DNA of 64,000 nt from Neoalteromonas facilis (lineage in GTDB: Bacteria; Pseudomonadota; Gammaproteobacteria; Enterobacterales; Alteromonadaceae), in contig NZ_PEAY01000001.1 in NCBI RefSeq assembly GCF_002807665.1, positions 744,001-808,000 of the forward strand, given 5' to 3'. The notes under the pieces are model-generated. The model ran no database searches. It saw only the letters and a list, made by a program, of their open reading frames with translations, and was not told where the DNA came from. Made by a program: the position numbers and the translations under genes. The stretch's first letter is position 1, and each line of letters opens with the position of its first letter. Below are positions 1 to 64,000 of this stretch, in pieces.

Positions 1-1
1 G

Positions 2-802
2 CGCACCTACTTTGATGCAACGTTACCATTGCTCGATGCCGAACTCATTATTTGGCCTGAAGCCGCTATTCCAAAATTGGAATCACTCGCACAAGACTAC
101 ATTCATGAATTGGATGAGTTAACCGCGCAACATGATACTGCGTTAGTCACCGGTATTGTGAATTACAATTACGAAACGGGCGATGTGTATAATAATCTTA
201 TTGCCGTTGGCAAAAGGGAAAAAGAGGATACCCAAAGGCACTACCGCTATTTCCACAATAATCGCTTCGCCAAACACCATTTGTTGCCCATCGGAGAGTT
301 TGTCCCCTTTGAGTCAGTACTAAGAACCCTTGCTCCTATTTTTGACTTGCCCATGTCGAGTTTTACTCGTGGCGATTTCCAACAGCGTAATTTAGTCGCC
401 AATGGGATCCATATCGCACCGGCGATTTGCTTTGAGATAGCGTTTCCTCGTCAAGTACGAGCAAACATTTACGCTCAAACCGATGTGATCCTTACCGTTA
501 GCAACGACGCATGGTTTGGACGCTCACATGGCCCAGCTCAACATATGCAAATCGCGCAGGTAAGGGCCAAAGAGCTTGGTTTGCCCGTCATTCGTTCGAC
601 CAATAATGGTATTAGTGGCTACATCAATCACAAAGGTGAAATAGAAGCCGCCCTGCCCCAATTTGAATTGGCGTCGTTGCGCCATCAAGTACAACTCGTA
701 TCTGGAAGCACACCTTACCGTATATTCGGTGACGCACTCGCGTGGTTAGTGTTTATTGCGTTTGCGGGTATAGCGATTTGGCGTGATCGTCGTACCAGTT
801 AA
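2..802 (+). CDS. lnt: Apolipoprotein N-acyltransferase, C-terminal part (cut by window start)
   Basis: Inner-membrane enzyme that adds the third acyl chain to the diacylglyceryl-cysteine of lipoproteins, the last maturation step. The frame is open from base 2, so the multi-spanning N-terminal half lies outside the window; what is seen is the nitrilase-fold domain. The three catalytic positions of the family are visible: Glu in WPEAAIP, Lys in FAKHHLLPIGEF and Cys in APAICFE. A hydrophobic segment (LAWLVFIAFAGIAIW) followed by RDRR ends the protein, as expected for the final membrane anchor. The next gene starts 79 bases downstream on the same strand. The window also holds Lnt clients, namely the lipoprotein alkaline phosphatase and BamE. 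Confidence 0.95.
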   Translation, partial: RTYFDATLPLLDAELIIWPEAAIPKLESLAQDYIHELDELTAQHDTALVTGIVNYNYETGDVYNNLIAVGKREKEDTQRHYRYFHNNRFAKHHLLPIGEFVPFESVLRTLAPIFDLPMSSFTRGDFQQRNLVANGIHIAPAICFEIAFPRQVRANIYAQTDVILTVSNDAWFGRSHGPAQHMQIAQVRAKELGLPVIRSTNNGISGYINHKGEIEAALPQFELASLRHQVQLVSGSTPYRIFGDALAWLVFIAFAGIAIWRDRRTS

Positions 803-881
803 GCGCTGATTTTACATTGTTGCGGCGACGCTGACTGTTATACTGAGTGCTTGTTTTGGCATTTTAATAGGTTCAGCCTTC

Positions 882-2147
882 ATGAAAGCATTGTTCTGCG
901 CCGTTATTCTTACTCTTATTTCTAGCCTAGCCCACGCACAATTAGCGATTAAAGCTGATGCACTCGTCGATGTTGAAAATGGGAAAACAATTAAGCACCC
1001 ACTCGTCATTGTAAAAAACGATAAAGTCGTTGAAGTGTTGAACCACACGCGTGACCAAGTACCTGACGGATCAGATGTTATTGATTTGAGCGGCCATACC
1101 CTGTTACCCGGCTTTATGGACATGCACGTTCACCTTACCAGTGACGCGACAATGCACGGATACAGAGGGCTCGCCGTGTCTACGCCACGCGCTGCGATTA
1201 CGGGTGTGAAGCATGCCAAGCAAACATTACTCGCAGGCTTCACCACGGTGCGTAATGTCGGGGCTCCCGGCTATGCGGATATCGCCCTTCGCGATGCAAT
1301 AATGGCCGGAGATGTAATCGGTCCACGCATGTTTGTTGCAGGCCCGTCTATTGGCGTCACCGGTGGTCATTGTGACAACAATTTATTGCCAGCAGAATAC
1401 GAAGTTAAAAGTGAAGGCGTTGCCGATGGCCCATGGGCTGTGCGCGAAAAAGTCAGAGAAAACATCAAGTACGGTGCCAACGTCATCAAGTTTTGTGCAA
1501 CCGGTGGTGTGCTATCCAAAGGCACTAAAGTTGGGGTTCAACAATATAGCTTTGAAGAAATGAAAGCATTAATTGATGAAGCACATATGCGCGGATTAAC
1601 CGTGGCGACACACGCTCACGGCACAGACGGCATTAAAACAGCAATCAAAGCCGGTGTTGACTCAGTAGAGCATGTCAGCCTACTAGACGATGAAGCCATT
1701 ACGTTGGCAAAACAGCACGGTACTTACTTCTCTATGGATATTTATGTCACCGAATACATTCTCGGTGAAGGAGCCAAAGCCGGTATTTTGGAAGAAAGCT
1801 TAGCCAAAGAGCGTATCGTCGGAAAACGTCAACGCGACAATTTTAATAAAGCGGTCAACGCCGGCGTAAAAATGGTGTTTGGTTCTGATGCGGGAGTATA
1901 CCCCCACGGTGACAATGGCCGTCAGTTCAAACGCATGGTTGAGTTTGGCATGACCCCAATGCAAGCGATTCAGGCTGCTACGATTAATTCCGCCACACTG
2001 CTCAAACAGCAAACGGTTATGGGTAGTGTAAGCAAAGACAAGTTCGCCGATATTGTAGCCGTTAAGGGCGATCCCTTATCCGATATCAGCTTGTTAGAGA
2101 ATGTTCAGTTTGTGATGAAAAACGGTGAAGTTGTTAAACATGACTAA
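882..2147 (+). CDS. Secreted metal-dependent amidohydrolase, prolidase-like
   Basis: 421-residue amidohydrolase with a signal peptide (cleavage probably after AHA, near residue 19). The amidohydrolase metal site is complete to the eye: HxH in MDMHVHLTSD, a Lys in VIKFCATGG suited to carboxylation, His in THAHG, His in EHVSLL and Asp in FGSDAGV. This arrangement, plus the TTVRNVG and GGHCDN stretches, resembles the imidazolonepropionase-like family that includes Xaa-Pro dipeptidases of marine bacteria. The likely role is hydrolysis of Xaa-Pro or related N-acyl peptides in the periplasm; the substrate is inferred from family only. It sits alone, 79 bases after lnt. The start is the ATG before the hydrophobic leader. 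Confidence 0.82.
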   Translation: MKALFCAVILTLISSLAHAQLAIKADALVDVENGKTIKHPLVIVKNDKVVEVLNHTRDQVPDGSDVIDLSGHTLLPGFMDMHVHLTSDATMHGYRGLAVSTPRAAITGVKHAKQTLLAGFTTVRNVGAPGYADIALRDAIMAGDVIGPRMFVAGPSIGVTGGHCDNNLLPAEYEVKSEGVADGPWAVREKVRENIKYGANVIKFCATGGVLSKGTKVGVQQYSFEEMKALIDEAHMRGLTVATHAHGTDGIKTAIKAGVDSVEHVSLLDDEAITLAKQHGTYFSMDIYVTEYILGEGAKAGILEESLAKERIVGKRQRDNFNKAVNAGVKMVFGSDAGVYPHGDNGRQFKRMVEFGMTPMQAIQAATINSATLLKQQTVMGSVSKDKFADIVAVKGDPLSDISLLENVQFVMKNGEVVKHD

Positions 2148-2257
2148 CGTACACAAATGCATTTAATTTTATAAATATAAATAACCTTTAATTTTAAATT
2201 GATTTATATTTATTGCGTTTTATAATTGCCAAATTCTAAAATCAGGCAACGTATTCG

Positions 2258-3904
2258 ATGAGTTTTTTGAACCAACTACATACTCGAAATCTACGCGGCG
2301 ATGTATTAGGTGGCGTTACTGCAGCCATTGTCTCGCTGCCACTAGCGCTAACATTCGGGGTGGCGTCTGGCGCCGGTGCTGAGGCAGGGCTTTATGGTGC
2401 TATCTTAGTAGGGCTTTTCGCGGCCTTGTTCGGCGGCACGCCTACTCTCATCTCAGAGCCTACAGGCCCCATGACAGTGGTTATGGCAGCCGTTGTGACA
2501 ACCCTAATTGCGGACAACCCAGATAACGGACTCGCCATGGCATTTACTGTCGTCATGATGGCGGGTATGTTTCAAATCGCATTTGGATTGTTAAAGTTAG
2601 GGAAATACATCACGCTGATGCCTTATAGCGTGATTTCCGGCTTTATGTCAGGGATAGGCTTCATCCTCATCATCATTCAGTTTGCCCCCTTAATTGGGCA
2701 ATCAGCCCCTGCTGGAGGCGTGAACGGTACATTGACCAACCTCCCGTCATTGCTGGCTAATATTCACTGGGGCGAATTAGCACTTGCATTGTTAACGCTC
2801 GCTATTTTATTTTACACGCCGCAAAAATGGCGTAAATTCGTCCCCCCGCAACTGTATGCACTGGTCATCGTTTCATTAATTTCGGTCATCTTCTTTAACT
2901 ACAATGACATCCAGCGTATTGGCGAAATAAACGCATCGATCCCCTCCTTGATATTCCCAACATTTACCTTAGAACAATTCCAAACCATGTTGGTAGACGC
3001 CATGGTATTGGGGATGTTGGGTTGTATCGATTCGATGTTGACCTCGGTTATTGCCGACAACTTAACCCGTACTGAACATAAATCCGATAAAGAGCTCGTT
3101 GGTCAAGGCATTGGTAATATTATGTCCGGTCTTTTTGGTGGCTTACCCGGTGCGGGGGCAACCATGGGGACGGTAGTCAATATACAAAGTGGCGCACAAT
3201 CCCCGTTATCCGGCGTTACCCGTGTTGCCGTATTGGTCGTCGCGGTATTTGGCGCCGCGTCATTAATAGGCAATATTCCTCTAGCCGTATTGGCCGGCAT
3301 AGCGGTCAAAGTCGGTGTCGATATCCTTGATTGGAGCTTTATAAAACGTGCACACCGCGTGTCTTTCCATTCAACTTTGATCATGTACGCAGTGATGCTA
3401 CTGACAATATTCGTGGATCTGATTATCGCCGTCGGGATCGGCGTATTTATCGCCAATGTCATTACCATTGAAAAACTCAGCGCAAGCCAATCAAAGAATA
3501 TCCGTGCAATAAGCGATATGGATGACAAACTCCCGTTAACACGTGAGCAAAAACGCCTACTGAATATGGGCGAAGGTCGGATCCTGTTCTTTTACCTCAG
3601 CGGCGCAATGATTTTCGGCGTGTCTAAAGCTCTCGCTCGCGAGCGTGCAAGTATTCCTGATCACGACGTGATTATTATTGACTTAAGTGATGTGTCGATG
3701 CTGGATGATACTATCAGCTTATCCATTGAGAACGTGGTCAAAGAAGCGAAAGAGCTTAACAAAGCGGTGTTTGTTGTGATGAAAACACGCAAAGCGGAAG
3801 AAAAGCTTAAGCGCATTGGATTAGAAGACTTACTTGATGATGACGCCTTCACTAACGACCGTACGGTAGCGCTAGAAAAAGCCATTCAACACCTACCCGC
3901 TTAG
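2258..3904 (+). CDS. SulP-family anion transporter with STAS domain
   Basis: 548 residues. The first roughly 410 form the hydrophobic SulP core (repeated TM segments from LGGVTAAIVSLPLALTFG onward, with the conserved SEPTGPMTVV stretch and GLPGAGATMGT). The rest is a cytoplasmic STAS domain (RILFFYLSGAMIFG ... VIIIDLSDVSMLDDT). SulP proteins import sulfate, bicarbonate or other anions with Na+ or H+; the STAS domain regulates transport. The compact length and lack of sulfur-assimilation neighbours make a bicarbonate (BicA-like) or sulfate role equally possible. A very AT-rich 110-base stretch precedes it and probably holds the promoter. Its stop overlaps by four bases the stop of the convergent small membrane gene downstream. 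Confidence 0.88.
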   Translation: MSFLNQLHTRNLRGDVLGGVTAAIVSLPLALTFGVASGAGAEAGLYGAILVGLFAALFGGTPTLISEPTGPMTVVMAAVVTTLIADNPDNGLAMAFTVVMMAGMFQIAFGLLKLGKYITLMPYSVISGFMSGIGFILIIIQFAPLIGQSAPAGGVNGTLTNLPSLLANIHWGELALALLTLAILFYTPQKWRKFVPPQLYALVIVSLISVIFFNYNDIQRIGEINASIPSLIFPTFTLEQFQTMLVDAMVLGMLGCIDSMLTSVIADNLTRTEHKSDKELVGQGIGNIMSGLFGGLPGAGATMGTVVNIQSGAQSPLSGVTRVAVLVVAVFGAASLIGNIPLAVLAGIAVKVGVDILDWSFIKRAHRVSFHSTLIMYAVMLLTIFVDLIIAVGIGVFIANVITIEKLSASQSKNIRAISDMDDKLPLTREQKRLLNMGEGRILFFYLSGAMIFGVSKALARERASIPDHDVIIIDLSDVSMLDDTISLSIENVVKEAKELNKAVFVVMKTRKAEEKLKRIGLEDLLDDDAFTNDRTVALEKAIQHLPA

Positions 3905-4143
3905 TCTGCGGCTTTATCATCCTCATGCAGTATCTTTTCACAAGTACTGCATGACTGACCTCTCGCACTCCAATAGAGGCGAGTCAAAACAAACACAAGG
4001 GTGGAAATTGCTGCCCACACTAAAGCGGAGATCACAGCGAGGTTAAAAGAATACCCTTTTAGCCAATAAGCAAAGCCCAATATAACCGCCACGATGCTAA
4101 AAAAGCGAAAGACTTTTAGCGGGCTTATTTTACCTGCAGACAT
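3901..4143 (-). CDS. Small two-TM inner-membrane protein (DUF2892-like)
   Basis: 80 residues with two predicted membrane segments (FFSIVAVILGFAYWL and LAVISALVWAAISTLVFVL) and a short cytoplasmic tail carrying a CSTC pair (SCSTCEKIL) and acidic residues. The size and two-helix plan resemble the DUF2892/YgaP-type membrane proteins, but the match is by general pattern only. It is convergent with the SulP gene and overlaps its stop codon by four bases; the oxygenase gene upstream on the same strand is 28 bases away, so the two may be co-transcribed. Function unknown. The CxxC could bind metal or form a disulfide, which is speculation. Confidence 0.6.
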   Translation of the reverse strand: MSAGKISPLKVFRFFSIVAVILGFAYWLKGYSFNLAVISALVWAAISTLVFVLTRLYWSARGQSCSTCEKILHEDDKAAD

Positions 4144-4171
4144 GACGAACTCCCTGATCGCGCGGCATCAC

Positions 4172-4858
4172 TTAACGCGGTGGATCAATCTTGTTATTAA
4201 CCGATGTATTAACCCTATACCAACCTGCAATTGAATGTCTATCACGAGACGCAGGCAATACTTCATGCGGGAAGGATTCACTCAGGAAAACCACAACGGT
4301 ACCAAATAACGGAACGACTTTGGTGCCGGTTTTGTCTTCATCGTTCTCGTAAAGTACAAGTTCCCCGCCCTCGTTTAATGCCCAGCCCGGATTAAGGTAA
4401 GCGACCAACGATAAAACACGGTTCATCTCACCTCTAAAGGCATCGTAATGACGTTTGTAGTAATGTCCCGGCGCATAATGAGCGAAGTGGCTTTCAAACG
4501 AAAATAACCCCAGGAAAAGGCGGCGGTTGAGGTACTGTTGTAAATCTGATGCCCAATCGAGCCAACGCCTGCCAGCTTCCGAACCGCCGGTTATCCAGCA
4601 GATTTCATCAGTCCTTACGAAATCATTTTTGAGGTAATCATCTCGCCTACCAATACCTGCATCATTATATTCAGATTGATTTAATGATTGCTGACACTCA
4701 AGCAACATATGCGCGATATCATCCGGCATAGCGCCGGGGCGAATGCTGTATCCTTGGGACTCAAGATCACAGGCTATCGCTTCAAACAGCGCCTCATTGG
4801 TAGAGTCTCCGCCTTGATAGTCGCGTAATTGGATAATGGCTGACACAGTGATCCTCAC
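4172..4858 (-). CDS. 2OG-Fe(II) oxygenase (prolyl 4-hydroxylase-like)
   Basis: 228 residues. The C-terminal half has the double-stranded beta-helix iron site: HxD in YYKRHYDAF, the distal His in FPHEVLPA and the 2-oxoglutarate-binding Arg in RHSIAGWYR. The stretch GGELVLYE and the FGTVVVFLSE strand are typical of SM-20/P4H-type bacterial oxygenases. Such enzymes hydroxylate a protein or small molecule using O2 and 2-oxoglutarate; the substrate here is unknown. No signal peptide is visible, so it is probably cytoplasmic. It sits upstream of the small membrane protein on the same strand. The 168 bases between it and the next gene upstream show no gene. Confidence 0.85.
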   Translation of the reverse strand: MRITVSAIIQLRDYQGGDSTNEALFEAIACDLESQGYSIRPGAMPDDIAHMLLECQQSLNQSEYNDAGIGRRDDYLKNDFVRTDEICWITGGSEAGRRWLDWASDLQQYLNRRLFLGLFSFESHFAHYAPGHYYKRHYDAFRGEMNRVLSLVAYLNPGWALNEGGELVLYENDEDKTGTKVVPLFGTVVVFLSESFPHEVLPASRDRHSIAGWYRVNTSVNNKIDPPR

Positions 4859-5026
4859 TCATCATCATTTGTTAAAATGTGCCCGTAACAAATGAAACAA
4901 AATAAAGGATGCTGTATACCAGATTTTAGCCAATTCGCACTCTTTTTCGATCAATCGACGAATAAAATATGCGTTCGCGAGACGAGAGGATCAGAGAGTC
5001 AGTATGCACCTTCTCTCTGCACAATA

Positions 5027-5782
5027 TTAATGGGTATGTGAGTGCTGCCCTGCAATTGCGTTACCCCGATCATCATAGAAACCACTCGCACCGGCCTCAA
5101 TAAAACCAAGGTTAACCATATTGAGCAAAAATGGATCGGTATGGTCATCACCAATGTCAGCAAAATCAGTCGAGTGATAGTTCATACGTATATCAAAAAA
5201 CGCTTTGATTTCACCTAGGTCATTTGCGTGGTTCACCAACTCCCATGTTTCAACAGAGTTGGCCGATGTCTTTTCCAGTTTGCGCAGCAGTTTCTGTTCG
5301 GGGATCCATTCGATATTGATTTGTGTATCACCGTGCTGAGCTTGCATATATTGCACGCGCTCACATCCTTCAGACACCTCTTGCACCACCTGCATATGCG
5401 ATAACAAACGGTCGGAAATCAGCTGATTTCGGTATGACCAATCACGCTCTACACGTCCGTGCACACTCTCTCCAGGCTGATACTCAATAGCACGTTGATA
5501 TGCATCAAACATACGGTAGGGCTTAATCTTGTTTGCCTTACTGTGCTCCCATATTTCAGTGATATTAAGTTCTCTGTGTTGCTGGGCAACCATGCCCGGC
5601 ATACGCACTAGCACGAGGTGCTTGCTTTGTTCTGACGGTTCGTTCGAATGTTTGTTTAACTGAGTAATCTTATACTCAGCTTTGAGTAATTCTGCATTGC
5701 ACTGTTGTTGCGCACTAACATGAACACTGAGCGTACAAATAAAGGCGAAAATAAAAAGTCTGACCATTAGGTTTTTCATCAT
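5027..5782 (-). CDS. Secreted protein of unknown function next to alkaline phosphatases
   Basis: About 251 residues from the double ATG at 5782/5779, with a clear signal peptide (LFIFAFICTLSVHVSA, cut before QQQCNAE). The frame stays open 17 codons further upstream, but that extension runs through the terminator hairpin of the preceding gene (5807-5832), so I chose the internal start just before the hydrophobic leader. The mature part is mixed and polar without repeats or a motif I recognise; the C-terminus is histidine-rich (GQHSHTH). It follows the two alkaline phosphatase genes on the same strand after the terminator, so read-through could tie it to phosphate control. I do not recognise the family and assign no activity. 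Confidence 0.62.
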   Translation of the reverse strand: MMKNLMVRLFIFAFICTLSVHVSAQQQCNAELLKAEYKITQLNKHSNEPSEQSKHLVLVRMPGMVAQQHRELNITEIWEHSKANKIKPYRMFDAYQRAIEYQPGESVHGRVERDWSYRNQLISDRLLSHMQVVQEVSEGCERVQYMQAQHGDTQINIEWIPEQKLLRKLEKTSANSVETWELVNHANDLGEIKAFFDIRMNYHSTDFADIGDDHTDPFLLNMVNLGFIEAGASGFYDDRGNAIAGQHSHTH

Positions 5783-5806
5783 ATTTCTAATATCAAAAAT
5801 CAAATA

Positions 5807-5832
5807 TGCCCCGCCACATATGCGACGGGGCA
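5807..5832 (-). terminator. Intrinsic terminator after the alkaline phosphatase pair
   Basis: On the minus strand a 7-bp stem (TGCCCCG/CGGGGCA) with a 12-base loop is followed by TATTTGATTTTT. It lies 14 bases after the stop of the upstream phosphatase gene and before the unknown secreted protein, so it should end or attenuate the phosphatase transcript. Confidence 0.75.
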
Positions 5833-5845
5833 CTTTCTATCAAGG

Positions 5846-7789
5846 TTACTCTAGCGCGTTATCCGCTTTAGTTACCATGTCACTTGCATAAGTCATTACA
5901 TGGAATACTAAGCTTTGCTCGTTTGTTCCATTGACTAACAACGCACCTGGACCTTTGGCATAGATACCAATGTCTTCACCCGAGTGAGTTTCTGAACCAA
6001 GCGGTATTAACGCCTCTTGGTGGAAACCTGTCGACTGAGTATCAACATCCATCAGATCTTTACGGCCAGTATCAGGCGCTGCTGCATATGACGCATCTGC
6101 ATTAGTCTCATCGCCTAGGTCTCTAAACCCAAGACCGTTGGTGTAACCCACTGTCGTGTAAGGCATGCCATCAGCTGCTAGGGCTGGCTCTTCAGAACCA
6201 ACACCAACGACTTTGCCTAGGATTGGATTACCGCGCTTAGGATAGCCCGCAATGGTAAATACGTGGCCGTGGTCAGCCGTTACAATGATCAGCGTATCTT
6301 CATCATTGGTTAATGCGTCTGCCATTGCGACCGCTTCAGATAATGCAATCGTATCTGTTAATGCACCGTATGCACTGCCCGCATGATGAGAGTGGTCAAT
6401 GCGTCCAGATTCAACCATCAAGAAGAAACCATTAGGGTTGTTATCCAGCACCTTAATCGCCTTTTCGGTCATTTCAGCAATTGAAGGTTCACCCGCGATA
6501 TCGTTTGCACGATCAGCTTCATATTGCATGTGTGATTCATTAAACAAACCGAATACACGACTAGTAGTCTCGGTATCAATACCATCAAAACCTGTTTGAT
6601 CGTATACATAAACGCCATCTGCATACTTAGCTTGCCATTCAGCGGTTAGGTCACGGCCATCCGTTCTATCGCCTTCTGTACTGCTTACTGCATCAGGGCT
6701 ATTGAAGGCTGGATCTTTTGGTAAGAAGTGACGACGTCCACCGCCCATTACTACATCGATACCATCAACATCTAATCCGCTGTAACGCGCTTCAAGGTAA
6801 TCTTCGAAGTTAACCAGTTGATCAGCAATATCTACACAGCCACCGCTAACCGCATCCGCTGGCATATCAGAGATATCTTCCCAGTTGCGATCAGCTGACT
6901 TCGCGTATGTTGCAGCCGGTGTAGCATGTGTAATACGCGCAGTTGAAATAATGCCTGTCGATAAACCCGCTATTTCTGCAACTTCTAATGCTGAAACTAA
7001 TTCGTTGCCTGCAACGCTACTGCAATCTCCGCGAGAGATATCTTCATCAACACCGATTGTGCCAACGTCAGTTTTAACACCACTCATCATGGCAGTCATA
7101 GTGCCCGCTGAGTCAGGTGTTTGCGCATCCACGTTGTATGTTTTAACTAGACCTGCAAACGGGAAATCGTCAAAGCTAAGTTGATTCTCTTCGCCGGCCA
7201 TCCCCTTCATTTGACCGTCTAGAATTCGCGCTGCCGTAACCGTTGAAACACCCATACCGTCGCCAACAAATAAGATAACATTCTTGGCTTGACCTTTGAT
7301 CTGTTCAAGAGAAGCAGCCATTTGCTCTGCACTATCAAACTGATACTCATTAATTGTCATTGCCGATTGAGCAGACGCACCCTGACCGGTTGCTTCCTGC
7401 CATACGGTTTTTGCTTCTTCAATTTCTTTTTGAGCAGCAACAAACCACTCATTATTCAAACTTGTCAGTAGCTCACCTGAATTCACGGTTGTATTGCCCG
7501 GCGCACAGACATAGTTTGTTTGGCTAATTTCGTCAGCGTCTAACTCACCATTAGCATTGCTGTCTAAACCAGAATCAAACTGTACACCACTGTTAGGGCA
7601 ATTGATGTCACCAACTTCTAACGCTGTTTGCACTGTTAAGCTGGTTAAACCTGCGCTACCGTCTTGTCCTGGCGCACCATTTTGCCCCGCTGGACCAGTA
7701 GCGCCTTGAGCACCGTCATCGCCTTCAAGGAAACAGCCATTTAGGCCCATTACTGCTACTGCAATGATTGATAATTTTAATTTTTTCAT
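5846..7789 (-). CDS. Alkaline phosphatase, lipoprotein with collagen-like linker
   Basis: 647 residues. A lipoprotein signal ends in LNGC (Cys19). Residues 23-47 are eight Gly-X-Y triplets, a collagen-like stalk, followed by a roughly 45-residue Cys-containing module (EVGDINCPNSG ... QTNYVCAPG, DUF7151-like) and then a PhoA-type alkaline phosphatase domain from about residue 165. Visible catalytic features: the metal Asp in FVGDGMG, the nucleophile Ser in PDSAGTM, His residues in RIDHSHHAG, TADHGH and the ETHSGED stretch. It removes phosphate from monoesters outside the inner membrane, here probably tethered to the outer membrane. The gene starts 11 bases after the second phosphatase gene, with which it is nearly collinear, so the two form one unit. 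Confidence 0.92.
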   Translation of the reverse strand: MKKLKLSIIAVAVMGLNGCFLEGDDGAQGATGPAGQNGAPGQDGSAGLTSLTVQTALEVGDINCPNSGVQFDSGLDSNANGELDADEISQTNYVCAPGNTTVNSGELLTSLNNEWFVAAQKEIEEAKTVWQEATGQGASAQSAMTINEYQFDSAEQMAASLEQIKGQAKNVILFVGDGMGVSTVTAARILDGQMKGMAGEENQLSFDDFPFAGLVKTYNVDAQTPDSAGTMTAMMSGVKTDVGTIGVDEDISRGDCSSVAGNELVSALEVAEIAGLSTGIISTARITHATPAATYAKSADRNWEDISDMPADAVSGGCVDIADQLVNFEDYLEARYSGLDVDGIDVVMGGGRRHFLPKDPAFNSPDAVSSTEGDRTDGRDLTAEWQAKYADGVYVYDQTGFDGIDTETTSRVFGLFNESHMQYEADRANDIAGEPSIAEMTEKAIKVLDNNPNGFFLMVESGRIDHSHHAGSAYGALTDTIALSEAVAMADALTNDEDTLIIVTADHGHVFTIAGYPKRGNPILGKVVGVGSEEPALAADGMPYTTVGYTNGLGFRDLGDETNADASYAAAPDTGRKDLMDVDTQSTGFHQEALIPLGSETHSGEDIGIYAKGPGALLVNGTNEQSLVFHVMTYASDMVTKADNALE

Positions 7790-7800
7790 GTCTGTGCGGC

Positions 7801-9384
7801 CTATTCGTTAATTAATCCAAGAGACTGATTGATGATGTGAAACACCATGTTTTGTTCAACTACGCCCTGTACTAATTGCGCACCAGGACCAGATGCATGC
7901 AGAGAAATGTCTTCACCAGAGTGAGTTTCTGAGCCCAGCGGGATCAAAGCTTCTTGGTGGAAACCGGTTGTTTCGGTATCAACCGTTGTTAAGTCTTTAC
8001 GACCTGTGTCAGCCGCATCTGCATATGTAGCATCGGCATTAGTTTCGTCACCTAAGTCTCTGAACCCAAGACCATTGGTGTAGCCAACCGTTGTATAGGG
8101 CATACCGTCAGCAGCAAGAGCTGGCTCTTCAGAGCCCACGCCGACAACTTTGCCTAAGATTGGGTTGCCGCGCTTTGGATAACCCGCAATGGTAAATACG
8201 TGGCCATGGTCAGCCGTCACAAGGATTAACGTATCTTCAGGATCCGTCGCTTCATATGCAGCTTTAACAGCAGCGGCAAATTCAATGGTGTCAGTTAACG
8301 CACCATATGCACTGCCGGCGTGATGAGAATGGTCGATCCGACCTGACTCAACCATTAGGAAAAACCCTTTCTGATTGTTGTCTAAAATGTCGATTGCCTT
8401 GCTAGTCATTTCCGTTAACGATGGTTCGCCCGCGATATCGTTAGCTCGGTCAGCTTCGTATTGCATATGCGATTCGTTAAACAAACCCAACACGTGAGAT
8501 GTCGTCGCTGGGTCAATCGCGTCAAAACCAGCCTGGTCGTATACATACACACCATCGCTATAGTTAGCTTGCCATTCAGCCGTTAAATCACGCTCATCCG
8601 TTCTATCACCTTCAGTGCTGCTGGCGGCGTCAGGACTATTAAACGCTGCATCCTTAGGCAAAAAGTGTCTACGGCCACCACCAAAAGCGACTTCAATGCC
8701 GTCAACATCAATACCGGTATAGCGTGACTCTAAAAATTCTTCGAAATTGACCAGTTGGTCAGCAATATCTTTGCAGCCTTGAGTCAGTGCAGCTTCTGGC
8801 ATGTCTGAGTTATCTTCCCAGTTACGATCAGCTGATTTTGCATAGGTTGCGGCTGGCGTTGCGTGTGTGATTCGCGCTGTAGAAATAAGGCCTGTAGATA
8901 GGCCTTTTATTTCAGCGAGCTCAAGCGCTGTAACCACTTCGTTGCCGGCTACTGTAGAACAATCGCCACGTTCAATGTCTTCATCAACCCCAATAACACC
9001 CACATCCGTTTTCAAACCTGACATCATCGCTGTCATAGTGCCCGCAGAGTCAGGTGTTTGCGCATCAACGTTATACGTTTTCACCAACGCGGTGTGCGGG
9101 AAAGATTCGAAGCTTAAATAACCTTCTTCACCTGAATTGCCGGCCAATTGACCTTCTAAGATCCGCGCTGAGGTTAGAGTCGAAATCCCCATACCATCAC
9201 CGACAAATAAGATTACGTTCTTAGCTTTGAAGCGATTGTTGATTTCAACTTTCGCATCAATGGTTTGTTGGGCATCAGTAAACCATTGGCTGTCCACTTG
9301 ATGTGCGGGTAAAACATTTGCGCCCACGCCGCACGATACGGCCAGTGCAACTGCACTAACGGCAGTTTTTATTAGTAGTTTCAT
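7801..9384 (-). CDS. Alkaline phosphatase (PhoA-type), secreted
   Basis: 527 residues, first gene of the phosphatase pair. The signal peptide (AVSAVALAVSCGVGA) is followed almost directly by the catalytic domain, with no stalk. The same active-site stretches as in its neighbour are present: FVGDGMG, PDSAGTM with the nucleophile Ser, THATPAATYAKSADRNWE, RIDHSHHAG, TADHGH and ETHSGED. Long runs of identical residues between the two proteins show a tandem duplication. A Cys sits in AVSCG, but the preceding residues fit a lipobox poorly, so I call it a soluble periplasmic or exported enzyme. Two Pho-box-like sites lie upstream, suggesting phosphate-starvation induction through PhoB. Confidence 0.92.
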   Translation of the reverse strand: MKLLIKTAVSAVALAVSCGVGANVLPAHQVDSQWFTDAQQTIDAKVEINNRFKAKNVILFVGDGMGISTLTSARILEGQLAGNSGEEGYLSFESFPHTALVKTYNVDAQTPDSAGTMTAMMSGLKTDVGVIGVDEDIERGDCSTVAGNEVVTALELAEIKGLSTGLISTARITHATPAATYAKSADRNWEDNSDMPEAALTQGCKDIADQLVNFEEFLESRYTGIDVDGIEVAFGGGRRHFLPKDAAFNSPDAASSTEGDRTDERDLTAEWQANYSDGVYVYDQAGFDAIDPATTSHVLGLFNESHMQYEADRANDIAGEPSLTEMTSKAIDILDNNQKGFFLMVESGRIDHSHHAGSAYGALTDTIEFAAAVKAAYEATDPEDTLILVTADHGHVFTIAGYPKRGNPILGKVVGVGSEEPALAADGMPYTTVGYTNGLGFRDLGDETNADATYADAADTGRKDLTTVDTETTGFHQEALIPLGSETHSGEDISLHASGPGAQLVQGVVEQNMVFHIINQSLGLINE

Positions 9385-9461
9385 TTAGTTAAGTCCTATT
9401 GGTTTGATTGGTTTTGGCTCAACGCACGGCAAAACCGACGCAAAAAGACTAGGCAGGTTTT

Positions 9462-9479
9462 ATGACAAAGCTTTGACGA
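9462..9479 (-). promoter_or_regulatory. Candidate Pho box, proximal to alkaline phosphatase
   Basis: On the minus strand, half-sites TCGTCAA and TTGTCAT are separated by four bases, the spacing of PhoB boxes (consensus half-site CTGTCAT). A poorer third half (CCTGCCT) follows after another four bases. A TAGTCT hexamer at 9447-9452 lies nine bases further down, where a -10 would be expected in a PhoB-activated promoter. Seen by eye; not scored. Confidence 0.5.
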
Positions 9480-9516
9480 CTTTTTGAAAGATTATTTTAA
9501 CTTTTGTTACTGAGCG

Positions 9517-9534
9517 ATGATGGTTTTGTGACAG
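9517..9534 (-). promoter_or_regulatory. Candidate Pho box, distal to alkaline phosphatase
   Basis: On the minus strand the 18 bases read CTGTCAC-AAAA-CCATCAT: a full first half-site, an A-rich four-base spacer and a second half matching five of seven positions. This is the better of the two boxes and lies 38 bases upstream of the first. Confidence 0.55.
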
Positions 9535-9711
9535 TCTGTCGATCCAGCTGATATTTGAAGGTGACTAAAAAGTAAATAAAAAGCAGCCACGTACACCATT
9601 CTATGTGGATGTATGAACGCGCCAAACAAGCAATATCGAAATGTGCGGGATAGGCTAAAAAATCAAACCCCAAGACTATATGTGCGCACTAATAGTCTAG
9701 GAGAAAAAGCA

Positions 9712-11010
9712 TTAACCCCTTGCCATTGGCCTTTTTACCCACCAATAAATGGGCAAGCCTGCTGCGATTAAAATAATGCCGTATAAGATGACGTCGAAGC
9801 CCGCACCTAATATCATACAGACGGAAAACACCAACGCCCCAACAGCCCGCAGAATTGACATTAATTTTATCCCCCTGATGGGCTTATTCCGGCATTGTAC
9901 AATTAAATCTGCAATAGCACTGGCTGCATAAGGTAAAATTGCGGTCAAAGTAGATAACACAATCAACAACTCGTAAACCCCTACCAAATGGCTATTTGAG
10001 TTCAGCATTAACACGGCAGATATCAGCACCAAGGCTATCAACAAAGATTTCCAGGCAATACCAAACCGGTTCCGGTGTGAAAATATTGCGGGAAATAAAC
10101 CATCATCAGACATACTTTCCGGCAACAATACTGTACCCACCAAACAACCGTTTACCGAGCCAATGATTGAAATCATGATGCCAAGCGCTACAAACGTGGC
10201 GCCTACGGGGCCAAAGATAACCTCTGCAGCATCAGCAAAAGGGGAAGGCGACTGGCTAAGCACCTCTGTCGGCAGCAAAAACCATAGGCCTAAAGTTGCA
10301 AAGAAATACACAAAAGTGACAGATAACAACCCAAAGAATAACGCCCGAGGGATAGTTTTCTTCGCATTAAGGGTTTCCTTTGCTGGAATGGTTGCAACCT
10401 CAATCCCTAAAAACGCCCACATGGTTATCAACACCACTTTGGCAATCGTTGCAAAGAAGCCTTCGCTTGCTTCATAGCTGAGAATGCTACTTACGCTTTG
10501 CTCAGCGTACACGTAACCCAAGGTTGGTATCAGCAAAAGCGGAATAAGTTTCATCACGGTTGTGATTAATTGCGTCATGCCCACACCACGAATACCGAAG
10601 ATAAAGATGGCACCAAGCGTCCAAACCATCATCAATGACACTAGCGTTCTAAACGCCCCATCGTGTTCAATAGACGGCAAGATGGTCGAAGCATAGCCTG
10701 CAAATGCAACCGATGATGCAGCAATAGACACCCAAAAGGATATCCACAAGCCCCATCCAATGATGAATCCGGCTACTGGGCCAATAACTTCGTAGCAATA
10801 AGCATAGGGCCCGCCTTCTTTGTCAATGCGTGAGGACAAGGACCCCAATGACAACGCTATTAGCAAAGTGCCAATAGCAGTTAAGAACCACCCGAGAAGA
10901 CTCAGCGAACCAAACTGCGCCAGCACGCTAGGAAGAAGAAATATCCCACTGCCAATCATGGTACCTACAACTAATGCCCATGACTGCCAAAAGCCAATTG
11001 ATTTTTGCAT
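9712..11010 (-). CDS. APC-superfamily amino acid permease/antiporter
   Basis: 432 residues with about twelve hydrophobic segments. The N-terminal GTMIGSGIFLLP motif, the GWGLWISFW stretch and the WAFLGIEVATIPA segment are typical of the basic amino acid/polyamine antiporter branch (AdiC, PotE, ArcD-like) of the APC superfamily. It moves amino acids or amines across the inner membrane; the substrate cannot be read from sequence. I chose the ATG at 11010 because TTTTGGAG lies seven bases before it; a longer reading frame adds 16 polar residues that do not fit. It lies on the same strand as the cyanophycinase gene downstream of it, so an arginine/ornithine-type role in the cyanophycin locus is possible, though a remnant gene lies between them. 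Confidence 0.85.
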   Translation of the reverse strand: MQKSIGFWQSWALVVGTMIGSGIFLLPSVLAQFGSLSLLGWFLTAIGTLLIALSLGSLSSRIDKEGGPYAYCYEVIGPVAGFIIGWGLWISFWVSIAASSVAFAGYASTILPSIEHDGAFRTLVSLMMVWTLGAIFIFGIRGVGMTQLITTVMKLIPLLLIPTLGYVYAEQSVSSILSYEASEGFFATIAKVVLITMWAFLGIEVATIPAKETLNAKKTIPRALFFGLLSVTFVYFFATLGLWFLLPTEVLSQSPSPFADAAEVIFGPVGATFVALGIMISIIGSVNGCLVGTVLLPESMSDDGLFPAIFSHRNRFGIAWKSLLIALVLISAVLMLNSNSHLVGVYELLIVLSTLTAILPYAASAIADLIVQCRNKPIRGIKLMSILRAVGALVFSVCMILGAGFDVILYGIILIAAGLPIYWWVKRPMARG

Positions 11011-11149
11011 ATTCACTCCAAAAGGATTGGAGTTCAAAATACTGCATAGGAAAACCAATCGGTTACCTAACGCTAGTCCTTTTGCTAACAGTGGTCAACA
11101 TTTAGACACCGGTTGCGCTACGTCGAATTGCCTCGCCAACCTGATCTGA

Positions 11150-11377
11150 TCAAATTCTACCCTGCCCTTGAACCAGAAGAAGATGGCAACACAATTTAAG
11201 GTTAACAAGTTAATTGCGGGGATGACAGAGGCCCTTCAACTAATGTCGGTGGGCGATAGATATCTTTTCTGGATACCTCAAGACTTAGCCTATGGCGAAA
11301 ATCCTAGGGCAGGAGCACCAAAGGGTATGCTTGTATTTGATGTTGAACTGATATCTATTGACGAAAGCACTCCGTAG
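11150..11377 (+). pseudogene. Remnant of an FKBP-type peptidyl-prolyl isomerase
   Basis: The last roughly 55 codons encode the C-terminal half of an FKBP domain: LIAGMTEALQLMSVGDRYLF, then DLAYGENPR and GMLVFDVELISI match the family closely. The N-terminal half (the YTG and FDSS strands) is missing, and an in-frame TGA at 11147 closes the frame upstream. The only starts are a TTG at 11168 and an ATG at 11183, neither with a good ribosome site. Half an FKBP fold cannot form the active site, so I call it a truncated gene. It lies between divergent-looking neighbours in the amino acid permease/cyanophycinase gap, which suggests past rearrangement here. Confidence 0.7.
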
Positions 11378-11664
11378 TTTATAAGGAGGGCCTTATCAAA
11401 AGAATGCTAGTTTCGTTGTTCAAAAACATTTGTCATCTTTCTTTTATGGCATACCAAAAAGAAAACACTTCACGAAACAGAAGTGCCCGCGTGGGTATGA
11501 AAATAAAAGACGCTGCCGAATCTGCAAACTATCTGGGGTTTTAGAAAGTACCTAATCAACATTAGCCGAGATGCTTCTAATGTATGTCTTTTGCAGAAAG
11601 CAATTCAGTTGCACGCTTTACCGCGTGCAACTGATGACGACTTTTAACACACACATTTAGATCA
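11378..11664. other. Intergenic region without a convincing gene
   Basis: Between the FKBP remnant and the end of the cyanophycinase gene. A 32-codon frame from 11446 has no recognisable product. The only clear structure is the long inverted repeat at 11605-11634. Confidence 0.5.
11605..11634. terminator. 12-bp hairpin after the cyanophycinase gene
   Basis: Perfect inverted repeat with arms TCAGTTGCACGC and GCGTGCAACTGA and a six-base loop, 31 bases past the cyanophycinase stop codon on the minus strand. Neither side is followed by a strong T run, so it may be a weak or factor-assisted terminator or an mRNA 3'-end stabiliser. Confidence 0.5.
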
Positions 11665-13458
11665 TCAATCTATCATCGAATGATGAATAACAAATGGTAA
11701 AGACTGATAGCCGCACAACTCGTTTGGCGATAGCGCGAATTGAGTGGAATTTGAGGCTTTCACTTGGTACTTGTTGTCAAAGTCCTGCCATTGCAACAAT
11801 TCCTGTGTCCCGCAATTTTGCGACATTTGGCGTCTCCATACGCCATCCAGTTTTGCTTGGTCGCCAGCATGAGAAGCTTGGACTATAGCGGGTAATTTAA
11901 CAGTCAGGCCGTCTGCATTTATGCTCGCTTGCGTGCCTGCTGGCCAGTAATGCGCTATTCCGCCAATTGTGCGTGTGAATTCTTTACCCTCTTGCACTTG
12001 TTGCCATTGGCTGCGTTGCAAATCCACCACAAATACGCCTGCAGCACCGACCACTTTAAAATCAGCTCCACCGTCTTTAAACCGAGTCAAAAGTGCGGTT
12101 GTTTCGTCTACCCCAAAACCAAAGGATTGCTGAGCAAAAAGCGTTGCCATGACGAGCCGTGTCTCTCTATCACGCTCAGAAAAATGGGTGTCCAGTAAAC
12201 CATAAGAGAATAGACCTGTACCGCCATCTCCTTTGATCGTGACATCAGATGATTGCAGCCCACTTACGCACTCACCGCTGCAGCGTTGCGAAGGTGCTTC
12301 TTTTGCAAATACGCCTCGCGCCATTGCATTTTCAGAAGAACCATTAGTTAGCATTGGGATCGGCTTATCAGCCCAAACCCCTCCGCCTTGTACGGCGGTG
12401 CCAGCACTTGTTCCGCCAACAACTAACTCGCCCGCTTTAACTCTCTGACGGATTAATGAAAGTAAATCAGATGGAGCCTGCTGTGGCGTCAGCAATGCCG
12501 ACAATGTTCGACTTTGATCTCCCCCATTAAAAAAGATCCCATCAGCCTGATTGATTATCTGTACAATCTCTGACGGCTGACGGCAAAATTCCGCCTCAAT
12601 ACTCGCTAAATCAGGGTACACGCGTTCTCTATCAAAACTGCCAAAGCGTTCCCGCAAAGTGGCAATGTTGCTGCAGCCTGACTTGTTGAGTTGCTCTAAC
12701 CATAAAGCAAGCTGCAACGTGCCGGATATCGGCAGCCAAGTGACCTTTGCACCCAGTTCTTCAAAGATATTGGTGTAGAAGTCGGCGACACTAAAAGGGT
12801 CTCGACTCGATGCCGTCACTACAACGATATGTGGCGTTTCACCCGCTGAGCGCAAGTGCGCCTGTTTAATAAACGCCTGATATATCTCTCTACTTGCTGC
12901 AGAAGTTGTTCTGGCTATATTCACCTGCTCTTTTAGTCGTTGATGGTTGCCATCTTCCTGGAGCCTCTCATGTGTATCCAGTAATGCAAAAAAAACATCG
13001 TCTGCTAAGTTCTTTGAGTAGCTACTGTCGCCAGCCAATATATCGATCCGTTTTAAAAACTCATTCCGGCTTAGGAATTGCTCGCCACCATCTGCATACC
13101 CTTTTCTCAAAAGTGAATTTATATTCACCTTATTTTTATCCGTCAGCTGATTAAATACACTGGTTTTCTGCAAACGAACATGTGCTTCTGGCGAAATTTC
13201 ATACACATTTTGCGATTTCGCATCGTCAAAAATTGTTCCCTCGATACAATTCTTTGGGGCAAAACTTCCACACGTTTTTAACGCGCCACCGGCCAAAACA
13301 AGATCATAAAAGTCGCCAGCATCTTCACCGTAAGCATTTGTATTATATAAACTATTTGCGATCACAAATAAGACAACGGAAAACTTTTTGCGTGTTAACC
13401 ACTTATTGTTAAACATAGGTTTCATGTGGGTAAAAGTCCTTTCCAAACGGCTTGACAT
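11665..13458 (-). CDS. Secreted cyanophycinase-family protease (S51)
   Basis: 597 residues, with an export leader (FSVVLFVIANSLYNTNAYG). Cyanophycinases cleave the arginyl-polyaspartate storage polymer to beta-Asp-Arg dipeptides. Family marks are clear: FFNGGDQSRT, the nucleophile-elbow GGTSAGTAV, the DTHFSERDRETRL block (compare DxHFxxRxRxxRL of CphB/CphE) and GFGVDETTAL. It is longer than intracellular CphB; extra N- and C-terminal segments frame the core, as in exported forms. The start at 13458 has AGGGTGA five bases upstream; ATG codons at 13425 or 13416 would give a more normal signal peptide, so the start is open. It is divergent from the TonB receptor, permease and isoaspartyl dipeptidase genes, which supports a cyanophycin-use locus. 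Confidence 0.88.
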   Translation of the reverse strand: MSSRLERTFTHMKPMFNNKWLTRKKFSVVLFVIANSLYNTNAYGEDAGDFYDLVLAGGALKTCGSFAPKNCIEGTIFDDAKSQNVYEISPEAHVRLQKTSVFNQLTDKNKVNINSLLRKGYADGGEQFLSRNEFLKRIDILAGDSSYSKNLADDVFFALLDTHERLQEDGNHQRLKEQVNIARTTSAASREIYQAFIKQAHLRSAGETPHIVVVTASSRDPFSVADFYTNIFEELGAKVTWLPISGTLQLALWLEQLNKSGCSNIATLRERFGSFDRERVYPDLASIEAEFCRQPSEIVQIINQADGIFFNGGDQSRTLSALLTPQQAPSDLLSLIRQRVKAGELVVGGTSAGTAVQGGGVWADKPIPMLTNGSSENAMARGVFAKEAPSQRCSGECVSGLQSSDVTIKGDGGTGLFSYGLLDTHFSERDRETRLVMATLFAQQSFGFGVDETTALLTRFKDGGADFKVVGAAGVFVVDLQRSQWQQVQEGKEFTRTIGGIAHYWPAGTQASINADGLTVKLPAIVQASHAGDQAKLDGVWRRQMSQNCGTQELLQWQDFDNKYQVKASNSTQFALSPNELCGYQSLPFVIHHSMID

Positions 13459-13812
13459 TAAATCACCCTAGTGATATCCAGTAGTACAAGTCAACGACAA
13501 ATTGACGCACGATTGGCTTTTGAATATTGCATAAATATATTCACCTTTTAGTGCATAACAATTGCATAGTTGTCTTCGTGTTCAACAACTGAAACGGCAT
13601 TTAATGATTAAAAAGGCGGCCAATCTAGGCCATTATCATTACCAAAGTTTCTATTTGTCAGAGTGGTTTGACGAATAGCATTTCCTCCAGCAGCCATACC
13701 TTGGCATGTGCTGTGTTGTCTGTTTTCCGCAGAAAATTTAAAACACAAAAATAACGACAAGTAATCGCAATTCCAATGTGCATTGTGCATGGCGTTGTGG
13801 AAGGAAATGTTT
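13459..13812. other. Divergent promoter region of the cyanophycin locus
   Basis: 354 bases between the divergent cyanophycinase and TonB-receptor genes. No gene seen; short frames here have no ribosome site or family. It holds the inverted repeat at 13521-13543 and three copies of TGCATA (13528, 13552, 13563), candidates for regulator binding. Confidence 0.5.
13521..13543. promoter_or_regulatory. Candidate operator (23-bp inverted repeat)
   Basis: Perfect arms TGAATAT and ATATTCA with nine bases between, in the divergent region. The arms recall ArgR half-sites (TGAAT/ATTCA), which would fit an arginine-polymer locus, but the nine-base gap is longer than in a standard ARG box. No regulator gene is adjacent. 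Confidence 0.4.
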
Positions 13813-16722
13813 ATGAAATACACTACGATTGCGTGTGCAGTAGGCCTTGCGCTTTTTACTGTCAACGCTCAAGCGCAACAAAACAATGAAGAAACCGTAG
13901 AAGTTATTCAGGTAACGGGTACCAACATAAAGGGGGTTGACCTAGAAGGCACACAACCACTCACCGTTTTGACCTCTGAAGACATCGCTAAATCAGGGGC
14001 TAATACTATCGCTGAACTGATGCGCACAGTGAGTCAAACCCGCGGCGGATTTGGTAGCTTTGATACAACACAAAGCGGTGCCACCTCAACATCTACTCCA
14101 GCAGGACAAGCTGCTGCGTCTCTGCGTGGCATAGGCCCATCTGCCACCCTCACTCTAGTGAATGGTCGAAGGATTGCCGCCAGTTCATTCGCGTCTGGCA
14201 CTGAAAACTTTGTCGATGTCAATGCAATACCGGCTGCCGCGGTGGAACGTGTGGAAATTCTAGCCACGGGCGCATCTGCCATTTATGGCGCTGATGCAGT
14301 TGCAGGGGTTATCAATTACATCCTCAAAGACAATTATGAGGGGTTAAACCTAAACGCTTCATACGAAAACACGACCGTGTCTGCCGACCATGGTAAGTTA
14401 AATTTGCAAGCGCTCTGGGGTACTGAGGTTTTAGGCGGTAACTTGACCGCGTTTATTGACTTTTATGATCGTAAAACTGCACGGGCGAATGATTTTGAGC
14501 AAACAAAATCACCGATATTAGCCAGTAGTTACAGTTACTTACCAAGTGAATCGGCTAATATTTACTATTGGTCTGCGCGCGATGGCAATGAAATTGGTGC
14601 TCCCAACTGCAACTCACCGTTTGTCACGACTGAATTTGGTGAAGATATTTGTGCCTACTATGGCAATCAAGATGATGTTTTGGAAACTCCTTTGGAGTCT
14701 CTTTCAGCCGGAGTCACCTATGAACACGCGTTTAAAGAAGTAACACTCAAGGCAGACATCCTATTTTCAAACACCGAATCAACCTCCTTTTCCAGTCCAG
14801 CACCAATTAACCAAATAGATGACGAAGAAGGCCCTTGGGCAAGTGAATACGCATTGGACTTTTTTTCCGATGATGTTCGAGACGCATTGTTAGATGCAAT
14901 GTACATAGATCCATTCATTACTCAAGCTGGGCGCGAACTATACGGCTTTCGCTACGATGCGCGCTTCGCTGCACCCAGAACCATCGAGATTGAAACAGAA
15001 GCAGTAAGGGCGGTTACAAGCCTCAGCGGAATGATTGGCGATTGGGACTGGGAATCCGGTATTACACTGTCACGGTCCCGTTCCGATCAAGTCGCCACTG
15101 ATGGCGTCTACAACCGGTACCGCTTTACCGCTGCCGTAGAAGGTGAACTTTGCACTGACGGCAGCATCGCAAGCTATGATGAATCCGCTGATTCCCTAAC
15201 GTGTAATGGCGCCCAGCTAATGGCGATGTATAACCCATTTGATCCCTTAGGTAGTGACAGCCAAGCAGCGCTTGCAGTTGCCCAAGCAAAGCCAGAGCGC
15301 AGCGGCACTAGTACTGTTTATGGTTGGGATATCAAATTCAATGGTGAATTAGTCCCGTTTGGCGATGACTATATTCGTGTGGCAACAGGCGCTGAAATCC
15401 GCCGTGAAAAAATCACTGACACACCAACAGCGAATGCCAGAGCACGTTTTGACAACGACTACCTAGTGGATGTGTATGGCTTCGGTTCTAGTTTATCCGA
15501 GGCAGAAAGAACCCAATGGGGAGTCTTTGCTGAGGCGTTGATTCCACTGCACCAGCAGGTAAATTTAAGTATTGCAGGCCGATACGATCATTATGATGAC
15601 TTTGGCAGTACGTTTAACCCCAAAGTAGGACTTAGTTACCGCCCAACTGACGAGTTCATCGTGCGGGCTTCATGGTCAACTGCATTTAGGGCACCGTCAC
15701 TCACTCAGGCAGGTGTGGATCTGCGCACAACGCGAGCCTCATTTGACTGCTCGGCGAATCAGCAGGTTTCCAATTTATATTGCGAAGGCGAAAGTAGCAT
15801 TCGGGGCAATAATGTATTGGAGCTGGGTAATCCTTTGCTTAAAGCTGAAGAGTCTGAATCTATCAGTGTTGGCTTAGCATACAGCCCAACTCAAAATACC
15901 CACATCACTCTCGATTATTGGCAATTTGAACATGATGATCTGGTTGATACCAATATGACTGGCGTATTAGAGCAGGCCATGACGGATGCATCTCTTAGAC
16001 ATTGTGGATTAGTGCCTGCTGGCGAAACGGGTATTTCCTACGAGGAGGATTTATGCCTAGTCACCGACAGTAACGGTCTGACTATCGAACAAGAGGGAGC
16101 GAACTTAACTGAGATCCTAGATGCCTGGGCGGCGTTTGATGACCCGCGTTATATAGAACTCCCCTTGTATCGCGACCATGTATTGCTACTGGACAATACA
16201 GGCAGCCAAGAACTTGCAGGCATCGACTTCGACGTAATCCATGATGTTAAGTTTGATACCGGAACGCTTGAGCTTGGCCTATCAGCGACTCACTACTTGT
16301 CCTATGACCGCAATAAAGTAGGCTCGGATCAGATAGAAGATCTCATCGGTCAGTTTGGCTATCCCGAAACCGTCGGCAGTGCCGAGCTATTCTGGGTAAC
16401 TGACGACTGGTACGCAGGCTTGTACCTCTATTACACTTCCAGCTATGCTGATGACATCGCACGACTACGCGGACGTGAAATTGATGAAATTGCTAGCTTA
16501 GGAGCGCTTAATGCTAATGATGAACGAGACGTAAGCAGTTGGACAACGCTGACTCTCAGCGCGGGTTATTCGTTTGAACAATTCGATTTGCGACTCACCA
16601 TTGAAAACCTAACGGACAAACAAGCACCAACAGTCTTTGGTTCGTCCCGAGGTTACGATGCATACAACGCAGCCCCTTATGGAACGCGTTATCAACTTGG
16701 CATCAGCTATTACTTTAACTAG
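13813..16722 (+). CDS. TonB-dependent outer-membrane receptor (cyanophycin locus)
   Basis: 969 residues. Signal peptide (IACAVGLALFTVNAQA), a TonB-box-like EVIQVTG, a plug domain (QPLTVLTSEDI ... AASLRGIGPSATLTLVNGRR ... VERVEILATGASAIYGADAVAGVINYI) and a long beta-barrel ending in YQLGISYYFN, the aromatic C-terminus needed for outer-membrane insertion. It takes up a substrate too large or scarce for porins with energy from TonB. Given the neighbours I infer beta-Asp-Arg dipeptides or cyanophycin oligomers. The ATG at 13813 follows a GAAGGA ribosome site; a frame ten codons longer lacks one. It is followed by a hairpin and the permease gene on the same strand. Confidence 0.9.
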   Translation: MKYTTIACAVGLALFTVNAQAQQNNEETVEVIQVTGTNIKGVDLEGTQPLTVLTSEDIAKSGANTIAELMRTVSQTRGGFGSFDTTQSGATSTSTPAGQAAASLRGIGPSATLTLVNGRRIAASSFASGTENFVDVNAIPAAAVERVEILATGASAIYGADAVAGVINYILKDNYEGLNLNASYENTTVSADHGKLNLQALWGTEVLGGNLTAFIDFYDRKTARANDFEQTKSPILASSYSYLPSESANIYYWSARDGNEIGAPNCNSPFVTTEFGEDICAYYGNQDDVLETPLESLSAGVTYEHAFKEVTLKADILFSNTESTSFSSPAPINQIDDEEGPWASEYALDFFSDDVRDALLDAMYIDPFITQAGRELYGFRYDARFAAPRTIEIETEAVRAVTSLSGMIGDWDWESGITLSRSRSDQVATDGVYNRYRFTAAVEGELCTDGSIASYDESADSLTCNGAQLMAMYNPFDPLGSDSQAALAVAQAKPERSGTSTVYGWDIKFNGELVPFGDDYIRVATGAEIRREKITDTPTANARARFDNDYLVDVYGFGSSLSEAERTQWGVFAEALIPLHQQVNLSIAGRYDHYDDFGSTFNPKVGLSYRPTDEFIVRASWSTAFRAPSLTQAGVDLRTTRASFDCSANQQVSNLYCEGESSIRGNNVLELGNPLLKAEESESISVGLAYSPTQNTHITLDYWQFEHDDLVDTNMTGVLEQAMTDASLRHCGLVPAGETGISYEEDLCLVTDSNGLTIEQEGANLTEILDAWAAFDDPRYIELPLYRDHVLLLDNTGSQELAGIDFDVIHDVKFDTGTLELGLSATHYLSYDRNKVGSDQIEDLIGQFGYPETVGSAELFWVTDDWYAGLYLYYTSSYADDIARLRGREIDEIASLGALNANDERDVSSWTTLTLSAGYSFEQFDLRLTIENLTDKQAPTVFGSSRGYDAYNAAPYGTRYQLGISYYFN

Positions 16723-16741
16723 TATTTAAGCAATTTGTATG

Positions 16742-16758
16742 GCCGCCCTATGGGCGGC
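16742..16758 (+). terminator. GC-rich hairpin between receptor and permease genes
   Basis: Arms GCCGCCC and GGGCGGC with a three-base loop, 20 bases after the receptor stop. It is followed by TCTCCCATGTTTTACC rather than a clean T run, so it probably dampens rather than stops transcription into the permease gene, or protects the receptor mRNA. Confidence 0.55.
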
Positions 16759-16786
16759 TCTCCCATGTTTTACCGCGGAGATATCA

Positions 16787-18265
16787 ATGACCACAATCCC
16801 TAAGGATTCCCTCTCGAGTCGCATACCCGACGCGTTTGTTATTTTATTTTTTGTCATCATACTGGCATTTGTTCTGACATATTTTATTCCGCAGGGCATC
16901 TATGATACTCGTGACGTTCTCGTCAATGGGCAAAGCCGCACACTGGTTGATGCCAATTCATTTCGACTTATCAGCGAAGACGCACAAGGCGTATCACTGT
17001 TTAGCAGTAATGCGGATCATACCGGCATGCTCAATTATGCTTTTGATGGATTGGTGTCTGGCAACAAATGGGGATCTGCAGTAGGTGTCGTTGCCTTCAT
17101 ACTTATTGTAGGTGGTTCATTTGGCATCATCATGCGCTCGCAAGCTATTCACAATGGCGTTATGGCACTTATCAGTAAAACTCAAAATGCGGGCCGTCTC
17201 ATATTGCCATTAATGTTTGTTTTATTCTCTCTAGGCGGTGCTATTTTTGGCATGGGCGAAGAAGCCATTGCGTTTTGCATCGTGCTCGTCCCCTTAATAA
17301 TAGCCTTAGGCTATGATGCCATAACTGCAGTCTTGATTACCTATGTTGCCACTCAAGTTGGCTTTGCGACCAGTTGGATGAACCCTTTTTCTGTCGCCAT
17401 TGCTCAGGGGATTGCGGGCGTACCGTTGTTATCGGGACAAGGTTTCAGAATGATTATGTGGGCTGTATTCACATCAGTAACCTTAATTTTCACGCTAATC
17501 TACGCCCAGCGCATCCACCGGAATCCAGAACAATCATTAAGCTTTAACAGTGACCAACATTTTCGACAGCAACAGCAAACAACGCAATCAGACTATACCC
17601 CCGTAGACAGTATTATATTGCTCATCTTCGCTGCGGGTATCGGCTGGGTTATTTGGGGCGTCACAGTGCATGAATTCTACATCCCCCAAATTGCGAGTCA
17701 GTTTTTCACTATTGGAATTGCTGTAGGCATCATTGCTACTTTATCGGGCCGTTTGAGAGTTAATGAGGTTAGCCAAGCATTTGTAGATGGTGCCAAAGAT
17801 TTGCTCCCCGCAGCACTTATTGTAGGAATGGCCAAGGGTATTGTCTTAGTATTAGGTGGAGATGATGTCACACAACCCTCAGTACTCAACACCATCTTGT
17901 TTCACACAAGCGAAGCCATCAATGAAGTCGGTCAACTTGGCAGTGCTTTGTTAATGCTAGTATTCCAAAGTGGATTCAACTTTTTTGTCGCGTCAGGCTC
18001 CGGGCAGGCAGCGATTACAATGCCATTGATGTCGCCGTTAAGTGATTTAGTCGGCGTCAGCCGACAAGTTGCCGTACTCGCGTTTCAATTAGGCGATGGT
18101 CTGACGAACCTCATCATTCCCACCTCTGCATCTTTGATTGGTTGTTTAGGTGTAGCCCGACTAGATTGGTCTATATGGTTTAGGTTTGTATGGCGATTAA
18201 CGCTCATGCTGTTTATGCTTGCCTGTATAACCATAACAATTGCCGTATTGATAGGATTTCAGTGA
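16787..18265 (+). CDS. YfcC/DcuC-family inner-membrane permease
   Basis: 492 residues with about twelve membrane segments (for example DAFVILFFVIILAFVLTYFIP at the N-terminus). The SSRIPDAFVILF opening, FGMGEEAIAFCIVLVPL and the QSGFNFFVASGSGQAA stretch with the GDGLTNLIIPTSA block are typical of the YfcC branch of the C4-dicarboxylate/basic amino acid carrier family. These are proton- or exchange-driven carriers of dicarboxylates, arginine/ornithine or peptides. Here it likely brings the dipeptide released from cyanophycin, or its amino acids, into the cytoplasm (inferred from neighbours). The ATG at 16787 follows GCGGAGAT. Its stop shares one base with the start of iadA (TGATG), so the two are translationally coupled. 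Confidence 0.88.
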   Translation: MTTIPKDSLSSRIPDAFVILFFVIILAFVLTYFIPQGIYDTRDVLVNGQSRTLVDANSFRLISEDAQGVSLFSSNADHTGMLNYAFDGLVSGNKWGSAVGVVAFILIVGGSFGIIMRSQAIHNGVMALISKTQNAGRLILPLMFVLFSLGGAIFGMGEEAIAFCIVLVPLIIALGYDAITAVLITYVATQVGFATSWMNPFSVAIAQGIAGVPLLSGQGFRMIMWAVFTSVTLIFTLIYAQRIHRNPEQSLSFNSDQHFRQQQQTTQSDYTPVDSIILLIFAAGIGWVIWGVTVHEFYIPQIASQFFTIGIAVGIIATLSGRLRVNEVSQAFVDGAKDLLPAALIVGMAKGIVLVLGGDDVTQPSVLNTILFHTSEAINEVGQLGSALLMLVFQSGFNFFVASGSGQAAITMPLMSPLSDLVGVSRQVAVLAFQLGDGLTNLIIPTSASLIGCLGVARLDWSIWFRFVWRLTLMLFMLACITITIAVLIGFQ

Positions 18266-19431
18266 TGTTGACTCTGATAAAGGGTGTAGATGTATACGCC
18301 CCTTCCCCGTTAGGTATTAACGATATTTTGATTGCTGATGGCCGTATCGCAGCAATATCCCCTGCCATCACGCTTACTGGAGAACCTGTTCAACATTTTA
18401 ATGGTGATGGCTTAATCGCTTTTCCCGGACTTGTTGATTCACTGGTTCATATCAGCGGTGGCGGCGGTGAAGGTGGTTTTCATACGCGAACACCAGCGAT
18501 GAAGTTTACCGATGCATCATCTGCTGGGGTTACCACCGTAATCGGTGCATTAGGCACAGATGCTACAACGCGCAGTTTGGGCGATTTGATTGCCTGTGCG
18601 CGTGCACTCAACAATCAAGGCCTCAGTGCATATTGTTACACCGGCTCATATCAAGTTCCCGCACGAACTCTTACCGGTAGCATCACTGACGACATCGTTT
18701 TGATTGACAGTATGATAGGTATTGGTGAAGTAGCTATTGCTGATCATAGAGGTAGTCAGCCGAGTGCCGCTGAATTAGCACGCATTGCCAGCGATTCGCG
18801 TGTCGGTGGCATGCTTGCTGGAAAGGCAGGGATCGTATTTATCCACACGGGCGAAGCGTCAGAACAACTCTCCCTACTGCACCAGGTCGTTGACCAGTAC
18901 CCTATTCAACCGACGCAATTCTACCCTACCCACATCAATCGAAATCAACAATTGCTCGACGCTGGTATTGAGTGGACTAAACGTGGTGGCGTGATCGATA
19001 TGACCGCCAGCACCAACGAACATTTTATTGCTGAAGGCGAGATCCCTGCTGCAGAGGCCATCGCCTATTGCCTAAATAAAGGGGTTCCCCCCTCGCAACT
19101 GAGTATGAGTTCAGACGGAAATGCGAGTCTTCCAGTTTTCGACAATAATGGTCAACTTGTTGGAATCGAAGTAGGTAAAGTCGGAAGTTTGATGCAATCG
19201 TTGCGAGAGTTAACTGACGTGCACAGTGTTAACCTTAGTGATGCATTGCAAGTTGTAACCTCGACGCCTGCCGCAATCACTGGGTTAGCGCAAAAAGGAC
19301 AGCTTGCTGTTGGGTGTGACGCCGATATTGTTTTGTGCCAAGGAAAATCACCGGCCGCACAGCATGTAATGGCTAAAGGACAGTGGCTGATAAAAGACAA
19401 TGAGGTTTTAGTAAAAGGTACGTTTGAATAA
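18265..19431 (+). CDS. iadA: Isoaspartyl dipeptidase, with a substituted metal ligand
   Basis: 388 residues, close to the usual IadA length. It hydrolyses beta-aspartyl dipeptides; beta-Asp-Arg from cyanophycin is the likely substrate here. Family landmarks are present: GGGGEGG with the substrate Glu, TGSYQVP with Tyr, GEVAIADHRG with the bridging acidic residue and Arg, FIHTGE, YPTHINRN and SSDGNAS with the catalytic Asp. The odd point is the first metal motif, normally HxH after PGF(I/V)D: here it reads DSLVHIS, so the first His is Leu60 and only His62 remains. Activity may be altered or lost. The start ATG overlaps the permease stop by one base; an upstream frame inside the permease gene was not used. 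Confidence 0.88.
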   Translation: MLTLIKGVDVYAPSPLGINDILIADGRIAAISPAITLTGEPVQHFNGDGLIAFPGLVDSLVHISGGGGEGGFHTRTPAMKFTDASSAGVTTVIGALGTDATTRSLGDLIACARALNNQGLSAYCYTGSYQVPARTLTGSITDDIVLIDSMIGIGEVAIADHRGSQPSAAELARIASDSRVGGMLAGKAGIVFIHTGEASEQLSLLHQVVDQYPIQPTQFYPTHINRNQQLLDAGIEWTKRGGVIDMTASTNEHFIAEGEIPAAEAIAYCLNKGVPPSQLSMSSDGNASLPVFDNNGQLVGIEVGKVGSLMQSLRELTDVHSVNLSDALQVVTSTPAAITGLAQKGQLAVGCDADIVLCQGKSPAAQHVMAKGQWLIKDNEVLVKGTFE

Positions 19432-19502
19432 TCTGGTTTTGTCGCAAAAACAACAAAGAAAATAAGTCTATACAGCGCAATCTGCGAATAGTTTAGAGAC
19501 AA

Positions 19503-19526
19503 AAAAACCGCCATTCGGCGGTTTTT
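19503..19526. terminator. Bidirectional terminator between iadA and greA
   Basis: Six-bp GC stem (ACCGCC/GGCGGT) with ATTC loop flanked by A5 on the left and T4-5 on the right, so it works for both convergent genes. Confidence 0.85.
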
Positions 19527-19550
19527 CTATGATGTGTTTGTGCAATCTCG

Positions 19551-20027
19551 TTACACGTATTCTACTTCAACGATCTCAAATTCAACCGTTCCGGCGGGGG
19601 TTTGAATATTCACTACATCGTCTACCATTTTTCCGATCAAACCACGTGCGATAGGTGAATTCACTGAAATCAGATTCGATTTAATATCAGCTTCATCATC
19701 GCCCACGATGCGGTAGGTTGTTTCTTCGTCTGTAGTGCAATTTAAGATGGTAACGGTAGTCCCAAAAATGACTTTTCCAGTATTTTCCATCTTCGTAACA
19801 TCGATGATCTGTGCGTTAGACAGTTTGCCTTCAATATCTTGGATCCGGCCTTCACAGAAGCTTTGTTGTTCACGGGCTGCGTGATATTCTGCGTTTTCTT
19901 TCAAGTCGCCATGTTCACGCGCTTCAGCAATCGCTTCAATGATCTTAGGACGACGTACGGTCTTAAGTTCATGTAATTCATCACGCAATTTTTGTGCACC
20001 CGCAGCAGTCATTGGGTATTGGCTCAT
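19551..20027 (-). CDS. greA: Transcript cleavage factor GreA
   Basis: 158 residues, exactly the usual length. GreA enters the secondary channel of RNA polymerase and stimulates cleavage of backtracked RNA. The N-terminal coiled coil carries the [20 protein letters not shown] block with the acidic tip that coordinates Mg2+; the C-terminal FKBP-like domain contains VGDDEAD and [11 protein letters not shown]. Start taken at the ATG for MSQYPMT, which aligns with known GreA N-termini; a longer frame reaches into the upstream terminator. It lies downstream of carB on the same strand, separated by an intrinsic terminator, so it probably has its own promoter or depends on read-through. Confidence 0.97.
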
Positions 20028-20051
20028 GGTTTTTCTCTCTTTATTCTTCTC

Positions 20052-20079
20052 ATAAAAAAGTGCGCTAAAAAGCGCACTT
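20052..20079 (-). terminator. Intrinsic terminator after carB
   Basis: On the minus strand a 9-bp stem (AAGTGCGCT/AGCGCACTT) with a four-base loop is followed by a run of T, 48 bases after the carB stop and 25 before the greA start. Confidence 0.85.
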
Positions 20080-20126
20080 CCAAGCGGCATAGAATACCTG
20101 CTAATTGAGTCGTTGTCACTCTTCTA

Positions 20127-23100
20127 CTAGCGTTGTTTTACCCGTTCATGCAACTCCTGCACAGATGCAACTTTGCTTCTGTCATCAGAGTCTTTGGCAC
20201 GAATAGTGGCAAACGCAGCATTTAGCGTTGTGGTATAGGTTGTTTTGCTAGCAAGCGCTTCGCGGCGAATATACACCGAATCGTTGATTGCTTGACGACC
20301 TTCAGTGGTATTTACCACATAGGTGTATGTCTTGTTTTTAATCGCATCAACAATGTTCGGGCGCCCTTCAGACAACTTGTTCACCACGGTCGACATAATA
20401 CCCGCATCATACAATGTGGTTGCCGTTCCACGAGTCGCTTCAATTGCGAACCCTTTAGCCACAAGCTCTTTAGCAAGCTCAATCACCTTGCGTTTATCAT
20501 GCTCTCGCACAGAGATAAGTGCTTTACCGTTTTGAGGTACAGGTGAACCCGCGCCTAAATTGGCTTTTGCATACGCCTCTTCGAAAGTATCACCCACGCC
20601 CATAACTTCGCCGGTTGAGCGCATTTCAGGGCCTAATAGTGGGTCAACACCGCGGAATTTAGCAAACGGCAGTACCACTTCTTTTACCGAGTAAAACGGC
20701 GGTATGACTTCTTCTGTAAAGCCTTGGTCAACTAACGATTGCCCTGCCATCACACGCGCGGCTATTTTCGCCAAGGCGACGCCCGTTGCTTTCGACACAA
20801 ACGGCACTGTACGTGCTGCACGAGGATTCACTTCAATGAGGTAAACTTCGCCATCTTTTACCGCAAACTGTGTATTCATCAATCCGATAACATTCAATTC
20901 CAACGCCATCGCTCGAACTTGCTCGCGCATAACGTCTTGGATGTCTTGCGGTAATGAATACGGCGGCAATGAACAGGCTGAGTCACCCGAGTGGACACCC
21001 GCTTGTTCAATGTGTTCCATGATGCCACCGATGACAACGGTCTCACCGTCTGAAACAGCATCGATATCAACTTCAATCGCGTCATCAAGGAATCTGTCCA
21101 ATAGCACTGGCGAATCGTTAGACACTTTTACCGCTTCATTGAGATAGCGTTTCAAGTCCTTTAAGTCATATACGATTTCCATCGCGCGGCCACCCAACAC
21201 GTAGCTTGGGCGCACAACCAATGGGAAGCCAATCTCTTCGGCTTTAACCAACGCTTCTTCCATGTTGCTGACGGTCGCGTTAGCCGGTTGTTTAAGGCCT
21301 AGCTTATTAACCATCTGTTGGAAACGCTCGCGATCTTCCGCACGGTCAATCGCATCAGGGCTAGTACCAATGATGGGTACACCGTTTTCTTCCAGTGCTC
21401 TTGCTAATTTCAATGGCGTTTGACCACCATACTGCACAATCACACCTTTAGGCTGCTCTACCCTGACAATTTCTAGCACGTCTTCAAGTGTCACTGGCTC
21501 AAAATAAAGCCTATCTGACGTATCGTAATCGGTTGAAACCGTCTCAGGGTTACAGTTGACCATGATAGTTTCATAGCCATCTTCACGCATAGACAAAGCG
21601 GCATGAACACAACAATAGTCGAATTCAATACCTTGACCGATACGGTTTGGACCACCGCCCAACACCATGATCTTGTCTTTATCACTCGGCTGAGACTCAC
21701 ACTCTTCATCATATGTTGAATACATATAAGCCGTGCTAGTAGAGAATTCAGCGGCACAGGTATCAACACGTTTGTAAACTGGGAAAATATCAAACTTAGC
21801 GCGGATATCACGAATATCGCTTTCGGCTACATTGGTCAATTCTGCAAGACGCGCATCAGCAAAGCCTTTGCGTTTTAACTTGCGCATGAGATCAGCGTCG
21901 ATATCAGATATACCGATACGTTCAACAAGCCCTTCTAATTGCACAAGTTCTTCAATCTGAACCAGATACCAACGATCGATATTTGTCAGGTCAAACACTT
22001 CATCAATTGTCATGCCCATACGGAATGCATCTGCGATGTACCAAATACGTTCAGCGCCTGGCTCACGCAGTTCATACACGATCTTGTTGCGCGCATCTGG
22101 GTCTTCCAAATCTAAAATTGGATTTAAACCTGAAGCGCCCACTTCTAAACCACGTAACGCCTTTTGCAGAGACTCTTGCTGATTACGGCCAATCGCCATT
22201 ACCTCACCAACAGACTTCATCTGAGTAGTTAGGCGGTCGTTAGCACCGGCAAATTTTTCAAAGTTAAAGCGTGGGATCTTAGTGACGACATAATCGATTG
22301 CCGGCTCAAACGAAGCCGGCGTAGCGCCGCCGGTAATATCGTTGGCTAGTTCATCTAATGTAAAACCAACCGCCAGCTTGGCGGCTACTTTTGCAATCGG
22401 GAAGCCGGTCGCTTTTGATGCCAATGCAGACGAACGAGACACGCGCGGGTTCATCTCAATGATAACCATACGTCCAGTGTTAGGATCGATGCCGAATTGG
22501 ACATTCGAGCCACCTGTTTCAACGCCAATTTCACGCAATACAGCCATAGCAGCGTTACGCATGATTTGGAATTCTTTATCCGTTAACGTTTGTGCAGGCG
22601 CGACTGTTATCGAGTCACCTGTGTGAACGCCCATTGGATCGAAGTTTTCAATGGTACACACGATAATGCAGTTATCGTTCTTATCGCGCACCACTTCCAT
22701 TTCATATTCTTTCCAGCCAATTAATGACTCGTCGATTAGCAGTTCATTAGTGGGAGAAAGATCCAATCCGCGCGCGCAGATCTCATTAAATTCATCGATG
22801 TTATAGGCGATACCACCGCCCGTGCCACCCATGGTAAATGATGGACGAATGATACATGGGAAGCCTATGCGGCTTAGCACATCGTGAGCTTGTTCCATGG
22901 TATGAGCAATTTCAGCGCGCGGGCATTCCAAACCAATTGATTTCATGGCTTTATCGAAACGCTCACGGTCTTCTGCTTTATCAATGGCTTCTGCTGACGC
23001 GCCAATAAGCTCAATATTGAATTCTTCAAGCACGCCATGTTTATTGAGATCAAGTGCACAGTTCAGTGCGGTTTGACCACCCATTGTGGGCAAAACAGCA

Positions 23101-23351
23101 TCGGGTCGCTCTTTTTCAATAATTTTACGTACAACTTCCCAGTGAATTGGCTCGATGTAAGTAGCATCCGCCATATCAGGATCAGTCATAATGGTTGCAG
23201 GGTTAGAGTTAACCAAGATAACTCGGTACCCTTCTTCTCTTAGCGCCTTACACGCTTGAGCACCAGAGTAATCAAATTCACAGGCTTGGCCAATGACGAT
23301 AGGACCAGCGCCAATGATGAGAATGCTTTTTATGTCGGTACGTTTTGGCAT
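20127..23351 (-). CDS. carB: Carbamoyl-phosphate synthase, large subunit
   Basis: 1074 residues, full length. Makes carbamoyl phosphate from bicarbonate, ammonia from CarA, and two ATP, feeding pyrimidine and arginine synthesis. Two ATP-grasp halves are visible: the first opens with [20 protein letters not shown] and has [11 protein letters not shown]; the second opens with [19 protein letters not shown] and has [14 protein letters not shown]. The C-terminal MGS-like allosteric domain (about 940 onward, [18 protein letters not shown]) would sense UMP/ornithine in relatives. The start lies three bases after carA's stop, so the subunits are co-translated. Cytoplasmic. Confidence 0.98.
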
Positions 23352-23354
23352 GCG

Positions 23355-24497
23355 TTATTTGTCCTGACGATGTTGGTTAGACATTAATTCAATAAAATGA
23401 TCGAATAATGGCGCTGCATCCTGCGGGCCTGGACTCGCTTCTGGGTGTCCTTGGAAACTAAAGGCTGGCTTGGTTTTATGTTCGATACCTTGTAAAGAGC
23501 CATCAAACAACGACACATGTGTTACCTCTAAACAATCCGGTAAATTCGATTCGTCTACCGCGAAGCCATGGTTTTGGCTGGTGATCATAACCACATTGCG
23601 ACGTAAATCTTTGACGGGGTGGTTGGCACCGTGATGACCAAACTTCATCTTTACGGTATTGGCGCCACAGGCAAGGCCCAATAATTGATGCCCTAAGCAA
23701 ATACCAAAAATCGGTAATGATTTTTCTAAGAATACTTTGATAGCTGCGATGGCGTAGTCACATGGCTCCGGATCTCCAGGACCATTTGATAAAAACACAC
23801 CGTCTGGCTTCATTGCCAACACGTCTTCAGCAGACGTTGTTGCTGGAACAAGTGTGACTCTGCAGCCACGTTCGACCAGCATGCGCAAAATGTTGTGTTT
23901 TGCACCGAAATCATAGGCAACAACATGAAAATCATATTTCTCAGGTTCAGGTTGATAACCTGTACCTAATAACCAGGTATTACCTTTCCACTCTTGTTGA
24001 CTGTCAATCGTAACGACTTTTGCCAAATCCATGCCTTTTAAGCCAGGAAATGCTTTTGCGTGATCAAGCGCTGTCGCTTCGTTTAAGTCGTCACCTGCAA
24101 TAATGCAACCATTCTGCGCACCTTTATCCCGTAAAATACGCGTTAGACGGCGTGTATCGATATCGGCGATGGCGACTATATTGTGGTGTTTGAGGTATTC
24201 AGAGAGAGAAAGGGTATTACGGAAATTACTGGCTAGAAGGGGAAGGTCACGAATGATAAGGCCTTTGGCGCTTACGTTGTCTGATTCGACATCTTCTTCA
24301 TTTGTTCCAGTATTACCAATATGGGGATACGTTAAAGTGACGATTTGTTCGGTGTATGAAGGATCAGTCAATATTTCTTGATAACCCGTCATCGACGTAT
24401 TGAAAACCACTTCACCGACTGTGAGCCCGTCAGCTCCAATGGCAGTGCCTTTGAAAACAGAACCGTCTTCAAGCACCAACAGGGCAGAATTAGCCAA
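23355..24497 (-). CDS. carA: Carbamoyl-phosphate synthase, small (glutaminase) subunit
   Basis: 380 residues. Class I glutamine amidotransferase subunit that hydrolyses glutamine and passes ammonia to CarB. The N-terminal domain has [12 protein letters not shown] and [16 protein letters not shown]; the glutaminase domain has the nucleophile Cys in [11 protein letters not shown] and His/Glu in [11 protein letters not shown] chose a TTG start at 24497 because GGAGGT lies four bases before it and the protein then begins MANSALLV, matching relatives; a TTG four codons further up overlaps that ribosome site. First gene of carAB, with a 256-base leader that contains two inverted repeats, possible control elements. 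Confidence 0.96.
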
Positions 24498-24525
24498 GTC
24501 AACCTCCAAGCATAAGTTAACTCAT

Positions 24526-24550
24526 GTATCAGGCCAGCTATACCTGATAC
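24526..24550. promoter_or_regulatory. Inverted repeat in the carAB leader
   Basis: Perfect arms GTATCAGG and CCTGATAC with nine bases between, 29 bases upstream of the carA start. It could be an mRNA hairpin near the ribosome site or an operator for pyrimidine or arginine control. No regulator is identified. Confidence 0.4.
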
Positions 24551-24611
24551 GTGACAGTTCATAAGTAACCTAAAACGTTACTTACTAAGGGTCTTTGCAG
24601 CTAATCAAAAG

Positions 24612-24631
24612 GCGTTTTAGTAGCAAAACGC
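24612..24631 (-). terminator. Hairpin between dapB and carA
   Basis: Arms GCGTTTT and AAAACGC with a six-base loop; on the minus strand CCTTTTGATT follows. It is either the dapB terminator or an attenuator in the carAB leader. The long distance from the dapB stop (about 120 bases) favours the second slightly. Confidence 0.4.
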
Positions 24632-24753
24632 AGATTTTTGGCAAATTCCGCTGAGTATATAGCAAGCGCCCTGACAGATCCATTGCAATTGAGATAAATA
24701 TTGAAAATAAGGCTTTTTTAAAGTTTATTTAACAAAACCATCGAAATTGACAC

Positions 24754-25536
24754 TTATTTCAAGCCTAAAACATCTTCCATATCGTACAAACCTGCCTCTT
24801 TTGCCACCAGCCATTTTGCGGCCCTTAGTGCTCCGATGGCAAAGGTCTGACGGCTACTGGCTTTATGGGTGATTTCGAGTCTTTCGCCGATATCAGCAAA
24901 TAATGCGGTATGCTCGCCGATGATGTCACCGCCACGAATGGTCGAAAACCCAATAGTTTTTTGATCACGCTCACCTGTATCACCTTCTCTGGCATACACT
25001 GCTTGAGTTTCTAAATCCCAGTTCAATTGATCGGCAATGGCCTCGCCTATTGCTTTTGCAGTGCCTGACGGGGCGTCGCGTTTATGTCTATGGTGAGCCT
25101 CAATGATCTCAATATCAGCAGTATCTTCCAGCGCCTGAGCTGCAATTCTGCATAGCTTCGTCATGAGCGTTACACCGACGCTGTAATTCGCCGCAAAAAC
25201 AATCGGGATGTGCTTTGACGCTTCATAAAGTGCTTGCTTTTGCTCTGCTAACAGTCCGGTTGTCCCAACCACTATTGGTTTATTATGTTCAACACAATAG
25301 GCCAAATGCGCTGGTAAAGCATCGGGCAGCGTAAAATCGATAACGGCATCAACATCATTTGAGTCAGTATCATTCAATGTCTGATATTGAAGAGAAGATC
25401 CCAATAGCGTCGTTTTATACAAAGAAGACGATTCACGCACGCATACAGCACTGATCTGCACTGACTGAACGACTGAAGACGCCTCTATGAGCGCCTGCCC
25501 CATTCGGCCATTCGCTCCCAAAATTGCAATATTCAT
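24754..25536 (-). CDS. dapB: 4-hydroxy-tetrahydrodipicolinate reductase
   Basis: 260 residues. NAD(P)H-dependent step of lysine and diaminopimelate synthesis, making tetrahydrodipicolinate. The Rossmann start MNIAILGANGRMGQ, the VVGTTGL stretch and the catalytic EAHHRHKRDAPSGTA block (His pair and Lys) are all present. Slightly shorter than the E. coli protein, with no missing motif. Located upstream of carAB on the same strand, the order common in gammaproteobacteria, where dnaK-dnaJ-dapB-carAB genes cluster. Divergent from the PH-domain gene at 25662. Confidence 0.97.
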   Translation of the reverse strand: MNIAILGANGRMGQALIEASSVVQSVQISAVCVRESSSLYKTTLLGSSLQYQTLNDTDSNDVDAVIDFTLPDALPAHLAYCVEHNKPIVVGTTGLLAEQKQALYEASKHIPIVFAANYSVGVTLMTKLCRIAAQALEDTADIEIIEAHHRHKRDAPSGTAKAIGEAIADQLNWDLETQAVYAREGDTGERDQKTIGFSTIRGGDIIGEHTALFADIGERLEITHKASSRQTFAIGALRAAKWLVAKEAGLYDMEDVLGLK

Positions 25537-25661
25537 AGCGTTTCCTCGATTTTTTCTTCATTGTGCCTAAAACAACAATAATTTACAGTAGTTGTTCGAA
25601 ATTCCTTAAATCTTTACTGATATAGATTAACATTGCGCAATGATGGCAGCGACGTAAACTC

Positions 25662-26213
25662 ATGACACAACAATCTCCCCCTCCCCCATTGGCTTCTGTC
25701 CAAACACTCTCTAAGCAACCTTTATCGACAATGTATGCCAAGGTCCGACTGAGTATCAAAGTGGTGAATATAGGTATTGTATTGTCGCTGCTAGGTATCT
25801 TGTTTATTCAACCTTGGATAACACTCGACACACGTGTCATCACACTATTGCCCATTGTTGCGATAATTATTGCGACGGCTGGATGTGTATTTAGTTTACT
25901 TGGTTGGTTGTCAGATCGGACCAAGTACTATGCAGTACGTGAACATGACATCCATTTTGGTGGTGGTCTGTGGGTCAAAAGATTAACGTCTCAACCATTT
26001 GGACGCGTGCAGCATGTTGAAGTCAGCCAAGGGCCAATTGAGCGCCTTGCCGGATTGAGCAAATTGCACGTGTACTCTGCGGGCAGCGGTTTTCAGAGTT
26101 TTATTATACCCGGATTACCAGAACAAGCGGCACAAACGTTACGCCAATTAATCAGTGATAAGGCCAGCATTGCCAGCAAAGCCGAAGCTGAGGCGTCAGG
26201 GCATTCTCAGTAA
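25662..26213 (+). CDS. Bacterial PH-domain membrane protein (YdbS-like)
   Basis: 183 residues: a proline-rich N-terminus, two membrane segments (VVNIGIVLSLLGILFIQPW and LLPIVAIIIATAGCVFSLLGW) and a bPH2 domain (YYAVREHDIHFGGGLWVKR ... PFGRVQHVEVSQGPIERL ... LHVYSAGSG). Proteins of this type pair with a longer YdbT-like partner encoded next door, as here; the pair's biochemical role is not settled, with roles at the envelope proposed. It overlaps the next gene by one base (TAATG), so the two are translated together. Confidence 0.85.
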   Translation: MTQQSPPPPLASVQTLSKQPLSTMYAKVRLSIKVVNIGIVLSLLGILFIQPWITLDTRVITLLPIVAIIIATAGCVFSLLGWLSDRTKYYAVREHDIHFGGGLWVKRLTSQPFGRVQHVEVSQGPIERLAGLSKLHVYSAGSGFQSFIIPGLPEQAAQTLRQLISDKASIASKAEAEASGHSQ

Positions 26214-27733
26214 TGGACGACAAACATAAGATGCTTGACGAATGGCAGCGCGTACACCCGATTGCGCTAGTGTATTTTGCAGCACAATTGATAAAAGGTG
26301 CTGCGAGCAATTTTTATGTTTTTATTCCAATAGCCATAGCACTGAAAAATAGTTTTACGGATGACCCTATGCGTGTGGTTTTGCTGACCGGCGCAGTGCT
26401 TTGCATAGCAATATTTTTCGTTATTGCCAGCTACTTTGCATTTCAGTTTCGTGTGCTCGACAAACATATTGAAATTCACAAAGGACTTTTTAAGCGCGTT
26501 CGCCTCAATCTGCCATTCGATAAAATACAAGACGTGCGACTATCGCAGCCAATTTACTATCGCTTCAACGATATGCGCGTAGTCACATTAGACACGGCGG
26601 GTTCAGCCAAAGATGAGGCGGTTATCGTTGCCCTTCCGGTAGTGCAAGCTGAAAACATTGCGCAACGACTTTCTCAGCTACAATCTACAATACAAACCGA
26701 AACATCCTCTTCAAACTCATCTGCCGCAACCACATCCGCAGACGAACAATTGCTCATCACACGAAGTGTGAAGGATTTGGTACTTCACGGTATAACCAAT
26801 AATCGTGTATGGATAATACTTGGCGTATTTTCACCTTTTATTGATGATGCCATTCGCGCAGCTGATGAGCGTATTTCGGCATTACAGCTTACGCATTACT
26901 TTTCAGTTAGCGAACAAGGATTGGGCTTTGTTGTAGGAGCTATTGCGGTAACGGTTCTGCTCACCTTAACGCTTGTTACTCTGTTGTCAGTTGCAGGCGC
27001 TATTTTGAATTTCTATGACTATAAATTGCTTTTTAACGGGCAGCGCCTGAAACGGCAAAGCGGCCTTCTTACCAAGCATCAAGTGAGCGTGAATAAAATA
27101 CGCATTCAACATATTGAATATAACCAAGATTGGCTCGACAACTTATTTGGCAGGATCAATTTGGTATTTAAACAACTAAAACACACATTGTCGGTGCCAG
27201 GGGAAGATAAGCAAACTTTAGTGGTACCATCGGTGACAGCCGAACAAGCAGCGGCGTTAGGGCAATACGCATTTTCACACGTATCTCCTCACGACTTAAC
27301 GTTTCACCCTATTAGCAAACGCTTTATTACTAAGTACTCGTTAACATTGAATCTGTTACTTTGCATTATTATTGGCATCGCATTATGGCTAATACCAAAC
27401 AACCCATATTATGTTTTTTTCCTCGCACTGCCGGTTGTAGTAGAGGGATTGATCATATTACGATGGTACCGATGGGGGTATACGGTAGATGACAACAACA
27501 TCTATGTGCGGCAAGGATTATTCGCTACCGATGTGTGTGTGAGCCCGTTATATAAAACCCAGCTTACACAATTATCTGAAACCTATTTTCAACGCAAAGC
27601 AGGCTTTGCAAATGCAATTTTGATATTAGCCTCGAAAAAGATCACTGTCCCTATGATAGGAAAGTCTGAAGCATTGAAGCTGATTAATGTATCGCTTGCT
27701 GCAACACAAAACCAAAGTAAGCGATGGATGTAG
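26213..27733 (+). CDS. Multi-bPH2-domain membrane protein (YdbT-like)
   Basis: 506 residues with six or so hydrophobic segments in pairs and three bPH2-type blocks: FRVLDKHIEIHKGLFKRV with LPFDKIQDVRLSQPI, LLFNGQRLKRQSGLLTKH with NKIRIQHIEYNQDWLD, and YTVDDNNIYVRQGLF with LYKTQLTQLSETYFQRKAGF. This triplicate plan is that of YdbT, partner of YdbS. Location inner membrane. The start ATG overlaps the previous stop by one base. Function is not established for the family; an envelope or lipid-related role is a guess. Confidence 0.85.
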   Translation: MDDKHKMLDEWQRVHPIALVYFAAQLIKGAASNFYVFIPIAIALKNSFTDDPMRVVLLTGAVLCIAIFFVIASYFAFQFRVLDKHIEIHKGLFKRVRLNLPFDKIQDVRLSQPIYYRFNDMRVVTLDTAGSAKDEAVIVALPVVQAENIAQRLSQLQSTIQTETSSSNSSAATTSADEQLLITRSVKDLVLHGITNNRVWIILGVFSPFIDDAIRAADERISALQLTHYFSVSEQGLGFVVGAIAVTVLLTLTLVTLLSVAGAILNFYDYKLLFNGQRLKRQSGLLTKHQVSVNKIRIQHIEYNQDWLDNLFGRINLVFKQLKHTLSVPGEDKQTLVVPSVTAEQAAALGQYAFSHVSPHDLTFHPISKRFITKYSLTLNLLLCIIIGIALWLIPNNPYYVFFLALPVVVEGLIILRWYRWGYTVDDNNIYVRQGLFATDVCVSPLYKTQLTQLSETYFQRKAGFANAILILASKKITVPMIGKSEALKLINVSLAATQNQSKRWM

Positions 27734-27779
27734 GCTTAAGCCTGTTCAATCAATCACTGAACACTATGGAAGAGGAACC

Positions 27780-28934
27780 ATGTTTAAAAAACAATTCATT
27801 CTTGCCATTCTACTTGGCCTATTAACCGCTAATATCGTACTTGCGAGTGAGCCCACCCCGTATTTCCCTGAGCGTGGTGACTGGCAGACTAAAAGCCCTG
27901 AGAGCCAGGGCCTCGATCCGCAAAAAATAAAACAAGCTGTAGACTTTGCAATGGCTAATGAATACAGCGGAGATAAAGACTTACGCATCGCCATATTGAA
28001 AGGATTTGCCCAAGAGCCTTTCCACGACATTTTAGGGCCAACCAAAAAACGCGGGGGGCCAGCAGGCATGATCATCAAAAACGGCTATGTCGTTGCTGGC
28101 TGGGGTGATCTTAACCGTGTTGATATGACGTTTAGCGTCACCAAAAGCTATCTTTCCACCGTCGCAGGGATTGCCGTGCAGAATGGTTTAATTGCGAATG
28201 TCGATGAAAGAGTCGATGGCTACGTTTGGGACGGTACTTATGCGGGCAAACACAATAGCCAAATAACGTGGCGTCATTTGTTAGATCAATCATCTGATTG
28301 GAGTGGCGAACTGTTTGGCATAAAAGATTGGGCCGATCGCCCACCTGCACAAGGTAGCTTGGATGATTGGAAAAACCGCAAATTAAATACTCCTGGCACT
28401 GTTATGGAATACAATGATGTACGCGTAAACTTGCTTGCCTACTCGCTTTTGCAAGTTTTACGACAACCGTTGCCACAGGTGTTAAAACAGCATGTTATGG
28501 ATAAGATAGACGCATCTACCACGTGGCGATGGTTTGGCTATGACCACGCATGGGTGCCAGTGGATGGTGTTAACATGAACAGTGTTACCGGCGGTGGGCA
28601 CTCGGGTGGTGGCGTGTTTGTGTCAACATACGACCAAGCGCGATTTGGCTTGCTATTCACTCGCAATGGTATGTGGCGTGACGAACAGGTTATCGATGCG
28701 TCATGGATAGAACAAGCGATTACCCCCTCGACTCCGAATCCTAGTTATGGCTTTATGTGGTGGTTGAATCAGGGTAAACGCAAGTGGCCAAAAGTAGATA
28801 ATCCGTCACTATTTTATGCAGCAGGCTTTGGCGGAAACTTTATCGTTATCGACCAAAAAAATGATCTCATGTTAGTCACCCGCTGGTTAGAGCCGAACAA
28901 AATCGGCGAGCTAGCTGCCTTGGTCTTTAATTAA
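27780..28934 (+). CDS. Serine hydrolase of the beta-lactamase/PBP4-like family
   Basis: 384 residues with a signal peptide (LAILLGLLTANIVLAS). It carries the three class C beta-lactamase-fold motifs: SxxK as SVTK in DMTFSVTKSYLS, YxN as YND in VMEYNDVRVN, and the third box as HSGGG in GGGHSGGGVF. Such periplasmic proteins act as esterases, D-aminopeptidases or carboxypeptidases rather than true beta-lactamases. I chose the ATG at 27780 with AGAGGA upstream; a frame starting inside the previous gene was rejected. Same strand as its neighbours and close to the crotonase gene, but no shared pathway is obvious. Confidence 0.88.
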   Translation: MFKKQFILAILLGLLTANIVLASEPTPYFPERGDWQTKSPESQGLDPQKIKQAVDFAMANEYSGDKDLRIAILKGFAQEPFHDILGPTKKRGGPAGMIIKNGYVVAGWGDLNRVDMTFSVTKSYLSTVAGIAVQNGLIANVDERVDGYVWDGTYAGKHNSQITWRHLLDQSSDWSGELFGIKDWADRPPAQGSLDDWKNRKLNTPGTVMEYNDVRVNLLAYSLLQVLRQPLPQVLKQHVMDKIDASTTWRWFGYDHAWVPVDGVNMNSVTGGGHSGGGVFVSTYDQARFGLLFTRNGMWRDEQVIDASWIEQAITPSTPNPSYGFMWWLNQGKRKWPKVDNPSLFYAAGFGGNFIVIDQKNDLMLVTRWLEPNKIGELAALVFN

Positions 28935-28954
28935 TCACGTATTTGGATACATTT

Positions 28955-29746
28955 ATGGATAGCGCTCGTGTAACGCTAGAAGTTAGAAACCACATTGGCT
29001 ATGTCACATTGAATAGACCAGACAAACACAATGCCTTGGATATGGCGATGTTTATCGCTATTGATAATGTTATCAGTCAGATCAAACGCGACAAAACCAT
29101 CCGCGTAGTGATTGTGAATGGCGCAGGTGAGAGCTTCTGCTCTGGTTTAGATATCAAGTCGGTACTATCCAGCGCAGGAAATGCGTTTAGACTGCTGTTT
29201 AAATGGTTACCTGGCAACGCAAACTTGGCGCAACGTGTCACGGTTGGATGGCGAAGGCTTAAAGTCCCCGTCATTATGGTATTGCATGGAAAGTGTTGGG
29301 GCGGCGGTATGCAAATCGCATTGGGCGCTGACTTTCGCATTGCATCAAGCGATTGTTCACTCTCAATTATGGAGTCTCGCTGGGGCTTGATCCCCGATAT
29401 GGGCGGAACTCTGGGATTGCGCGAATGCGTCGCAAACGACCATGCCACTAAACTAGCGATGACCAGTGAAACCCTTTCAGCTGATGAAGCCCACAATATT
29501 GGCCTGATAACCACTGTAAACGATCAGCCAATGCACGCTGCAGAAACATTGGCTCAACAATTGATTTCCCGTTCACCCGATGCCATCAGCACTATTAAGC
29601 GGATATACCATAAAATTTGGTGTCGCCATGAGCGCCGTATTCTCGCAGCCGAAAGTATCAATCAGATCCGCGTTATCTTAGGTAAAAACCAACGCATTGC
29701 AGTAAAACGTGAGATGGGTCACACCAACGCAGAATATAAATTGTGA
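28955..29746 (+). CDS. Crotonase/enoyl-CoA hydratase family protein
   Basis: 263 residues with the crotonase core: VTLNRPDKHNALD, the oxyanion-hole stretches FCSGLDIKSVL and GKCWGGGMQIALGADFRIA, and WGLIPDMGGTLGL. Enzymes of this fold hydrate, isomerise or otherwise transform acyl-CoA esters in the cytoplasm. The exact reaction cannot be read: the acidic catalytic pair of true hydratases is not evident. Start taken at the ATG at 28955; an in-frame TTG four codons earlier is possible. It begins 20 bases after the serine hydrolase gene. Confidence 0.85.
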   Translation: MDSARVTLEVRNHIGYVTLNRPDKHNALDMAMFIAIDNVISQIKRDKTIRVVIVNGAGESFCSGLDIKSVLSSAGNAFRLLFKWLPGNANLAQRVTVGWRRLKVPVIMVLHGKCWGGGMQIALGADFRIASSDCSLSIMESRWGLIPDMGGTLGLRECVANDHATKLAMTSETLSADEAHNIGLITTVNDQPMHAAETLAQQLISRSPDAISTIKRIYHKIWCRHERRILAAESINQIRVILGKNQRIAVKREMGHTNAEYKL

Positions 29747-29798
29747 TCGGGTTTTATCATCTTCGATTTTTTCACCCTCAGTACCAGGTGCTATTTGC

Positions 29799-30851
29799 AT
29801 GAAATATTGTTTAATCTCCTTAGCCGCCATGTGTTTGGCATTTAATGTCCAAGCTAAACCGATAAATACTATGCTCGGGCATTTAGACGCTTTGTCCAAT
29901 CCCGCATCAGGAATAGGCCCGCGCCCACCCGCATCAGATGCTGAAAAAAAAGCAGCAGACTACATTGAAACGCAATGGCAGGCACAAGGTTACACGGTCG
30001 TAAATAGCCCTTTTACCTACACACTACGTGATAAAACCTATAGCTCTCAAAATGTCAGCATTACACTGCCTGGAAAAAGCGATGATATGTTGTACATTGC
30101 CGCTCACTATGACTCTATCGGTAACGACTCGCACGGTGTGATTGACAACGCGGCAAGCGTCGCCTTGCTGCTAACCCTCAGTGAGACTCTTGCCTCTCAA
30201 TCATTACCCATTAGCATTACGATGTTAGCGTTTGGCGCTGAAGAAGTGTCAATGCAAGGTTCAAAAGCCTATGTGAAAACATTAAGCCAAGAACAACTGA
30301 ATAAAGCGGTAGGTATGATAAACCTCGACACTGTTGTCGGTGGCGATATTTTGTATATTCACAGTGCCCACTCAACGCCTTACGATTGTGCAAAAGAAAC
30401 AGGCACCTACTCTCACTCCCCTTCGTTAAGAGATGAATTACTCGCCTATTCCAACACATTTTTTAAGCAACAAACCTATACGCTTCATCCTGAATATAAA
30501 GGTTATCCAGAAGGTGAAACGGGGTATTGGTCTGATCATTCCCCCTTTGCATGTCTGGGTATACCGATTGCCTATCTAGAAGCAACAAACTTTACGATCA
30601 ATGGAAAAGAAGGTTTTGATGGCTACTCACAAACGACTCACAATGCCATGTGGGATTGCTTTGACGATAAACAGAATACGGCCTGCGACCGAGACGCTGA
30701 AAAGCAATGGGGTAATATCTGGCATACAAGTAATGACAATACTGACGTTTTAAAGACAGCTTTCCCTAAGCGAATTGGTACGCAGTTGAATATCCATTAT
30801 CAGTTATTACTAAACTACCTTATGGCTAGTTCCAATAACCAAAGTGAATAA
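29799..30851 (+). CDS. Secreted M28-family zinc aminopeptidase
   Basis: 350 residues with a signal peptide (YCLISLAAMCLAFNVQA). Zinc site of the M28 family is complete: His and Asp in IAAHYDSIG, Asp in GVIDNAASVA, Glu pair in FGAEEVSMQG, Asp in MINLDTVVG and His in YWSDHSPFA. It removes N-terminal amino acids from peptides outside the inner membrane. Four cysteines (for example in YDCAKE and DCFDDKQNTACDRD) may form disulfides, consistent with export. The ATG at 29799 starts right before the leader; the longer frame overlaps the crotonase gene and lacks an export signal at its start. Confidence 0.9.
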   Translation: MKYCLISLAAMCLAFNVQAKPINTMLGHLDALSNPASGIGPRPPASDAEKKAADYIETQWQAQGYTVVNSPFTYTLRDKTYSSQNVSITLPGKSDDMLYIAAHYDSIGNDSHGVIDNAASVALLLTLSETLASQSLPISITMLAFGAEEVSMQGSKAYVKTLSQEQLNKAVGMINLDTVVGGDILYIHSAHSTPYDCAKETGTYSHSPSLRDELLAYSNTFFKQQTYTLHPEYKGYPEGETGYWSDHSPFACLGIPIAYLEATNFTINGKEGFDGYSQTTHNAMWDCFDDKQNTACDRDAEKQWGNIWHTSNDNTDVLKTAFPKRIGTQLNIHYQLLLNYLMASSNNQSE

Positions 30852-30999
30852 ATCAACGTATTCCAGTAACACTTCGGGTCCGTTGGTGTGGACACTGTTG
30901 GTTATTGGTCCGAGTGTTTATTAAAACTATCGCTTGCGCCTTTTCGTTAACTAAACAATCAGTACACTAACGCTATATAAAATAAGGAATAAAACGTTT

Positions 31000-31677
31000 A
31001 TGAAGCGACAAACCATTTGGGACATTCCTACGCGTATTTTTCATTGGCTATTAGTGGCTAGTTTTGCGTTTCAATGGGTAAGTGCAGAATTACTCGATGA
31101 CGCTATTTTGTGGCATGCACGCATTGGCTATGCCCTTTTGGGCCTTATCATGTTTAGAATTGTCTGGGGATTTATTGGTACCCGCTTTGCGCGTTTTAGT
31201 TCGCTTTCGTTGTCTCCAAAGGAAACCCTAACTTACAGTAAGCAGCTATTGAATAAATCGTCAAAAGAATACGCTGGGCACAACCCTGTCGGAAGCTGGG
31301 CAGTGGTGATGATACTAGTATTAATGGCGCTACAGGCGATCAGTGGCCTCTTTGTCAGTGATGATGTGTTCACTGAAGGACCTTATCGTAGCGCGGTGTC
31401 CTCATCCGTACTAAACGTGATGGAGTTCATTCATTTCAATTTGTTTAACCTGTTATTGGCTATCGTCGTCCTGCATGTTGTCGCGGTGCTATTTTATCAG
31501 TTTTATAAAGGCCAAGCGTTAATCAACGCCATGATCACGGGTAAAAAGTGGCTTAAAGAGGATGTGGGAATTAACTCTTCCCGACTAGTATTGGCGGTAA
31601 TCCTAGCAGCAGTTGTTGCGGCCGGAGTATATGTACTAGTTGAGGTGTTACCGCCTGAGCCCGAGTTTTATTATTAG
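31000..31677 (+). CDS. Cytochrome b561-type membrane protein
   Basis: 225 residues with four main membrane helices plus a C-terminal one. Heme-ligand candidates are His residues in TRIFHWLL, ILWHARIGY, EFIHFNLFN and VVLHVVAVLF, as in the Ni/Fe-hydrogenase/YceJ-type diheme b family. It passes electrons between quinone and a periplasmic carrier. The convergent cytochrome c' gene begins its 3' end 22 bases away, so a b-c pair is plausible: the c' protein could be its electron partner. The WDIPTRIFHW opening is diagnostic for this family. Confidence 0.88.
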   Translation: MKRQTIWDIPTRIFHWLLVASFAFQWVSAELLDDAILWHARIGYALLGLIMFRIVWGFIGTRFARFSSLSLSPKETLTYSKQLLNKSSKEYAGHNPVGSWAVVMILVLMALQAISGLFVSDDVFTEGPYRSAVSSSVLNVMEFIHFNLFNLLLAIVVLHVVAVLFYQFYKGQALINAMITGKKWLKEDVGINSSRLVLAVILAAVVAAGVYVLVEVLPPEPEFYY

Positions 31678-31692
31678 TAACCCAGGCGGTAA
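31648..31692. repeat. Inverted repeat spanning the convergent cytochrome gene ends
   Basis: Perfect 10-bp arms TTACCGCCTG and CAGGCGGTAA with 25 bases between, running from the end of the cytochrome b gene into the gap before the cytochrome c' stop. It could act as a 3' hairpin on both transcripts; there is no T run. Confidence 0.45.
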
Positions 31693-31699
31693 AGCTTAA

Positions 31700-32182
31700 T
31701 TAATCAGCCTTGTAGCTGTCGTGGCAACCTTTACAGGTTGCGCCCACACCACCAATGGCCTTGCGGTATGCGCCTTCGTCGCCGCTCTCGGCTGCGACTT
31801 GCAACGCTTGCGCAGCCACTACCATATCATTGGCCTTTGCCACGAAATCATCCATATTGTCCCAGATTTTCGGCAACGCTTCCGTATCCACATTGAATGA
31901 AGTGGTATTGGTTGCGAAGTAATCTGGCAACATTGTGCCCAACTGTTCAATACGTAGCGCATTAGTTTTCATCACTTCAGTGTCAAATGGGATCTGCCCT
32001 TTTGCCATGCCGCCTAATGGTCCCATATTGCTACGCACCAATTGCAATAGTGCCTGACGAAACGTTGCAGCACTCGCAGCTTGACGTTCACTCTGAGCCA
32101 TATCGGCAAATGACGCTGTAGAAACCAGCGCACTGCTTGCACCAAGACACAGAGCAACAGCAAATGTTGATACCTTTTTCAT
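31700..32182 (-). CDS. Cytochrome c' (periplasmic)
   Basis: 160 residues. Signal peptide (FAVALCLGASSALVSTASFA), a four-helix-bundle pattern and a single C-terminal heme site CKGCH (GATCKGCHDSYKAD), the layout of cytochrome c'. These proteins bind NO and may protect against nitrosative stress or carry electrons. Convergent with the cytochrome b gene, which supports a paired role. The upstream 160 bases include an A/T-rich stretch and no other gene. Confidence 0.92.
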   Translation of the reverse strand: MKKVSTFAVALCLGASSALVSTASFADMAQSERQAASAATFRQALLQLVRSNMGPLGGMAKGQIPFDTEVMKTNALRIEQLGTMLPDYFATNTTSFNVDTEALPKIWDNMDDFVAKANDMVVAAQALQVAAESGDEGAYRKAIGGVGATCKGCHDSYKAD

Positions 32183-32306
32183 TCTATTTCCTTGTTGTAA
32201 TTCCCCAAATAAGAAGGTCTGAGAATACCGATTTCAACGATAAAGCTCAAATACCATTAAGGTATAGCCAAAAACTTTACGAAAGCATTCATAATCTTGA
32301 AGCATT

Positions 32307-32336
32307 AAAAAAGGCACCTATATCGATGCCTTTTTT
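32307..32336. terminator. Bidirectional-looking terminator downstream of dnaJ
   Basis: A6-GGCA, ten-base loop, TGCC-T6: a short GC stem flanked by A and T runs. It lies 22 bases past the dnaJ stop on the minus strand. Confidence 0.75.
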
Positions 32337-32358
32337 TGCATAAGTGAAGACGTACAGA

Positions 32359-33492
32359 TTAATTCGTTAGATCGTCAAAAAATTTCTTAACGCCGTCGAA
32401 GAAACCTTGTTCTTTAGGTCTATGCTTAGCTGCATCTGTGCCGCTTCCCATCGATTCATCCAGTTCTTTCAGTAACTCTTTTTGACGTGATGATAGGTTT
32501 ACCGGCGTTTCAATTACCACCTTACACATCAAGTCTCCAATTGACCCACTGCGAACAGATTTAACGCCTTTGCCACGTAATCTAAACATACGCCCGGTTT
32601 GGGTCTCTGCACTTATTTTCAATTTCACTTTACCGTCAAGCGTCGGTACTTGGATTTCGCCTCCCAACGCCGCTGTAGTAAAGCTTAATGGCACTTCACA
32701 GTACAGGTTATTGCCATCACGGGTGAAAATCTTGTGTTCTTTTACGTGTACCTGTACATATAAATCACCTGCAGGTGCACCATGTTCACCGGCTTCACCT
32801 TCACCACTTAAGCGAATGCGATCACCAGTGTCGACGCCTGCTGGCACTTTAACTGACAGTGTCTTAGTTTTTTCAACGCGACCGTGACCATGACAGTTGT
32901 TACAGGGGTCACTGATAATTTGCCCTTTGCCCGAGCAGGTTGGACAAGTTTGTTGAACCGCGAAGAAACCTTGGCGCATTTGAACCTGACCATTACCATG
33001 ACAGGTTGGACAGGTTGTTGGCGTAGAACCTTTCTTCGCCCCCGAGCCGTCACACACTTCACACCCAACTAGCGTTGGCACACGAATTTCAACTTCTTTT
33101 CCGCGTACTGCTTCTTCAAGTGTTAATTCTAGGTTATAGCGTAAATCGGCGCCTGAACGGGCACGTGATTGACGCCCTCGGCCACCACCGAATATATCAC
33201 CAAACACATCACCAAAGATGTCACCGAAATCAGCACCACCGCCGAAGCCACCGCCACCGCGGTTTGGATCAACACCCGCATGACCGTATTGATCATAGGC
33301 TGCGCGTTTACGTTCATCCGTAAGCACTTCATGGGCTTCTTGGATTTCTTTGAATTTTTCTTCAAGTGCCTTATCACCCTCAGTTCTATCTGGGTGATAC
33401 TTCATTGCAAGTTTTTTATACGCCTTTTTAATATCGCGTTCACTTGCGCTTTTATCGACACCTAAAACTTCATAGTAATCTCGTTTTGACAT
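32359..33492 (-). CDS. dnaJ: Co-chaperone DnaJ (Hsp40)
   Basis: 377 residues. J domain with the HPD motif (KYHPDRTEG), a Gly/Phe-rich linker ([20 protein letters not shown]), four zinc-binding CxxCxGxG repeats ([32 protein letters not shown]) and the C-terminal substrate domain. It delivers unfolded proteins to DnaK and stimulates its ATPase. Follows dnaK on the same strand after a terminator hairpin, so it is expressed partly by read-through or its own promoter. Cytoplasmic. Confidence 0.98.
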
Positions 33493-33541
33493 ATCTCGTG
33501 CTTATCCTACCTTGTACAACTGGCAATGCTCTTATTTCAGC

Positions 33542-33571
33542 AAAAAGGCGTAGGCAGAAATCTGCTACGCC
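33542..33571 (-). terminator. Hairpin terminator between dnaK and dnaJ
   Basis: On the minus strand GGCGTAG...CTACGCC with an inner TCTG/CAGA extension (one bulge), followed by TTTTT. It lies 41 bases after the dnaK stop; partial read-through into dnaJ would set the chaperone ratio. Confidence 0.8.
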
Positions 33572-33611
33572 TGTGTTTGCTATTGTGTCGTCAGTCTAAT
33601 TCGACTTTCGA

Positions 33612-35531
33612 TTACTTCTTGTCATCCTTTACTTCTTCAAACTCGGCGTCAACAACATCATCATCTTGAGACTGTTGCGTTGCGTCAGTAGCTTGCTCTG
33701 CACCCGCTTCCTGGGCTTTCGCTTGAGCAATTTCCATCAACTTCGCTGAAGCTTGAATAAGCGCTTGCGTTTTCGCTTCAATCGCTTCTTTATCTTCACC
33801 TTTAATCGCCGTTTCTAAATCGCTGATTGCTTCTTCAATCTTCGCTTTTTCATCTGCAGGTAAAGCATCTCCAGCTTCTTCTACTTGCTTGCGCGTTGCG
33901 TGAACCATGCCATCAGCTTGGTTACGTGTTTGCACTAGCTCTTCGAACTTCTTATCCGCTTCTTTGTTCGCTTCTGCGTCGCGTACCATTTGTTCGACTT
34001 CATCGTCGCTCAAACCTGAAGAGGCTTTGATCGTGATCTTCTGCTCTTTGCCTGTATCTTTGTCTTTCGCCGATACGTGCAAGATACCATCCGCATCGAT
34101 ATCAAATGTTACTTCGATTTGCGGCACACCACGCGCAGCTGGGCGAATACCTTCTAGGTTAAACTGACCCAACGACTTGTTACCTTGGGCTTGCTTTCGC
34201 TCACCTTGAAGTACATGAACCGTTACCGCTGACTGATTATCATCAGCTGTAGAGAAGGTTTGTGACTTCTTGGTTGGAATTGTTGTGTTCTTCTCGATTA
34301 GTGGCGTCATAACACCACCCATCGTTTCGATACCCAACGACAATGGCGTTACGTCTAGTAACAGTACGTCTTTAACCTCACCTGAAAGAACACCACCTTG
34401 AATTGCAGCACCTACGGCTACCGCTTCATCAGGGTTTACATCTTTACGAGGCTCTTTACCAAAGAATTCAGTAACGTATTTCTGAACCAATGGCATACGT
34501 GTTTGACCACCGACTAAGATGATGTCTTTAACATCACTTACGCTTAAGTCAGCATCGGCTAACGCTTGTTTAACTGGCTCAAGTGAAGCCTTCACCATGT
34601 CTTCAACCAAGGATTCTAGTTTTGCACGCGTTACTTTGATTGCAAGGTGCTTAGGACCAGACGCATCAGCTGTGATGTATGGCAAATTAACTTCTGTTTG
34701 TTGCGCAGAAGACAATTCAATTTTCGCTTTTTCGCCCGCTTCTTTTAAGCGCTGCATCGCCAATGGATCTTTACGCAAATCGACGCCTTGGTCTTTCTTA
34801 AACTCTTCAACCAAGTAGTTGATCATACGGTTATCAAAATCTTCACCACCTAAGTGTGTGTCACCGTTAGTCGCAAGTACTTCAAAGGTGTGCTCGCCAT
34901 CTACTTCATCAATTTCGATAATTGAGATATCGAATGTACCACCACCAAGGTCGTATACCGCAACTACGTTATCACCTGATTTTTTATCCATACCGTAAGC
35001 AAGTGCTGCGGCAGTTGGCTCATTGATGATACGTTTTACGTCTAGGCCAGCAATGCGGCCCGCATCTTTAGTTGCTTGACGCTGAGAGTCGTTAAAGTAT
35101 GCAGGTACCGTAATAACCGCACCTGTAACTTCTTCGCCTAGGAAATCTTCAGCTGTCTTTTTCATCTTCTTCAAAACTTCAGCTGAGATTTGTGGTGGCG
35201 CCATTTTTTCGCCTTTACTCTCTACCCACGCATCACCGTTGTCAGCTTTGACAATGCTAAATGGCATAATGTCGATATCACGCTGAACTTCTTTGTCTTC
35301 AAAACGACGACCAATTAAACGCTTGATTGCGAACAAGGTGTTCTTAGGGTTAGTAACAGCCTGACGTTTCGCAGGTTGCCCAACTAGCGTCTCACCGTCT
35401 TCAGTATACGCAATGATAGATGGGGTTGTGCGATCGCCCTCGGCGTTTTCGATAACTTTCGCTTTGTCGCCGTCTAGAACTGCGACACATGAATTTGTTG
35501 TACCTAAATCGATTCCAATGATTTTACCCAT
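33612..35531 (-). CDS. dnaK: Chaperone DnaK (Hsp70)
   Basis: 639 residues. ATPase domain opens with [16 protein letters not shown] and has the phosphate loops ([23 protein letters not shown]); the linker and substrate-binding domain follow ([15 protein letters not shown]), and the tail ends in EEVKDDKK as in other proteobacteria. It binds and folds exposed hydrophobic segments with DnaJ and GrpE. Ribosome site GGAGACACACA before the ATG. A sigma-32-like promoter sits in the 100 bases between it and grpE. Order grpE-dnaK-dnaJ on the minus strand. Confidence 0.99.
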
Positions 35532-35570
35532 TGTGTGTCTCCAAAAAACTGTTTCAAATACCTGTACTAG

Positions 35571-35598
35571 TTGTGGGGCCTTTCAACAAAATTTCAAT
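35571..35598 (-). promoter_or_regulatory. dnaK: Sigma-32-like heat-shock promoter of dnaK
   Basis: On the minus strand ATTGAA, 14 bases, CCCCACAA: close to the CTTGAA-N13-15-CCCCATNT consensus. It lies 40 bases before the dnaK start, inside the grpE-dnaK gap. Confidence 0.6.
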
Positions 35599-35631
35599 AT
35601 TCCCCACGAAAAAAACTGCTAAAAAACTCTA

Positions 35632-36273
35632 CTAAGCCTGCGTATCCACACCACCTTCTGGTGCGCGTGAAACCATGACCATTGCTGGACGTAGCAGTCG
35701 CCCATTAATTTGATATCCCTTCTGCATGACGGCTATCACCGTGTTCGGCGCAACCTCAGCAGACTCCTGCATCGACATCGCTTGATGAAGCTCTGGATTG
35801 AACGCTTCACCTTGCGGATCAATAAGCGTTAAACCATTCTTTTCAACCGTGCTAATGAACGATTTCATGGTTAATTCCACGCCTTCAAGTAATGGCTTAA
35901 CTGACTCATTCTCAGCATCAGCCACTTGAAGCGCACGTTCCAAATTGTCTATAACCGGTAGCAACTCGCCTGCGAATTTTTCAAGCGCAAATTTTCGCGC
36001 TTTAGATACTTCCGCTTCAGCTCGACGCTTCGCATTCTCCATCTCAGCGCGTGCACGCAAAACAGACTCTTTTTGACCTTCAATTGTGGCATTGGCCGCT
36101 TCAAGTTCTGCTTCTAATGCAGCAATAATCTCGTGCGGCGTTTCAAATTCGCCTTCCAAAGATGATTGCGCGTTGTTGTCAACCTCACTACCGTCAGCTG
36201 CATGTTGCACCTGCTCATTATCAAGGTTGGAATTCGTTTGCTGCTCTTCTTGCACGTCGCGATTGTCGCTCAT
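35632..36273 (-). CDS. grpE: Nucleotide exchange factor GrpE
   Basis: 213 residues. A long acidic, Gln/Asn-rich N-terminus, a helical coil (about 60-115) and a beta domain containing [18 protein letters not shown] and [22 protein letters not shown], ending RPAMVMVSR. It releases ADP from DnaK. The ATG at 36273 is preceded by GGAGGC; a GTG four codons up overlaps that site. First gene of the chaperone cluster, with a strong sigma-32-like promoter upstream. Confidence 0.97.
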
Positions 36274-36320
36274 GCATGCCTCCACTCTATTTCTACTATC
36301 GGTTTGTCACTTTGGGGGCT

Positions 36321-36350
36321 TAATGGGGTTGTATTTAGAGGGTTCAAGGG
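36321..36350 (-). promoter_or_regulatory. grpE: Sigma-32-like heat-shock promoter of grpE
   Basis: On the minus strand CCCTTGAA, then 14 bases after CTTGAA, then CCCCATTA: full match to the -35 hexamer and near match to the -10. It lies about 50 bases upstream of the grpE start. Confidence 0.78.
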
Positions 36351-36484
36351 TAACCACACCACTTTTAGGGATTATTTTTAAATTTTTTTCACTATTACTA
36401 GGTCAATAGACGAATATTTGTCATTATGGGTGTTATTCAAACTACGCGCGTCAACCACCCAGTGTGTGAATCTAAGATATTGTA

Positions 36485-39400
36485 ATGTTTAGCTTTTGGA
36501 CTGTTACAGTTGTCATTGTTGTTTACCTACTCACCTTGTTTGGCATCGCCTTTTGGTCAGACAGACGGAAAAGGGAACACCAACAACACCCCTATGTATA
36601 CAGCTTAGCATTGGGTGTTCACTGCACTTCATGGGCATTTTTTGGTACTACCACCCAAGCCAGCAATTATGGCTGGGCCTTTATCCCAACCTACCTAGGC
36701 ATGATTATTGTGTTTATTTTGGGTTTTGGCGTGGTAAAAAAATTGGCTAACTATTGCCAAGCGCAACAAATCAGCTCTCTCGCTGACTTCATTGGCTCGC
36801 GCTATCAGAGCCGCTTTAGCCTCGCAGCATTGGTAACCTTAATTTGCTTTCTAGGGGTAATTCCCTACATTGCGTTGCAACTAGATGCGATAACCTTAGC
36901 GCTGTCGCTGATATCCGATGAATCACCTGCAACAACCTCCGGTATCAGTTTATATGTGGCCGCCTTAATGGCGCTTTTTGCCATTCTATTTGGTACCCGT
37001 ACTCTTAGCTTAACCGAAAAACATCCGGGATTAATGACCACGATTGCGTTTGAATCTGTGCTCAAGTTGTTTGGTATCAGCGCAGTTGGGATTTATGTGG
37101 TGTTTATCTTGTTTGACGGACCGATGGATCTGATTGCGCAAGCGGCTGCAAATTCAGAAGCCAAACAAGTGATCTATGCCGATAATGCAATCGGCGTGTT
37201 TATGTGCCACGTATTGTTGGGAATTTGTGCAGCATTCTGCCTGCCGAGACAGTTTCACATTACGTTTGTCGAAAACAACGGTGATGACGAGCTACGCACC
37301 GCTCGCTGGATGTTTCCGCTTTACCTGACCTTAATGACATTGTTCGTACTGCCAATCGCCTTGGCTGGGCACGTCATGCTTGATGCAAACCAGTACACTA
37401 CTGATAGCTTCGCGTTGGCCATTCCCATATCTCAACAGCAAGGTGCCGTCTCACTTATAGCCTTTGTTGGCGGCATTAGTGCAGCAACCAGTATGGTTAT
37501 TGTGGCGACGCTCGCTTTGGGTATTATGATTTCCAATAACTTGGTTACACCATTGTGGCTGAGATTTAAATTTGCTAGCAATTCGCAACAACCGCTGGCA
37601 ACCGGGCAAATACTGATTATTCGTCGCTTTACCGTATTGATCGTATTGTCTGTTGCCTATGGCTACCATGTGTACATCAGCCAATCTGCGCCACTCGTTC
37701 AAAGTGGCACTATCGCAATGGCTCTGCTGTCTCAATTGACACCCGCAATATTGCTACCGTTTTTCTGGCGTAAAAGTAATGCGCTCTCCGCATGGATGGG
37801 AATTGCCGCAGGCAGCGTTTGTTGGTTTATCACCATGTTGTGGCCAAGTATCACATCAACCTATTATTTCGGCACGCCCCCTACGGATGCCGATCTGGGC
37901 AATAATTTTGTACTCAGCTTGCTCATTAATTTGATGGTGTACGGCATTTTTGCATTAAGACCTTCCGCAGGTATCAGCAATAAAACAAGCACGGCTGATA
38001 CAATTCCATCATTGGCCATTCATATTGCAGATCTTGAGAAACTGTTAAAGCGCATTTTGCCACAACAAGACTATTCCGTATTTGCGCAACAAATTAGGAA
38101 TCACAGTGCGCAAGCCATTGCCAGCGCGCCACTACTGGCGCAAAGTGAGCGGCAATTAGCGTCTCAAGTCGGCATAGCGGGCGCTCGAATATTATTATCA
38201 ACAGTCGCAACCAAACAAAATCACAGCATTACAGAGCTTGTTGAGATTGCAGAACAAGCGTCTCAAACCCTGCAATTTAATCATGAGGTTTTGCAATCTT
38301 CAGTACAACACATCCAGCAAGGCATTAGCGTATTAGATCGCGACCTCACTATGCTTGCGTGGAATGAACGCTATCTCGAACTATTTAATTACCCTCAGGG
38401 CTTTATAACCGTTGGCAAACCGATTGAAGAATTGCTGCGCACAAACGCAGAACGTGGCATGTTTGGTGATATCACTGATATAGAGGGAGAAATTGCTAAA
38501 CGTATTAGTTTTATGCGAAATGGCAGCCGCTATAAGTACATTCGTAAACAGTCTGATGAACGGACTATCGAAATCAATGGTAGCCCATTGCCCGGTGGTG
38601 GATATGTAACAACGTATGCAGATATCAGTGATTACATCCGCATCCAAGATGAACTCACTCAGGCAAAAACCAATCTTGAAAATCGCGTTCTACAACGAAC
38701 AGAGCAACTGCATAAAGCCAAACAAGCTGCTGATCAGGCCAATGTCAGTAAAACTAAATTTTTAGCAGCTGCGGGCCATGACTTGATGCAACCGTTCAAC
38801 GCAGCAGTATTGTATGCCTCAATGCTCACGCAGCGAGTCAGTCAGGCAAACAATGATGATAGCCTAAGAGAAATCAGCGAAGGTATTCAACAGTCACTGA
38901 ACAGCGCTGAGTCGTTACTGAATACTCTATTGGATATGACAAAGCTGGAATCAGGTGTACTTCAAACCAATATATCGACCTTTAATATTGACGATTTGTT
39001 TTCATCGCTGTGCCGCGAATTCTCAGTGATTGCTCGACAAAAAGGCGTAGAAATCCGCTATGTAAAGTCCAGTTTAACCGTGAAGTCAGATAAGAAACTG
39101 TTGCGCCGTATATTGCAGAATTTGATTTCCAACGCTATTCGGTACTCAAGGCCACACGAGCGCCCTCGCGTTGTCGTTGGCATCAAGCGAAGAGCCAGTG
39201 CTCTGGCTGAAATTATCATTGCTGACAATGGCGTCGGTATCGATAAAAAACACCAGCAAACTATATTCGCCGAATTTCATCAATTGAATCCGGCTGAACA
39301 TCATCACGGATTAGGTTTAGGCTTGACCATTGTTGAACGCATGGCCAGTTTGCTGTCACATAGCATAGGCCTGTCTTCCAATGTAAATGTTGGCAGCGTG

Positions 39401-39862
39401 TTTAGTGTCACATTGCCTCGCGGCAAAAGCGATCAGGCGCAACTTATCAACAAAGAACAGACTAACGTTACGGAAACAAAAGATGATCGTTTCTTAACGA
39501 ATACGACAGTATTAGTGGTTGAAAACGATGAGCAAATTCAAAAGGCCGTTACACATGTTCTACAAGATTGGGGCGCAACGGTTATCAACACGGATTCGTG
39601 GCACCAAATTCAACAATTATGCCCTTCCCCACCCGACCTGCTGATCGTCGATTATCACCTTGATGCTGGCGAAACGGGTATCGATGCTATACGCAAAGCC
39701 AGTGCGCTGTGGCAACAACAAGTCCCCGGTGTGCTAACCACTGCAAATCGCGATGATAGTGTTAAAGATCAAGCGTTTAGCATTGGTTTATCCCACCTTC
39801 CCAAACCCGTAAAACCTTTAGCATTAAAACGATTGCTAAAACGATTACGGAACATGACATAG
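36485..39862 (+). CDS. crbS: SSSF-STAC-PAS hybrid histidine kinase, CrbS-like
   Basis: 1125 residues. The first ~500 are a sodium/solute symporter-like membrane domain; then a STAC region (SERQLASQVGIAGARILL), a PAS-7 domain (residues about 610-720, GISVLDRDLTMLAWNERYLELF), a HisKA with His in AAAGHDLMQPFNAA, an HATPase (NLISNAIRYSR, DNGVGID, GLGLGLTI) and a C-terminal receiver with Asp in LLIVDYHLDAG and Lys in HLPKPVKP. This layout is that of CrbS/CbrA-type kinases; with the LuxR-type regulator at 40272 it fits the CrbS/CrbR acetate-switch pair that controls acetyl-CoA synthetase in vibrios. Next to a PHB locus, this would couple C2/C4 acid use. Specific signal unknown. Confidence 0.85.
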   Translation: MFSFWTVTVVIVVYLLTLFGIAFWSDRRKREHQQHPYVYSLALGVHCTSWAFFGTTTQASNYGWAFIPTYLGMIIVFILGFGVVKKLANYCQAQQISSLADFIGSRYQSRFSLAALVTLICFLGVIPYIALQLDAITLALSLISDESPATTSGISLYVAALMALFAILFGTRTLSLTEKHPGLMTTIAFESVLKLFGISAVGIYVVFILFDGPMDLIAQAAANSEAKQVIYADNAIGVFMCHVLLGICAAFCLPRQFHITFVENNGDDELRTARWMFPLYLTLMTLFVLPIALAGHVMLDANQYTTDSFALAIPISQQQGAVSLIAFVGGISAATSMVIVATLALGIMISNNLVTPLWLRFKFASNSQQPLATGQILIIRRFTVLIVLSVAYGYHVYISQSAPLVQSGTIAMALLSQLTPAILLPFFWRKSNALSAWMGIAAGSVCWFITMLWPSITSTYYFGTPPTDADLGNNFVLSLLINLMVYGIFALRPSAGISNKTSTADTIPSLAIHIADLEKLLKRILPQQDYSVFAQQIRNHSAQAIASAPLLAQSERQLASQVGIAGARILLSTVATKQNHSITELVEIAEQASQTLQFNHEVLQSSVQHIQQGISVLDRDLTMLAWNERYLELFNYPQGFITVGKPIEELLRTNAERGMFGDITDIEGEIAKRISFMRNGSRYKYIRKQSDERTIEINGSPLPGGGYVTTYADISDYIRIQDELTQAKTNLENRVLQRTEQLHKAKQAADQANVSKTKFLAAAGHDLMQPFNAAVLYASMLTQRVSQANNDDSLREISEGIQQSLNSAESLLNTLLDMTKLESGVLQTNISTFNIDDLFSSLCREFSVIARQKGVEIRYVKSSLTVKSDKKLLRRILQNLISNAIRYSRPHERPRVVVGIKRRASALAEIIIADNGVGIDKKHQQTIFAEFHQLNPAEHHHGLGLGLTIVERMASLLSHSIGLSSNVNVGSVFSVTLPRGKSDQAQLINKEQTNVTETKDDRFLTNTTVLVVENDEQIQKAVTHVLQDWGATVINTDSWHQIQQLCPSPPDLLIVDYHLDAGETGIDAIRKASALWQQQVPGVLTTANRDDSVKDQAFSIGLSHLPKPVKPLALKRLLKRLRNMT

Positions 39863-39928
39863 ATCAATATTGCTGTTTGCTGTTGTGGGCATACTGAGGC
39901 CATAGGTTAACAAAACAAGGCAATCAGA

Positions 39929-40180
39929 ATGTCATTAGAAAAGCACAATTTACTGAAAGAATTTCCGGATCATCACCACACAATCCGTCATTTAAAAATG
40001 AACGATACGCATTTTGCTAAATTGTTCGATGAGTACCATGACATTGATCATGAAGTATTCCAAATTGAAGCGGGTGATAAGGCGACATCTGATGAATATC
40101 TGGAGCAACAGAAACTTAAGCGTGTTGAATTAAAAGACGTGTTATTCAAGCTGGTAAAACAGGAAGAAGCAGCGCAATAG
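39929..40180 (+). CDS. YdcH-family (DUF465) small helical protein
   Basis: 83 residues, charged and helical (HLKMNDTHFAKLFDEYHDIDHEVFQIE ... EYLEQQKLKRVELKDVL in relatives' pattern), matching the short YdcH/DUF465 family. Cytoplasmic; function unknown in the family. It starts 66 bases after the kinase gene on the same strand and is convergent with the response regulator. The stop is followed by a strong bidirectional terminator. Confidence 0.85.
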   Translation: MSLEKHNLLKEFPDHHHTIRHLKMNDTHFAKLFDEYHDIDHEVFQIEAGDKATSDEYLEQQKLKRVELKDVLFKLVKQEEAAQ

Positions 40181-40245
40181 AGCAGAATTTGAGACAGTTC
40201 CAACCCTGGAGAAGTACCTAACTTCTCATTCATCCAAACGGATAG

Positions 40246-40273
40246 CCGGTAATGAACATTACCGGTTTTTTTT
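40246..40273. terminator. Bidirectional terminator between YdcH-like and CrbR-like genes
   Basis: Perfect 8-bp stem CCGGTAAT/ATTACCGG with GAAC loop and a run of eight T. The T run overlaps the stop codon of the convergent regulator gene. Confidence 0.85.
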
Positions 40274-40925
40274 ATTCTTCAGATTGCATGGCTTGCTTAA
40301 AAAGCACCCCAGCTTGAGTACGGTTTATCACCCCGAGTTTTTTCAGCACGGCTGACGCATGTTGTTTAACAGTCGATTCTGAAATCGATAACTCGTAGGC
40401 AATCTGTTTATTTAAAAGTCCATTAGCCATTAGGTTTAACACCTTAAATTGGTGCGGAGTGAGTTGCCCTAATTTAGCCGCAAAGTCGTCCGCTTCATTT
40501 GCACTGTCACCATCTTCCAAATCAATATCAGCCGGTATCCACGTATCACCATTTAATATGGATTTAACCGCTTCGGTAATTTCAGGTAACGGCGTTGATT
40601 TTGGAATATAACCACTGCTACCAAGGGTTACAGCACGCCGAATTAACGCAACATCATCTTGAGCGGAAACCACAACCACTAGCGTGTTGGGAAAATCTAA
40701 TCGAAGTTGACTTAATCCCGTTAACCCCTGGTTTCCAGGCATTGAAAGATCTAAGAAAACAAGCTCAATATCGGCATTGCTTTCCAATTGTGCTCGCGCC
40801 TGATGAAAGTCCTCAGCTTCGATTATGTCGCCGTTGATAATATCTTGCAGAGCATGACGCATTGCCGCCCTAAATAAAGGGTGGTCGTCGGCTATCAGTA
40901 CATGGGTAGTGTCGAGTATTTGCAT
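40272..40925 (-). CDS. crbR: NarL/LuxR-type response regulator, CrbR-like
   Basis: 217 residues. Receiver with Asp pair in VLIADDHPLF, phosphoacceptor Asp in LVFLDLSMPGNQG, and Lys in YIPKSTPL; then a LuxR helix-turn-helix (LTPHQFKVLNLMANGLLNKQIA, SESTVKQHASAVLKKL). Probable partner of the CrbS-like kinase encoded on the other strand; in vibrios this pair activates acetyl-CoA synthetase. The gene is convergent with the YdcH-like gene. The promoter faces the TonB-receptor gene's 3' end. Confidence 0.85.
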   Translation of the reverse strand: MQILDTTHVLIADDHPLFRAAMRHALQDIINGDIIEAEDFHQARAQLESNADIELVFLDLSMPGNQGLTGLSQLRLDFPNTLVVVVSAQDDVALIRRAVTLGSSGYIPKSTPLPEITEAVKSILNGDTWIPADIDLEDGDSANEADDFAAKLGQLTPHQFKVLNLMANGLLNKQIAYELSISESTVKQHASAVLKKLGVINRTQAGVLFKQAMQSEE

Positions 40926-40986
40926 AGCTTGAGTTTATCACAAAAAAGGCGGCCGAAGCCGCCAGAACACACACGAACGTATTTAC

Positions 40987-43302
40987 TTAGTAGAATCTAT
41001 ATCCTACGGTTAAGTGAAAGGTTCTAGGATCCCCATAGTAACCAATTAACGTGGTGTCACCGCCTAAACCTGGGCCAAGCGTACCGTCGTCATTGCGGGT
41101 TACAAAGTCATACCCACCAACAACATATTCTTCATCCGTTAAGTTCTTACCGTGTATGCTGGCATACCAGTCACCGTCTACACTCTCCCAGCTCACGCTG
41201 AGGTTAAGCATGCCGTATGCATCTTGTTGGATAAGATCGCTTGTTTCAAAAATTAAATAATCGTCACGATGGTTGTAGTTTGCACTGAACACGAAGTCAC
41301 CCACATCACTTTCCATGACATAACCTGCCGAGAAGTTATAGGTCAACTCAGGCGTGTTTGACAGACCAATTAGTGGTGGAACCGCGTTGTTCTTTTTAAT
41401 CTCAAAATCGATATAGCCGATATTTAAGCCTAATTGAAGATTATCTGTAGCCACATAAGTGAACTCCGCTTCAATACCCTTCGCCGCTGTTTCCGCTGCA
41501 TTTCTTAGACGTTGAAGAAGTGCTGTTGGATCATTGCTGTTGCCTTCAATACCAATATATTGACGATCTTTGTGGTCGTAACTAAATAAAGTCACGTTTG
41601 CACGTAGATTGTCGTTCCAATCGCTCTTCATACCCACTTCAAAAGAATCAACGATTTCTGGGTTTACGCCAGGTTCATTGATTGTCGCTCTTGGGTTGAA
41701 CGTACCAGACTTAAAGCCCTGCGAGTAGCTCGCATAGAACATCACATCTTTGTTCATTTGATATTCAAGGCCAACACGAGGCGTGAAACGAGACCAGCTT
41801 TCTACCGCAGGCGCATCAAGAACACCGTCGCCATCGGTATCGGTTCCTAGCACTTGAGGAACCAAGTCAGCGCCTGGGCGTTGATAACCCGGGATCCAAC
41901 CAGAATATGGGTAAACATTGTCAAAGATCAGGCCATTATTCACTGTTGCTGACTTTTCTTCATCGGTATAACGAGCACCGATAGACATCGATAGATTTTC
42001 AGTCAAATCAAAGTTAGCTTGAGAGTATATCGCCCAACTTTCGCTGTTATTACAGCCTGTCACTTCACGGGTTAACCCTGGCGTTCCAAATGCGGCACGG
42101 CCTAAGAAACCTAGGATAGCATCAAAGTTACCGCACGATTCGCCATCATATAAGTACAAACCACCGACAACTGAAAATGAATCGGCAGTATAGTTCGCCT
42201 GTAATTCATGTGTAGTGTTTTCATCATCATACTCAGCGGGAACATCAAAAATGTCCAACGCCGTATTGTCGAAATCAATATTGGTAGGTGAATAGCTCTC
42301 ACGTGATGAACCAATATATTTTAACTCTAAGTTTTCTGAGAAATCGTGACGAACTAACCAGTTAATGCCTTCCAAGGTCACTTCATTCCATGTTGGCATA
42401 CTGGTATAGGAATCATACACGCTATCAGGTACAGGCGCGTTAGTCAGCAAGCTTGGCATCAAACGATAACCGCCCTTAGCATTTGACGTGTCGTTTGTCT
42501 TATCCCAACCAATTCTGATAAACCAATCGTCTGCAGGGTGTAGCTCAACAGATAAGCGAGCTGCCCATAGGTCTTTATTGTAATTTTCTAAGTCTTGATT
42601 TGGGATCGCTGACTGAAGGTAAGTACCAAATCCATCACGGGTTAGGTCAGCATAACCAAATCCGATATAAAACGTATCATCAACCACTGGCACTTGACCG
42701 GTAATTTTTACGTCACGCTGTGAGTAGCTTCCGACGGTACCTTGAACATTAAAGTTCATGTCACCTGTCATTTCTTTAGTGACATACTTAACCGCACCAC
42801 CAATGGTGTTTTTACCGTAAAGTGTTCCCTGCGGACCACGTAGCACCTCAATTCGTTGAACATCCATAAGATCCAACACGGCACCTTGAGGTCTAGCCAA
42901 GTACACGTCATCGATATAGATACCAACACCTGGCTCATAGCCCCATAGTGGATCCTGCTGGCCCAAACCACGGATAAACGCTGTTAACGTTGAGTTTGTA
43001 CCACGGCTAGTTTGTAACGTGGTGTTAGGCGAGAATTGTTGTAATTCTGTTAAAACTGAGATGCCCTTCTGTTCAAGTTCCATCGCGCCAATTGACGTGA
43101 TGGCAACAGGTACTTCTTGGATAGATTCAACAGTTTTACGCGCTGTAACTTCAATACGCTCTAATTTCTTCGGAGCGTCTGCATCAGCACTGGCGTCAGC
43201 GTCTTGTGCCATCACCATGGGTGAAGCAGCAGCTAGCGCAGCACTAATGGCTATAGCACAAGCTCGTTTGGCAAATGGGTGAGTGTACGATTGTGATTGC
43301 AT
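40987..43302 (-). CDS. TonB-dependent outer-membrane receptor (PHB locus)
   Basis: 771 residues. Signal peptide (ACAIAISAALAAASPMVMAQ), a TonB-box-like ERIEVTARK, a plug (PVAITSIGAMELEQKGI ... VYIDDVYLARPQG-type block, DVQRIEVLRGPQGTLYGKNTIGG) and a beta-barrel ending in HLTVGYRFY. It belongs to the large receptor group with the LRGPQGTLYGKN signature. It is divergent from the permease/PHB depolymerase operon, so I infer uptake of hydroxybutyrate oligomers, though siderophore or other substrates cannot be excluded. Confidence 0.88.
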   Translation of the reverse strand: MQSQSYTHPFAKRACAIAISAALAAASPMVMAQDADASADADAPKKLERIEVTARKTVESIQEVPVAITSIGAMELEQKGISVLTELQQFSPNTTLQTSRGTNSTLTAFIRGLGQQDPLWGYEPGVGIYIDDVYLARPQGAVLDLMDVQRIEVLRGPQGTLYGKNTIGGAVKYVTKEMTGDMNFNVQGTVGSYSQRDVKITGQVPVVDDTFYIGFGYADLTRDGFGTYLQSAIPNQDLENYNKDLWAARLSVELHPADDWFIRIGWDKTNDTSNAKGGYRLMPSLLTNAPVPDSVYDSYTSMPTWNEVTLEGINWLVRHDFSENLELKYIGSSRESYSPTNIDFDNTALDIFDVPAEYDDENTTHELQANYTADSFSVVGGLYLYDGESCGNFDAILGFLGRAAFGTPGLTREVTGCNNSESWAIYSQANFDLTENLSMSIGARYTDEEKSATVNNGLIFDNVYPYSGWIPGYQRPGADLVPQVLGTDTDGDGVLDAPAVESWSRFTPRVGLEYQMNKDVMFYASYSQGFKSGTFNPRATINEPGVNPEIVDSFEVGMKSDWNDNLRANVTLFSYDHKDRQYIGIEGNSNDPTALLQRLRNAAETAAKGIEAEFTYVATDNLQLGLNIGYIDFEIKKNNAVPPLIGLSNTPELTYNFSAGYVMESDVGDFVFSANYNHRDDYLIFETSDLIQQDAYGMLNLSVSWESVDGDWYASIHGKNLTDEEYVVGGYDFVTRNDDGTLGPGLGGDTTLIGYYGDPRTFHLTVGYRFY

Positions 43303-43493
43303 TGGGTTGTCCCTTTTCGTCTCTGTAATTGTTTTAGTTAAATTGCAGGGCTACGGTCTGGTGTTAAATCTATGTGAATTTTTCGTTAAGGTATGTAGTA
43401 CGATGGTACTATGGGCACAAATCGCGATTCCCGCCACAATAAACCTCGTTTTCAAGAGGCTGCGGTCACAGTACTCAATTAGGAAAACTCATT

Positions 43494-44789
43494 ATGCTTA
43501 GTTTGATCGGATTAGTCGGTGGTCTTGGACTTCTGATTTTTCTTACTATTCGTGGAATGAATTTATTCATCGCGGCTCCACTGTGCGCACTTATTGTTGG
43601 GCTCACAAGCGGCTTGCCCGTATTTATCGGTGAAGGAAACTTTGTATCAACATACATGCAAGGTTTTACCGGCTTTATTGCCTCGTGGTTTTTCATGTTT
43701 TTGCTTGGCGCATTGTTCGGTAAATTTATGGAAGACACCGGCGCTGCTGATGCTGTCGCCAAATGGATTGTGGATAAACTTGGCTTCCATCAAGCCGTTT
43801 TGGCCGTAGTATTGGCATGCGCAATCTTGACTTATGGTGGTGTTAGCGTCTTTATTGTGGCGTTTTCTGTCTACCCTATGGCGCTTAGTTTATTCAAAGA
43901 CGCTAACTTGCCACGCCGCTTTATACCAGCAACGATGGCGTTTGGTTCTGTAACCTTTACCATGACGTCTGCAGGCTCCCCAGAAATTCAAAACTGGATC
44001 CCAATTAAATATTTAGGCACTTCTCCATTTGCTGCGTGGGAAGTAAGTTTCGTAGTTGCAGTATTCATGGCCCTGTTTGGCTATTGGTGGCTAAAGCGCA
44101 TGATTGGCAAAGCCGTTGCCAATGGCGAAAAGTTCGAAGCGCGTAAATCCGATCCTGAAATTCCAGTACGCGATTACCCTCATCCAATGACGGGTATCAT
44201 CCCACTGATCGTGGTGTTGGTTCTATCCTTCACCTTGCACGAAGCGCTTGCTCAATTGGCGCTAATAGTAGCGCTTGGTGGTGGTGTACTGACGTTAATG
44301 GCAATCAACTTCTCGCATTTTCACAACCTGTCGGAAGCCGTGCATTTAGGCACTACAGGCGCATTGCTAGCTATTGGTAACACCGCTGCGGTTGTTGGAT
44401 TTGGCGCCATTGCAAAATCGACCGACGCATTCCAAGCAACGGTTGACGTGATGACACAAATTCCAGGAAATGAATTGATTGGCGCAGCTATAGCGGTTTC
44501 AGTTATCGCCGGTCTAACCGGTTCGGCATCGGGTGGGCAAGCTATAGCGCTACCACTTGTGGGTCCCCACTACCTCGATCAAGGAGTGGATCCAGAAGAG
44601 TTACATCGTATTGTATCGATTTCTTCTGGTGCGCTCGATTCATTGCCCCACAACGGCTACGTCGTAACCACTATTAGAGCGATTTGTGGCGAGACTCACC
44701 AAGCCGCTTATTGGCCATTGGCTGCGTTGACTGTTGTTGTGCCTTTGGTCGGCCTGATTATGGCTATAGGCCTGTTTACGATTTTCTAA
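43494..44789 (+). CDS. GntP-family permease, probable 3-hydroxybutyrate uptake
   Basis: 431 residues with about twelve membrane segments. The YGGVSVFIVAFSVYPMALSLF, TSAGSPEIQNWIP and GLTGSASGGQAIALP stretches are typical of the GntP family (gluconate, citrate, hydroxybutyrate carriers). First gene of a tight four-gene unit with a secreted hydrolase, PHB depolymerase and 3-hydroxybutyrate dehydrogenase, so 3-hydroxybutyrate is the likely cargo (inference from context). AGGAAA lies nine bases before the ATG. The gap to the next gene is 13 bases. Confidence 0.88.
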   Translation: MLSLIGLVGGLGLLIFLTIRGMNLFIAAPLCALIVGLTSGLPVFIGEGNFVSTYMQGFTGFIASWFFMFLLGALFGKFMEDTGAADAVAKWIVDKLGFHQAVLAVVLACAILTYGGVSVFIVAFSVYPMALSLFKDANLPRRFIPATMAFGSVTFTMTSAGSPEIQNWIPIKYLGTSPFAAWEVSFVVAVFMALFGYWWLKRMIGKAVANGEKFEARKSDPEIPVRDYPHPMTGIIPLIVVLVLSFTLHEALAQLALIVALGGGVLTLMAINFSHFHNLSEAVHLGTTGALLAIGNTAAVVGFGAIAKSTDAFQATVDVMTQIPGNELIGAAIAVSVIAGLTGSASGGQAIALPLVGPHYLDQGVDPEELHRIVSISSGALDSLPHNGYVVTTIRAICGETHQAAYWPLAALTVVVPLVGLIMAIGLFTIF

Positions 44790-44802
44790 GGATAATTACA
44801 GG

Positions 44803-46053
44803 ATGAAATTCATACCGTTTTCTTCTCGTCAGATCCACGCGGCGGCAATCACGATAAGCCTTTTGCTGGCTTCAGTAGTTCCCGCATTTGCTGAGGGATT
44901 ACTCACTAGCAAACAGTCTTTTACCACCGAGAATTTCACCTTCTTCAATGGTAAAACCATCCCTGAGGTAACCGTTGGTTGGGAAAGTTACGGCACTTTA
45001 AATGACGCAAAAGATAACGTAATCCTGATAACGCATTACTTCACAGGTAATTCCCACGCGGCAGGCAAATACCACAATGATGATCCTGTCGCAGGATATT
45101 GGGATGCGATTATTGGACCGGGAAAAGCAATTGATACCAACAAATATTTTGTTATCAGCGTGGACTCGTTGGCAAACCTTTCCATAAACGATCCCAATGT
45201 CATTACCACAGGTCCTGCGTCGATTAATCCACAAACCGGCAAGCCCTATGGACTGGATTTTCCCGTTTTCACTATGCGTGATCTGGTGAATGTACAAAAA
45301 GCCGTATTGGAAAGTTTAGGCATTAGTAAACTGTATGCCGTTGCTGGCCCCTCAATGGGTTCTATGCAGGCGATTGAATGGGCTGCGGCCTATCCAGAAT
45401 GGGTGCCTCGTTTAATTTCAGTTATCGGGGCAGCGTCTGCTGACGCATGGACTACAGCGGCTTTAGAGCAATGGGCCATCCCCATTAAATTGGATAAACA
45501 TTGGAACAATGGCGATTACTATCAGGGCACTGCGCCTACAGATGGATTAACCGCATCTTTAATGTTTATTACACAAATAGCGCTCACGCCTGAGTTTTTT
45601 AATCAACAAGGCATGCAAATAGGCCAACAGCCATTAGAGCATTCTCCGTTACATAACATTCAAGCAGATCATTCGATTACAACATGGTTAAAAGAACGCG
45701 CAGCACAGCGAGCGCGTCTTATGGATGCCAACCATTTGTTGTATTTAGTTCGCGCCTGCCAGTTGTTTATGGCCGGTCAACAAAATGATTTACGCCAAGG
45801 ACTTGCGCGCATTAAGGCGAAAACATTATTTATCCCTGCTCAGCAAGATCTACTATTAATGCCCTATTTAGCGCAGCTTGCACATCAAAATTTAGTGCAA
45901 TTAGACAAACACAGTCAGTATGCAGAACTCGAAGGCTCATTGGGTCATCTTGAGGGGGTTTTAGGCATTGCACAACACGCCGATACGATTAAGCGCTTCC
46001 TAGATGACCACGAAGCTCAAGCAACCAATAGCCCAGATACGTTAAAGGAATAA
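44803..46053 (+). CDS. Secreted alpha/beta hydrolase, homoserine acetyltransferase-like
   Basis: 416 residues with an export signal (AITISLLLASVVPAFAEG). The fold matches the MetX/MET2-type alpha/beta hydrolases: VTVGWESYGTLN, nucleophile Ser in AGPSMGSMQA, Asp in IPAQQDLLLMP and His in GSLGHLEGVLG. MetX enzymes are cytoplasmic; the signal peptide and the PHB operon context argue instead for an exported esterase, perhaps a hydroxybutyrate-oligomer hydrolase. The stop is two bases before the depolymerase start, so both are co-translated. Confidence 0.82.
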   Translation: MKFIPFSSRQIHAAAITISLLLASVVPAFAEGLLTSKQSFTTENFTFFNGKTIPEVTVGWESYGTLNDAKDNVILITHYFTGNSHAAGKYHNDDPVAGYWDAIIGPGKAIDTNKYFVISVDSLANLSINDPNVITTGPASINPQTGKPYGLDFPVFTMRDLVNVQKAVLESLGISKLYAVAGPSMGSMQAIEWAAAYPEWVPRLISVIGAASADAWTTAALEQWAIPIKLDKHWNNGDYYQGTAPTDGLTASLMFITQIALTPEFFNQQGMQIGQQPLEHSPLHNIQADHSITTWLKERAAQRARLMDANHLLYLVRACQLFMAGQQNDLRQGLARIKAKTLFIPAQQDLLLMPYLAQLAHQNLVQLDKHSQYAELEGSLGHLEGVLGIAQHADTIKRFLDDHEAQATNSPDTLKE

Positions 46054-46055
46054 TC

Positions 46056-47060
46056 ATGAAAACGACACGACTACATGCCATCGTATTAGGGCTTTTAAGC
46101 AGCCCTGTTGCGCTTGCGGACACTCCCCTACCATCGCTTTCACTAGACAAAGCCCAAACGACTGTAAGTGGCTTATCCTCTGGTGGTTATATGGCAACTC
46201 AGTTTCATTTAGCCCACAGCGACTGGGTATCGGGTGCAGCTCTTATCGGCACTGGCCCTTATTACTGTGCTAAGGGCGATATAGGCGTTGCGCTAAGCCA
46301 ATGTGTGTCTAAGATGGAAACCCCAATAAACGCAGATGCTTTGCTCAATCAAGCAGCACAATATCAAGCTCAAAACAAAATTCCACCACTGGAAAATTTA
46401 GCTGATGATCGCGTGTGGATCCTGCACGGCAAACTCGATAAAACGGTCAACCGCACCGCTGCTGAAACATTGGTCAATCAATATACTCAGTGGGTTACTG
46501 AAGGTGCCGTTGAATTTGTCGGTGATAAGCCTTTCTCACACCACTTCCCTACAACGTCGACTGGCACTGCATGTGAAGAATCAGCATCGCCATTTATTGG
46601 AAATTGCGATTACGATGCAGCGGGTGAATTACTCCAATTTTTGTACGGTGAACTACAACCTAAGTCAGAAGAGCCAATGGGGAAATTGTATTCCTTTAAT
46701 CAGCAACAGCTGGGGGGAGAAAACGCTGAAGGCTTGGGTGAAACGGGTTATTTGTACGTACCAGAAAGTTGTACATCTGAAGGCTGTCGTTTACACATCA
46801 GTTTTCACGGGTGCAATCAAAATGCGCAAGCAGTTGGTGACGCGTACGCCTCGCAAACAGGCCTTAATGCCTGGGCTGACAGTAACAACATAGTCGTATT
46901 ATACCCGCAAACTAAAACCTCTATGTTTATGCCTCTCAATCCTCAAGCTTGCTGGGATTGGTGGGGCTACAGTGGTGAAGACTACGCCACTGCAGATGGT
47001 GTTCAAATTAAAGCTGTAGAGCATATGGTAGAGCAGCTATTATCTAACGCGATGAATTAA
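46056..47060 (+). CDS. phaZ: Poly(3-hydroxybutyrate) depolymerase, exported
   Basis: 334 residues with a signal peptide (AIVLGLLSSPVALA). Lipase-type Ser in SGLSSGGYMATQ, Asp in HGKLDKTVN and His in FSHHFPT give the esterase triad; SFHGCNQN and DWWGYSGEDYA match the PHB depolymerase family. It hydrolyses PHB to 3-hydroxybutyrate monomer and oligomers. The compact length without a separate substrate-binding domain suggests action on oligomers or amorphous polymer rather than crystalline films. Followed after 10 bases by the dehydrogenase gene. A long alternative frame within the gene (46405-46893) is an overlap shadow. Confidence 0.88.
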   Translation: MKTTRLHAIVLGLLSSPVALADTPLPSLSLDKAQTTVSGLSSGGYMATQFHLAHSDWVSGAALIGTGPYYCAKGDIGVALSQCVSKMETPINADALLNQAAQYQAQNKIPPLENLADDRVWILHGKLDKTVNRTAAETLVNQYTQWVTEGAVEFVGDKPFSHHFPTTSTGTACEESASPFIGNCDYDAAGELLQFLYGELQPKSEEPMGKLYSFNQQQLGGENAEGLGETGYLYVPESCTSEGCRLHISFHGCNQNAQAVGDAYASQTGLNAWADSNNIVVLYPQTKTSMFMPLNPQACWDWWGYSGEDYATADGVQIKAVEHMVEQLLSNAMN

Positions 47061-47070
47061 GGAAGTATCA

Positions 47071-47838
47071 ATGACAACGCGCAATGTACTTGTAACGGGC
47101 GGTGCCAGCGGCATTGGGTTTGGGATAGCAAAAGGGTTAGCTGCAGAAGGCCACCATTGCATTATTGCTGACCTCAACCCTGAAGCGGCTCAAGCTGCTG
47201 CCAATGAATTAAGCTCGTTAGGCTATAGTAGCTCTGCTGTAGCGGTTGATGTATGTGATCCCCAGCAAGTAGCAGCCTTACCTGAATTACTCAAAACACA
47301 CCCTGTTGATATATTGGTCAACAATGCAGGGATTCAACATGTCGCTAAGATTGAGGAATTCCCGCCTGAAAAATGGCAACAACTTATTCAGGTCATGTTA
47401 GTCGGGCCGGCTCTGCTGACTCAGGCTTTTCTACCGCATATGCGAGAGCAAAATTTTGGCCGCATCATCAATGTTGGTTCAATCCACTCTGTGATTGCTT
47501 CGCCTTACAAATCAGCCTACGTTGCAGCCAAACACGGGTTGCTTGGATTTGCCAAAACCGTTGCATTAGAAACGGGCGATTGCGATGTCACGATCAATAC
47601 ACTTTGCCCTGCTTACGTTAAAACGCCATTGGTTGAAAAACAGATTGCCTCTCAGGCGATTGAGAATGGTATAAGTGAAGAGGACGTAGTGAACAAGATC
47701 ATGCTTGAACCCATGCCCAAAAAAGCCTTTATCGACATTTCTGAGCTTGCCGATACCGCAAAGTTTCTTGTATCAAACAGTGCACGTAATATTACCGGTC
47801 AGACTCTTATCTTGGATGGCGGCTGGACCTGTCGCTAA
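47071..47838 (+). CDS. bdhA: 3-hydroxybutyrate dehydrogenase
   Basis: 255 residues, classical short-chain dehydrogenase. NAD-binding VTGGASGIGFGIAKGL, NNAG motif (VNNAGIQH), catalytic Ser in NVGSIHSVIASP and Tyr-Lys in SAYVAAKHG; the S-x-H-x-x-I-A-S-P and K-S-A-Y-V-A-A-K spacing is that of BDH. It oxidises 3-hydroxybutyrate to acetoacetate in the cytoplasm, completing the pathway that starts with the depolymerase. Last gene of the unit; a 10-bp hairpin (47916-47949) lies downstream. Confidence 0.92.
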   Translation: MTTRNVLVTGGASGIGFGIAKGLAAEGHHCIIADLNPEAAQAAANELSSLGYSSSAVAVDVCDPQQVAALPELLKTHPVDILVNNAGIQHVAKIEEFPPEKWQQLIQVMLVGPALLTQAFLPHMREQNFGRIINVGSIHSVIASPYKSAYVAAKHGLLGFAKTVALETGDCDVTINTLCPAYVKTPLVEKQIASQAIENGISEEDVVNKIMLEPMPKKAFIDISELADTAKFLVSNSARNITGQTLILDGGWTCR

Positions 47839-47915
47839 CGCCATCAACGTGAGAAAACAGTGGGTTAATCAATAACTTATCGACAAAGTTACACTCAACA
47901 TTTGTGTTCACGTAG

Positions 47916-47949
47916 AAGTGTGCTAGTGTTTCTGGACATTAGCACACTT
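47916..47949. promoter_or_regulatory. Hairpin between the bdhA and nadK genes
   Basis: Perfect 10-bp arms AAGTGTGCTA and TAGCACACTT with a 14-base loop, ending 12 bases before the nadK start. No T run follows, and nadK has no clear ribosome site here, so it may serve as an operon terminator or a 5' leader element for nadK. Confidence 0.45.
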
Positions 47950-47961
47950 AACTTCTAATCA

Positions 47962-48837
47962 ATGACTTACAAAACCGTCGGCCTGATAGGTAAACCCGCT
48001 CACGAAGGCACTCAACAAAGTCTTACCGCCGTTATCGCGTTCTTGCGTGAGCAAGGGTGTACGATTTTGTTAGAAGAACATATCGCCAATGACGTTGATT
48101 TAGATGGGCTTCATGTGTGCAGTCTGGTTGATATTGGTAAAAAGGCTGACTTAGCTATTGTGGTAGGCGGTGATGGCAATATGATCGGCGCCGCTCGCGT
48201 GCTGGCGCGATTTAATGTGGCAGTGGTCGGCGTCAATCGCGGTAATTTAGGCTTTTTGACAGATATTCACCCAGATGAAATTCAACAACAGTTGGAGCTA
48301 TTGTTCGCCGGTGAGAGTGTTACTGAACAGCGCTTTTTATTAGAAGTGGAAGTGTACCGTCATGAACAGTTAAAAAGTGCCAGCTCCGCGGTAAATGAAG
48401 TGGTTCTGCATCATGGCAAAGTTGCTCACATGATGGAGTTTGAAGTGTATATTGATGATCACTTTGTCTTCTCACAGCGCTCAGATGGGCTTATCATCGC
48501 CACGCCAACTGGCTCAACCGCTTATTCTCTATCTGGTGGTGGCCCCATCCTAATGCCCAAATTAGATGCCTTAACGCTGGTACCAATGTTCCCTCATACC
48601 CTAAGTAGTCGTCCAATCGTTGTTGACGCGAATTCAACCGTTTCGATGCGCGTGTCGAAAGTGAATAGCTCTAATTTACAAGTCAGCTGTGACAGCCATA
48701 TTGTATTGCCCGTATTGCCAGGTGATGAAATCCGTATACGCAAGAACCCCGACCAATTGTCGCTAGTGCATCCAAAGGGCTATAGCTACTTTACCGTACT
48801 ACGAAATAAATTAGGCTGGGGCAGTAAGCTTTACTAA
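47962..48837 (+). CDS. nadK: NAD kinase
   Basis: 291 residues. Phosphorylates NAD to NADP using ATP. The GGDGN motif ([13 protein letters not shown]), [18 protein letters not shown] and [16 protein letters not shown] blocks are all in place. Cytoplasmic homo-oligomer. It precedes recN on the same strand, the common gammaproteobacterial order (nadK, recN, bamE). The usual divergent grpE neighbour is separated here by the CrbS/PHB region. Confidence 0.97.
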
Positions 48838-48916
48838 ACAGACTATGTTTAAGGCATTCTAGTCATTAACCGCTAATTCCATTTTCGTATCAAAGAAACA
48901 CTTTACAAATACTTTT

Positions 48917-48955
48917 TACTGTATATATTTACACATACTGTATGGATATATAGGT
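48917..48955 (+). promoter_or_regulatory. recN: Two LexA-like SOS boxes before recN
   Basis: TACTG-N10-CAC at 48917-48934 and TACTG-N10-TAG at 48936-48953, both close to the CTG-N10-CAG consensus with TA-rich centres, spaced by 19 bases. recN is an SOS gene in relatives, usually with more than one box. Confidence 0.6.
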
Positions 48956-48962
48956 AAGTGTC

Positions 48963-50630
48963 ATGTTATCCCATTTATCGATTAAAAATTTTGCGGTCGT
49001 TAAGCATATTGAAGTTTCACTAAAATCTGGCCTGACAGCCATTACAGGTGAAACGGGTGCAGGCAAATCGATCGGTATCGATGCACTGTCATTGTGTATC
49101 GGGGAACGCGCTGAAGCCAGCATGGTAAGAAAGGGGGCCGAGAAGGCCGAGATAATTGCCCATTTTGATATCAGCCAAAATGCAAAAGCGACGGAGTGGT
49201 TAAAAGAGCACGAACTGTTCGATGAAGATACGTGTTTTATTCGACGTATTATTTCAGCTGAAGGTCGCTCAAAGGCGTTTATTAATGGCTCCCCCACTTC
49301 GCTTCAGCAACTTAAGCAACTCGGCAGCCTGCTGGTCACCATTCATGGACAAAACAGCCATCAACAGTTACTCAAAGAATCGGTACAGCGGCAAATGCTT
49401 GATAACTTTGCCGACAACCAATCAGCTTTATTTGACACTAAAACAGCTCACAAACAATACCTTGATGCACTTAAGCGTTTAGAGCTATTGCAGCAACAAA
49501 CACAAGCACGCAATGACCGTAAACATCTTTTAAGTTACCAAGTGAGCGAATTAGATGAGTTTGCTTTAAGCGAACATGAATTCGCCGAACTGGAAGTCGA
49601 ATACAAACGTTTGTCTAACAGTCAAAGCCTGTTAGAGCAAAGCCAACTCAGTTTTCACCGTCTGTATGATGATGAGCGCTTTAATGCGTATAACGCCATA
49701 CAACAAAGTGCTGATAGTCTGGCCGAACTATGTGACAGCGACGCACAGTTGAGTCCAATTGTCGGGTTACTTAACGAAGCAAGTATTCAGGTTGAAGAAG
49801 CAGCGCGAGAATTGCGTCAATACTGCGATGATTTAGATATTGACCCCATGCGCATGCAACAAGTAGAGCAGCGGTTTGATAAAGCCAACGAACTGGCTAG
49901 GAAGCATAACGTCTTACCCGAGTGTTTGTATGCTCACCATATGGCATTGGTGGAAGAGTTGAATGAAATAACCAGCGCCGATCATGAACTAGAATCCATC
50001 GAAAATGATGTGGAAACGCTGAAAAGTGCCTATTTGCATTGTTGTGAACAACTATCATCTAAACGAAGCGAGGCAGCTCCGCGCTTAGCGAAAAAACTAG
50101 AGCAATCCATACAACGTATGAATATGCCTTATGCCACGATTGAAATCGATGTGCAGGCAAGCCCTGAGACTTGTTCGGTTAACGGATTTGATAATATTAC
50201 CCTGCGTATTGCAACGAACCCAGGGCAACCCGCAGACAAACTGGATAAAGTAGTCTCTGGCGGTGAGTTAGCTCGAGTAGGACTTGCCATGCACGCTATT
50301 GCCGCTGACAAAGAACAGTCGCCCACATTATTATTTGATGAAATCGACACTGGGATAAGCGGCCCGACGGCCAGCATAGTGGGCCAACTGTTGCGCACAA
50401 TGGGCAATCAAGCTCAGATCATGTGTGTAACTCACTTACCTCAAGTCGCTGCTCAGGCACATCAGCAATTATTTGTAACCAAACAAATTGAAAATAATAC
50501 AACCGAAACGCACATTGTTGATCTGGATAAAGAACAACGAGTGAGTGAACTTGCGCGCTTGTTAGCGGGAGACACTTTGACAGAAAGTGCATTGTCGAAT
50601 GCTCGCTCGCTGTTACAAGCTGTTGCCTGA
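48963..50630 (+). CDS. recN: DNA repair ATPase RecN
   Basis: 555 residues, SMC-like. Walker A in TGETGAGKSIGID, long central coiled-coil region (about 150-350), signature VVSGGELARVGLA, Walker B in LLFDEIDTGISG, D-loop His in MCVTHLPQVA. It acts early in double-strand break repair by gathering broken ends. LexA-like boxes lie just upstream. It ends three bases before the stop of the convergent solute-binding-like gene. Confidence 0.97.
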   Translation: MLSHLSIKNFAVVKHIEVSLKSGLTAITGETGAGKSIGIDALSLCIGERAEASMVRKGAEKAEIIAHFDISQNAKATEWLKEHELFDEDTCFIRRIISAEGRSKAFINGSPTSLQQLKQLGSLLVTIHGQNSHQQLLKESVQRQMLDNFADNQSALFDTKTAHKQYLDALKRLELLQQQTQARNDRKHLLSYQVSELDEFALSEHEFAELEVEYKRLSNSQSLLEQSQLSFHRLYDDERFNAYNAIQQSADSLAELCDSDAQLSPIVGLLNEASIQVEEAARELRQYCDDLDIDPMRMQQVEQRFDKANELARKHNVLPECLYAHHMALVEELNEITSADHELESIENDVETLKSAYLHCCEQLSSKRSEAAPRLAKKLEQSIQRMNMPYATIEIDVQASPETCSVNGFDNITLRIATNPGQPADKLDKVVSGGELARVGLAMHAIAADKEQSPTLLFDEIDTGISGPTASIVGQLLRTMGNQAQIMCVTHLPQVAAQAHQQLFVTKQIENNTTETHIVDLDKEQRVSELARLLAGDTLTESALSNARSLLQAVA

Positions 50631-50633
50631 TCG

Positions 50634-51419
50634 TTATGGCCAGCCTTCAAGCCGGCCATACTTCTCTAATAGATCGTTATATATTGCCCTGCGGGTTTCG
50701 CCAGATTGAGCCCAAATCTGCTCTGCATACTCTGGATATTGGCTGATAAACCCGTCCGAGATCATAATGTAATAGGCTTTACTATTGACCTCTTGTGGTA
50801 ACTCAATAACCCCTGAGTTTGTAAAAGAAAGTCCATTAAATTTGTTCGTGACCACCGCGCTAACTCTACCTAATCGAAGCATACCGAAAGCTTGAGAGAC
50901 TCGACTGACTTCATACACCGGTATATTTCTCTCATTGAGAAAACGGCGTATCGATGCGCCAATCTCAATGGCAATAGGCTTGTTTGATAAGTGGGAAAAC
51001 TCCATGCCGTTCCAACTCACATGACCGCTTTCGAGCACATACGCGTGATACGCGTCACTTTTTAATCGTCGTTTAGGGTCAATGCTTCCATTGAGCTTAG
51101 GGTAATGCCCATATTGTTCCCTATCTGCACTAAAGCTTGCTACATTCAATAAGTCTACTTCATTCTGCTTTAGCAGTACCAAACATCTTGGAAATGGCGC
51201 ACGTACCCACTCTATGCTCTGACCCAACTGGCGTGCGAGATGCTGTTGTAATTCAATATTGATACCCGGATGGGGATGATTTTCTTGTCCTGGCTTGCGC
51301 CATAGGGGAAAGAGGTCTGAATCCATCAAACACACTTTTAAACGGTCTGGAGTCGTTGCGGCGACCGCTGATTGTGCAAAAAACAGCAAAGTAGCAAAAG
51401 TAAAAAGGATTGACTTCAT
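50634..51419 (-). CDS. Periplasmic solute-binding-like protein (SBP_bac_3 family)
   Basis: 261 residues with a signal peptide (LFTFATLLFFAQSAVAA). The pattern of the mature part (LKVCLMDSDLFPLW ... GINIELQQHLARQLGQSIEWV ... KPIAIEIGAS ... AVVTNKFNG) is that of polar amino acid/ABC-type binding proteins, but there are no permease genes nearby. It could be an orphan ligand-binding sensor. It sits on the opposite strand between recN and bamE, which are often neighbours elsewhere. Confidence 0.75.
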   Translation of the reverse strand: MKSILFTFATLLFFAQSAVAATTPDRLKVCLMDSDLFPLWRKPGQENHPHPGINIELQQHLARQLGQSIEWVRAPFPRCLVLLKQNEVDLLNVASFSADREQYGHYPKLNGSIDPKRRLKSDAYHAYVLESGHVSWNGMEFSHLSNKPIAIEIGASIRRFLNERNIPVYEVSRVSQAFGMLRLGRVSAVVTNKFNGLSFTNSGVIELPQEVNSKAYYIMISDGFISQYPEYAEQIWAQSGETRRAIYNDLLEKYGRLEGWP

Positions 51420-51693
51420 AATACCGTACCACCAGACCTCTCTCTATCGAGTATAGAAGCTAATGAAGAAAGTGAAAGTTCAAGAAAGGTCTTTCATACC
51501 GCGGGTTGGTCACTTGCATTATCAACTGAATACTGAGTACATAAAAAATTGTTACTGCATCGAACTAATTAACGGTTGATTGGTCATATGCTGCTGAGGT
51601 AGCATGCCTGCCGGAATGGTGTTTTGCATATTATTTGCTAAGCCGTCATGCGGCTTTCCACCCATTTGTTATTTTGTATTTGATAAGGTTCTC

Positions 51694-52044
51694 ATGAAGT
51701 TTTTAGCCGCTATCGCGCTTGTATCGCTATTGTTAACAGGTTGTTCTAACTGGATTTACCGCATTGATGTACCTCAAGGTAATTTCCTTGATGACCGAGA
51801 TGTCAAACAACTTCGCGTAGGTATGAGTAAAGAACAAGTCATTTATGTACTGGGTAATCCGGTGGTTCAAGATTCTTTTGATCATGACACTTGGTACTAT
51901 ATCTACGAAATGAAACGCGGCATGAAAAAGCGTGGGAATGATTTTCAGAAGTCACTGATCATTCATTTTGAAAATGATCAAATCGCCCGTGTAGATGGTG
52001 ATTTTGAGCTATCTGAAGATTTTATGACGCCATTAGATCAGTAA
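51694..52044 (+). CDS. bamE: Outer-membrane assembly lipoprotein BamE
   Basis: 116 residues. Lipoprotein signal with LLLTGC, then the BamE fold (VPQGNFLDDRDVKQLRVGMSKEQVIYVLGNP). It is a small subunit of the Bam complex that inserts beta-barrels such as the TonB receptors of this window. The ATG at 51694 follows GATAAGG; a longer frame upstream has no lipoprotein signal. A short inverted repeat (AAGCCG/CGGCTT at 51640-51656) lies in its leader. Confidence 0.95.
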   Translation: MKFLAAIALVSLLLTGCSNWIYRIDVPQGNFLDDRDVKQLRVGMSKEQVIYVLGNPVVQDSFDHDTWYYIYEMKRGMKKRGNDFQKSLIIHFENDQIARVDGDFELSEDFMTPLDQ

Positions 52045-52143
52045 CACAACCAAAAACGCGGAATAACTTTCTCGCTAAATACCTCGTTAATCACAGGGCT
52101 GTTTATTCATTTAGCAGCCAATGAGTCCTCAATTTACGTTACA

Positions 52144-53262
52144 TCACGATGCTGAGACTGGCAGTAATATTGTGAATGTCGTTCCCTTATTTAACGTTGA
52201 CGTAACTTTAATCAGGCCCTCGTGTTGACGCACCGTCGCAAACGACGAGGACAGGCCTAGCCCGGTTCCCTCTGGTTTTGTCGTGAAAAAGGGATCAAAA
52301 ATATTCACAATATCGCGCTCTGAAATGCCACTGCCATTGTCTTTAACAACGACCGATAGGTATTGACCGGCTTGAATTTCGGGAAAGTTTGTTTCTTTTT
52401 GCACCTGATCGATAACAATATTTTTAGTGTGAATCGCGACCCTTCCTTCACCCTCTATGGCATCTTTGGCGTTTAAGCACAGATTCAAAATAACATTCTC
52501 AATGGCTGATTCATCTCCTCGAACGCGTGAAGACTGCGCATCCAAATGACTGGAGATCTCAATATTTTTACCGAGTGAATGCTGTAATATTTGTAATGCG
52601 TCTTTGATAACTTTGTGCACGTCAAATTCAAACGACACGATTTCCCGTTTCTTAGCAAACTCTAAAAGCGTCTTCGTAGTTTGCCCTGTTTTTTCACAGA
52701 CCCTTGTTATTTTTTCTGCCAAGTCAATCGCTTTTTCATCTTTTGACAAAGCGGTAATCAGCTGAGCATACCCCATTATACCGGCCAATTTATTGTTAAA
52801 ATCGTGAGCGAGTCCACCTGCCAGCTTACCCAAAGCTTCCATTTTCTCGCTTTGTATAACGCGGGATTGGAGTTCAATTACATCTGTTATGTCAAAACAT
52901 GAACCTATATAGCCGCCAAATGTACCGTCATTATCAAAATAGGGGCGCCCCTCATCTCTTATCCAGCGATATTCATCGTTTGCATCTAATAGTCGATAAT
53001 CCATGTTGAAAGCTTCTCGCTTATCAAATGCATCAGTATAAATCGCGAGGCAACGATCATAATCATCGGCGTGAACACCGGCTGCCCAACCGAAACCATA
53101 TTCCTGTTCAATCGTCTTGCCCCTAAATTTGAGCCAGGCATCATTGAAGTAAATACATTGCTTTTCCGTATTGGCTATCCATATCAACACAGAGGCAGAC
53201 TTTGCCAACATTTTGCACAGCATCTTATTGTCTGATGAATCTTGGTTTAGCATCTCGCTCAT
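52144..53262 (-). CDS. PAS-domain histidine kinase (active form)
   Basis: 372 residues: one PAS (about 15-130), HisKA with the phosphoacceptor His153 in GGLAHDFNN, and a full HATPase (ENVILNLCLNAKDA, VKDNGSGIS, GTGLGLSSSFA). No membrane segment or receiver. It starts after AAGGAG. It follows the inactive kinase-receiver gene on the same strand, 57 bases away. It may phosphorylate that protein's receiver, which is inferred, not shown. Confidence 0.9.
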   Translation of the reverse strand: MSEMLNQDSSDNKMLCKMLAKSASVLIWIANTEKQCIYFNDAWLKFRGKTIEQEYGFGWAAGVHADDYDRCLAIYTDAFDKREAFNMDYRLLDANDEYRWIRDEGRPYFDNDGTFGGYIGSCFDITDVIELQSRVIQSEKMEALGKLAGGLAHDFNNKLAGIMGYAQLITALSKDEKAIDLAEKITRVCEKTGQTTKTLLEFAKKREIVSFEFDVHKVIKDALQILQHSLGKNIEISSHLDAQSSRVRGDESAIENVILNLCLNAKDAIEGEGRVAIHTKNIVIDQVQKETNFPEIQAGQYLSVVVKDNGSGISERDIVNIFDPFFTTKPEGTGLGLSSSFATVRQHEGLIKVTSTLNKGTTFTILLPVSAS

Positions 53263-53319
53263 AACTGCTCCTTTTCACATCCAATGCTCAGGTAGGAAAA
53301 TCCCCGCAACCGTGTCGTC

Positions 53320-55554
53320 TTAATCATAAAAATCCAGTAGCTCTTTTACCAACTCTTGATGATGCAGGGGTTTTTGCAATACTTTCACATTAACGTCCGC
53401 CAACTTTTTATGAGCCGAATACCCCGTCATGATGACGCAATAAATCTGTGGACAAGATTCCGTTATACGGCTGATAAGTTCGTTCCCTTGCATCTGCCCC
53501 TTCATCGTTTGATCAGAAATTACGATATCCACACTGGATTGATTTTGGGTCACATACTGTAATGCCTCCTCTGCTTTTTCGAATGCCATTACGCTAGCAC
53601 CATCAGAAGTTAACAATAGCTTTGTAACCTCAAGGATATCTGTTTCGTCATCCACAATAACGATGTTCAGACCCTGAAGCCCTTTTGAATTCTTTATCTC
53701 TTTTGTCATTGGTTCTTTTCCTTCACATACTGGCAGCCATAAGGACACACTGGTGCCTTTTCCCTTGAACGATTCAATCACCAAGCCACAACCATGATTT
53801 ATAGCAAAAGTGGCAACGCTGCTGAGATCGACAGTTTGAGTATTTGTACGGTTAGCGGATTCAAAATAAGGCAAGAAAACCTCTGGCAGCTCCTGCATAG
53901 GTATACTTTGCCCTGTGTCAGAAACACTTAATACGATGTAATCACTTGCTTCTGTAGGGCTGGCTTGTATATGTCCCCAATGAGGTAAGAATTCTGATTC
54001 CACGTGGGTTGAAATGACGATATTACCATTTGTCGGTATAACCCGTTTGGCTCTATCAACTAGCAGATGAATGGTATCTTCAAGCATTTCCGGATCGAGC
54101 AGGCATTGACGGTTAGCGTCGAGGTTCGTGTTTATCTCAATCGATGTTGGCACTTTGGCTTGGTACACTGTAATGGCCTCTGCGATGAACTCATCGAGGT
54201 CAAGAATATACCGAGGACGAGAATCACCGCGGGTTAAATTCAGCAGTCGACTTGTTACGCTCCTTCCCCTCTCCACGCCATGTTTAATTCTTCGCAGTTG
54301 AGCATTTATTGATTCTTCATGGGGTACAGAAGCCAACACATCAGTACTATTGCCGATAATAGCCAGCACATTATTGATGTCATCACAAATACCAGCCGAT
54401 ATTTGACCCGCCAATGCTATCTTTTGGGTAGACATTAATTGAGCATCTTGCATTTTACGTTTGGTGATATCCTGATGAAATTCAATAAAATGCGTGATTT
54501 CATCCCCTTCTTTTAACGGTGAAATGATCGTATGCACCCAATAGGCTTGGCTCTTTTTAGTATAATAAAGAACCTCAATATCGATGGACTCACCTTCAGA
54601 TAATCTATCTTGCGCCAATAAAAGTAATGATTTGTCAGTTTCCTCACCGGCAAGCAAATCGGCTATATTTTTACCTCTTAATTCATCTAAAGAGTACTTC
54701 GACATTGCCATAAACGAGTCATTTACCCATTCAATTTCACGTTTCGGGTTCGTGATCACAATTGAAGTCGTGGGTACTTCAGCAACTTTAGAGAGTAAGC
54801 GTAACTTTTGATTCAGCTCTATAATATCTGTGATATCAACCGACACACCAAATATTTCGATAGGCTCATCATGGTCGTCATCACACTGCACATATGCTTC
54901 ACTGCGTACGTGTCTTTCTTCGCCGGATGGTCGCACAATTCTTAGATTTAAAGACCAACCACTTTTTTCATTGATAGCTTTATCAATTGCGGCCTGAAAG
55001 ACCGGGCGATCATCGGGATGATATAATTCAACGGAAGACTCAATCGTCGGAGTAAAGGATTCTTTGTCAACACCATGGATGGCATAAATTTGGTCTGACC
55101 AAAATACTTCTCGGGTAATTCTATCCACATGCCAATGCCCAACATTGGCGAGTTTTTCAGCCTGCTGCAACATAACAGTAGCTTGTTTATCATGAGATTC
55201 TAGCGCGACTTTTTCGTCTACAGGCAGTGCACTAGCAACAACATTGCCGTTTTTATCAATACGTGCAGCCCATTCCAACCAAACGTAACTATTGTCTGCG
55301 CAGTGGTACCTATTGCGGAAACCTGTCACCGCCTCTTTGCCCGATACAAGGAGTTCGAAAGCATGCATCGTTTTTTTAACATCAGAGGGGTGCAAAAACT
55401 CAACAAAAGGTTGCTCATACAAGGTATCAAGCGTCCAGCCAAGCACTTCGCGCCAGTACTCATTGAGGTAAAGAAACTTACCTTCAGGAGAAACCGCACA
55501 AATAAGCGTATTCACACTGGCTAGCAATTGCTTATAGTCGATCACGAATAGCAC
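53320..55554 (-). CDS. Triple-PAS kinase-like protein with lost kinase residues and intact receiver
   Basis: 744 residues. Three PAS domains (about 10-110, 140-245, 255-365), a HisKA/HATPase-like region and a C-terminal receiver (about 620-744). In the H-box the normal A-H-D-F-N-N reads C-D-D-I-N-N (residues 390-395), so the phosphoacceptor His is Asp391. The N-box (VDRAKRV), G1 (VSDTGQS) and G2 region (TQTVDLSS) are also degraded. The receiver keeps Asp in IVISDQTM, the DD pair, Thr in IMTGYS and Lys in LQKP. Predicted a pseudokinase receiving phosphate from a partner. The GTG start at 55554 is weak; a GTG three codons later is equally possible. Confidence 0.85.
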   Translation of the reverse strand: MLFVIDYKQLLASVNTLICAVSPEGKFLYLNEYWREVLGWTLDTLYEQPFVEFLHPSDVKKTMHAFELLVSGKEAVTGFRNRYHCADNSYVWLEWAARIDKNGNVVASALPVDEKVALESHDKQATVMLQQAEKLANVGHWHVDRITREVFWSDQIYAIHGVDKESFTPTIESSVELYHPDDRPVFQAAIDKAINEKSGWSLNLRIVRPSGEERHVRSEAYVQCDDDHDEPIEIFGVSVDITDIIELNQKLRLLSKVAEVPTTSIVITNPKREIEWVNDSFMAMSKYSLDELRGKNIADLLAGEETDKSLLLLAQDRLSEGESIDIEVLYYTKKSQAYWVHTIISPLKEGDEITHFIEFHQDITKRKMQDAQLMSTQKIALAGQISAGICDDINNVLAIIGNSTDVLASVPHEESINAQLRRIKHGVERGRSVTSRLLNLTRGDSRPRYILDLDEFIAEAITVYQAKVPTSIEINTNLDANRQCLLDPEMLEDTIHLLVDRAKRVIPTNGNIVISTHVESEFLPHWGHIQASPTEASDYIVLSVSDTGQSIPMQELPEVFLPYFESANRTNTQTVDLSSVATFAINHGCGLVIESFKGKGTSVSLWLPVCEGKEPMTKEIKNSKGLQGLNIVIVDDETDILEVTKLLLTSDGASVMAFEKAEEALQYVTQNQSSVDIVISDQTMKGQMQGNELISRITESCPQIYCVIMTGYSAHKKLADVNVKVLQKPLHHQELVKELLDFYD

Positions 55555-55795
55555 TACACATTCAGTTATGACTCTTCTTTCAGTGTTGTCTAGAGATCAA
55601 TGAAAAGCAACTTAAGAGAGGTAAATAATCGGTTGAACAACTTAATGCATGCGAAAGCTTGATGCAGGTCAATCGATAACACACGGCAGCATATTCAGTC
55701 TATTCTTTCAGGCCAAAACTTAAGACGGATGAAAATGCTATTTAAGAGAATATGAATGATATGAACCAGAACCCCCTATTCAACCATACAGGCCA

Positions 55796-56836
55796 TCAGA
55801 ATAAGTCAATATCCCCTTCTGCTTGGCTCTTATCGTTGAACACGCCTGAGCGCAATAAATGCTCATATACCGCAACCTTATTCCGTCCTTGTTCTTTAGC
55901 GAAATACAATGCTTGATCCGCTCGCGATACTACACTATTGATAAACTCATTAGGCTTAACCGCGGTTATGCCAACCGAAATCGTAACTTGCCCAACCAAC
56001 GGAAAAGCTTGTTGCGAAATCCAATGACGAAAGTCATCAAAAACCCGTTCAGCATTTTTGGTTTCAATGGGCTGCAATAAAACCAAAAACTCTTCACCGC
56101 CAAAGCGAAAAAGTAAGTCGGATTTTCTAAACCATTCCCGCATTAGTTGAGACATTTTCAGCAACACTTCATCACCGCATAAATGACCGTACACATCATT
56201 CACCTGCTTAAAGTGATCGATATCTATCACACCAAGCCATAAAGCATGAGTATCGACTGGTACTCGTTGTTCATCCTCGTCGGTTTCATATTTGGATTGC
56301 TTGCAGGCCAACTGCTCTTTGATTAACGATTGAAAGCGGCGTTCTAACGAGTGCCGGTTTAATAGCCCGGTTAATTTGTCCTGCTCGCTCAGGGCGATAA
56401 TCATTGCATAGTTGGCATAGACTTTAAGAAATGCGGTTATCAAGGAAAGATTATTTTTACTAAGTTTCGATTGAGTCGTTACTTTCACACACACTTTTTT
56501 ACTATCGCTAATCTCCTGCTCAAGCCAATAGTCGATAGTTTTTTCATGCTCATCAACCACTAATCCATCACTGGCACAAACCAATGACAACTGACTAATT
56601 GTCGATTTTGCGACAACTTCATTTCCCTCTAGAACAGGTGATTTTTCTGCTTGTTTCGAAATAAACAAACGCCGAATTGCGCGCTTACAAATGCCCTCTT
56701 GGCATTCAAACTCGTATAACACAATAGACTCACATTCGATCAAATCTATCAGTGTTACGAGTAAACTTGCTTCCAAAGAATCAATATCTCGACTGCGCGT
56801 TAACGCCACCATGGAATCAAGTAATTTCTTACTCAT
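55796..56836 (-). CDS. Diguanylate cyclase (GAF-like plus GGDEF)
   Basis: 346 residues. N-terminal GAF-like sensory half, then a GGDEF domain with an active GGEEF motif (FRFGGEEFLVLL) and an I-site RxxD five residues before (RKSD). It makes c-di-GMP from two GTP. The last residues read EGDIDLF, the same C-terminus as CheD encoded nearby. The ATG follows the PAS gene stop by three bases, so both are co-translated. Confidence 0.9.
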   Translation of the reverse strand: MSKKLLDSMVALTRSRDIDSLEASLLVTLIDLIECESIVLYEFECQEGICKRAIRRLFISKQAEKSPVLEGNEVVAKSTISQLSLVCASDGLVVDEHEKTIDYWLEQEISDSKKVCVKVTTQSKLSKNNLSLITAFLKVYANYAMIIALSEQDKLTGLLNRHSLERRFQSLIKEQLACKQSKYETDEDEQRVPVDTHALWLGVIDIDHFKQVNDVYGHLCGDEVLLKMSQLMREWFRKSDLLFRFGGEEFLVLLQPIETKNAERVFDDFRHWISQQAFPLVGQVTISVGITAVKPNEFINSVVSRADQALYFAKEQGRNKVAVYEHLLRSGVFNDKSQAEGDIDLF

Positions 56837-56839
56837 CGA

Positions 56840-57922
56840 TTAGAACAACTCATCGTCTTCGTCACTGGTACCGTCTAAACGGGTAAAAATGGCTATCTGC
56901 TTACAGCTGGAAATTATACTGCTATCAAGCCAGTGAATATCCTCTGCAGTTTGTTCTACAAAAACTGCGTATACCCATTCATAGAGGTCGTCGATCAAGC
57001 CTTTAATTGCTTGCGTCACAATAACGTCAAACGGAATTTCGATACTGTGATACATCGCGGCGGAGAGCTCACTTAAGTTAATCGAAATATCAATAAACTC
57101 TTCGATATAAAATACGGCGTTAGCAAACTCTTGTAAGTCGTTAATAAGTTTCTTACGGTCGACTTCATCATAGTTAGTTAAGTCATCTGTTGAAATCGTC
57201 ACGGCAAGTAGTCCCGCAATGTCTTTAAGTTCTGATATCCATGCAGGATCTATTTCAGCGCTACCAATAAACGCAGCAGCACTTAGAGTTCGCTTGTTTT
57301 CCACGCTAATATTGTGTCTGGATGACGTTGTATCGAAATCAAAGAAGTCAGACGTTTGCTCTTCGCTTGAGCTAACTTTGCTGGAATAAGCTGATAACAG
57401 CTCAACATTCTTATCCAGTTCAGCTTTGGCTGTTTCAAGTTCGTTCGAAGCGCCATTTTTTGACAATAACTCTGAAAGAAATAGTTTAAAAAATTTACTG
57501 GATACTTTTAAGCGGTTAAGGCTTTGCCTAAAAGCAGTAAGATCGCGTTGCACCGAGACAAAATATTGGATCTCATTGTGTTCATTTCTAACAGGATATA
57601 CATTCCACTGTACAGGGTATTCGGAACCATCTTTACGATAGTTGATGGTTGCACCTTCAAAACTATCACCTTGCTGAAGGGCTAACTTAAGTCGCTGAAT
57701 GACCGAAGCTTTAGTATTTTTCCCTTGAAATATACGCGGGTTTTTACCGTACAACTCTTCTTTCGTATACCCGGTCATGCGACAAAATTGTGCGTTAGCA
57801 TAAATAATTTTGTGACTATTGGGAATTGCGTCAGTAATAATTACGGACTCAAAACTATGCTCCATGATCACCTCAAAAACGCGAAGTAATTCTTCTCTTT
57901 CCAATGTGTTTACATTTTGCAC
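56840..57922 (-). CDS. PAS-domain protein with coiled coil and acidic -DDELF tail
   Basis: 360 residues. PAS domain at about 15-130 (SVIITDAIPNSHKIIYANAQF, RMTGYTKEELYGKNPRIF), a short coiled coil (ELETAKAELDKNVELLSAY), then about 180 residues of helical sequence I do not recognise (YDEVDRKKLINDLQEFANAVFYIEE) and a C-terminus SDEDDELF. No output domain seen. The PAS stretch reads NPRIFQ where a LOV domain has NCRFLQ, so it is not a flavin photosensor of that type. It starts with GTG and is followed closely by the diguanylate cyclase gene. Confidence 0.8.
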   Translation of the reverse strand: MQNVNTLEREELLRVFEVIMEHSFESVIITDAIPNSHKIIYANAQFCRMTGYTKEELYGKNPRIFQGKNTKASVIQRLKLALQQGDSFEGATINYRKDGSEYPVQWNVYPVRNEHNEIQYFVSVQRDLTAFRQSLNRLKVSSKFFKLFLSELLSKNGASNELETAKAELDKNVELLSAYSSKVSSSEEQTSDFFDFDTTSSRHNISVENKRTLSAAAFIGSAEIDPAWISELKDIAGLLAVTISTDDLTNYDEVDRKKLINDLQEFANAVFYIEEFIDISINLSELSAAMYHSIEIPFDVIVTQAIKGLIDDLYEWVYAVFVEQTAEDIHWLDSSIISSCKQIAIFTRLDGTSDEDDELF

Positions 57923-57988
57923 AACCTAAACCTCTCGTATACTCGGCGTTTTCGCTCAAACAACACTAGTAAGTTTTTATAGCTGATT

Positions 57989-58357
57989 TTACTTCACATT
58001 AGCCAGTAGCAGTTCCAGTGCGCTTTCACCACACAATAGAGACAGATCTTGAGTATCACTCGATTCCAGACTAGAAAACCCCATGCGCCAATTGCCAAAT
58101 AAACGCTCTTCACATGCTGTTTCTGACAGTAATACCACGTCGGTATGACGGGGGTCTTGGGCGATAGTAGTATATAAATCCCTAACTGCATTTTCGTCGC
58201 CCTCTAATGCTTGGAGGAAATGCACGTAGTTACAAATTAACATGCCGGTAATATTAAGCTCTGCGTTTTTCTCGCGCGCTTTGGCTAAAATATTTGCCAA
58301 TGCAGTTGAATCGAACAATGGCTGATTAATTTTACTCACATATACGAGTCTAAACAT
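57989..58357 (-). CDS. BLUF-domain blue-light sensor
   Basis: 122 residues, a stand-alone BLUF domain. All key positions are present: Tyr6 (RLVYVS), Asn35 (LNITGML), Gln49 (HFLQALEG), Trp90 and Met92 (NWRMGF). BLUF proteins bind FAD and change hydrogen bonding around the flavin in blue light. It sits between cheB and the PAS gene on the same strand with a good ribosome site (GAGGGGG), suggesting the chemotaxis module senses light. No output domain is fused, so it must act through a partner. Confidence 0.93.
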   Translation of the reverse strand: MFRLVYVSKINQPLFDSTALANILAKAREKNAELNITGMLICNYVHFLQALEGDENAVRDLYTTIAQDPRHTDVVLLSETACEERLFGNWRMGFSSLESSDTQDLSLLCGESALELLLANVK

Positions 58358-58380
58358 GGTGACCCCCTCGGTATGCAGTG

Positions 58381-59475
58381 TTAATGCCTACGTTGATAAA
58401 ATTGTTCCACGCATGTACTTAATTTTGCCAATGGCAAAACATGCTGTGCATCTACAGCGCCTATTTCATAGGCAGCGCCAGGCATTCCCCACACAACCGA
58501 AGTAGCCTCATCTTGAGCGAACGTTTTACAACCAGCCTGCTTCATGTTTGCAAGCCCCTGCGCACCATCTCGCCCCATCCCCGTTAGTATGATCCCCGTT
58601 GCACCTGCCCCAACATGTTGGGCAATAGAATCAAATAAAACACATACGCTAGGTCTATGACGATTCACCGGTTCGTTGTCATTCAACCTTACACAGAAGC
58701 TGCTGCCGCGCTTGGCAACTTCCATATGCCGACCACCCGGCGCGATATAAATATTACCCTGCTCTAAGGGCTCTCCCGACACAGCTTCTTTCACTGCAAT
58801 CGGTAGCAATGAGTCTAACCGTCGGGCATAAGAAGCGGTAAAACCTGCCGGCAAATGCAAACAGACAACTATGGTTTCTCGACCTGTAAATTTAACCCGC
58901 GTCAGAAGATTCGATAATGCCTCTAGGCCGCCAGTTGAACCGCCAATAGCACAAATTTGATGACCTGCAATGTGCGCTGATTGCAGCTTTGTTTTTTGCT
59001 GAACCTGTTGTGGCCGTGCAGAAGCCTCTGATGCGCCCTGTTGCAATCGCTGTTGTAACTCCAGTAACTTAAGTTTTGGTACTTTTGCAGCAGCGACCAC
59101 TTTTGAACAAATCTCATCACGGTAGGCATTGATTGACTGTGCTAAATTCGCCGGTTTCTCAATAAAATCAATCGCGCCGATATTCAATGCTTCAATGGTA
59201 ACGCCTGCGCCCTCAGCCGTCAGTGTGGAAATCATAACAACCGGCATGGGACGTAACCTCATCAAATTACGCAGAAACGTGATCCCATTCATTTTTGGCA
59301 TTTCGACATCAAGGGTTATTACATCTGGATCGGTGTCTTTGATGACCTGTCTTGCATCATGCGGGTTTTCAGCAATGCCAACTACTTCGGTACGCGGATC
59401 GCTAGCGAAGATGTCCTGCAACACGCTTTGAATTAACTTTGAATCATCGATGATTACAATTCGAATAGGCTTCAT
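58381..59475 (-). CDS. cheB: Chemotaxis methylesterase/deamidase CheB
   Basis: 364 residues. N-terminal receiver (IDDSKLIQS, phosphoacceptor Asp in ITLDVEMPKM, Lys in FIEKPA) and a C-terminal methylesterase with Ser in AIGGSTGGLEAL, His in CLHLPAGF and Asp in GMGRDGAQG. It removes methyl groups from receptors during adaptation. It starts nine bases after cheD on the same strand; the BLUF gene follows. Confidence 0.95.
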   Translation of the reverse strand: MKPIRIVIIDDSKLIQSVLQDIFASDPRTEVVGIAENPHDARQVIKDTDPDVITLDVEMPKMNGITFLRNLMRLRPMPVVMISTLTAEGAGVTIEALNIGAIDFIEKPANLAQSINAYRDEICSKVVAAAKVPKLKLLELQQRLQQGASEASARPQQVQQKTKLQSAHIAGHQICAIGGSTGGLEALSNLLTRVKFTGRETIVVCLHLPAGFTASYARRLDSLLPIAVKEAVSGEPLEQGNIYIAPGGRHMEVAKRGSSFCVRLNDNEPVNRHRPSVCVLFDSIAQHVGAGATGIILTGMGRDGAQGLANMKQAGCKTFAQDEATSVVWGMPGAAYEIGAVDAQHVLPLAKLSTCVEQFYQRRH

Positions 59476-59484
59476 TAGGTTTAC

Positions 59485-60099
59485 TCAAAACAAATCAATA
59501 TCACCATACTGTGTGGTTTCTTTAGCAATCGCTTTTTGATAGCTTTCTTCGCGTTGCTTCACAGTTTCATTATGTAAATGAGCCAGCTTCTTGACCCAAG
59601 CTTTGCCAGTCGTAGGATCAAAGCGAACCTTTCTTGGATGAGGTCCACCCAGATCTGTCGAATCCAACGAAAAGCCCTCTAACGCCATAAACTTTTTCAA
59701 AAACGTAATATTGCTATCGCCAATTGACGTCATTTTCTGAATGATGTGACCACCACCAAAGGCTTTAAATTTGAGTCGTTTTTTCTCGCCACCGGCCTTT
59801 AATACTTCATTGATGAGTTGTTCCATCGCCACATCCCCAAAACGAAAAGACTCACTGGTGACATTACTGGGTGTTTGCTTGCTGGCAGGCAACATAAAGT
59901 GGTTCATTCCACCTACCCGTGCATTTAAATCATAAATGCACACTGACACGCATGACCCCAAAACCGTGGTAATAATCTCCGGCTCTCGCGTAACATAAAA
60001 CTCACCAGGCAATATTTTAGCGGTACTTACTCCGACATTGCGGTCCAAATACCGATTAATATGTTCAAATCCTTTTATGCACTTTGGCAATACACTCAT
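59485..60099 (-). CDS. cheD: Receptor glutamine deamidase CheD
   Basis: 204 residues. Catalytic Cys in TVLGSCVSVCIYD and His in GGMNHFMLPAS, as in CheD of other bacteria; it deamidates receptor glutamines. The protein carries a C-terminal extension ending YGDIDLF, matching the tail of the diguanylate cyclase at 55796. It starts two bases after cheR. Confidence 0.93.
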   Translation of the reverse strand: MSVLPKCIKGFEHINRYLDRNVGVSTAKILPGEFYVTREPEIITTVLGSCVSVCIYDLNARVGGMNHFMLPASKQTPSNVTSESFRFGDVAMEQLINEVLKAGGEKKRLKFKAFGGGHIIQKMTSIGDSNITFLKKFMALEGFSLDSTDLGGPHPRKVRFDPTTGKAWVKKLAHLHNETVKQREESYQKAIAKETTQYGDIDLF

Positions 60100-60101
60100 T
60101 A

Positions 60102-60914
60102 TTACTCGCTTAATTGGTACATGTTTTTACCAATGTTGCGCCAATGTTCTTCAGAGCGAGGAATCGACTCTGAATGTCCTAAAAACAATATGCCACCGAC
60201 TTTCAAGTTTTCTCTGAAGCGAGAAATAATTTCAAGCTTCTTTGGCATTTCAAAATAAATCAGTACGTTACGGCAGAATATATAATCAAACGTTTGATCA
60301 ACGTGCCACGGATTAAATAGGTTTAACTGCTTAAAGTCTATGAGGTTAGTGAGCCTAGGTTTGATACGGCAAAGCCCCTGATTACTGCCTTTCCCTTTGA
60401 AAAAGAACTTTTTCTTTTGTGCATCTGAATATCCGCGAATATCATCTAACGGATAAATTCCCTGCTTAGCCTTATTGAGAACATTAGTGTCTAAATCCGT
60501 AGCTAAAAGCTTTATGTTGATATGACGCTTCTCACACACAGGTATACTGTTGATAAGTATGCTGTAGGGTTCTTGCCCGCTGCTACACCCTGCAGACCAT
60601 ATACTCAAATCTTTTTTATTGAACTGCTCTATTTCAGCTTTAAGTTTAGCGAAGTGGTGAGGCTCTCTCTCAAACGCCGTGACATTGGTCGTGATGGCAT
60701 TAATAAACTCAGAAAATTCATTTTGGTCTTGTTTGACTTTCTTTATGTAGGCAGAGAAGTCATTCATATTTAACGCACGTAAACGCTTAGCTAAGCGTGC
60801 GTAATACATCTCAAATTTGTCATCCGTAATATGGATACCTGAATGGCTATGTGCCAACTTGCGCAGCGTATTAAAATGGTCAAAAGTAAAATCAAACTCT
60901 TTACTTCTAGTCAT
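60102..60914 (-). CDS. cheR: Chemotaxis methyltransferase CheR
   Basis: 270 residues. N-terminal helical domain and SAM domain (IWSAGCSSGQEPYSI, DTNVLNKAKQGIYP, YIFCRNVLIYF). It methylates receptor glutamates; the chemoreceptor here ends in EWEEF, a pentapeptide of the type that docks CheR. The ATG overlaps the upstream STAS gene by 8 bases. Confidence 0.95.
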   Translation of the reverse strand: MTRSKEFDFTFDHFNTLRKLAHSHSGIHITDDKFEMYYARLAKRLRALNMNDFSAYIKKVKQDQNEFSEFINAITTNVTAFEREPHHFAKLKAEIEQFNKKDLSIWSAGCSSGQEPYSILINSIPVCEKRHINIKLLATDLDTNVLNKAKQGIYPLDDIRGYSDAQKKKFFFKGKGSNQGLCRIKPRLTNLIDFKQLNLFNPWHVDQTFDYIFCRNVLIYFEMPKKLEIISRFRENLKVGGILFLGHSESIPRSEEHWRNIGKNMYQLSE

Positions 60915-61461
60915 GGATAGATTCCATGTAACGCGAGAGTGTACTATCGCCTAAAAGTTCTAACTGCTCTGACAACGCTGATGACGCACCGGTTATCTGT
61001 ATGCCGATACCTTTTTGGCCGCAACTCATACAAGCACTGAGTAACAGTTGATAACCACTCGAATCAATTTGCCCCACTTCAGACACATCCACCACTAGCG
61101 GTGTATCTTTATTGCACACTGCGATACTGGACAATAGTTGTTGATGAAATGCTTCAGCGAATTGCACAGTCAGTGACGTATCGGCAACGATACTGTTTGC
61201 CACAGTTTGCTCTGCATTTTCGTCTGCGACATCGGGCTCAGCCGCACTCTCAGAGATATTTTTGTCTTCTTCTGCAGTCGCTGCTATTTCATTGTCTGGT
61301 TCAGGTTCTTCATCACTTAAGCTAGGAATATCGAGCTCTAATGGCGTATCTTCACCTTGGCTCTCACTAACTGCTTGAACATCATCCGAATCCTCTTCTT
61401 GCAACCACTCGAGCGGATCATGGCCAAGCTTTTCACTGTCACTTTTGCTATTTTTGCTCAC
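60907..61461 (-). CDS. Acidic linker plus STAS-domain protein in chemotaxis operon
   Basis: 184 residues: an acidic, low-complexity first half (DEEPEPDNEIAATAEEDKN) and a C-terminal STAS domain (about 90-184) with the phosphorylatable Ser of the family in GQIDSSGYQLLLSA. STAS proteins are partner-switching or scaffold elements. It overlaps ParA by 14 bases and CheR by 8, so it is part of one translational chain with the chemotaxis genes. Role unproven. Confidence 0.85.
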   Translation of the reverse strand: MSKNSKSDSEKLGHDPLEWLQEEDSDDVQAVSESQGEDTPLELDIPSLSDEEPEPDNEIAATAEEDKNISESAAEPDVADENAEQTVANSIVADTSLTVQFAEAFHQQLLSSIAVCNKDTPLVVDVSEVGQIDSSGYQLLLSACMSCGQKGIGIQITGASSALSEQLELLGDSTLSRYMESIHD

Positions 61462-62212
61462 TGTGATTGCCTCTTTCTATTTCGCTCGCTAATGCCATAA
61501 ATTCATCAGCACTCGGACTATCGTTGCTGTATCGGATAACCGATTGCCCGTGGCCTGGGCTCTCAGCAATTGCCGCTCGCTCATGGATCACTTGTTCAGT
61601 GACTTTGCTATTAAAGTACTGACGTATTTTCGCTTCGGCTTCTCGACTAACCGCTCTGTGTTGGAAGCGACTCACCACAACCCACAAATGATTAAAACTG
61701 CCCATAACATTCTCATAGCGCTTGATTTGCTTTGTCATTTCAGACAAACCGCTCAAACCGAGAAAATCAGGCGTAACCGGCACCAGCAACTCCTGACTTG
61801 CAGCAATACCGTTAATCACTAAAAAGCCATTTGATGGCGGACAATCAAACAGCACAAAATCCGCCTGCAATGCTGCATCTTTTGCCAACGATTTACGCAT
61901 TATGAGTCCTCGCCCTGGGCTCATCTGCACCGACTCCAAGCGCATCAACTTTTCACCTGGAGGCACAAGCCTTAAGTTATCCGACAATGTAACGCAAACA
62001 TCAGAAACGCTTGTTTCTCCCTGAATAATCTCGTACACCCCTGGGAGCGATTTATCCAAACACCCGAGGTACTGACTGAGATGTCCTTGTGGGTCCATAT
62101 CGACAGCGACAACTTTGTGTCCCTTTAGCGCCAGCGCATCAGCTAGGTTGGCGCACATAGTTGTCTTGCCAACTCCGCCTTTTTGATTAACGAAACTAAT
62201 GTTTCTTGTCAT
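61448..62212 (-). CDS. ParA/ParC-type ATPase of the chemotaxis cluster
   Basis: 254 residues. Walker A in NQKGGVGKTT (deviant Lys), VVAVDMDPQGHLS, and VLFDCPPSNGF. Such ParA-like ATPases (PpfA, ParC) position and segregate chemoreceptor arrays, which fits its place between cheW and the STAS/cheR genes. The ATG overlaps the cheW stop by one base. Plasmid partition is unlikely as no parB is nearby. Confidence 0.9.
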   Translation of the reverse strand: MTRNISFVNQKGGVGKTTMCANLADALALKGHKVVAVDMDPQGHLSQYLGCLDKSLPGVYEIIQGETSVSDVCVTLSDNLRLVPPGEKLMRLESVQMSPGRGLIMRKSLAKDAALQADFVLFDCPPSNGFLVINGIAASQELLVPVTPDFLGLSGLSEMTKQIKRYENVMGSFNHLWVVVSRFQHRAVSREAEAKIRQYFNSKVTEQVIHERAAIAESPGHGQSVIRYSNDSPSADEFMALASEIERGNHSEQK

Positions 62213-62709
62213 TACTCAGCGCTACTTACATCCGAAATTTGTGACCGCACTTCTTCAAAATCGCTTGATTCAAGCAATTGCTCTATATCCAACAGCAAAA
62301 TGATGTTCGCATCCCGTTTAAACAGACCAAATATCACTTTGTTTTTGGCGTTTTTAACGTTGGGAGGTTGGCGAATATCATTCGGCTTTACACTCATCAC
62401 GTCAGACACGGCATCAACGACAATGCCCAGCAATCGAGATTGGGAGTCACTTTCAGCCTGAACAATGACTACAACCGTTTTATCACCAATACTGGTATTG
62501 TCGCTGCCAAGCACAATACGCAGATCAACAATGGGGACTATGGCTTCACGGAAATCAATAACACCCAACCAACCAAAGGGTAAATCAGGTAAACGGCGCA
62601 CGGATTCTAAGACGCGAACTTCCTGAACATCCGTGATGTTGATGGCGAACAAATCACCACCAACATCTAAGCTCAGCAATTCCAGGTTTGACTCCATTGC
62701 AGTATTCAT
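62212..62709 (-). CDS. cheW: Chemotaxis coupling protein CheW
   Basis: 165 residues, SH3-like CheW fold (LLSLDVGGDLFAINITDVQEV, GVIDFREAIVPIVDLR, GIVVDAVSDVMSV). It couples receptors to CheA, which is not encoded in the window. Starts three bases after the receptor gene's stop. Confidence 0.95.
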   Translation of the reverse strand: MNTAMESNLELLSLDVGGDLFAINITDVQEVRVLESVRRLPDLPFGWLGVIDFREAIVPIVDLRIVLGSDNTSIGDKTVVVIVQAESDSQSRLLGIVVDAVSDVMSVKPNDIRQPPNVKNAKNKVIFGLFKRDANIILLLDIEQLLESSDFEEVRSQISDVSSAE

Positions 62710-62712
62710 GAA

Positions 62713-64000
62713 TTAAAATTCTTCCCATTCTTCGTCGTTCGACTGATAGGTCTGCTTCACCGATTTGGGCGCTTGAGCACCAGACACTTTAACCGCGGGT
62801 TTAGGTGCTGAAGGCTTAGCAACAGATGCTCTAGGCATTGGTGCAGCACCAGCTGACCCAGTGCCATCATCCTCAACTTGGAAGAAGGATACGCGCTCTA
62901 CCATTTCATCCACTTGCTGTACCGAAGACTGACTAGCCGATGAGGCTTCTTCAGCCAAGGCTGCATTTTGTTGAGTAATATCATCAAGCTCTGCCACAGC
63001 CTGGTTTACTTGGGCGATACCACTGGCCTGTTCATTTGTCGCGTTGTCCATATCAGCGATCAGAGACGACAGTTGATCAATATTGGTCAGAATTTCTTTC
63101 AGAGACTCGCCGCACTGATTAACCAAGTCACTGCCTGTCATAACTTTCGATGAACTATCATCAATCAACTCTTTAATTTCTTTGGCCGACGTCGCCGAAC
63201 GCTGGGCCAAATTCCGCACTTCATTGGCCACAACAGCAAAGCCCCTACCATGCTCTCCGGCTCGTGCGGCTTCAACAGACGCGTTAAGAGCAAGCAAGTT
63301 GGTTTGGAACGCTATTTCATCTATCACACCAATTATCGCGCTAATTTTGTTTGAGCTTTCGGTGATTTCTTCCATTGATTTCACCGCGCTTAAGACGATA
63401 TGTTCGCCCTTATTGGCTTTAACCCGCGCGTCTTCAGCCGCGCGATTCGCTGTCGAGGCATTTTCAGCCGTACTTTTCACATTACCCGTCAACTCTTCTA
63501 AGCTAGCTGCCGTTTCCTCAAGGTTGGATGCTTGTTTTTCGGTACGCTCAGACAATTGGTCATTACCCAACGACAATTCGTGATTCGCTGAACGAATCGA
63601 ATCTGCACTGGTTTTAATCGAGGAAATAACGTTATTAAGACGACGCGTGGTGTCATTCAGTGCATTTTTAACTTCGCCAAACATACCTTGGTAGTCATCA
63701 ACAATCTGCACTCGCATATCCCCTTCAGATACGCGCTGTAACGCTGTATTCACATCGCGTACGAAGGCATTCACAGTCTGTGAAAGTTCATTTAAACCAT
63801 TGGCAATATTGAGGAAAAAGCCTTCCTTATTGTCGGTTGCTATCAGAGCACCCAGGTTACCCTGCGCGACACTGGTAACGAGTTTTTCGACTTCTTGCTC
63901 CGTTTCCACTTGCAGCGTAACGTCAGCCCATTCAACCACGAAACCAATACGCTCACCGTTACCGGTAAATACGGGGTTTGCAATCAAATCAAAGCGTCTT
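62713..64000 (-). CDS. Methyl-accepting chemotaxis protein, C-terminal part (cut by window end)
   Basis: The frame is open to the window end, so the N-terminus lies outside. What is seen: a PAS-like end (NPVFTGNGERIGFVVEWADV), a HAMP-like stretch, the long MCP helical hairpin with the tip IDEIAFQTNLLALNASVEAA and RGFAVVANEVRNLAQRS, an Ala/Pro-rich linker and a C-terminal EWEEF pentapeptide. No membrane segment is visible in the part present. It is the receptor for the cheW-cheR-cheD-cheB cluster downstream. Confidence 0.93.
   Translation of the reverse strand, partial: RRFDLIANPVFTGNGERIGFVVEWADVTLQVETEQEVEKLVTSVAQGNLGALIATDNKEGFFLNIANGLNELSQTVNAFVRDVNTALQRVSEGDMRVQIVDDYQGMFGEVKNALNDTTRRLNNVISSIKTSADSIRSANHELSLGNDQLSERTEKQASNLEETAASLEELTGNVKSTAENASTANRAAEDARVKANKGEHIVLSAVKSMEEITESSNKISAIIGVIDEIAFQTNLLALNASVEAARAGEHGRGFAVVANEVRNLAQRSATSAKEIKELIDDSSSKVMTGSDLVNQCGESLKEILTNIDQLSSLIADMDNATNEQASGIAQVNQAVAELDDITQQNAALAEEASSASQSSVQQVDEMVERVSFFQVEDDGTGSAGAAPMPRASVAKPSAPKPAVKVSGAQAPKSVKQTYQSNDEEWEEF

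Follow-up and report, generated by a model that had tools for sequence, protein, structure and literature searches.

CheD, the chemoreceptor glutamine deamidase, and a diguanylate cyclase encoded in the same chemotaxis cluster of Neoalteromonas facilis end in the same six residues, and this tail is a C-terminal short linear motif that recurs on a small number of signalling protein families. We consider it fairly probable that the tail recruits the proteins bearing it to a single-domain CheY, the one whose gene adjoins cheA in F7-type clusters, by docking at the alpha4-beta5-alpha5 face of this CheY, probably when it is phosphorylated, and that those owners which resemble CheZ dephosphorylate CheY-P.

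The tail in the Neoalteromonas facilis genome

The window, i.e. the whole analysed stretch of 64,000 nucleotides of contig NZ_PEAY01000001.1, carries a chemotaxis cluster in which all genes described here lie on the minus strand. Its CheD (204 aa; 59485..60099) contains a confirmed CheD domain (Pfam PF03975, E 8.6e-29, 100.3 bits against a cut-off of 25), matches NCBIfam NF010013 (E 2.6e-69, 232.7 bits, cut-off 223) in an alignment reaching the last position of the model, and ends in ...TTQYGDIDLF, the tail and stop codon occupying 59485..59505. C50 and H67, which we take to be the catalytic residues, are invariant among 25 aligned CheD sequences, as are L203 and F204 of the tail (window CheD numbering). 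The diguanylate cyclase (346 aa; 55796..56836; GGDEF domain, Pfam PF00990, E 1.4e-36) ends in ...SQAEGDIDLF, with tail and stop codon at 55796..55816. Both translations hence confirm the identity of the last six residues, GDIDLF, on which the original prediction was built; its further statements that the two tails use different codons (the final codons being GATATTGATTTGTTT in CheD and GATATTGACTTATTC in the cyclase) and sit on different folds (by Pfam, CheD and GGDEF domains, respectively) proved equally correct.

The neighbouring genes encode a BLUF (blue-light sensor) protein (57989..58357; Pfam PF04940, E 9.3e-30), CheB (58381..59475; PF01339, PF00072), CheR (60102..60914; PF01739, PF03705), a STAS-domain protein (60907..61461; PF13466) and a ParA-like ATPase (61448..62212; named by eye from its sequence), all of them devoid of the tail. 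An Aer2-like chemoreceptor (62713..64000; Pfam MCPsignal, PAS, HAMP) continues beyond the right end of the window, comprises 845 aa in total (L003:6713-9250) and ends in NDEEWEEF, a member of the separate W-x-x-F pentapeptide class. The cluster is tentatively called F7, from a gene content like that described in PMC7184735. Between cyclase and BLUF protein lies a PAS protein (56840..57922; PAS by Pfam), which does end in ...SDEDDELF as described earlier, but whose proposed kinship to GDIDLF is not supported: a single clear orthologue was found (L320, 374 aa, 329 bits), with the C-terminus ...VFVRLQEIE, and since this orthologue is tailless the PAS protein was dropped from the owners. Judging from these ends, its DDELF seems unrelated to the motif.

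At the amino-acid composition of the window, a C-terminal [DE]-[IVM]-[DE]-[LF]-F has a probability of ~1.25e-5, corresponding to 0.044 expected cases per assumed 3,500 genes. A genome-wide motif search returned seven DNA matches, four of which stand at the ends of reading frames longer than 200 aa. Besides CheD and the window cyclase, these belong to a second cyclase, encoded on a different contig (G000:C2) and ending in ...ESDIELF, and to a receiver-domain protein of 386 aa (L003:12429-13589), ending in ...TDDDIELF and encoded divergently to cheY, 4.4 kb past the right end of the window. The shared tail is real and present on more proteins than first noted, two of the four owners having been seen earlier.

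Conservation of the tail and its owners in relatives

Following a variable linker, the tail with the consensus G-[DES]-[IV]-[DE]-L-F is present on 131 of the 161 CheDs examined; 17 of these 131 carry one or two extra residues beyond the F. Tailed CheDs are found in many members of the Gamma- and Betaproteobacteria, in Nitrospira and in some Alphaproteobacteria, while the short CheDs ending in ...MKK or similar had no tail among those sampled. The CheD loci comprised the best 79 of 459 by likeness to the window CheD and a second set of 80 regions hand-picked from a list, in which the class of the window is over-represented. In the window CheD the tail is predicted to be disordered (pLDDT <50 at residues 197-204), so that CheD shows what is expected of a docking peptide, namely an end that is conserved, predicted to be disordered and preceded by a variable linker.

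Among 40 relatives, 45 of the 46 distinct tailed frames of at least 150 aa fall into few signalling families, namely CheD (13), McpA-like receptors (11), one other receptor, GGDEF proteins (8), receiver-386 proteins (7) and QFxDxxxQ proteins (5), as labelled by BLAST to proteins of the window and of the relatives. This set derives from 97 matches, from which 14 ending in TGG were dropped and three (G267 twice, G216 once) left out; the classified frames, including those of the own genome, amount to 81 distinct ones, of which 46 have at least 150 aa. The other 35 are shorter, and 33 of them are unlabelled. The original prediction had made its case depend on retention of the tail in CheD and GGDEF orthologues and on its rarity in unrelated proteins. 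For CheD both expectations held, the tail being widely kept on the orthologues and tailed frames being concentrated in few signalling families; conservation on CheD, predicted disorder and the small number of owner families support the suggested docking peptide for a common partner. For the cyclase the outcome is divided: tailed GGDEF proteins do exist in relatives, and eight aligned ones, selected for having the tail, have it in common, but several sit away from che genes, none having been matched near at least five tailed cyclases, nor near QFYD-type proteins. Cyclases near cheB in loci L163 and L164 end in VDSEIF and VDSELFE, a looser form of the tail.

In relatives, further owners of the tail are marked by a Q-F-x-D-x3-Q motif of the CheZ type and comprise McpA-like receptors and small proteins; in 43 of the 79 loci most like the window CheD (best 79 of 459), a gene for such a small CheZ-like protein is situated 40-76 bases upstream of cheY. 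In stop-to-stop frames of at least 110 aa from 159 loci, 95 of 111 frames with Q[FY]xDxxxQ are tailed vs 139 of 8,813 without it, where the 139 include CheDs and were identified in part and the 16 tailless frames with the motif were judged by eye. Q85, F86, D88 and Q92 together with the final L-F are invariant in 34 aligned CheZ-like proteins, 31 from the small family upstream of cheY and three from Nitrospira. A structural model of a CheZ-like protein predicts two long helices (17-61 and 68-113), the second bearing D88 and Q92, so that a CheZ feature, D-x3-Q on a predicted helical hairpin, is present in these owners. In Comamonadaceae, most tails of the CheZ-like proteins have the sequence PVTQSEMDAGS[IV][DE]LF, and a short helix is predicted at 137-142.

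Profile alignment (HHalign) of CheZ-like groups to canonical CheZ was weak (E 0.003-0.22); D and Q fell onto the canonical QDLTGQ in three of the four alignments, while the QFYD group aligned elsewhere, off the motif. The cut-off of Pfam CheZ (PF04344) was not reached by two McpA-like proteins of G216 (20.6 vs 30.7 bits), and this profile gave no match in six Comamonadaceae-type proteins, the protein of L049 or four QFYD proteins. In a fold search, the long hairpin of the CheZ-like model matched many unrelated structures, and CheZ was not among the matches listed. The receiver-386 proteins were rejected as phosphatases because D/E-x3-Q is not kept in seven aligned sequences (by eye).

The same residue profile recurs on unrelated folds: G occupies position -6 in 39 of 56 CheD and 43 of 59 CheZ-like representatives, and position -5 is mostly D, E or S on both, two positions that played no part in selecting these representatives. 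Moreover, Nitrospira shows its own variant on both owners, ...DVTLF on CheD (six loci) and ...[SA]VTLF on the CheZ-like protein (three loci). Other cluster types distribute the tail differently. F8-like clusters have a tailed McpA-like protein ([DE]ITFF) and a CheD without tail, and 13 clusters with the rhizobial gene order have mostly tailed CheDs but no tailed CheZ-like gene ahead of cheY. The gene upstream of cheY in the rhizobial-order clusters was discarded as a candidate owner: the two scanned encode STAS proteins, and inspection by eye of frames from the 13 loci showed no tail on it.

CheY and competing candidates for the docking partner

CheZ docks CheY through its C-terminus, and in E. 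coli the alpha4-beta5-alpha5 face of CheY is the binding site of both FliM and CheZ. Given that proteins bearing a CheZ-type motif have the tail and that the tail of CheZ itself docks CheY, we infer that the partner is the CheY of the cluster. Among phylum-sample CheDs with cheR, cheB and a visible cheA, a pre-cheA CheY with K/R95, K/R99 and W106 (E. coli numbering) accompanies 36 of 37 tailed vs 3 of 13 untailed CheDs, a count in which the residue rule was set after viewing the residues, kinship was ignored, four tailed rows (L016, L145, L147, L185) were placed by hand in the CheY class and just ~1 kb was visible upstream of cheA in L062. Seven of the ten untailed rows without such a CheY, with locus L190 counted twice, are clusters that we label F8-like. 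Positions 95, 99 and 106 lie on the FliM/CheZ-binding face according to the available text of PMC8225110 and PMC3774744, and this face is altered in the CheY of the cluster. Its closest solved relative is Vibrio cholerae CheY4, which did not bind FliM in pull-downs, whose cluster was found without cheZ and which its authors expected not to bind CheZ either (PMC3774744, as far as its available text goes).

Several loci run counter to this association: K95, K99 and W106 also occur in L197 with its tailless CheD, L124 and L169 have such a CheY and lack a proper CheD tail, and in L131 the CheD is tailed with no cheY matched within 20 kb. The three residues may serve binding of the CheA P2 domain instead. 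Docking to CheY is further opposed by the weak and partly off-motif alignments to canonical CheZ, by Pfam CheZ scores that are below cut-off or missing, by the distribution of the tail in F8-like and rhizobial-order clusters, by QFYD-type proteins and cyclases with no che gene matched nearby, and by the residues that follow the F in 17 CheDs. A pairing of tail residue -3 (D/E or T) with CheY residue 99 was abandoned as a rule, being broken by L188, L189 and Nitrospira; the F8-like CheYs mostly have Q99, going with T at -3. Natural fusions of the tail to an F7-like CheY domain were not found by regular expression in the fetched loci.

That the tail docks another shared component, be it CheA through its P2 domain, CheW, STAS or ParA, is unlikely. 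CheA is visible in most tailed clusters, and P2 and FliM occupy neighbouring parts of CheY (available text of PMC7184735), so the tail and P2 could interact or compete; the CheZ-like owners, however, would be left unexplained. The suggestion of ParA or STAS in the original prediction is not supported as regards general partners, since the two window proteins found no match at E<1e-4 in 43 loci with a CheZ-like gene and a tailed CheD, a search that can miss a diverged STAS.

Quite unlikely, too, is a variant of the receptor pentapeptide x-[HFYW]-x2-[HFYW] that tethers CheR or CheB and thereby brings CheD, McpA and the cyclases to the adaptation enzymes. The two peptides are alike in length, acidic residues, C-terminal position, terminal F and gene clusters, 45 of the 52 rows with a tailed CheD in the phylum sample have cheR and cheB as neighbours, and CheB2 of Pseudomonas aeruginosa binds the McpB pentapeptide with a KD of 93 uM (PMC7698151, available text). 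On the contrary, the Aer2-like pentapeptides carry W, F or Y at position -4 whereas the tail has I or V there and L or F at -2: [WFY]-x-x-[FY] ends were counted in 76 of 88 Aer2-like receptors and [IV]-x-L-F ends in none of the 88, while the pentapeptide form was absent from the C-termini of all 161 CheDs, tailed or tailless. Moreover, McpA of P. aeruginosa, whose second pentapeptide residue is V, shows no binding to any of four CheRs (PMC7184735, available text), the tail is borne by other proteins, and its presence on proteins with a CheZ-type motif would find no explanation. From these residues, the W-x-x-F pentapeptides for CheR and CheB are a class separate from the tail. Hence, of the two analogies drawn at the outset, that to CheZ gains from the occurrence of the tail on CheZ-like proteins, while that to the receptor pentapeptide fares worse, as the latter forms a distinct class in the same clusters.

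A C-terminal degradation or localisation signal without any chemotaxis dock is very improbable: a short, predicted disordered C-terminal tail with a hydrophobic end would suit it, as would owners with no che gene matched nearby, but the confinement of 45 of 46 long tailed frames to few signalling families, the retained acidic residues and the tolerance of up to two residues after the F speak against it. Chance, or simple common descent of proteins or DNA, is scarcely credible in view of the different domains and codons, the four tailed ends against 0.044 expected and the conservation behind a variable linker.

Proposed roles of docking and relation to known systems

Under docking to CheY, the CheZ-like owners, fused to McpA-like receptors or free-standing, would use the tail as CheZ does and dephosphorylate CheY-P, while CheD would have its deamidase activity tied directly to CheY-P. 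The diguanylate cyclases and the receiver-domain protein of this genus and its relatives would act as outputs of CheY or compete for it. What the data show is the tail itself, its conservation, its predicted disorder, its owners and its association with the CheZ-type motif; the effects of the tail, like CheY as its partner, the phosphatase activity and the requirement for phosphorylation, are what we infer. As a tentative extension, possible rather than probable, F7-type clusters may employ a shared-docking code, in which one re-shaped CheY recruits a hidden phosphatase (McpA-fused or free), CheD and, in some genera, cyclases, such that CheY-P feeds back on itself with neither CheC nor canonical CheZ involved, and the signal is passed to cyclic-di-GMP.

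Coupling of CheD to CheY-P, as proposed here, has a counterpart in Bacillus subtilis, where it is exerted through CheC (PMC3513319, available text). The docking peptide of E. coli CheZ resembles the CheZ-like owners in combining an acidic-hydrophobic end with a helical protein bearing D-x3-Q; it differs in that the tail has a shorter core and another consensus, faces an altered CheY surface and is common to CheD, receptors and cyclases. In 16 genomes, the C-termini of the canonical CheZs are variants of Q-[DVN]-[DE]-VDDLL-[SA]-SLGF. The McpA-like proteins end in the motif, and for the conserved C-terminus of McpA in F7 clusters PMC7184735 prints a role that is 'important yet unclear'; its available text makes no connection between that end and CheD, CheZ-like segments, cyclases or docking on CheY. 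The literature searched, mostly at the level of abstracts, held no description of a tail shared with CheD or cyclases or tied to CheY.

Docking to CheY would offer one explanation for three loose ends, namely the conserved, unexplained McpA tail, the fact that early F7 clusters have no annotated cheZ (both from the available text of PMC7184735) and a CheY that binds neither FliM nor, as its authors expect, CheZ (PMC3774744, likewise). In addition, the tail can be used as a sequence tag to look for more partners in any genome, among them cyclases that may be the output of the system. The N-terminal peptide of FliM was compared as another CheY-docking peptide; the FliM of this genome begins SDLLSQDEIDALLHG.

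A shared C-terminal tail and its conservation in CheD

The minus strand of the window harbors a chemosensory cluster that is F7-like by gene content, in which cheY and cheA, located just outside the window, are followed by cheW, an Aer2-like receptor gene, a second cheW, parA, a STAS gene, cheR and cheD, and subsequently by cheB, BLUF, PAS and GGDEF genes. Both CheD and the GGDEF protein, a diguanylate cyclase, terminate in GDIDLF, which is encoded by differing codons. A genome-wide search for the tail pattern yielded 7 DNA matches, 4 of which are located at the ends of reading frames longer than 200 aa, compared with a chance expectation of about 0.044 derived from composition with 3,500 genes assumed. 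Besides the two proteins mentioned, these frames comprise a further GGDEF protein, encoded on another contig and ending in ESDIELF, and a receiver-domain protein that is encoded divergently to cheY and ends in DDDIELF. The BLUF blue-light sensor gene within the cluster occupies window positions 57989-58357, and a similar gene was recognized by eye at the same place in L013, a related locus.

The best 79 of 459 relatives of the window CheD stem from Gamma- and Betaproteobacteria, Nitrospira and a few Alphaproteobacteria. All but the one of L062, 78 in total, terminate in [IV]-[DET]-L-F, occasionally with one additional residue. In a phylum sample of 80 regions picked by hand from a phylum-wide search, CheD is tailed in 45 of 63 rows with adjoining cheR and cheB and in 7 of 20 rows without them, and both sets combined contain 131 tailed proteins out of 161. 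In a set of 56 tailed CheDs chosen to be dissimilar, entropies range from 2.1 to 3.7 bits over the 24 positions between -30 and -7; G is found at -6, which like -5 was free of selection, in 39 of them, and all 56 feature V/I/L at -4, E/D/T/Q at -3, L/F at -2 and a final F (-1), positions partly fixed by the selection. When 25 chosen CheDs are aligned, L203 and F204 are invariant alongside core residues, yet residues 197-204 are predicted with pLDDT <50 in a model averaging 84.3. An invariant L203/F204 pair behind a variable linker, in a segment of such low pLDDT, is characteristic of a linear motif, and it is close to certain that the tail serves docking.

Other owners of the tail and the CheZ-like proteins

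The genomes of 40 relatives contain 46 distinct frames that are at least 150 aa long and end in [DE][IVM][DE][LF]F: 13 CheDs, 11 McpA-like receptors (receptors with QFxDxxxQ), 8 GGDEF proteins, 7 receiver-domain proteins of 386 aa, 5 other QFxDxxxQ proteins, one other receptor and one unrelated frame, which by eye resembles a penicillin-binding protein. The tailed 386-aa receiver gene is divergent to cheY in four more loci (L013, L310, L311, L320), but in L312 it is solitary. As in the window, the L013 and L320 clusters are followed by tailed GGDEF genes, but no core che gene was matched around those of L314, L315, L316, L317 and L319; the link between cyclase and cluster is thus local to this group. 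A family of 182-196 aa combining QF[Y]D-x3-Q with the tail occurs in L250, L279, L285 and L294, with no che gene matched within 20 kb around.

Comamonadaceae-type loci encode a CheZ-like protein of about 150-190 aa, present in 43 of the best-79 loci (E 5e-35 or better); in all 43, the end of its gene is separated by 40-76 bases from the matched start of the cheY that follows. It contains LQF[HQ]D-x3-Q and mostly terminates in PVTQSEMDxG[SA][IV][DE]LF. Members scanned from the group of L060:5181-5627 and its orthologues, CheZ-like and upstream of cheY, gave no significant Pfam/NCBIfam match. The same QFxDxxxQ motif is placed between receptor domain and tail in McpA-like receptors, the genes of which are located after cheB or upstream of cheY, and three Nitrospira proteins featuring it end in [SA]VTLF, with DVTLF at the end of CheD in their loci. 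Across 159 loci, Q[FY]xDxxxQ was detected in 111 frames, 95 of which possess the tail. In McpA-like receptors, the CheZ-type QFxDxxxQ segment was observed behind the receptor signalling domain, for example in L041:11645-12802, L052:11686-12855 and the frames of L144 (ending at 3495) and L158 (ending at 3790), so that clusters without an annotated cheZ may possess a receptor-fused phosphatase.

In profile comparisons, the CheZ-like groups are related among themselves (E 5e-15 to 3e-4), but their similarity to canonical CheZ is weak (E 0.003-0.22). In three of four such comparisons, D and Q align on the canonical QDLTGQ, and the QFYD group aligns elsewhere. Two McpA-like proteins matched the Pfam CheZ model with E 7e-4, short of the cut-off. 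The small CheZ-like protein is modeled (mean pLDDT 76) as a helical hairpin joined by a loose linker to a short helix, which is followed by the tail. This predicted layout resembles that of CheZ; in a fold search, the long hairpin hit numerous structures of unrelated proteins.

CheY as the putative docking partner

A variant of the receptor pentapeptide, tethering CheR or CheB, is an improbable identity for the tail: 88 Aer2-like receptors score above 150 bits, 63 of them from loci 122-201 and 25 from the other set, and [WFY]-x-x-[FY] is the end of 76 of these and [IV]-x-L-F of none, while none of the 161 CheDs has a pentapeptide-form end, so that the two motifs coexist unmixed. In Pseudomonas aeruginosa, the Aer2/McpB pentapeptide is read by CheR2 and CheB2, as stated in PMC7184735 and PMC7698151.

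The best candidate partner, favored with reasonable though not high confidence, is the CheY encoded beside cheA. CheZ acts on CheY-P and docks onto CheY through its C-terminal peptide. On the FliM/CheZ face, the CheY beside cheA carries K95, K99 and W106 as opposed to I95, A99 and Y106 in the flagellar CheY of the same genome (E. coli numbering). Within the phylum sample, given cheR, cheB and a visible cheA, CheY with the altered face accompanies 36 of 37 tailed versus 3 of 13 untailed CheDs (Fisher 2.9e-7, with the residue rule set afterwards and descent ignored), L190 being counted twice and 7 of the 10 contrary rows, with untailed CheD and no such CheY, being F8-like. In some clusters with an untailed CheD, CheY is missing or altered: L141, L156 and L062, the last with only a short stretch in view, gave no CheY match ahead of cheA, and that of L153 is degenerate. 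L124 and L169 run counter to this, as does L131 in the reverse direction. In L135 the tail is altered to DIEFDLFQ. The nearest solved relative of the cheA-adjacent CheY is Vibrio cholerae CheY4 (E 4.5e-38), which does not bind FliM according to PMC3774744, where one CheY face common to CheZ and FliM is also described. Comamonas testosteroni CheY1, proposed as a phosphate sink in PMC6391922, probably corresponds to the cheA-adjacent CheY whose gene is preceded by the CheZ-like one. Upon docking to CheY, the tail of CheD would enable direct CheY-P feedback and that of cyclases a cyclic-di-GMP output.

The conserved C-terminus of McpA has been published, with no role assigned, in PMC7184735; searches of open-licence papers revealed neither the tail on CheD, cyclases or CheZ-like proteins nor its CheY reading. 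In the clusters that we label F8-like (L158-L161, L188-L190), McpA-like proteins end in [DE]ITFF and CheD is untailed; CheY residue 99 is Q in L158-L161 and L190, and a basic residue (R or K) occupies this position in L188 and L189. A second CheD at about 7.3-7.5 kb of L190 was matched in two frames and is apparently broken.
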